A stretch of 22,026 nucleotides of DNA, from NCBI GenBank assembly GCA_943704525.1, contig CALSCQ010001783.1, forward strand, positions 2,703-24,728, given 5' to 3'. Source of the stretch: Pigoraptor vietnamica (taxonomy: Eukaryota; Opisthokonta; Filasterea). Below the pieces are notes generated by a model. It was given only the letters and a program-made list of their open reading frames with translations, was not told the DNA's origin and did not search any database. Made by a program: the position numbers and the translations under genes. Numbering within the stretch: position 1 is the stretch's first letter; every line of letters begins with the position of its first letter. Of the stretch, positions 1 through 22,026 are shown piece by piece.

Positions 1-88
<88 letters not shown>
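1..88. repeat. Poly(A) homopolymer tract at window edge
   Basis: An uninterrupted run of A from the first base to position 88. No coding sequence ends next to it on the plus strand, and no retroelement body precedes it inside the window. It may be a contig-end assembly artefact, a genuine homopolymer, or the tail of an element lying to the left. The sequence alone does not decide. Confidence 0.85.
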
Positions 89-90
<2 letters not shown>

Positions 91-753
91 TAGCACGAGA
101 AACAAAATAGAGCGGGACAAGGGAAAAATGACGCGAACCTGTCGAAATGTACGAGTGAATTCGAAATGTTTTGGAGTTCACGGAGCGTGGTGGAACGACT
201 GAGCAAAGACAACGAAAGCGTGGACCGGATTGGAGAATGGCACAGTGACAACAGCACACACAAAAAAAGGGACCAACCTTATCAACGCAAACTCGGGGAT
301 TTCGAAAGCAACCAAGCAAGAGAGCGCACACAAAGAGCGAAGGGGCGCAGAGGCCTCTTCTTTGGGATGCACGCCGTGTGTGTCGGTGTTGTGTGTGTGG
401 CCGACTTTCCTTTTCCGGTGAATTTTCCGGTGAATCGCCAATCCCGATTGGTCCCTGTAACCGGACAATTCTGGAATGTCCAGATAAATAACGTCATGGT
501 TACGTCACTACAATCATCCGGACAGCGCACGTGACCCTTTGCACAAGCATTTCCCGGCGGTCACGTCGGCAACATCCCGTCGGAGGCCACGTCCACAAAA
601 GCATCGCCTCCTCTCAGCTTCCACCCACGCGCATTACACACACGCACGTGTCTCACCTTGTTTGTCCGCAATTCACACGACTGTGAATGCTGCAAGCATA
701 GATATAGGCGATGAATAGTTGATTGATGTGCGTTGCGTTGCACACCCTCGCAA
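89..753 (+). promoter_or_regulatory. Upstream region of the SCP2-FYVE-ABC1 gene; cluster of ACGT-core motifs
   Basis: No convincing gene is present; the short open frames here have no recognisable domain. The stretch holds a perfect 12-bp tandem duplication (TTTTCCGGTGAA at 411-422 and 423-434). It also holds a cluster of ACGT-core sites: ACGTCA at 491-496 and 502-507, CACGTG at 528-533 and 645-650, and further ACGT cores near 563 and 589. Such sites are typical bZIP or bHLH targets in eukaryotes. Use as the promoter of the gene starting at 754 is an inference from position. Confidence 0.35.
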
Positions 754-3700
754 ATGGCTCAAGTGGCTACAGCGCGACACCCGTCGTTGGCGGGGAAAGC
801 GACTCCGGCTGTCAGTGAGGCCGAGCACACTCCCTCTCCAGACCTCTTCTTCCGGCTCTTCGCAGATGCGCTGTCTGGACGCGGCCTCCGACGCGCTGTT
901 TACCAGTTTGTGCTCCTCCCGAACGAACTGTGGACCGTTTCCGTCGGCGATGACGGTCGGGCAACGGCAGCGCACGGACGCATCGAGCATGCGGGTGAGT
1001 GAGCGTCAGCGTGCGTATGTGATGAATGCTCAGAGCTGATTTCCTCCTCTCGCTATTGCGTCAGACTGCACGATCAAGACGACACTGCTGGACATTATCG
1101 AGATTGGCGACAACCGCACAAACGCCATGCGCGCACTGATGAGCAAGCGCATCGTCGTCGACGGCAACCGTGGCCTTCTTGCGCAGCTCGTGCCATACTT
1201 CAAGGACGTGGCGAGGTAAATAGACCGAAACGGACGTGCCCAATCTCACGTCTATATGTATCTGACACATGCCCTTTCGGACCCTCCAGGACGCTTGCGG
1301 CACAAACTGCCGAGGCACAGCGGGAGTCCGACGCTGCATTGGCGCACAGCGACGTCCACCATCATGTCAACGGCGTGCATTCTGTCGCCCACGAGCACGT
1401 GGCGTTTGTGGAGCGGAAGGACTGGCAGCCCGACAACGACGCGCCCTCGTGCGTGCTGTGCAAGTCGCCGTTCACGTTCACGCACCGCCGCCACCACTGT
1501 CGCCTGTGCGGCCGTGTCGTGTGCGCGGACTGCAGCGCGCGCAAGATTGTCGGCCAGCGCGTGTGCGACATGTGCCACGCCAATTCCCTCCTCGAGCACC
1601 ACCGCGCCTCGCTCCCCGCGCACCCTCAAGACCGCGTCGACGACAGCGACCCGCAGGGGCACCATCATCACCGCCGTCATCACTACCACAGCCGGCGTGG
1701 CCTCTCCGTGGGCGGCTTTCCCGATGCGCCAGACAACGGCAGCTCCAACGGCACCGGTAGCCGCCCTCCTGCGCCGGACGCCGCTCATCCTGCGTTGACG
1801 CGCACGATAAGCGGGTCCCAGCAGCCCAACGCGACGCACTCGTCGCCACCGGGGGCCGTCAAGTCGATGCCTCAGCCCTCGCGCTCGCAAGTTAGCGACC
1901 ACCCTCTTGCCTCGCCGGCGTCGTCGGCGGTTGAGGGGCGTCACCTCCATCAGCCGCACGGCAAGTCGGCGTCTTCCGCGTCGCTCGCGCAGGCCGACGC
2001 TGCTGCCCGCACGTCCTCTCGCGCGCAGTCCGTTCGCACCCTTCCCGGCGCCGCTTCACTTGGCGACGTGACGATGGGCCACGCGAGTGACGATCCCATG
2101 CGCGGGCACCTCGTCGCGCACTCGGACGCCCACATTCGCGCCCTTCAATCGGCCCCGATTCCGTCGAGCTTCGATCGCGCGCGTGCAGGGAGCGACAGGC
2201 TTCCGCCCGAGGCGGACGCCTTGCAGAGCGTTGCGTTCGAGTCGGAGGTGGAGGACCTCAAGACGCGCCTCCGCGATCTCCAGCGGCGTCTGCGTGGTCT
2301 GGAGCACGCGCTGCAGGAACGGCCGGGCGCCGTTCGCGCGGTTTTGTCTGCGTTGCTTCTGATGGTTGCCGGCGCCTTCGTCCTTGCGGCTTGCAACGGA
2401 CAGCCCCTGATCGCGTGGGACGCGGCCAGTGCGGCCGTGTCGTTGGCCGTGCGCGCTGCCTTTGTTGCTGGCCAGCGCGCCTCCGAGCGGTGGACGGCGC
2501 TTGCGACGGACCCTTCGCCGATTGCGCTCCCCGGCGGCCTCAGCATCGACGCGCCCGTCCATTCCGTGCGGTTGCCCGCGGCGATACTCGTGACGGCTGC
2601 GGTGACGTTGTTTATCCTGCGGGTCGTTCTGTTGCCGCCCGTGCGCATGTTGTTGCTGTCGGACGAGCGCGAGATGCTCGTGCGCCGCGTGAAGGTGTAC
2701 ACGATTGCGAGCCGCATCATCGCAGGGTACATGCTGCTGAAGTTGTGGACATGGGTGGGCATTCGTCGCGTTGCCTTGTTGCTACTGTGGATAGCAATTC
2801 CCGACTAGCGTGCGTCCCTGTCGTCCTGCACATGTGCGTCGCCCGTGCTGCTCCGCAACTGTAGATTGCAACCCGGACTGCCCTCCCCCTTGCCTACTCG
2901 TGCCTGAGTTCTGAAGCACGGTTTCGCTTGCTATGCTTTGCTTTCCCTTTGATTAACTGTCTGCGCCTTCTTCACGCACAGGGACGCGAGGGACCGGAGA
3001 TTGAGGCTGCGTGGTCCAAGCGACATGCCATATATTCCGTGCGCGTGCGCCGCGCCATCGTCGATCTGAAGGGCTTTTGGGTCAAAGTGGGGCAGTACCT
3101 CAGCTCGCGTCCGGACATTCTCCCGGGCGAGTGGTGAGTGATTCGTCTGCGGTCGATTGCTAGCAGTTCCATATCCCCCTTTGATTGTTTTTTGTTTCTT
3201 GGCCAATGTTGCATCGCCCGAGTCGTTTGTTCCTTGCGGACTTACGAGGCCGTCGTGCTCTCTGTCTCAGTTTTCACCTGCAACAGTGCGTTTGTTGGCT
3301 CTCGTGTGCCTGTTCTCGTGGTTACGCGGACGGCGTGCTGGGCTGCTTCCACTCATGGCTCATGCTATGCAGGGTGAGCGAGCTCAAGACGCTCCAGGAC
3401 GAAATGCCGGCGAGCGGCATGGACCACGTGCGCCGCGTCATCCGCGAAGACTTTTCCAAGGAAGTGGAGGACCTCTTCGCGTCGTTTGACGAGGAGCCGA
3501 TTGCGGCCGCGTCCATCGCGCAGGTGCGTTCCCCTTTATCGGCTGCTGCGCCCTTGTGCCTCTCTGCGGCAGCGCGTTTCATTCCGCGTTGTCCAATGCC
3601 TTTGGGCTTCCAATGTGAATCTAACTGCTCTCGCTCTTCCACTCGTTCCGTTTGGTGTGAACGGCAGGTCCACTGCGCGACCCTTCGCAACGGGGAGCGC

Positions 3701-6700
3701 GTGGTCGTGAAGGTGCAGCACCCCCGGATGGACGTCATCATGAGGCAGGACATGGCCAACCTCGCCGTGATCATGCGCGGCGTCGCGTGGCTCGAGCCAA
3801 AGTTCGACTTCCGCCCCGTCGTCGACGAGTGGTCGAAGGAGGTCCGTTGGTCTCAATTCAGTGTCTCGTGCAACCTGCGGAATACTGTGTGGCGTTCTCC
3901 GATTTTTGTGGACGTGTGCATGTGTACGTTGTCGAGGGGACTTTACATAGTGCGATGGGACACATGACAGGAACTACTAGCTGCATGCACGTGCTCACCG
4001 GCTGTCCTACAAGCGCAGGCTATCAAGGAGCTCGACTTCTTCAACGAGGCGCGGAACATGACGCGCGTGGCGGACAACCTCGAGCGCTCACGCGTGGACT
4101 GCATCATTCCGAAGGTCACCAGCAGCCTCGTCAGCGCGCGCGTGCTCACGATGGAGTATGTGGAGGGGTTCAAGGTGACGGACGTTGGGCGACTCAAGGC
4201 CCTTGGCATCGATCGCGCGGCGCTGCTCTCGCGCATATGCCAGGCGTATGCGAGCCAGGTGTACGTCGACGGCTTCTTCAACGCCGACCCGCATCCTGGG
4301 TGGGTGTTGGTGATGTGTGCAACTTTCAATGTTTGAGTCTGCGTGTGCGTCTGTGTGTATGTGTGTATGTGTGTGTGTGTCTGCATTATGTGTGTTTAAG
4401 TGTGTCGGGGTCTGAGTATGAAACTTTCCGGCGTGAGAGTGGGTGAGAGAGGGCATATCGCTTTCCGCATCTTCTGACGATTCTCTCTCTTTCTCCCTCG
4501 AACACACAGCAACATCCTGGTGTCCATCAAGGACGGCATCGTTCGCCCGGTGCTCCTCGACTTCGGCCTCACCAAAGCCCTTCCGCCGCACTTGAAGCGC
4601 GCGTTTGCGCGGATGGTCCACTCGGCCATGGTGATGGACTCTGGAAATCTCCTGAGGTGCGCGGGTTCGAATCCCGACATTGCCACGCGCATCGCAATTA
4701 CACCCGCCCTCAGTGCACACTTAATGTCTTATAACTTTATTCTGCTCATTTCTTTTGTCACAAATGGCTAATACACTCTGTGCGGTCCTTGTTATTCCCC
4801 CGCGCAGGTCGTTTGAGGATATGGGACTCAAACTCAACCGCACCAATCCGTCCGAGGACATGAATAACATCCGCTTCCTACTGCGCGACACGGCCCCCGC
4901 GGCAGAGGCGCGCTCGCAGTTCCGCGAATACCGCCGCGAGCAGATGCAGAAGCTCGAGCAGCTCCCGCGTTCGCAGCGCAACCCCGTCGACGCGTGGCCC
5001 GGCGAGCTCCTCTTCTTCTTCCGCGTGACGTTCCTTCTCCGCGGGCTGTGCTCTGCACTCGAGACGCGCATCCCGTTCGTCAAGATGATGGGACCGTACG
5101 CCCACCGCGCCCTCCTCGACGCCTTCCCTGCGGAGACGCACGCGCGTGAGCCCATTTACGCGACGCCGTCGCTCTCGTCGACCCACGCGAAGGTTGGTGC
5201 GGATATTATTCTCCTTTATCGCCGCAACTTTACCCTGTCATTGTGCGCTCTCGCTGGTTTGACGCGACACTAAAATCGGCGTCCCGTCTCAGGTCGAGCA
5301 CCTCTTGCGGCGCCTGCACGCGGCGGGGGCGTTCCTCGGCATCCAAGTGGCGGTGTACAAGGACGGCGTGAAGGTCGTCGATGCGGCCGCGGGCGTTATG
5401 GGCCTCGCGGACCCGCGCCCGGTCACCCCTTTGTCGCTCTTCAACGGATTCTCTGTCACCAAGGCGGTCTCGGCGACGGCGGTGGGTTGGGGTTGCTGAT
5501 GGGCTGTCCGGTGTTGGGGTTGTTGACGGGCTGCATTGCGCCCTCTCCCATGTTATGTCGGTGAACTTTTTTTTGTGAATGCGCTGGTCGTGAGCCCCTG
5601 AATGTGCGCGGCGTGCGTATTCCATTTGTCTCACACGAGTCTGACCGCAACCGCGTCCCAATCATTCGGCCAGGTCCACATTCTCGCCGGCCGCGGCCTC
5701 GTCGACTACGACGCGCCCGTCGCATCGTACTGGCCCGCTTTCGCAGCCGAGGGCAAGCGCGACGTCACCGTCCGTCACGTGATGGCGCACACGGCGGGCC
5801 TCGAGTCGGCCGCGCCCGTCCTCACGCCCATCGCCCAGCTCTGCGATTACGAGGGCATGCTGCGCAGGGTTGCTGCCGCCAAGCCGTCGTCTCCTGCGGG
5901 GCAGGCCGGGCGCTACCACTACTACTCGTTCGGCTGGCTCTGCGGCGGCGTGCTGCGCGGGGCGCTCAACGGCCCTTCTGCGGAGGGTCTGCAAGTGGAG
6001 GACGGCACGTCCAAGGGCAAGAAGGCGGAGGGCAAGGCAAACGCCCCGGATGCGGACGCGCCCGTGGTGGACATGGCGGCCTTTGTGCGCGACGAGATTG
6101 CGCGCCCTCTCGGCATCGAGAGCGAGTTTTACCTCGGGTGTGTGCCGGTGTCCGAGTGGGATCGCATCGCGACGCTCGCGAACGGGTTCGGTTCGTCCGG
6201 CGGACCTCCCACCCCCGATGACGTGGCCACCCTCATCCAGGAGATACGGCAGCGTCAGGAGGGCGACGGGGCCGCCGCGGCTCCGCAAGCGGCTGGCGGC
6301 GAGGGCGGCGCGCCGGCGGCCGGGTGGAAGCCCACGGGCAAGAGCGTGGTGTCGGATCTCGAGAAGGCGTTTGGGGCGTCGTCGTCGGGTGCGATCGCGG
6401 ACCCGTGCGTCTACAACGCGCGTGAGCTCAGGGAGGGATGCGTGCCCGCGGCGAACGGGCACTTCTCCGCGCGCGCGCTCGCCCGCTTCTACGACTGCAT
6501 TGCTCGTGGGGGCGTCGTGCCACTGCCATCAGACGGCTCCGGTGCGGCGGGGACTCCCGGCCCATCTCCGCGGCGCCTGTTCCCCGCGGAGCTGCTGTCA
6601 CGGATCAGCAGCCAGCAGTCGGTCGTCTCTCTGCCGTTCCTCGACGAAGGCATGCCATACGGCCTCGGGTTCCGTCTCTACGCGCTGCGTGACACGAACA

Positions 6701-6897
6701 CGGGAGTGATGTGCAGGGAGCGCGCGATAGGCCACTCTGGGCTTGGAGGGTCGATTGCGCTGTGCGACCTCCACTCGCGCGTGTCGGTGGCCGTGACGGT
6801 CAACCGGCTGAGCTTTGTGCGCGACTCTGTGAATGAGATTGTGGGGCTTGTGCTGGAGGACCTCGCGCACGCCGAGATTGCGAGCCTCCTCGCGTGA
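754..6897 (+). CDS. SCP2-FYVE-coiled coil-TM-ABC1 kinase-beta-lactamase-like fusion protein (11 exons, 1,519 aa)
   Basis: Exons: 754-994, 1065-1215, 1290-2754, 2982-3133, 3373-3523, 3668-3841, 4019-4299, 4510-4656, 4808-5192, 5293-5481, 5674-6897. All introns are GT-AG and phases agree throughout (4,560 nt). The start is the first ATG after an in-frame stop at 724. Domains: SCP2-like lipid-binding fold at about 27-127; FYVE finger 176-226 with all eight Cys, the WxxD element and the RRHHCR core; low-complexity linker; coiled coil about 449-474; TM segments about 480-502 and 558-580. The ABC1/ADCK kinase follows, with KxGQ (654-657), the AAAS loop (714-717), Lys735, DPHPGN (868-873) and DFG (889-891). 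The C-terminal class C beta-lactamase-like domain has S1103-x-x-K1106, the Y-S-F box (1196-1198) and H-S-G (1466-1468). ABC1-beta-lactamase fusions are known in plants and protists; the SCP2-FYVE-TM front is the unusual part. Likely on PI3P-bearing endomembranes (inference). Alternative: two genes, 754-2808 and about 2982-6897. Confidence 0.8.
2755..2981 (+). other. Phase-0 intron joining the FYVE half to the ABC1 kinase half; alternative stop if retained
   Basis: The donor GTGGGC lies at 2755. The acceptor CACGCACAG ends at 2981, with a pyrimidine-rich run and a branch-site-like GATTAAC at 2951-2957. Both flanks are in phase 0. The last residues before the donor (RRVKVYTIAS...LLKLWTW, about 596-619) resemble the N-terminal helix that precedes the KxGQ region in ABC1 kinases, so splicing restores a normal kinase N-terminus. 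If the intron is retained, translation stops at TAG 2806-2808. That would give a 636-residue SCP2-FYVE protein ending in a further hydrophobic stretch. I see no in-phase ATG between 2809 and 2981 for a separate kinase gene. Confidence 0.65.
4339..4396 (+). repeat. Imperfect (GT)n tract in intron 7
   Basis: A GT-rich run interrupted by GC, CT and AT dinucleotides lies inside the intron between the DPHPG and NIL codons of the ABC1 kinase. It lengthens that intron to 210 nt. It is one of several GT/CA tracts in this window that lie in introns or gene-free DNA. Confidence 0.7.
4624..4685 (+). other. tRNA-like segment lacking a D-arm, across the exon 8/intron 8 boundary
   Basis: A perfect RNA polymerase III B box (GGTTCGAATCC, 4664-4674) sits eight bases into intron 8. 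It forms a T-arm with stem GCGGG/CCCGA (four of five pairs) and loop TTCGAAT. The next seven bases, CATTGCC (4678-4684), pair at six of seven positions with GGCCATG at 4624-4630. The middle (GATGGACT...GGAAATC) resembles the anticodon arm of a class II tRNA such as Ser. At 62 nt there is no room for a D-arm, and the 5' half is coding sequence of the ABC1 domain. It is therefore not an ordinary tRNA gene; a tRNA-derived remnant or coincidence are both possible. Confidence 0.3.
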
Positions 6898-7210
6898 GAG
6901 GGCGCTCTGCGATTCCCAGTGTGGAGAAAGTGGCCCGGGGATTGCCGCGATCGGTCTGCATTGCTGCGGATGTCCTTTTTTCGGCGTCTCGGTGCCTATG
7001 TATTGTACGGGAAAGTCGTTCTCCTTGTGGCTTGCGAATGAAATGAAATCGAAAGGGCTACTATATAACAGAGGCATGCTCGCACGGGCAGCTACAGTCG
7101 CACATGCATGACGAGCCAAGCTGCATGGCGAGCCAATATGGCATGACGAGCCAATGGCTTGCTCGGTGAGAGAGAAAATACGTGCACACATAAGACTCGT
7201 AGGCAGTCGT
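6898..7210. other. Convergent 3' intergenic region with a triplicated 14-bp motif
   Basis: This 313-bp gap separates the stops of two converging genes and holds no gene. It contains three near-identical copies of GCATGACGAGCCAA at 7106-7119, 7123-7136 (one change, A to G) and 7141-7154. It must also hold the 3' ends of both transcripts. No canonical AATAAA is evident on the plus strand; the nearest A-rich element is AATGAAATGAAAT near 7037. Confidence 0.6.
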
Positions 7211-9541
7211 TTAGTGGGCGAGTCCCAGCCTCTTTTCCCGCCGTGGCGCACCGCCGCTCGCGCGCTTCTTCTCGTTGACGCCGCCCCCGCGCAGCGGAAT
7301 GGCGCCGTACTTCTTCCAATGCGCGCGGCACTCGCGGCATAGCACACAGCCCCAATACGACATCATGTGGTAGCTCGCCGCGACCTTGGACCTGCAGTCG
7401 ACGTTCGCGCACCGCATCCTCCGCTTTCCCCCGTGGCTCAAGTCCTCGCTGCTATCGCTCACGGGCTCCACGTCCACGGAGTCGTTCACAAGGTGCGACT
7501 CGACGTTTTGCGCCGTCACGTGCTGTGCGGGAGTGCCGTTGCCCGCCGCCCGCGTACCCCCATCCGCCCCATGGGAGTCGTGCGCCTCAAGCCCTCGTAT
7601 TCGCGGCACAATCGCCGTTTTGCGACCCTCGCGCTTGACGCACTCGCCGTACAGCCTCGATCGCCTCTTCCATATGTAATAGTACCCGACAACGTGCCCA
7701 ATCGATCGGTGAGAGAGCACGCGGCGCTGAATTTTGTCGAGGCGCTTGCCGTACTCCGCCACGCCCGCATCGAACAAAACCCGGCTGCTGTCGTCCCACA
7801 CGTCCACAGTCTCGACATCACGCACGCAGCCCGCGTGCTCGGCGAGGGCTGCGGCCGGATCGTAGCCGTTACTCGTCAGCAGAGAGAGGCTGTGCAGGTG
7901 CGCTCGGTTCCCGTCGCTCACAACGTTCGCGGCGACTGGAAACGACGAGGGCGGGACGCTGTAACCCGTAATCGACGACTGCACGTGCGCGATCCTTTGG
8001 TTCGTCAACACCGTCGCGCGTGCCGCAGAGAGATAGCTGTCTAATTCCTCAGGCGTGAGTGCGCAGCGAGTGGCGCTGAAGAGAAGCTCGCCCTGAACTT
8101 CGCGCGCGCGGCGGAAGGCGTCCGCGTCCCTGTTATGCGCCAACTTCGGTATCACAGCCTGATAGTCTGCTCCGATGCGCATGGCGGCGCCGAGAGGCCG
8201 CGATATGCCGTCGTCCGACGGGTCGGCCCGTGTGAGTGCGGCGGTGAGCGCGGGCCGCTTGAATTCGTAGAAGAACGAGTCCTCGCGCTGGGCGTAATTG
8301 GTGAGCGGCTCGTCGATGTCACCCACGTGGCGAACGCGGCATTTGCCGCGGAGTGCGCCGACGGGATTCACGTCGATAACTTCCGTCTGCACGAGCTCAC
8401 TGCGGGCGTGGAGGAAGTCAGTCTCGGAGTGGCCCGCCCACGGTATTATGGCAGACAAAGCCACGCCGCCACAGAAGACACGTCCACGGCGCGACACAGG
8501 TGTACGAGACAGGCGCCTAGACGCAACGCACATGCGCAGGTGTCAGGGGACTAGAGAAAACGCACATGCACAGACAGGCGCCTAGGCGCAACGCACATGC
8601 GAAAGTGTCAGGGACTAGAGAAAACGCACACGCGCAATAAATAAACAACGCACCGCATCCCCAGCCCCTGCTCCATCCTTGCGACTATGGCTTCGTTCGC
8701 GTCGACCTCGCCGATCCGCATGAACCAATTCACGCCCATCGCGGGCCCTTCGTCCTCCTCTTCTTCATTCGACCCCGAGCCCGAATCCCCCGCGCGCGAC
8801 GCACCCGTCCGCGCCGCACCCGCGCCATTGGTGCCGTCCTTGCTCTTCACCTCGCTTGCGTCGTCATGGTCGTCGGCATCCGGCGGTCCGTTTGGGTAGA
8901 ATTTTGTGATGCGGCCAATGTCGAAGGGGGCGCCGGTCTCTTCCGAGGCAAGATAGACAAAGTCTGCGCGTTGATGGTGCGTGGTGTGAGTGAGAATGAA
9001 AGCGATAGTGCTCAAGTGCACGAGCGAACGATGCATGTGGTTGGTGTGAGTGAGAATGAAAGCGATAGTGCTCAAATGCACGAGCGAACGATGCACGTGT
9101 GTGGTGTGAGTGAGAATGAAAGCGACAGTGCTCAAGTGCACGAGCGAATGATGCACGTGAGGGTTGGCATTGCGGACGATGAAAGCGATAGTGCTCAAAG
9201 CACGCGAGAGAAGGAACACAAAGGGAAAGTGGCGCGTGACAAAAAGGGTGTGGGCACGGCACAAGAGCGCATCGGGCACGCGGTGCGTGTGAACGAACAC
9301 AGGAACGTTGCAGATGCCCCCTTCTCTCCCATCAACAAGCCTACACATTCGCATCAGGCGAGGGCCACTAAAATAAACAAAGCGACGTCGGTACAGACTC
9401 GAGTGGGAGACAAGGGAGTGCGCACATGGCGACGAATGCGAACGCAATACCTCCGACGGAGTACGAGACGCCGTTCACAGAGGCCCTGTCGGCCGTCACG
9501 CGTATGTCGTCGTCGTCTTCGTCAATGCCCCACGCCGCCAT
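7211..9541 (-). CDS. BAH-ELM2-SANT-GATA-finger protein, MTA/RERE-type co-repressor subunit (3 exons, 529 aa)
   Basis: Minus-strand exons: 9541-9451, 8963-8654, 8399-7211 (1,590 nt; phases agree). BAH at about 27-180: YSVGDFVYL, IGRI, W110-F-M-R, GKCRV (152-156) and a final DSFFYEF, interrupted by an acidic Gly/Ser-rich insert (about 60-105). ELM2 starts at M207-RIGADYQA-IP. SANT is about 335-384, from W335 to a YYYIWK helix end. A zinc finger lies at 464-491 with the WKKYG motif after it. In MTA and RERE proteins, ELM2-SANT recruits class I histone deacetylase and BAH binds nucleosomes; a nuclear chromatin role is inferred by homology. The finger spacing is C-x4-C-x18-C-x2-C, two residues wider than the usual first knuckle. 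The exon 3 acceptor (CGCCCGCAG) was chosen because it keeps frame and has a CTGAC branch site and pyrimidine tract. Residues beyond 500 are basic. Confidence 0.85.
8508..8636. repeat. Two-copy 65-bp tandem repeat in intron 2 of the BAH-ELM2 gene
   Basis: The unit beginning GACAGGCGCCTAG occurs at 8508-8572 and again from 8573 to about 8636. The copies differ by a few substitutions and one deletion. Both share the core GCAACGCACATGCG and the end ACTAGAGAAAACGCACA. The array lies wholly within the intron 8400-8653. Confidence 0.8.
8983..9206. repeat. 60-bp minisatellite in intron 1 of the BAH-ELM2 gene
   Basis: Three full copies of a 60-bp unit lie at 8983-9042, 9043-9102 and 9103-9162. A degraded partial copy follows at about 9178-9206. 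The unit starts TGGTGTGAGTGAGAATGAAA and includes AGCGATAGTGCTCAA. Copies differ by only a few bases, so expansion was recent or homogenised. The 60-bp period keeps frames open on both strands, which explains the long spurious open frames across it. Confidence 0.88.
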
Positions 9542-9779
9542 GGCATCACGAAGAAGCGCACGCAACGAAGCACATTCGCTCGCGAGCGCTCACGGCGAAC
9601 ACGCGGTACCTCGCGCCGGAGTGACGTTAATGCCGCAAATCAGATGCGTGAGTGTGGAACAGATTGCTCGAGCCCACAATCGCTGCTGAAAGAGCCGGCG
9701 AGCTGGCGGTATGCGAAGAGAGCAAGAAGAGAACAGCAAAGGGAAAGGGAGGCATCCAGCGCGTGAAGGTGTGCTCGGT

Positions 9780-9902
<123 letters not shown>

Positions 9903-10758
9903 AATTTCGCCAGTGGCGGGTCGACGTCATTTGAAATTGGCGGGTGATCGAGGGGTACGGTTACCATGTGCTCTCAGTGACTGTATGGGCGATGGCGAGT
10001 GTGTCTTCAACCATTGCTCTCACATGGCCCACTACAGCCGCAGTTGCGTCCGTGGACGGAGAAGAAGAAGACAAATAGTGACGGCTGTGCCAGTCACGCT
10101 GTCGGCTTCCATCGCCGTGCCTGTCGTGCTGTTGGGTTCCCAGAGTATGTTATTCTATATCTCGGTCGAATGCACGACTCCCATTGCGATAGGGCGCTTG
10201 CGATGCGAAGCGTGCGGGTCGTGTGGAGTTTGTGCGGTGGTTTCGGGCGATTGAGGCACTGTTACGAGCGATACATGCCGTTGCCGCGGACGCCTCGCGT
10301 GTTGCGTATACTCTCAATATCGCCAACGTCCGCACCAACGCGTATTAGATTGACGAAGGTAATAGGACTGAACACTGAGCCCCAGACGACCCGGCGAACT
10401 GGCTCATGATGTTGTTATAGGTAAAGCGATCGACGCTTCTCTCGGACCTTCAACGATGCAAACAAGACCTGGACGCTATGAATGCCGCGCTGAAAACGGC
10501 TGTGCCAGTTAATTGCGGAGATGCCGCGCTTGCCCGCCGCTGCGCTTGTAAAGTCGTGCTACGTCAAGCAGTGGGATTTGCGCCAATGCTTCACTACGGT
10601 GCGCCGTCACGACAGCCCGCCCCCGCCGTGCTCATCTCAATCCCAGTACACGTTCAGACGACCAATGAAGAGCCCCATTTTACTAGTCAATTTCACGAAC
10701 CTCTTCACGGGTAAGGGTCCGCACGCTCCCACAATTACACTCGTAGATAGAGAACAGC

Positions 10759-10797
10759 CAACACACACACACACACACGTCACACACGCACACACAT
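10759..10797. repeat. Short (CA)n tract downstream of the Crinkler-like gene
   Basis: A CA-rich run with two short interruptions (CGTCA, GCA). It lies about 150 bp beyond the most distal stop of the minus-strand kinase gene, so probably in 3' flanking DNA. Confidence 0.8.
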
Positions 10798-10947
10798 GCG
10801 AGCGCGCATAACACACAGTTACATGGACCATAAGAGCAATATCACAGCAAGCTTGCGCCGTCACCCGCTCACATTCGCCACATGAAAAGCAGCCGGCAGA
10901 CAAGTCATGTCAGACTGTTTCCATTACAGTGAATGGAGCAACTCACG

Positions 10948-12769
10948 TCAACCCTCTCCAGCGCAGTGCCTCCGCATCGCCTCGACCGCAGACACGACGG
11001 CCTCGCGCTGCCAAAAATGGCACAGGTCATAGAAGGGGGCGCCGTTCTTCCACTCCTGCGCCGCCCGCAGACGCCGCGAGTTTTTGACCGCGGCCGCCCA
11101 CTCCCAGAACAGCGCGTTCTTGCGCTGGTACCAAAATCACACCGTGCACATGTGCACGCATGCCTCCAGGTCGTCCTCTGCCGAGAGGGTCGGCGGCCTG
11201 TCGAGCATCGCAGTTTCGAGCCACCGGTCAGACGCGTACTCCCAGTGGGTGCTCCGCATGTCTTCCCCCTCCTTACCCGAGGACGACCAGTCGACGAGCA
11301 CAAACGAGGGCTCCGATTCCACCGCCAGAATGTTCGACGGCGCAATGTCGCCGTGGACCACTCCCCGCCTGTGGACCTCCTTCAGCAGCGCGTACAGCTC
11401 GCGAAAGTGGGAAAACTTTGACAGGCCCGTGGGAAGCCCGACTGGCCGCACGAGGGCCCCCGCCATGTTGTCATAGCGAGAATCCTCCCGCTCCCACCCC
11501 TCGATAATCTCGGGTACGCAAAAGTTGCCCACGCGCAAGCCCTGCAGCAACGCCAGCGCCGTGGCCTCCGGCTCGGGGCCGTAGCGGTACAGCTTGAGCA
11601 CGGCGTCTTTCCCGTCGTCATATGCGATCCTGTACGCGAGGGACGAGTGGCCACGCCCCAGGAACTCGCAGATGCCCTTCATCCTTCGGTCGGCGTGCGC
11701 CGGAATGCTGACATGCGTGAGGCGCTGCTGTCGGTTGCTACGCAGCACGTGGAGAAAGAGGGACGCGGCTTCGTCGCACACGACATCAGTGCCGCTCGAT
11801 GCAGAGAGCCACGGCAGTTGCTTGCCCACACGCAGCCACAGCTGTTCGCCGTAGCCGAGGAGGTACTCGAGGTGGCACACGCGCGTCTCCGTGTAGACGA
11901 GCACGGGCAACACCCCGCTGCACAGCAGAGTCGAAAACGACGCAAGCACAGCCTCCGCATGCCCCCCAATCTGTCCCACAAGCAGCGCGTTACTCCCCAG
12001 CGGCCCAGGGCCGGCGTCGTCGTCCGTGACGAGCTTGACCATCGCACGCGCGTTGGGGTACACCTCGAGGGCCTCCGGGGCGTAGACGATAGCGTCCATG
12101 GAAAACGTGCCGGAGTTCGCCTTCCTCGCGTCCCCGCGGTACTTGAACCTGCCTTCTGCGACCACGTGCTCGTCGGCGAGGAGGACGCACAGCGCGGCGC
12201 GCATGCGGTCCGCACGGTCACCGCCGCCGTCGTCACCCAGTGCGGAGAGTGTCTTCGCGAACGCTTCAAACGCCGCGCGGACGTGCGCATTCAGACTTTC
12301 ACTTGCCGCATCTCCCGTGAGATCCACGCTCCGAACCTTCGACAGCAGCGTCGACCCGCGCTGTTCGTCCTGCACCGCCTCCAGCGTGCCCGCGCCCCGC
12401 AGTGACGAAGACTGCGCCTCCAACCGCGCGCCAATGTCCTCATACATTCTCATCGCGGAAGCAAGGAGTCTGTTACACCTCTTGCGTCCTGGTCGCCGCA
12501 CTCTTGCGCTGTGCGTCGGCGGCCGCAAGGCGTGCCGTGGCACGGTGATCCACTTCCTTCACGAGGTCCGTAATGGTCGCGACTGCGGAGTCGACGCACG
12601 CCAGCACCCTCGCAGCGCGGGAATCTTCTCCCACTTCGTGCAAATGGGCGGCCACTTCCAAGAGCTCGTACATGCTCTGCTGCACGCGCGCCACGCTCTC
12701 CTTACCTGTGGCGTCGGGCAGAGGGGAGGCAGCCGCGGACACGGGCTGCGTGGGCGAACTTGTCTCCAT
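10948..12769 (-). CDS. Crinkler/FunK1-like protein: REase-like domain plus protein kinase, with an in-frame TGA
   Basis: The minus-strand start is ATG at 12769. A helical N-terminal segment (97 residues, 12769-12479) joins the main frame at 12438 through a putative 40-nt GTGTAA...AG intron in phase 0. Without it, two open frames overlap, the second starting at an ATG near 12452. A region at about 150-290 resembles the degenerate restriction-endonuclease-like domain found before kinases in Crinkler/FunK1 proteins. The kinase follows: Lys379 (VLKLYRYG), H459-G-D catalytic loop, D480-W in place of DFG, a YAS motif, and DDLE before the final helices. A TGA at 11139-11137 (codon 531) interrupts the frame, which continues with kinase-like, Trp-rich sequence for 62 codons to TGA at 10950-10948. 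The short product is 530 residues. A disabling mutation, sequence error, read-through or a tiny intron could explain the TGA. Such proteins act as effectors in some lineages; the role here is unknown. Confidence 0.65.
11137..11139 (-). other. In-frame TGA inside the kinase C-lobe
   Basis: The codon after ...HMCTV is TGA, and the same frame then continues with plausible kinase C-lobe sequence for 62 codons. Removing either an 18-nt segment (GTGTGA...CAG) or a 33-nt segment (GTGCAC...CAG) would skip the stop in frame. Both begin with GT and end with AG, but both are shorter than any other intron here. TGA ends the 754-6897 gene normally, so general reassignment of TGA has no support in this window. 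Confidence 0.7.
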
Positions 12770-12835
12770 TGATACTTGCGTGCGTGTTGAATAAACTATG
12801 TGTGTGTGTCGGTGTGTGTTTAATGTGGTTTTTTT

Positions 12836-12870
<35 letters not shown>

Positions 12871-13103
12871 CAGATCGTGTGCGTGTGGTGTGGTGTGTGT
12901 GTAACGAAGCGATTATTTACTGTCCAGTCTATTAGGAGAAAAAAAAAGAAAATACCCAGTCCGGCAAGTGGCGTCACAGTCTGCCAAGAGCCGACCGGCT
13001 CAGGCTCAGCAGTATGCGATTCTCCGTGTTCATTGTAACAGCGCAGTGCGTCTTTTTATTCCCCTTCATGTGCATGCGTCGGCCATCCAAGCGTCGGCGT
13101 CGG
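12770..13103. other. Intergenic region with GT tracts and an oligo-T run
   Basis: This 334-bp gap separates the 3' end of the TSP1 receptor gene from the start of the Crinkler-like gene, both on the minus strand. It holds GT-rich runs at about 12798-12820 and 12840-12869, a T11 run near 12830, and an A-rich AGAAAAAAAAAGAAAA segment near 12934-12950. I see no gene in it. It should carry the polyadenylation signal of one gene and the promoter of the other. Confidence 0.6.
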
Positions 13104-16100
13104 TTAGCAGTCTTCTCCCGCCGCGTACGACGGGTGGGTGAATGTCCGCGGGCGCGCTTCGCCAGCGTCCACTTCGGCTGCGGGAACAAGTGCCGCCTGC
13201 GACTGGCTGCCACGCAGGTCGTTCTTGGGCATGCTCGCAGTGCGCAATTCGTCAGGCCGCGACCCCTTCAGCGCCCTGGAAAGGCGCAGAGAAGGGGAGG
13301 GTGTAAATGTCGGTGTGTCGGGACAGTACACTGCCCGGGGTCCTATACATTTACTGCAAGCAACTTTTGACCGCGCAACACCCACCCACATACAGGCGCG
13401 CCACAAACAGTTCTTTCTCGCCCCATACCACGGACATGCAACCATAGCTACACACTCACCTCTGTCGCCTGTAATACCACACGGCAGCGCTGACGAGTGC
13501 CACGCCGGCGACCGCGCCAATCGCCGCACCCGCAGCAGCGCCGGCATTGCTCGAGCCACCGCTGCCGCCCGAAGGCATGAGCTGTGGCGCGGCATCCTGC
13601 ACGAAACAGCGTCAGCGAATGAGGAAGGACATCCACAACTCAGCGCAGTAGAAGGTCCAAAGAGAAGACGATAATGCGAAATGGCGGGGTGAAGCCGTCT
13701 CCCCCCCCATTTTTCCTGGTTACCCCTGTAAGTAACAGGCGCACGGCCTTGCCTCAGTTGAGCGACGTACCTGCGTGGCGTACGCCTCGCCCGCCTGAAC
13801 GTTGGACGTTGAAACACCCGCCGATGCTGCGATGGTGGGCGCATCCTGTCGCACGGCCGCAAGCACGCTCGCACTGGGGACGACGGGGCCATTCGCACCC
13901 GACGTCGCGTAGAAAATGACGACAATGGCGCCCGTCTCGTCCACCGTGACATCGACCACACTCACGTCGACGGCGTCGTCTGCCGCGCGCGCCCTGACGG
14001 CAAGGGCGTGTGCATCCACGATATCACGACGGCGCGTCGCGTGGGCTTTGAGAGCGTCGAGAATGGCGGCCTTAATCAATGGGAGAATGTTTGCTCGGAA
14101 GCTGTCGAGCGAGAGCCCTGTGCCGGCGAAGCGCAGCTGCACGGCATTCTTTGCGCGGTCGGCGCTGAGAATTGCGGGCGGAGGGCGCTTGGGCGGGATA
14201 GGCGGCGGTGCCACCACCGTTGTGGACGCGGACGATGTCTGCGGACGCGCACTCGATGTCGGGGCCACTGGCGATGACGGCTGCACTTGCGATTGGGTCG
14301 TCTTGCCCGCAGCGGACGAGTCACTTGTTGCAGAAGTGGCCACGGACTGTTGGCGAGAAGCCGTTGTCGTCGTCTGCGACTTGGATGATGAGTCGACGGA
14401 GGGGCGCGCAGCGGTGGACGTCGGGGCCACCGGAGGTGCCGTGCTGGCCACCTTCTGGCTCGACGACAGAACGGACACGTCGATGGGTGCCGACGCCGAG
14501 GATTTCGCAGCGGTCGCGGACGCAACGGCAGAGGATGACGTGGCCAGCACAGACTTCGTGCTGAACGAGGGCTGCGTGGCGGTAAACGACGTCGGGAAAA
14601 CCGAAGATGCCGCGGGCACGCTCGACGAACGAATTGGCGAAGGGTTGGACGAAGAGGGTTGCACGGCGGTGGAGGAGGGCTGCTGGGGTTGCGACGCTAC
14701 TGACGACGCCGCAGAATTGCTCGCGGCGATCGTGCGCGTCGACGACTGGACAGCCTGGGATGATCCCCCGCCGACGGCCGCGCTAGTGCCCACGCTAGTG
14801 GCCGCGCTGGTAGGCACCGGCTGCTGCAGAGTGAAGGCGGTGCAGTTGCCGTCGTTGCCGAGGACCGTGCTGGGCGGGCAGCTGTCCACGCAGATGCCGT
14901 CGAAGCGGCCATACGCGCACGCGGTGCACTGTGCCGGCGATGGGCCCTTGCACGACGTGGGCGTCTTGCAGCTCGGGTGGCAGGAAACGCACGCGCCTCC
15001 CGAATAAAAGCACACGGAGAACGGCTGCGAGAAGGCCGCGTTGCTCGCGTTCGCCGCTGATGCCACGCGAACGACGACGGCGGTGCCCGGCACAGCGGCG
15101 GACAAGAGAGCCCACGTGTACGTGCCCGTGTTCGCGACGCTCGTTGTCGTCACGTTTGCCCACACGCCGTTCGTCCATCGGACGGCGATTGACACGCGTC
15201 CGTAGGGGTCTCCGCCCGTCCAGCGCACCGTCACAGAGCCGTTCTGCGGCGCGACGAGCGTGCAGAGCGGCTCGGTCACGGCCACGGGGTAATCGTCGCA
15301 CGATTGCGTGTTGCACGTGCGCGTCGTCGCCATGTCGGCCGCAGTGCCGGGGCACAGCGAGGGATCGACCGTAGCGCCGGACTTGCTCGAGCGGCACGTG
15401 ACGTTGCGCGTCTGCACACCTCCGCCGCACACGCGAGAGCAGGCCGTCCACGGCGTCGTTTCGTTGAGGAACGTTTCCGGGATGCACGGCTGCGTATTGC
15501 GCCCGTGGGGTCCCTCTTTGGCTCGTACGTGCCGTCGGAGGGGTAGTTGCCGTCGTTGCGCTCGCACACGTCGTCCGTGCACGTCGTGAGCGTCCCGTCG
15601 GGTTTTCCCAGCTGCTGCGCTTGGCAGTAGTACTTGCGATACTGCGTCCCTCCGCCGCACGACTTCGAGCACTGCGTCGACTCGGCTTGGGAAATTGTCC
15701 AGTGCGCGTTCATGCAGGACGTCTGGCACGGGCGAGCCTGCGACGGGGCCGCCACGGGGCTGCCGGGCAGACAGCAGTAGTCGTAGTTGCAGCCGAAAGT
15801 ACCGACGCCGCTGTACACGAACCCGCAAAACTCCTCGTTCCTGTCGACCGACGACGGCAAGCACCGGCACCCGCCGTTCTGCAGGGCGATGGCCTGGTTG
15901 CCGCCGCACGGGTACGAGCCGCACGGGATCACGTTGCACGCAAACTGCTGCGAGGCCTCGGCAGGAATGGGCGCGTTTGCGGCGACGCAGAGAGAGGCGT
16001 CGACGGCGCCCACGAGGCTGGACATGCACTGAAGCGCGCGCGAGCGAGTGCCTCCTCCGCATATCTTCGTGCACGGCGTCCAGTCGCCGAGCGCGTACGA

Positions 16101-18479
16101 ATAGTTTGCCTTGAGCGTTCCGTCGACGGAAAAGGAGTCCGACACGGCAAAGTTCGACGGGTCCGACGACGACGAGACGACCACGGAAACGGTGCCCGCG
16201 TTCGGGAAACCCTGGGGGACGATCCACCCGAACGCGCCGTTGTTGCCGAACCCCTTCGCGGGGATGCCGAGACCCTGCAGCCACGCGCCAGTGCTGCCCA
16301 ATCTGTACGCGATGCCGACCATGCCACCGGTCGCGCCGCCCGTCCACCGAATGGGAATCGTCTCGCCCGTGAGATACGCCTTCGCACGCGACAGGGTCGA
16401 CGAGAAAGCGATGCGAGGCTCCGGCGGGACGCACGACGTGGCGACGGTCCCGACGCACGCGACACTGGACGATTGGCACGCAGAGTTGCACCACGAGCAC
16501 CCGGGCTGCGCAAGGCAGGCGCCGCATGCTTGCAGGGACGGACAGTTCGACGCCGGCGCTGTGGTCGCGGGCTCCGTCGAACCGCTGTTGACGGGAAGCT
16601 GGCTCAGAACGCTCGTCGTCGCCGTCGTCGAAGTCGTCGTTCCGGGCTTGGAAGGCGCGCCGGCGGTTGTTGCCGGCGCGACTGCGGTCGTTGACTTTGG
16701 GGGCGCAAAGAGGCAGCCATTCGACCACTTTGTCGAGTCGATCAGGTTGAACGTCTTTGTCGCGGGGAGCCCCATGTCCTTGCCAACTATGGTAAACGCG
16801 CCGACGTTGCCTATATAGGGAAGGTCGATGCCCGGGAAGCGGATCTCGCCAAGTGTCGCCGCAAAGTCGAGGCCGTACGTCCACAGGTACGCAATCTGCG
16901 TGCTCGTCGAGCACTTCGTCAGGTCACCCGCGGCGAGGTCCAGTTGCAGCCACGGCAAGAGCTCCAGCTTGATGGGAACAATCGCCTCGATGTTGACGTC
17001 GACTGTCGGGACGAGCGTGACGCGCAGGGACGCGTGGCCCTCGGCGTGGAATTTGAACGGCTGCTGCTGGAAGCCCGTCCCGCCGACCCTCCGAATGTAC
17101 TGCAGCGCGGCATTGCGCGACGGAATGGTGCAACCGATGGAGACGGAGCGGTCGTACGAGAAGCCCCACGAGGCCAGCGCGATGGCGTCTGCGGATGCCT
17201 TCGCGCGAACAAAGAACGACGCCGACGACGATATGACGATGGGAAGGGGACCGAGCGCGAAGGAAATGGTGGGCAGCGAGTACGACGAGCCAATCTGCCG
17301 CACCCACTCGCGGTCGAACTTGTAGCTCGCTTCGGCGCTGAGTTCGGCGCGGAACGTGAGCGAACCCTCGACGAGAAACTGGAATCGCTCGATCCACACG
17401 GCACCGCCCTCACACCCAAACAGGCACCAGAGTATCTGCGTGCGCACGAGCAGCTGGAAGGAGACGGCGACGGTGCCTCGCGCGTAGCACGTCGTGCAGC
17501 GGACAACCGCGTCGTACGTCCCAAAGTCCAGTCGCCCGAACCACAGCGATTGCAGGTCGATGCCGCCGCCGACGTGCAAGATCTCCACGTCCTTCTGCGC
17601 CGCAGTGCCCGTCGCCGTGTCGTAGTTGAAATTGAAGAGCTCCCACGAATTTGACTTGTCGATGTTGATGTCGCGCCGCTTGCGGAAGATGCGCTGCGCG
17701 TGGTCGCTCTCGAGCAGTCCGTCGGTCGTCGCGGGGACGGTGCGCCTGGCGTGATTGAGGCTTCCGGGCGTAATCGTCACGTGAATGTCCGAGTCGCCGA
17801 GGCAACCGAGCACCGACGTCACCTCCGCCCACAGCGAAACGCGACGCGCGGGAAGACCGCGCTCGGAGGGCTTGTTCTCGTCATGTGCGCCGTCGGGGTG
17901 AGGAGCAGCCGCGATGACCTTGAGGTACATGGCCGTGTTGCCGTCGGCCTGTGAGCGGAGGCAGCGCCACGCGGGATCAATCGCAATAATCGGGCGCAAT
18001 CCTTCCCGTCGCACGTGCTCGCCGTCGGCAAAAAAGTCCTTTCCGTTCGACTGTGGCGATTCGGAGGGGGTGCCCAGCGACCTCGCGAAGGCGGCCGCAT
18101 TGTGTGCGACGTCAAACGTGACATCAAGGCGAACGACGGACGCTGTTTCGCCGCGCGCGGACGTGGGCACGCACTGCACGTCAATCACACCGCGAAAGCG
18201 GGACAGATCGACCACGTGCTTGTAAACGCGGCCGAGGAATCGGACGGTCGAAATCGAGCCGTCGTCGCCGTATTCTTCCACCGTGTGATTATAGAACCAA
18301 AACGCGCCTTCGTCGCGAAGAGGAGTCGCGAGGGGATGCGTGCCGAGGCCGCTCAACGGCGTGAGATCGGCGTCTGATTGCAGTGACGCAGGCAGTCCCA
18401 CGCACGGTTGGAAAGCGCTGCACACCAACAAGAGGGCTGTCACGAGGACAGCGACCAACGCCGCACTCGCACGCGGCAT
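13104..18479 (-). CDS. Secreted type I membrane protein with PSI, Kre9-like, TSP1, Cys-rich and SEA-like modules (3 exons, about 1,672 aa; one frame break)
   Basis: Minus-strand exons: 18479-13771, 13596-13460, 13275-13104. MPRAS at 18479 was chosen because a signal peptide follows at once (hydrophobic core 6-21, end near 24-29). Order: unassigned beta-rich ectodomain (about 30-600); Thr/Ser linker; PSI-like Cys cluster from C646; Kre9-type Ig-like domain (about 690-785); TSP1 repeats with Trp at 800, 927 and 1011 and CxxxCGGG cores; second Kre9-like domain (about 1065-1155); furin-like Cys-rich segment; Ser/Thr-rich stalk (about 1216-1420); Pro stretch; SEA-like domain (about 1435-1560); TM 1589-1612; basic 60-residue tail. 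This suggests a cell-surface adhesion or matrix-binding protein. The frame shifts by one base near 15518, between the second and third TSP1 repeats. Adding one base makes exon 1 a multiple of three and restores phase 0 at the donor, so an assembly indel is likeliest. Confidence 0.85.
15508..15524 (-). other. Apparent one-base frame break in the TSP1 receptor gene
   Basis: Upstream codons read ...NYPSDGTYEPK in one frame. Downstream codons read EGPHGRNTQPC followed by a perfect TSP1 repeat in another. The switch needs one additional base near the GGGACCCC/CCAAAGAGGG homopolymer runs. No GT-AG interval here fixes the frame, and the site does not fit a standard minus-one slippery heptamer. Both sides remain open for thousands of bases, which argues against a long-dead pseudogene. 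Confidence 0.75.
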
Positions 18480-19389
18480 CTTCACGTCTACGTCTGCATG
18501 TGACACGCGCACAGACAGCGCCTTGCAAGTGGGAGGCAATGTGTGCGCGTCCCTTCGCTTCTTCAGCAAAATGGTCCACCGGGCAGCGGACGCCCTGACT
18601 CACAAGGTACGCAGGAAACATGGCAAATCAGCCACGGATCCTCATGGCTGGCCGAATGGGTCGCTAAGTATGCACGAGGAGCGCGAGTTACGCCCACATG
18701 TCGACAACACGAATTCGTGTGACCGTGCGCCGGTGCGGGCCATTTCGTACCGATGTGGACCCCTCTCACACCTGGCCGTCCTGCAGGTTGAAAATCAGCG
18801 CTTGTGGCCTCATCGCCACCGGTCGAGTCTCAGGTCGCTAGTCGCGCTAGCTCCGAACGAATGCTCGAGGGGCCGCGGCCGGCGGTCCGGCGGCCCGGCG
18901 CGGCCGGCCGAGGTCAATTGCCCGGCCGCCGGCGGGGCGCACGGCCATCTCAGTCAGTCTCCGTCTCACCGGACGAACCGTGCCGGCTTCCACAGCACGC
19001 CCAAAACCGTCCTGCTTTATGGTGTGTAATGGGATCTAGTCGTGTCAATTGTGTTCTGTGTGTGTGTGTGTGTTTGTGTGTGGTGTGGGTATTGCAAGAA
19101 CGTGCGTACGTGCGGTCAATTGCCGGCCGTCCCTAAGACATGGCCGTAAAACAGAGACAATGAAGTGGTTAAGAGTTCTAATGTCATTCGGTCACTTCAG
19201 ATCGCAACCGTTTCCCCGCATTTTCCGTGTCGTCCTCGTCCGCCATTTCGTTAGATCTTCGCTTGAGCCTCTCTTGACCCTGCGCCGACAACGCGCCCTT
19301 TGTGTGCGGAACATTGTCGCCCTCCGCAACGACGGCCACGTTGGCCCCTGCTTCATTCAATGGCTGCGCGGTGTTGCAGGCAGTGTCAG
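18480..19389. promoter_or_regulatory. Intergenic region upstream of the TSP1 receptor gene with a GC-only tract
   Basis: This 910-bp gap lies between two minus-strand genes and contains no gene I can support. The proximal part should be the promoter and 5' UTR of the receptor gene. At about 18867-18913 there is a run made almost only of G and C, rich in nested GGCCGG/CCGGCC palindromes. A GT-rich run lies at about 19054-19086. The motif GGTCAATTG recurs (18912-18920; related GGTCAATTGCC near 19113). The distal part holds the 3' flank of the E2 gene. Confidence 0.45.
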
Positions 19390-20416
19390 TCAGTCTGCCT
19401 GGTGTAACAACGAGGAGTGCCCGCGACAGTGTGTCTGCTGTGTAACAGCGAAGAGTGGCCGAGACAGTCTGCCTGGAGCAACAACGTCATCGCGGCGTGC
19501 TAAAGTCAGTCGACAGCACATGTAGAGAACGGTCAGCACACGCACCGCGCGTCTCCCGTTGACGGTCAGGGCCATTGCGTGTGTGCGGGAGTGTCTCCTC
19601 GCACACTCGTCAAACGCCGCTCTGTTGTACTTGTACTGGCTCGACTGCAATGCCGAGGGAACACAATTACAATTACAAAAGTGTCCTTCAGTGGAACAAG
19701 GGCTGTTCTCAGAGACGCCTGCGTGTGCCAATGCAAGGCGCATGTGTACCCACAATGTCCGCCATGAGACCATCGTCCGGATTTGCTTCCGAGAGAAGCA
19801 GCTGAAGGGACGTAAGCACACTCGCGACGTTGTGGGAGGGGTTCCAGGCGCCCTTCGTGACGGAATGAATGAGACGAACGAGATTTGTGCGCTTGGAGTG
19901 CGTGCAGGACAGACGCGCGCATACCTTCGGCGGCATCTTGAGGATGTCGTGGCAGATGCGGCCCTCTCCGTCGATGTTCGGGTGGTAGATGGGAGTGACA
20001 AATCGCGCACGTGGCGCTTCAAAGGGGTATCTGTTACATTGCGGAGTCAGAGTCACTCAGCGCAAGGAATGCGACACGGCCCAACAAACCGAACACGAGG
20101 AGAGGTAAGACGATAAACGGGTCTCACCTTTCGGAAAGCTCAATGTCCACGCGAAAGACACCGCCCTCGTAGGGCGATCCCACCGGCCCTTGGATTGCTG
20201 CGAAACGGCGCACCATGTAACAATAAGCGCCAGTGTTCGTCCCACAGCGCAGTCGATATAGTCTTGCTCGCACACATGAAGATCTCACTGCCTCTGGAGA
20301 TACCCACACGCCTCAAAAAAGTCGATGCGGTCGTCCTTTTGCCAGCAACAGATGCCCTCTGGCATGGCGGCGGAGAGCTGCGCAAGCTCGCGCTTCATCC
20401 TAGCCGCACGCTGCAT
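19390..20416 (-). CDS. UBE2T: Ubiquitin-conjugating enzyme E2, UBE2T-like (5 exons, 212 aa)
   Basis: Minus-strand exons: 20416-20308, 20197-20128, 20030-19925, 19852-19754, 19644-19390 (639 nt; phases agree). The ATG at 20416 gives [11 protein letters not shown], matching the UBE2T N-terminus (MQRASRLKREL), so it was preferred to the in-frame ATG at 20398. The UBC fold shows SPYEGGVF, R60-YPFEAP, HPN (76-78), catalytic C86 in RICHDIL, K91, W98 and SEANPDD, then [16 protein letters not shown] across the last junction. Cys86 and Lys91 sit at the same residue numbers as in human UBE2T, the E2 that works with FANCL to monoubiquitinate FANCD2 in interstrand-crosslink repair. Differences are His87 after the catalytic Cys (Leu in human) and Asn99 (Arg in human). 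The last 60 or so residues are unlike the family and lie over a degenerate repeat, so the true C-terminus is uncertain. Confidence 0.88.
19391..19486. repeat. Degenerate tandem repeat, about 37-bp period, under the E2 C-terminal tail
   Basis: Units beginning CAGTCTGCCTGG or CAGTGTGTCTGC start at 19391, 19427 and 19465. They share TGTAACA(A/G)CGA(G/A)GAGTG(C/G)CCG(C/A)GA; the third copy is cut short after AACAACG. The array overlaps the predicted end of the UBE2T-like frame and supplies its stop codon at 19392-19390. Confidence 0.7.
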
Positions 20417-21124
20417 TCTCACACACAGACACACAGGCCGTTGATTTCCCCAGTCGATCCCCAGAGCTCACAAAATGTGGCTCTTAGATGCGAAGTCCGC
20501 TTCCGGGCTTCAAGTATGTTGTGAGTACAATGCACTCAAGGGGTGTGTGTGCCGACTTCAGTGGTCATCACTTGCTTCAAACGGTCGCGCCAAAACTTTC
20601 CTACTATCCTCTATGCCAAATTAACTATACAAGTATTCATACATTTTCTGGAATAAAATTGTACTAGTATTTGAAAATTCTCTTTCGATTCAAATCGGCT
20701 TATTACAGCCCTTATAATACACACTAGAGTTGTGTATTAGAATTGGTATGGAGACTGGATAGAGTGTGGCGCACATGTTTCGCGGATTCGCTCGGGCATC
20801 GTCACGAAATCCGTCCTTCTTCTTCTTTCCCGTCCAAACGCAAACGCATTCACCCTCGCACGCTCTTGCACGACATAGAAAGCGCTCTCATTGTCTCCTG
20901 TTCGACTCGTTTTCTCCCTCTTTGCTCCCTTTTGGTTGTGGCCGGATTGCTTGTCCACATTCTGCGCGCACCGTATCGCCTTCCGCACGTCGCGCTCCTT
21001 TACCTGTCATTCTATTTGGCGAACGGGTTTTGGCTGCTTTGCAGCGGTCCACATAATGATGGCCTAGCGCCCGATCACACTTGTAGCCGTTCGTTGTTGA
21101 CTCCGATTGCGCACGCCGGCGACG
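20417..21124. promoter_or_regulatory. Divergent promoter region with an AT-rich island and a perfect inverted repeat
   Basis: The starts of the E2 gene (minus) and the two-TM protein gene (plus) face away from each other across 708 bp. The sequence at about 20590-20755 is strongly AT-rich in an otherwise GC-rich window. It includes a perfect 9-bp inverted repeat, TAATACACA (20715-20723) and TGTGTATTA (20731-20739), around a 7-bp spacer. A pyrimidine-rich stretch (TTCTTCTTTCCC) follows near 20817. The open frames at 20743-21124 show no domain and no usable splice link to the downstream gene. Confidence 0.45.
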
Positions 21125-22026
21125 ATGCCGTCGGCAGCGGGGGGTGCGGGCGCCGACGACGGCATGTCCGTAGTGGATTATCTCGATCTCGGCTACGAGT
21201 TTTACGCGTCCTTCTTCACGACGATTGTCATACTGTCGGTGCCGTTGCTCGTGTACGACTACTGGTGCGTTGGGCCTTGTTTGCTTGGTGGATGCACCGT
21301 GGCGTGCTGTCATTTTCTCGAGACTCCTGGACAGGATTGACGTGGATGTGTCGCGCGCTGAGTTCTGGAGGAATGGCATTGTCGCGGGCTGTGGTGACGG
21401 CATTGCGTTCTGTATTGATTGTGTTCACGCTGTAAAATTCTGATGTCCCTTTCAGCTTTGTATTCTCTCTGTTTGGCCGCAATGCGTGGCTGGTCGTCCT
21501 GGTCGCCTTTTTCTCTGTGTTGTGGACGGAAGCAAAAGAGGGGGAAGGGTCCTTTCTATGGTAGCTAAATCTTTTTTGTCGGCCATTTCTCGGTGGTGTG
21601 GACCGTTATAACAATCGTTTGTTACCTGTCGAGCCAGGTACAACCACGTGGGAAAGGATGACGAAGAAGGGGACGCGCACGGCGACGACGCCGGATCGTC
21701 CACAGGCCAGGGGCACACGCACGACAAGAAGCCGGCGAAGGTGTGTGCGTGTGCGTGTGCGTACGCCTACCGTCTGTCAGCGTCCTATTTCAGACTCTCT
21801 GTACACCTGACTTTGTATCAACTCGCATGTCGTTGCGCCGCAGGCGAGCGTTGGGTGCAAGATTGTCCCCAATCCGATGCTGCTACTCCGAGGCGCCGAA
21901 TACGGCCGCTTCACGACGGCCAACAACAGGCTCGCCCTCACGCCGTACGACATGTCCCTTACCGCCAAGGACCAGCAGGTGCGCGCAGAGTGGCATACGG
22001 GAAAGAGAGAGAGGGGGGGGAGAGGG
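21125..22026 (+). CDS. Unrecognised protein with two N-terminal membrane segments (5' part, continues past window)
   Basis: Exons: 21125-21264, 21456-21560, 21638-21740, 21844-21978, giving 161 residues with consistent phases. A GTGCGC donor at 21979 opens an intron that runs off the window. The start is the first ATG that leads directly into the conserved-looking segment MSVVDYLDLGYEFYASFF. TM1 is about residues 26-46 and TM2 about 48-71; a short break around C47 suggests a hairpin. A charged His/Asp/Gly-rich loop (about 84-115) follows. The next exon ends YGRFTTANNRLALTPYDMSLTAKDQQ-like and looks conserved in style, but I do not recognise the family. Codon use matches neighbouring genes. 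The function is unknown; an integral membrane location is all that can be said. Confidence 0.65.

What the first reader, a model, noticed from the sequence alone, without database searches (positions are those of the whole stretch)
754..6897. Six-module fusion: SCP2, FYVE, coiled coil, membrane hairpin, ABC1/ADCK kinase and beta-lactamase-like hydrolase
Seen: eleven exons with phase-consistent GT-AG junctions give one 1,519-residue frame. It has complete FYVE cysteines, all core ABC1 kinase motifs, and the SxxK, Y-S-F and HSG boxes of a serine hydrolase. Known: ABC1 kinases act in isoprenoid-lipid or quinone metabolism, and ABC1-beta-lactamase fusions exist. SCP2 binds lipids and FYVE binds PI3P. 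Inference: one chain links lipid capture, PI3P membrane targeting, an atypical lipid-associated ATPase/kinase and an esterase-like hydrolase, suggesting a self-contained lipid-processing machine on endosomal membranes. I do not recall this architecture being described.
Basis: partly seen in the sequence, partly recalled or inferred. Interest (0 to 1): 0.85.

Follow-up and report, generated by a model that had tools for sequence, protein, structure and literature searches.

The report
Conserved lipid-binding kinase-esterase fusion protein
A single-celled eukaryote carries one large protein that joins lipid-binding, endosome-type, ATP-using and ester-cutting parts, and relatives built the same way, such as one in Capsaspora, suggest an old and overlooked lipid-handling machine.

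Summary
The fusion is real. Eleven GT-AG exons (754-6897) give one 1,519-residue frame with Pfam SCP2, FYVE, ABC1 and Beta-lactamase hits, all above curated cut-offs, plus a heptad stretch and two hydrophobic segments. It is not private to this genome: six of the 120 listed (of 191) homologues carry the same four Pfam domains, including an annotated Capsaspora owczarzaki protein. The doubtful 2754/2982 junction lies in a juxta-kinase block that aligns across it in six of ten relatives, and no in-frame Met lies directly upstream of exon 4. Corrections: the catalytic tyrosine is Y1193 (Y-H-Y, 31 of 31 aligned cores), not the Tyr of 'Y-S-F' (1 of 31). The hydrolase is family VIII carboxylesterase-like. 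The ABC1-hydrolase core was published for Arabidopsis and rice in 2006. New here: one relative has PX where others have FYVE, five carry START inside the hydrolase, and a rooted tree makes the long form look ancient, with uneven support. Best reading: a cytosol-facing UbiB-type ATPase and lipid esterase on PI3P membranes. Architecture is secure; mechanism is inferred.

The parts
754..994 (+). exon 1: N-terminus and start of SCP2 domain
   Evidence: phase, GT donor; junction rank 1 of 11
1065..1215 (+). exon 2: rest of SCP2 domain; SCP2 (residues 48-126) spans 895-1201
   Evidence: exon alone hits PF02036 at E 2.4e-4
1290..2754 (+). exon 3: FYVE, low-complexity linker, heptad stretch, membrane hairpin, start of juxta-kinase block
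1423..1581 (+). FYVE zinc finger, residues 176-228, all 8 Cys and WxxD / RRHHCR / RVC
   Evidence: E 1.8e-15
2236..2319 (+). heptad (coiled-coil-like) stretch, residues 447-474
   Evidence: crude heptad score 1.54
2323..2415 (+). hydrophobic segment 1 of hairpin, residues 476-506
   Evidence: Kyte-Doolittle 2.55
2557..2664 (+). hydrophobic segment 2 of hairpin, residues 554-589
   Evidence: Kyte-Doolittle 2.57
2755..2981 (+). intron 3 joining the N-half to the kinase half; edges 2770-2990 score equally well
   Evidence: reference rank 3 of 25, 1.7 bits below best; BLAST matches across the joint
2982..3133 (+). exon 4: KxGQ (KVGQ 3084-3095)
3373..3523 (+). exon 5: start of Pfam ABC1 match, Ala-rich loop
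3668..3841 (+). exon 6: VVVK ATP-binding lysine motif (3701-3712)
4019..4299 (+). exon 7: ELDF (4028-4039) and start of DPHPGN
4510..4656 (+). exon 8: end of DPHPGN, DFG (4559-4567)
4808..5192 (+). exon 9: post-kinase region
   Evidence: junctions rank 1
5293..5481 (+). exon 10: start of hydrolase domain with S1103-V-T-K1106 (5452-5463)
5674..6897 (+). exon 11: rest of hydrolase, catalytic Tyr Y1193-H-Y (5914-5922), H1466-S-G (6733-6741), stop
6187..6393 (+). low-complexity linker inside the hydrolase (residues 1284-1352); five homologues carry START between the same flanking motifs

Best explanation
A single membrane-anchored protein of an old eukaryotic family. SCP2 (plus START in some relatives) takes up a hydrophobic lipid. 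FYVE (PX in one relative) and the membrane hairpin hold the protein on the cytosolic face of PI3P-rich endosomal or autophagic membranes. The UbiB-type ABC1 domain uses ATP to extract or present the lipid. The C-terminal family VIII-type serine hydrolase cleaves an ester bond in it. Shown: fused frame, module order, intact signature residues, conservation in relatives, predicted COQ8-like and family VIII esterase folds in one relative. Inferred: PI3P location, topology, ATPase activity, ester substrate and cooperation between modules.
Against: No expression, localisation, binding or activity data. P0009 has a degenerate FYVE without the PI3P signatures and P0012 has no Pfam FYVE hit, so PI3P binding is not universal. 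Plant and algal short forms show no Pfam hit for the N-terminal modules, so the core works without them. P0092 (0), P0012, P0005 and P0126 (1 each) show fewer than two hydrophobic segments at my threshold, and 1 of 7 short forms (P0019) shows at least two. The hairpin part of the P0012 model is low-confidence. The Arabidopsis/rice relatives were predicted mitochondrial in PMC1560137.
Confidence: 0.45

Rival explanations
1. Two neighbouring genes wrongly joined: an SCP2-FYVE-hairpin protein ending at 2808 and a separate kinase-hydrolase gene.
For: A stop (2806-2808) follows in frame if intron 3 is retained, giving a 636-residue protein.
Against: BLAST matches run across residue 619/620 to six of ten homologues: P0003 (8e-7), P0006, P0002, and weakly P0001, P0008, P0007 (0.006-0.012); the P0004 match stops at 619 and P0009, P0010 and P0011 gave none there. 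The stretch between the last in-frame stop and exon 4 has no Met, and the first Met from exon 4 on lies 61 residues in, past KxGQ. Joined score 1333.0 exceeds 151.2 + 1170.7 for the two pieces. Other records encode the whole chain.
Confidence: 0.02
2. A mitochondrial UbiB protein of CoQ metabolism, in which FYVE, SCP2 and hairpin serve lipid handling at the inner membrane rather than endosomal targeting.
For: UbiB relatives Coq8, Cqd1 and Cqd2 sit at the inner membrane (PMC8346625 passages). The plant relative was predicted mitochondrial (PMC1560137). The first 21 residues of the query hold no acidic residue, so a weak presequence is not excluded.
Against: The first 30 residues carry 2-7 acidic residues in all 11 long forms checked (no targeting predictor was run). 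10 of 11 FYVE modules keep the PI3P-type residues. PX and START occur in relatives.
Confidence: 0.2
3. The modules share one chain but act separately: a tethered multifunctional protein without hand-over of one lipid between domains.
For: The core alone is kept in plants and diatom-like algae. FYVE or SCP2 can be degenerate or missing.
Against: Order and linkage hold across deeply diverged sequences, and START sits inside the hydrolase in five relatives.
Confidence: 0.23
4. The hydrolase is a peptidase, an acyltransferase or a scaffold of LACTB type, not a lipid esterase.
For: LACTB and the acyltransferase LovD appear in the match lists.
Confidence: 0.1

Closest known systems
Plant ABC1-S12 proteins (At5g24810, LOC_Os06g48770; PMC1560137)
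   Same: ABC1 followed by a serine beta-lactamase-like domain; named plant members are about 40% identical over 53% of the query
   Different: No SCP2 or FYVE in the precomputed Pfam domains of the plant members listed
Capsaspora owczarzaki 'ABC1 family protein' (P0001)
   Same: Same SCP2-FYVE-hairpin-ABC1-hydrolase order, 52% identity over 55% of the query
   Different: Sequence of linkers; the database name mentions only ABC1
COQ8A / UbiB atypical kinases (4ped, 5i35, 7cy2)
   Same: Sequence match and fold in the P0012 model; KxGQ, Ala-rich loop, ExD, DPHPGN, DFG present in the query
   Different: No fused hydrolase, FYVE or SCP2 in those entries as I know them (recalled)
Family VIII carboxylesterases (5gmx, 7y3z, 5gkv)
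   Different: Stand-alone bacterial enzymes of about 370-400 residues; no kinase fusion
EEA1 / ZFYVE16 FYVE domains (1joc, 3t7l)
   Same: Sequence match E about 1e-13; zinc and PI3P signature residues
   Different: Different protein context

Membership tests
UbiB/ABC1 (PF03109) | Profile match above curated cut-off | tested here: met
   235.4 bits against 22.9
UbiB/ABC1 (PF03109) | KxGQ, Ala-rich loop, VxK, ExD, DPHPGN, DxG | tested here: met
   All present in the query
UbiB/ABC1 (PF03109) | ATPase activity | not testable with these tools
   Needs purified protein
Family VIII carboxylesterase, subfamily VIII.3 | S-x-x-K, Y-x-x and H-x-x motifs (definition from PMC9795927) | tested here: met
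   S1103-VT-K1106, Y1193-H-Y, H1466-S-G
Family VIII carboxylesterase, subfamily VIII.3 | No G-x-S-x-G motif (same table) | tested here: inconclusive
   The query has two such strings (1223, 1285), both outside conserved motifs; 12 of 13 long-form relatives have none in their last 500 residues, P0006 has one
Family VIII carboxylesterase, subfamily VIII.3 | Fold | tested here: met
FYVE (PI3P-binding) | 8 Cys, WxxD, R[RK]HHCR, RVC | tested here: met
FYVE (PI3P-binding) | Binding to PI3P | not testable with these tools
   Needs liposome assay
SCP2 (PF02036) | Profile match above curated cut-off | tested here: met
   35.5 bits against 21.3, profile 22-100 of 101
Plant-type ABC1-S12 | ABC1 N-terminal to S12 domain in one chain | tested here: met
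COQ8 subfamily | Mitochondrial presequence | tested here: inconclusive
   Only residue composition of the N-terminus was looked at
Bacterial ABC1 next to or fused with a hydrolase of this kind | Hydrolase homologue within the locus (up to 3 kb flank) of bacterial ABC1 | tested here: not met
   0 of 80 loci at E 1e-3, with the ABC1 query hitting 80 of 80; the 80 are those kept of at least 592

The most novel reading that the evidence does not exclude
An endosomal branch of the UbiB family: an ATP-driven, PI3P-directed lipid esterase that already existed, with SCP2, phosphoinositide module and hairpin, before opisthokonts and stramenopile-like lineages parted. Its modules were later swapped (FYVE for PX), added (START) or stripped (diatom-like and possibly plant forms), and it was perhaps lost in animals and fungi. 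UbiB proteins would then work outside mitochondria and plastids.
Probability: 0.4. Interest if true: 0.85.

Novelty: new variant of a known kind. Interest (0 to 1): 0.62.

Why it matters
How UbiB/ABC1 proteins act on lipids is an open question, and abstracts and passages I saw place eukaryotic ones in mitochondria or plastids. This family physically links the ABC1 domain to lipid-capture, phosphoinositide and ester-cleaving modules. That suggests a membrane location and a reaction type, and it offers a culturable host, Capsaspora (culturability recalled), in which to test them.

Tried and rejected
Two-gene reading: rejected. A search scored on the N-half of P0003 found itself and three FYVE and coiled-coil proteins of birds. 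It missed even P0001, so the N-half is too diverged for word search, and absence from animals or fungi is not shown. A profile search with 12 long forms (A1) listed P0124, P0125 and the truncated P0126 but no further complete long form among 120 listed of 142. Bacterial origin of the fusion: no support in 80 kept loci. Viral contigs: 45 pattern matches, none confirmed. Rfam on the window: nothing above gathering scores. SCP2 in P0092: 2.4 bits, below the best of 200 shuffles (6.9), so not shown. SCP2-like scores in P0126 (43.0), P0012 (32.4), P0009 (24.3), P0008 (20.9) and P0006 (16.4, two stretches) exceed all 200 shuffles, while P0007 and P0005 gave none. VIA-align rows covered only the hydrolase part; the N-terminal part of the P0012 model was not tested by fold. 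Two trees disagree in part: the midpoint-rooted FastTree groups P0092 with Tribonema and P0010/P0011 and joins all long forms at support 0.261, whereas the bacteria-rooted IQ-TREE puts P0092 with the short algal forms. A first FYVE pattern failed for all 11 sequences through wrong spacing and was corrected. Pattern counts of motifs (25-31 of 31) were replaced by alignment counts, because some patterns were too strict or hit other places. No description of the long form came up in paper searches (open-licence papers only; listings, with passages read only from PMC1560137); absence there is not proof. Species behind 'Nk52' (Chromosphaera), 'Clim' (Corallochytrium), the m./comp ORFs (choanoflagellate transcriptomes), the tag lgn (Logan) and the term diatom-like are recalled or inferred from one named relative (Corethron). 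The organism of the window was not identified.

Full report
Observation. Pfam finds SCP2 (48-126), FYVE (176-228), ABC1 (677-919) and Beta-lactamase (from 1051), each above its curated cut-off. Between FYVE and ABC1 lie a heptad stretch (447-474) and two hydrophobic segments (476-506, 554-589) by my own simple scores. FYVE keeps eight cysteines and the WxxD, RRHHCR and RVC signatures. ABC1 keeps the motifs KxGQ, Ala-rich loop, VxK, ExD, DPHPGN and DFG. The hydrolase has S1103-VT-K1106 and H1466-S-G.

Is the join real? The doubtful junction is 2754/2982. BLAST alignments of the part before the kinase cross it in six of ten homologues: P0003 (E 8e-7), P0006 (2e-5), P0002 (2e-4), and weakly P0001, P0008 and P0007 (0.006-0.012); P0004 stops at the joint, and P0009, P0010 and P0011 give no match there. 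An HMM from 11 homologues without the query gives the joined protein 1333.0 bits and the two pieces 151.2 and 1170.7. In frame, no Met lies between the last stop and exon 4, and the first Met downstream is past KxGQ. Nine of ten reader junctions rank first among open alternatives; intron 3 ranks third of 25 within 1.7 bits, so its edges need cDNA.

Relatives. Of the 120 listed of 191 matches, six carry all four Pfam domains (P0001 Capsaspora, P0002, P0003, P0004, P0010, P0011), and two more carry FYVE, ABC1 and Beta-lactamase (P0006, P0008). P0002, P0004 and P0008 bear names of ORFs in assembled components (comp...seq), which I take to be single transcripts. Most of the rest show only ABC1 and Beta-lactamase; those with names are land plants, the alga Tribonema and the diatom Corethron. 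No name given there is an animal or a fungus, but many entries have no name and the search words limit what that shows. A profile search added P0126, a truncated FYVE-ABC1 protein with a sub-threshold SCP2 match.

Module swaps. P0092 has PX (178-236, 35.6 bits, cut-off 21.6) where the others have FYVE. P0002, P0004, P0007, P0008 and P0086 carry START between the two halves of the hydrolase, P0086 with a PDZ domain as well. The flanking motifs are those of the query's 69-residue linker; the interval is 354-366 residues in four of them and 691 in P0086. P0009 has a degenerate FYVE lacking the PI3P signatures. SCP2-like N-termini below Pfam's cut-off are supported by a local HMM in P0006, P0008, P0009, P0012 and P0126, but not in P0092, P0007 or P0005.

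Age. A tree of the ABC1 region of 33 eukaryote-type proteins rooted with 10 bacterial ABC1 sequences puts the plant forms first. The remaining clade has support 94; within it P0126 splits off first (75), P0092 goes with the short algal forms (91), P0010/P0011 with Tribonema (100), and the holozoan-like forms group weakly (32). FYVE-bearing long forms on several of these branches suggest that the long form is old and was trimmed or altered later. Transfer or repeated fusion is not excluded, and an earlier midpoint-rooted tree places P0092 elsewhere. Bacterial ABC1 loci show no hydrolase nearby: 0 of 80 kept of at least 592.

Prior knowledge. PMC1560137 (passages) reported the ABC1-S12 order in one Arabidopsis and one rice protein, predicted mitochondrial. 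No paper on the SCP2-FYVE form appeared in searches of the open library. The Capsaspora sequence is in public databases as 'ABC1 family protein'. I rate it a new variant of a known kind.

Noticed in passing
G000 contig C82 57829-59641 (loci L009-L012): Four SCP2 domain hits, about 80 bits each, within 1.8 kb on one strand: possibly a multi-SCP2 protein.
   Followed up: no
window 11137-12558 (-): Open frame of 473 aa with a weak APH / kinase-like match (24.5 bits, cut-off 23.2).
   Followed up: partly
window 7211-8542 (-): Frame with ELM2 (26.7 bits) and a sub-threshold BAH match, possibly a chromatin protein.
   Followed up: partly
window 13720-18599 (-): Two overlapping long frames with thrombospondin type 1 domains, possibly one gene with a splice or frame change between them.
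   Followed up: partly
window 19709-20056 (-): Part of a ubiquitin-conjugating enzyme (71.6 bits).
   Followed up: partly
window 1-88, 8982-9198, 9778-9901: An 88-base A run, a 60-base minisatellite (3.6 copies) and a GT microsatellite of 61.5 copies.
   Followed up: partly
P0124 and P0078 N-termini: These short forms begin with a hydrophobic stretch without acidic residues in the first 30, perhaps a signal or plastid-targeting sequence, so location may differ between lineages.
   Followed up: no
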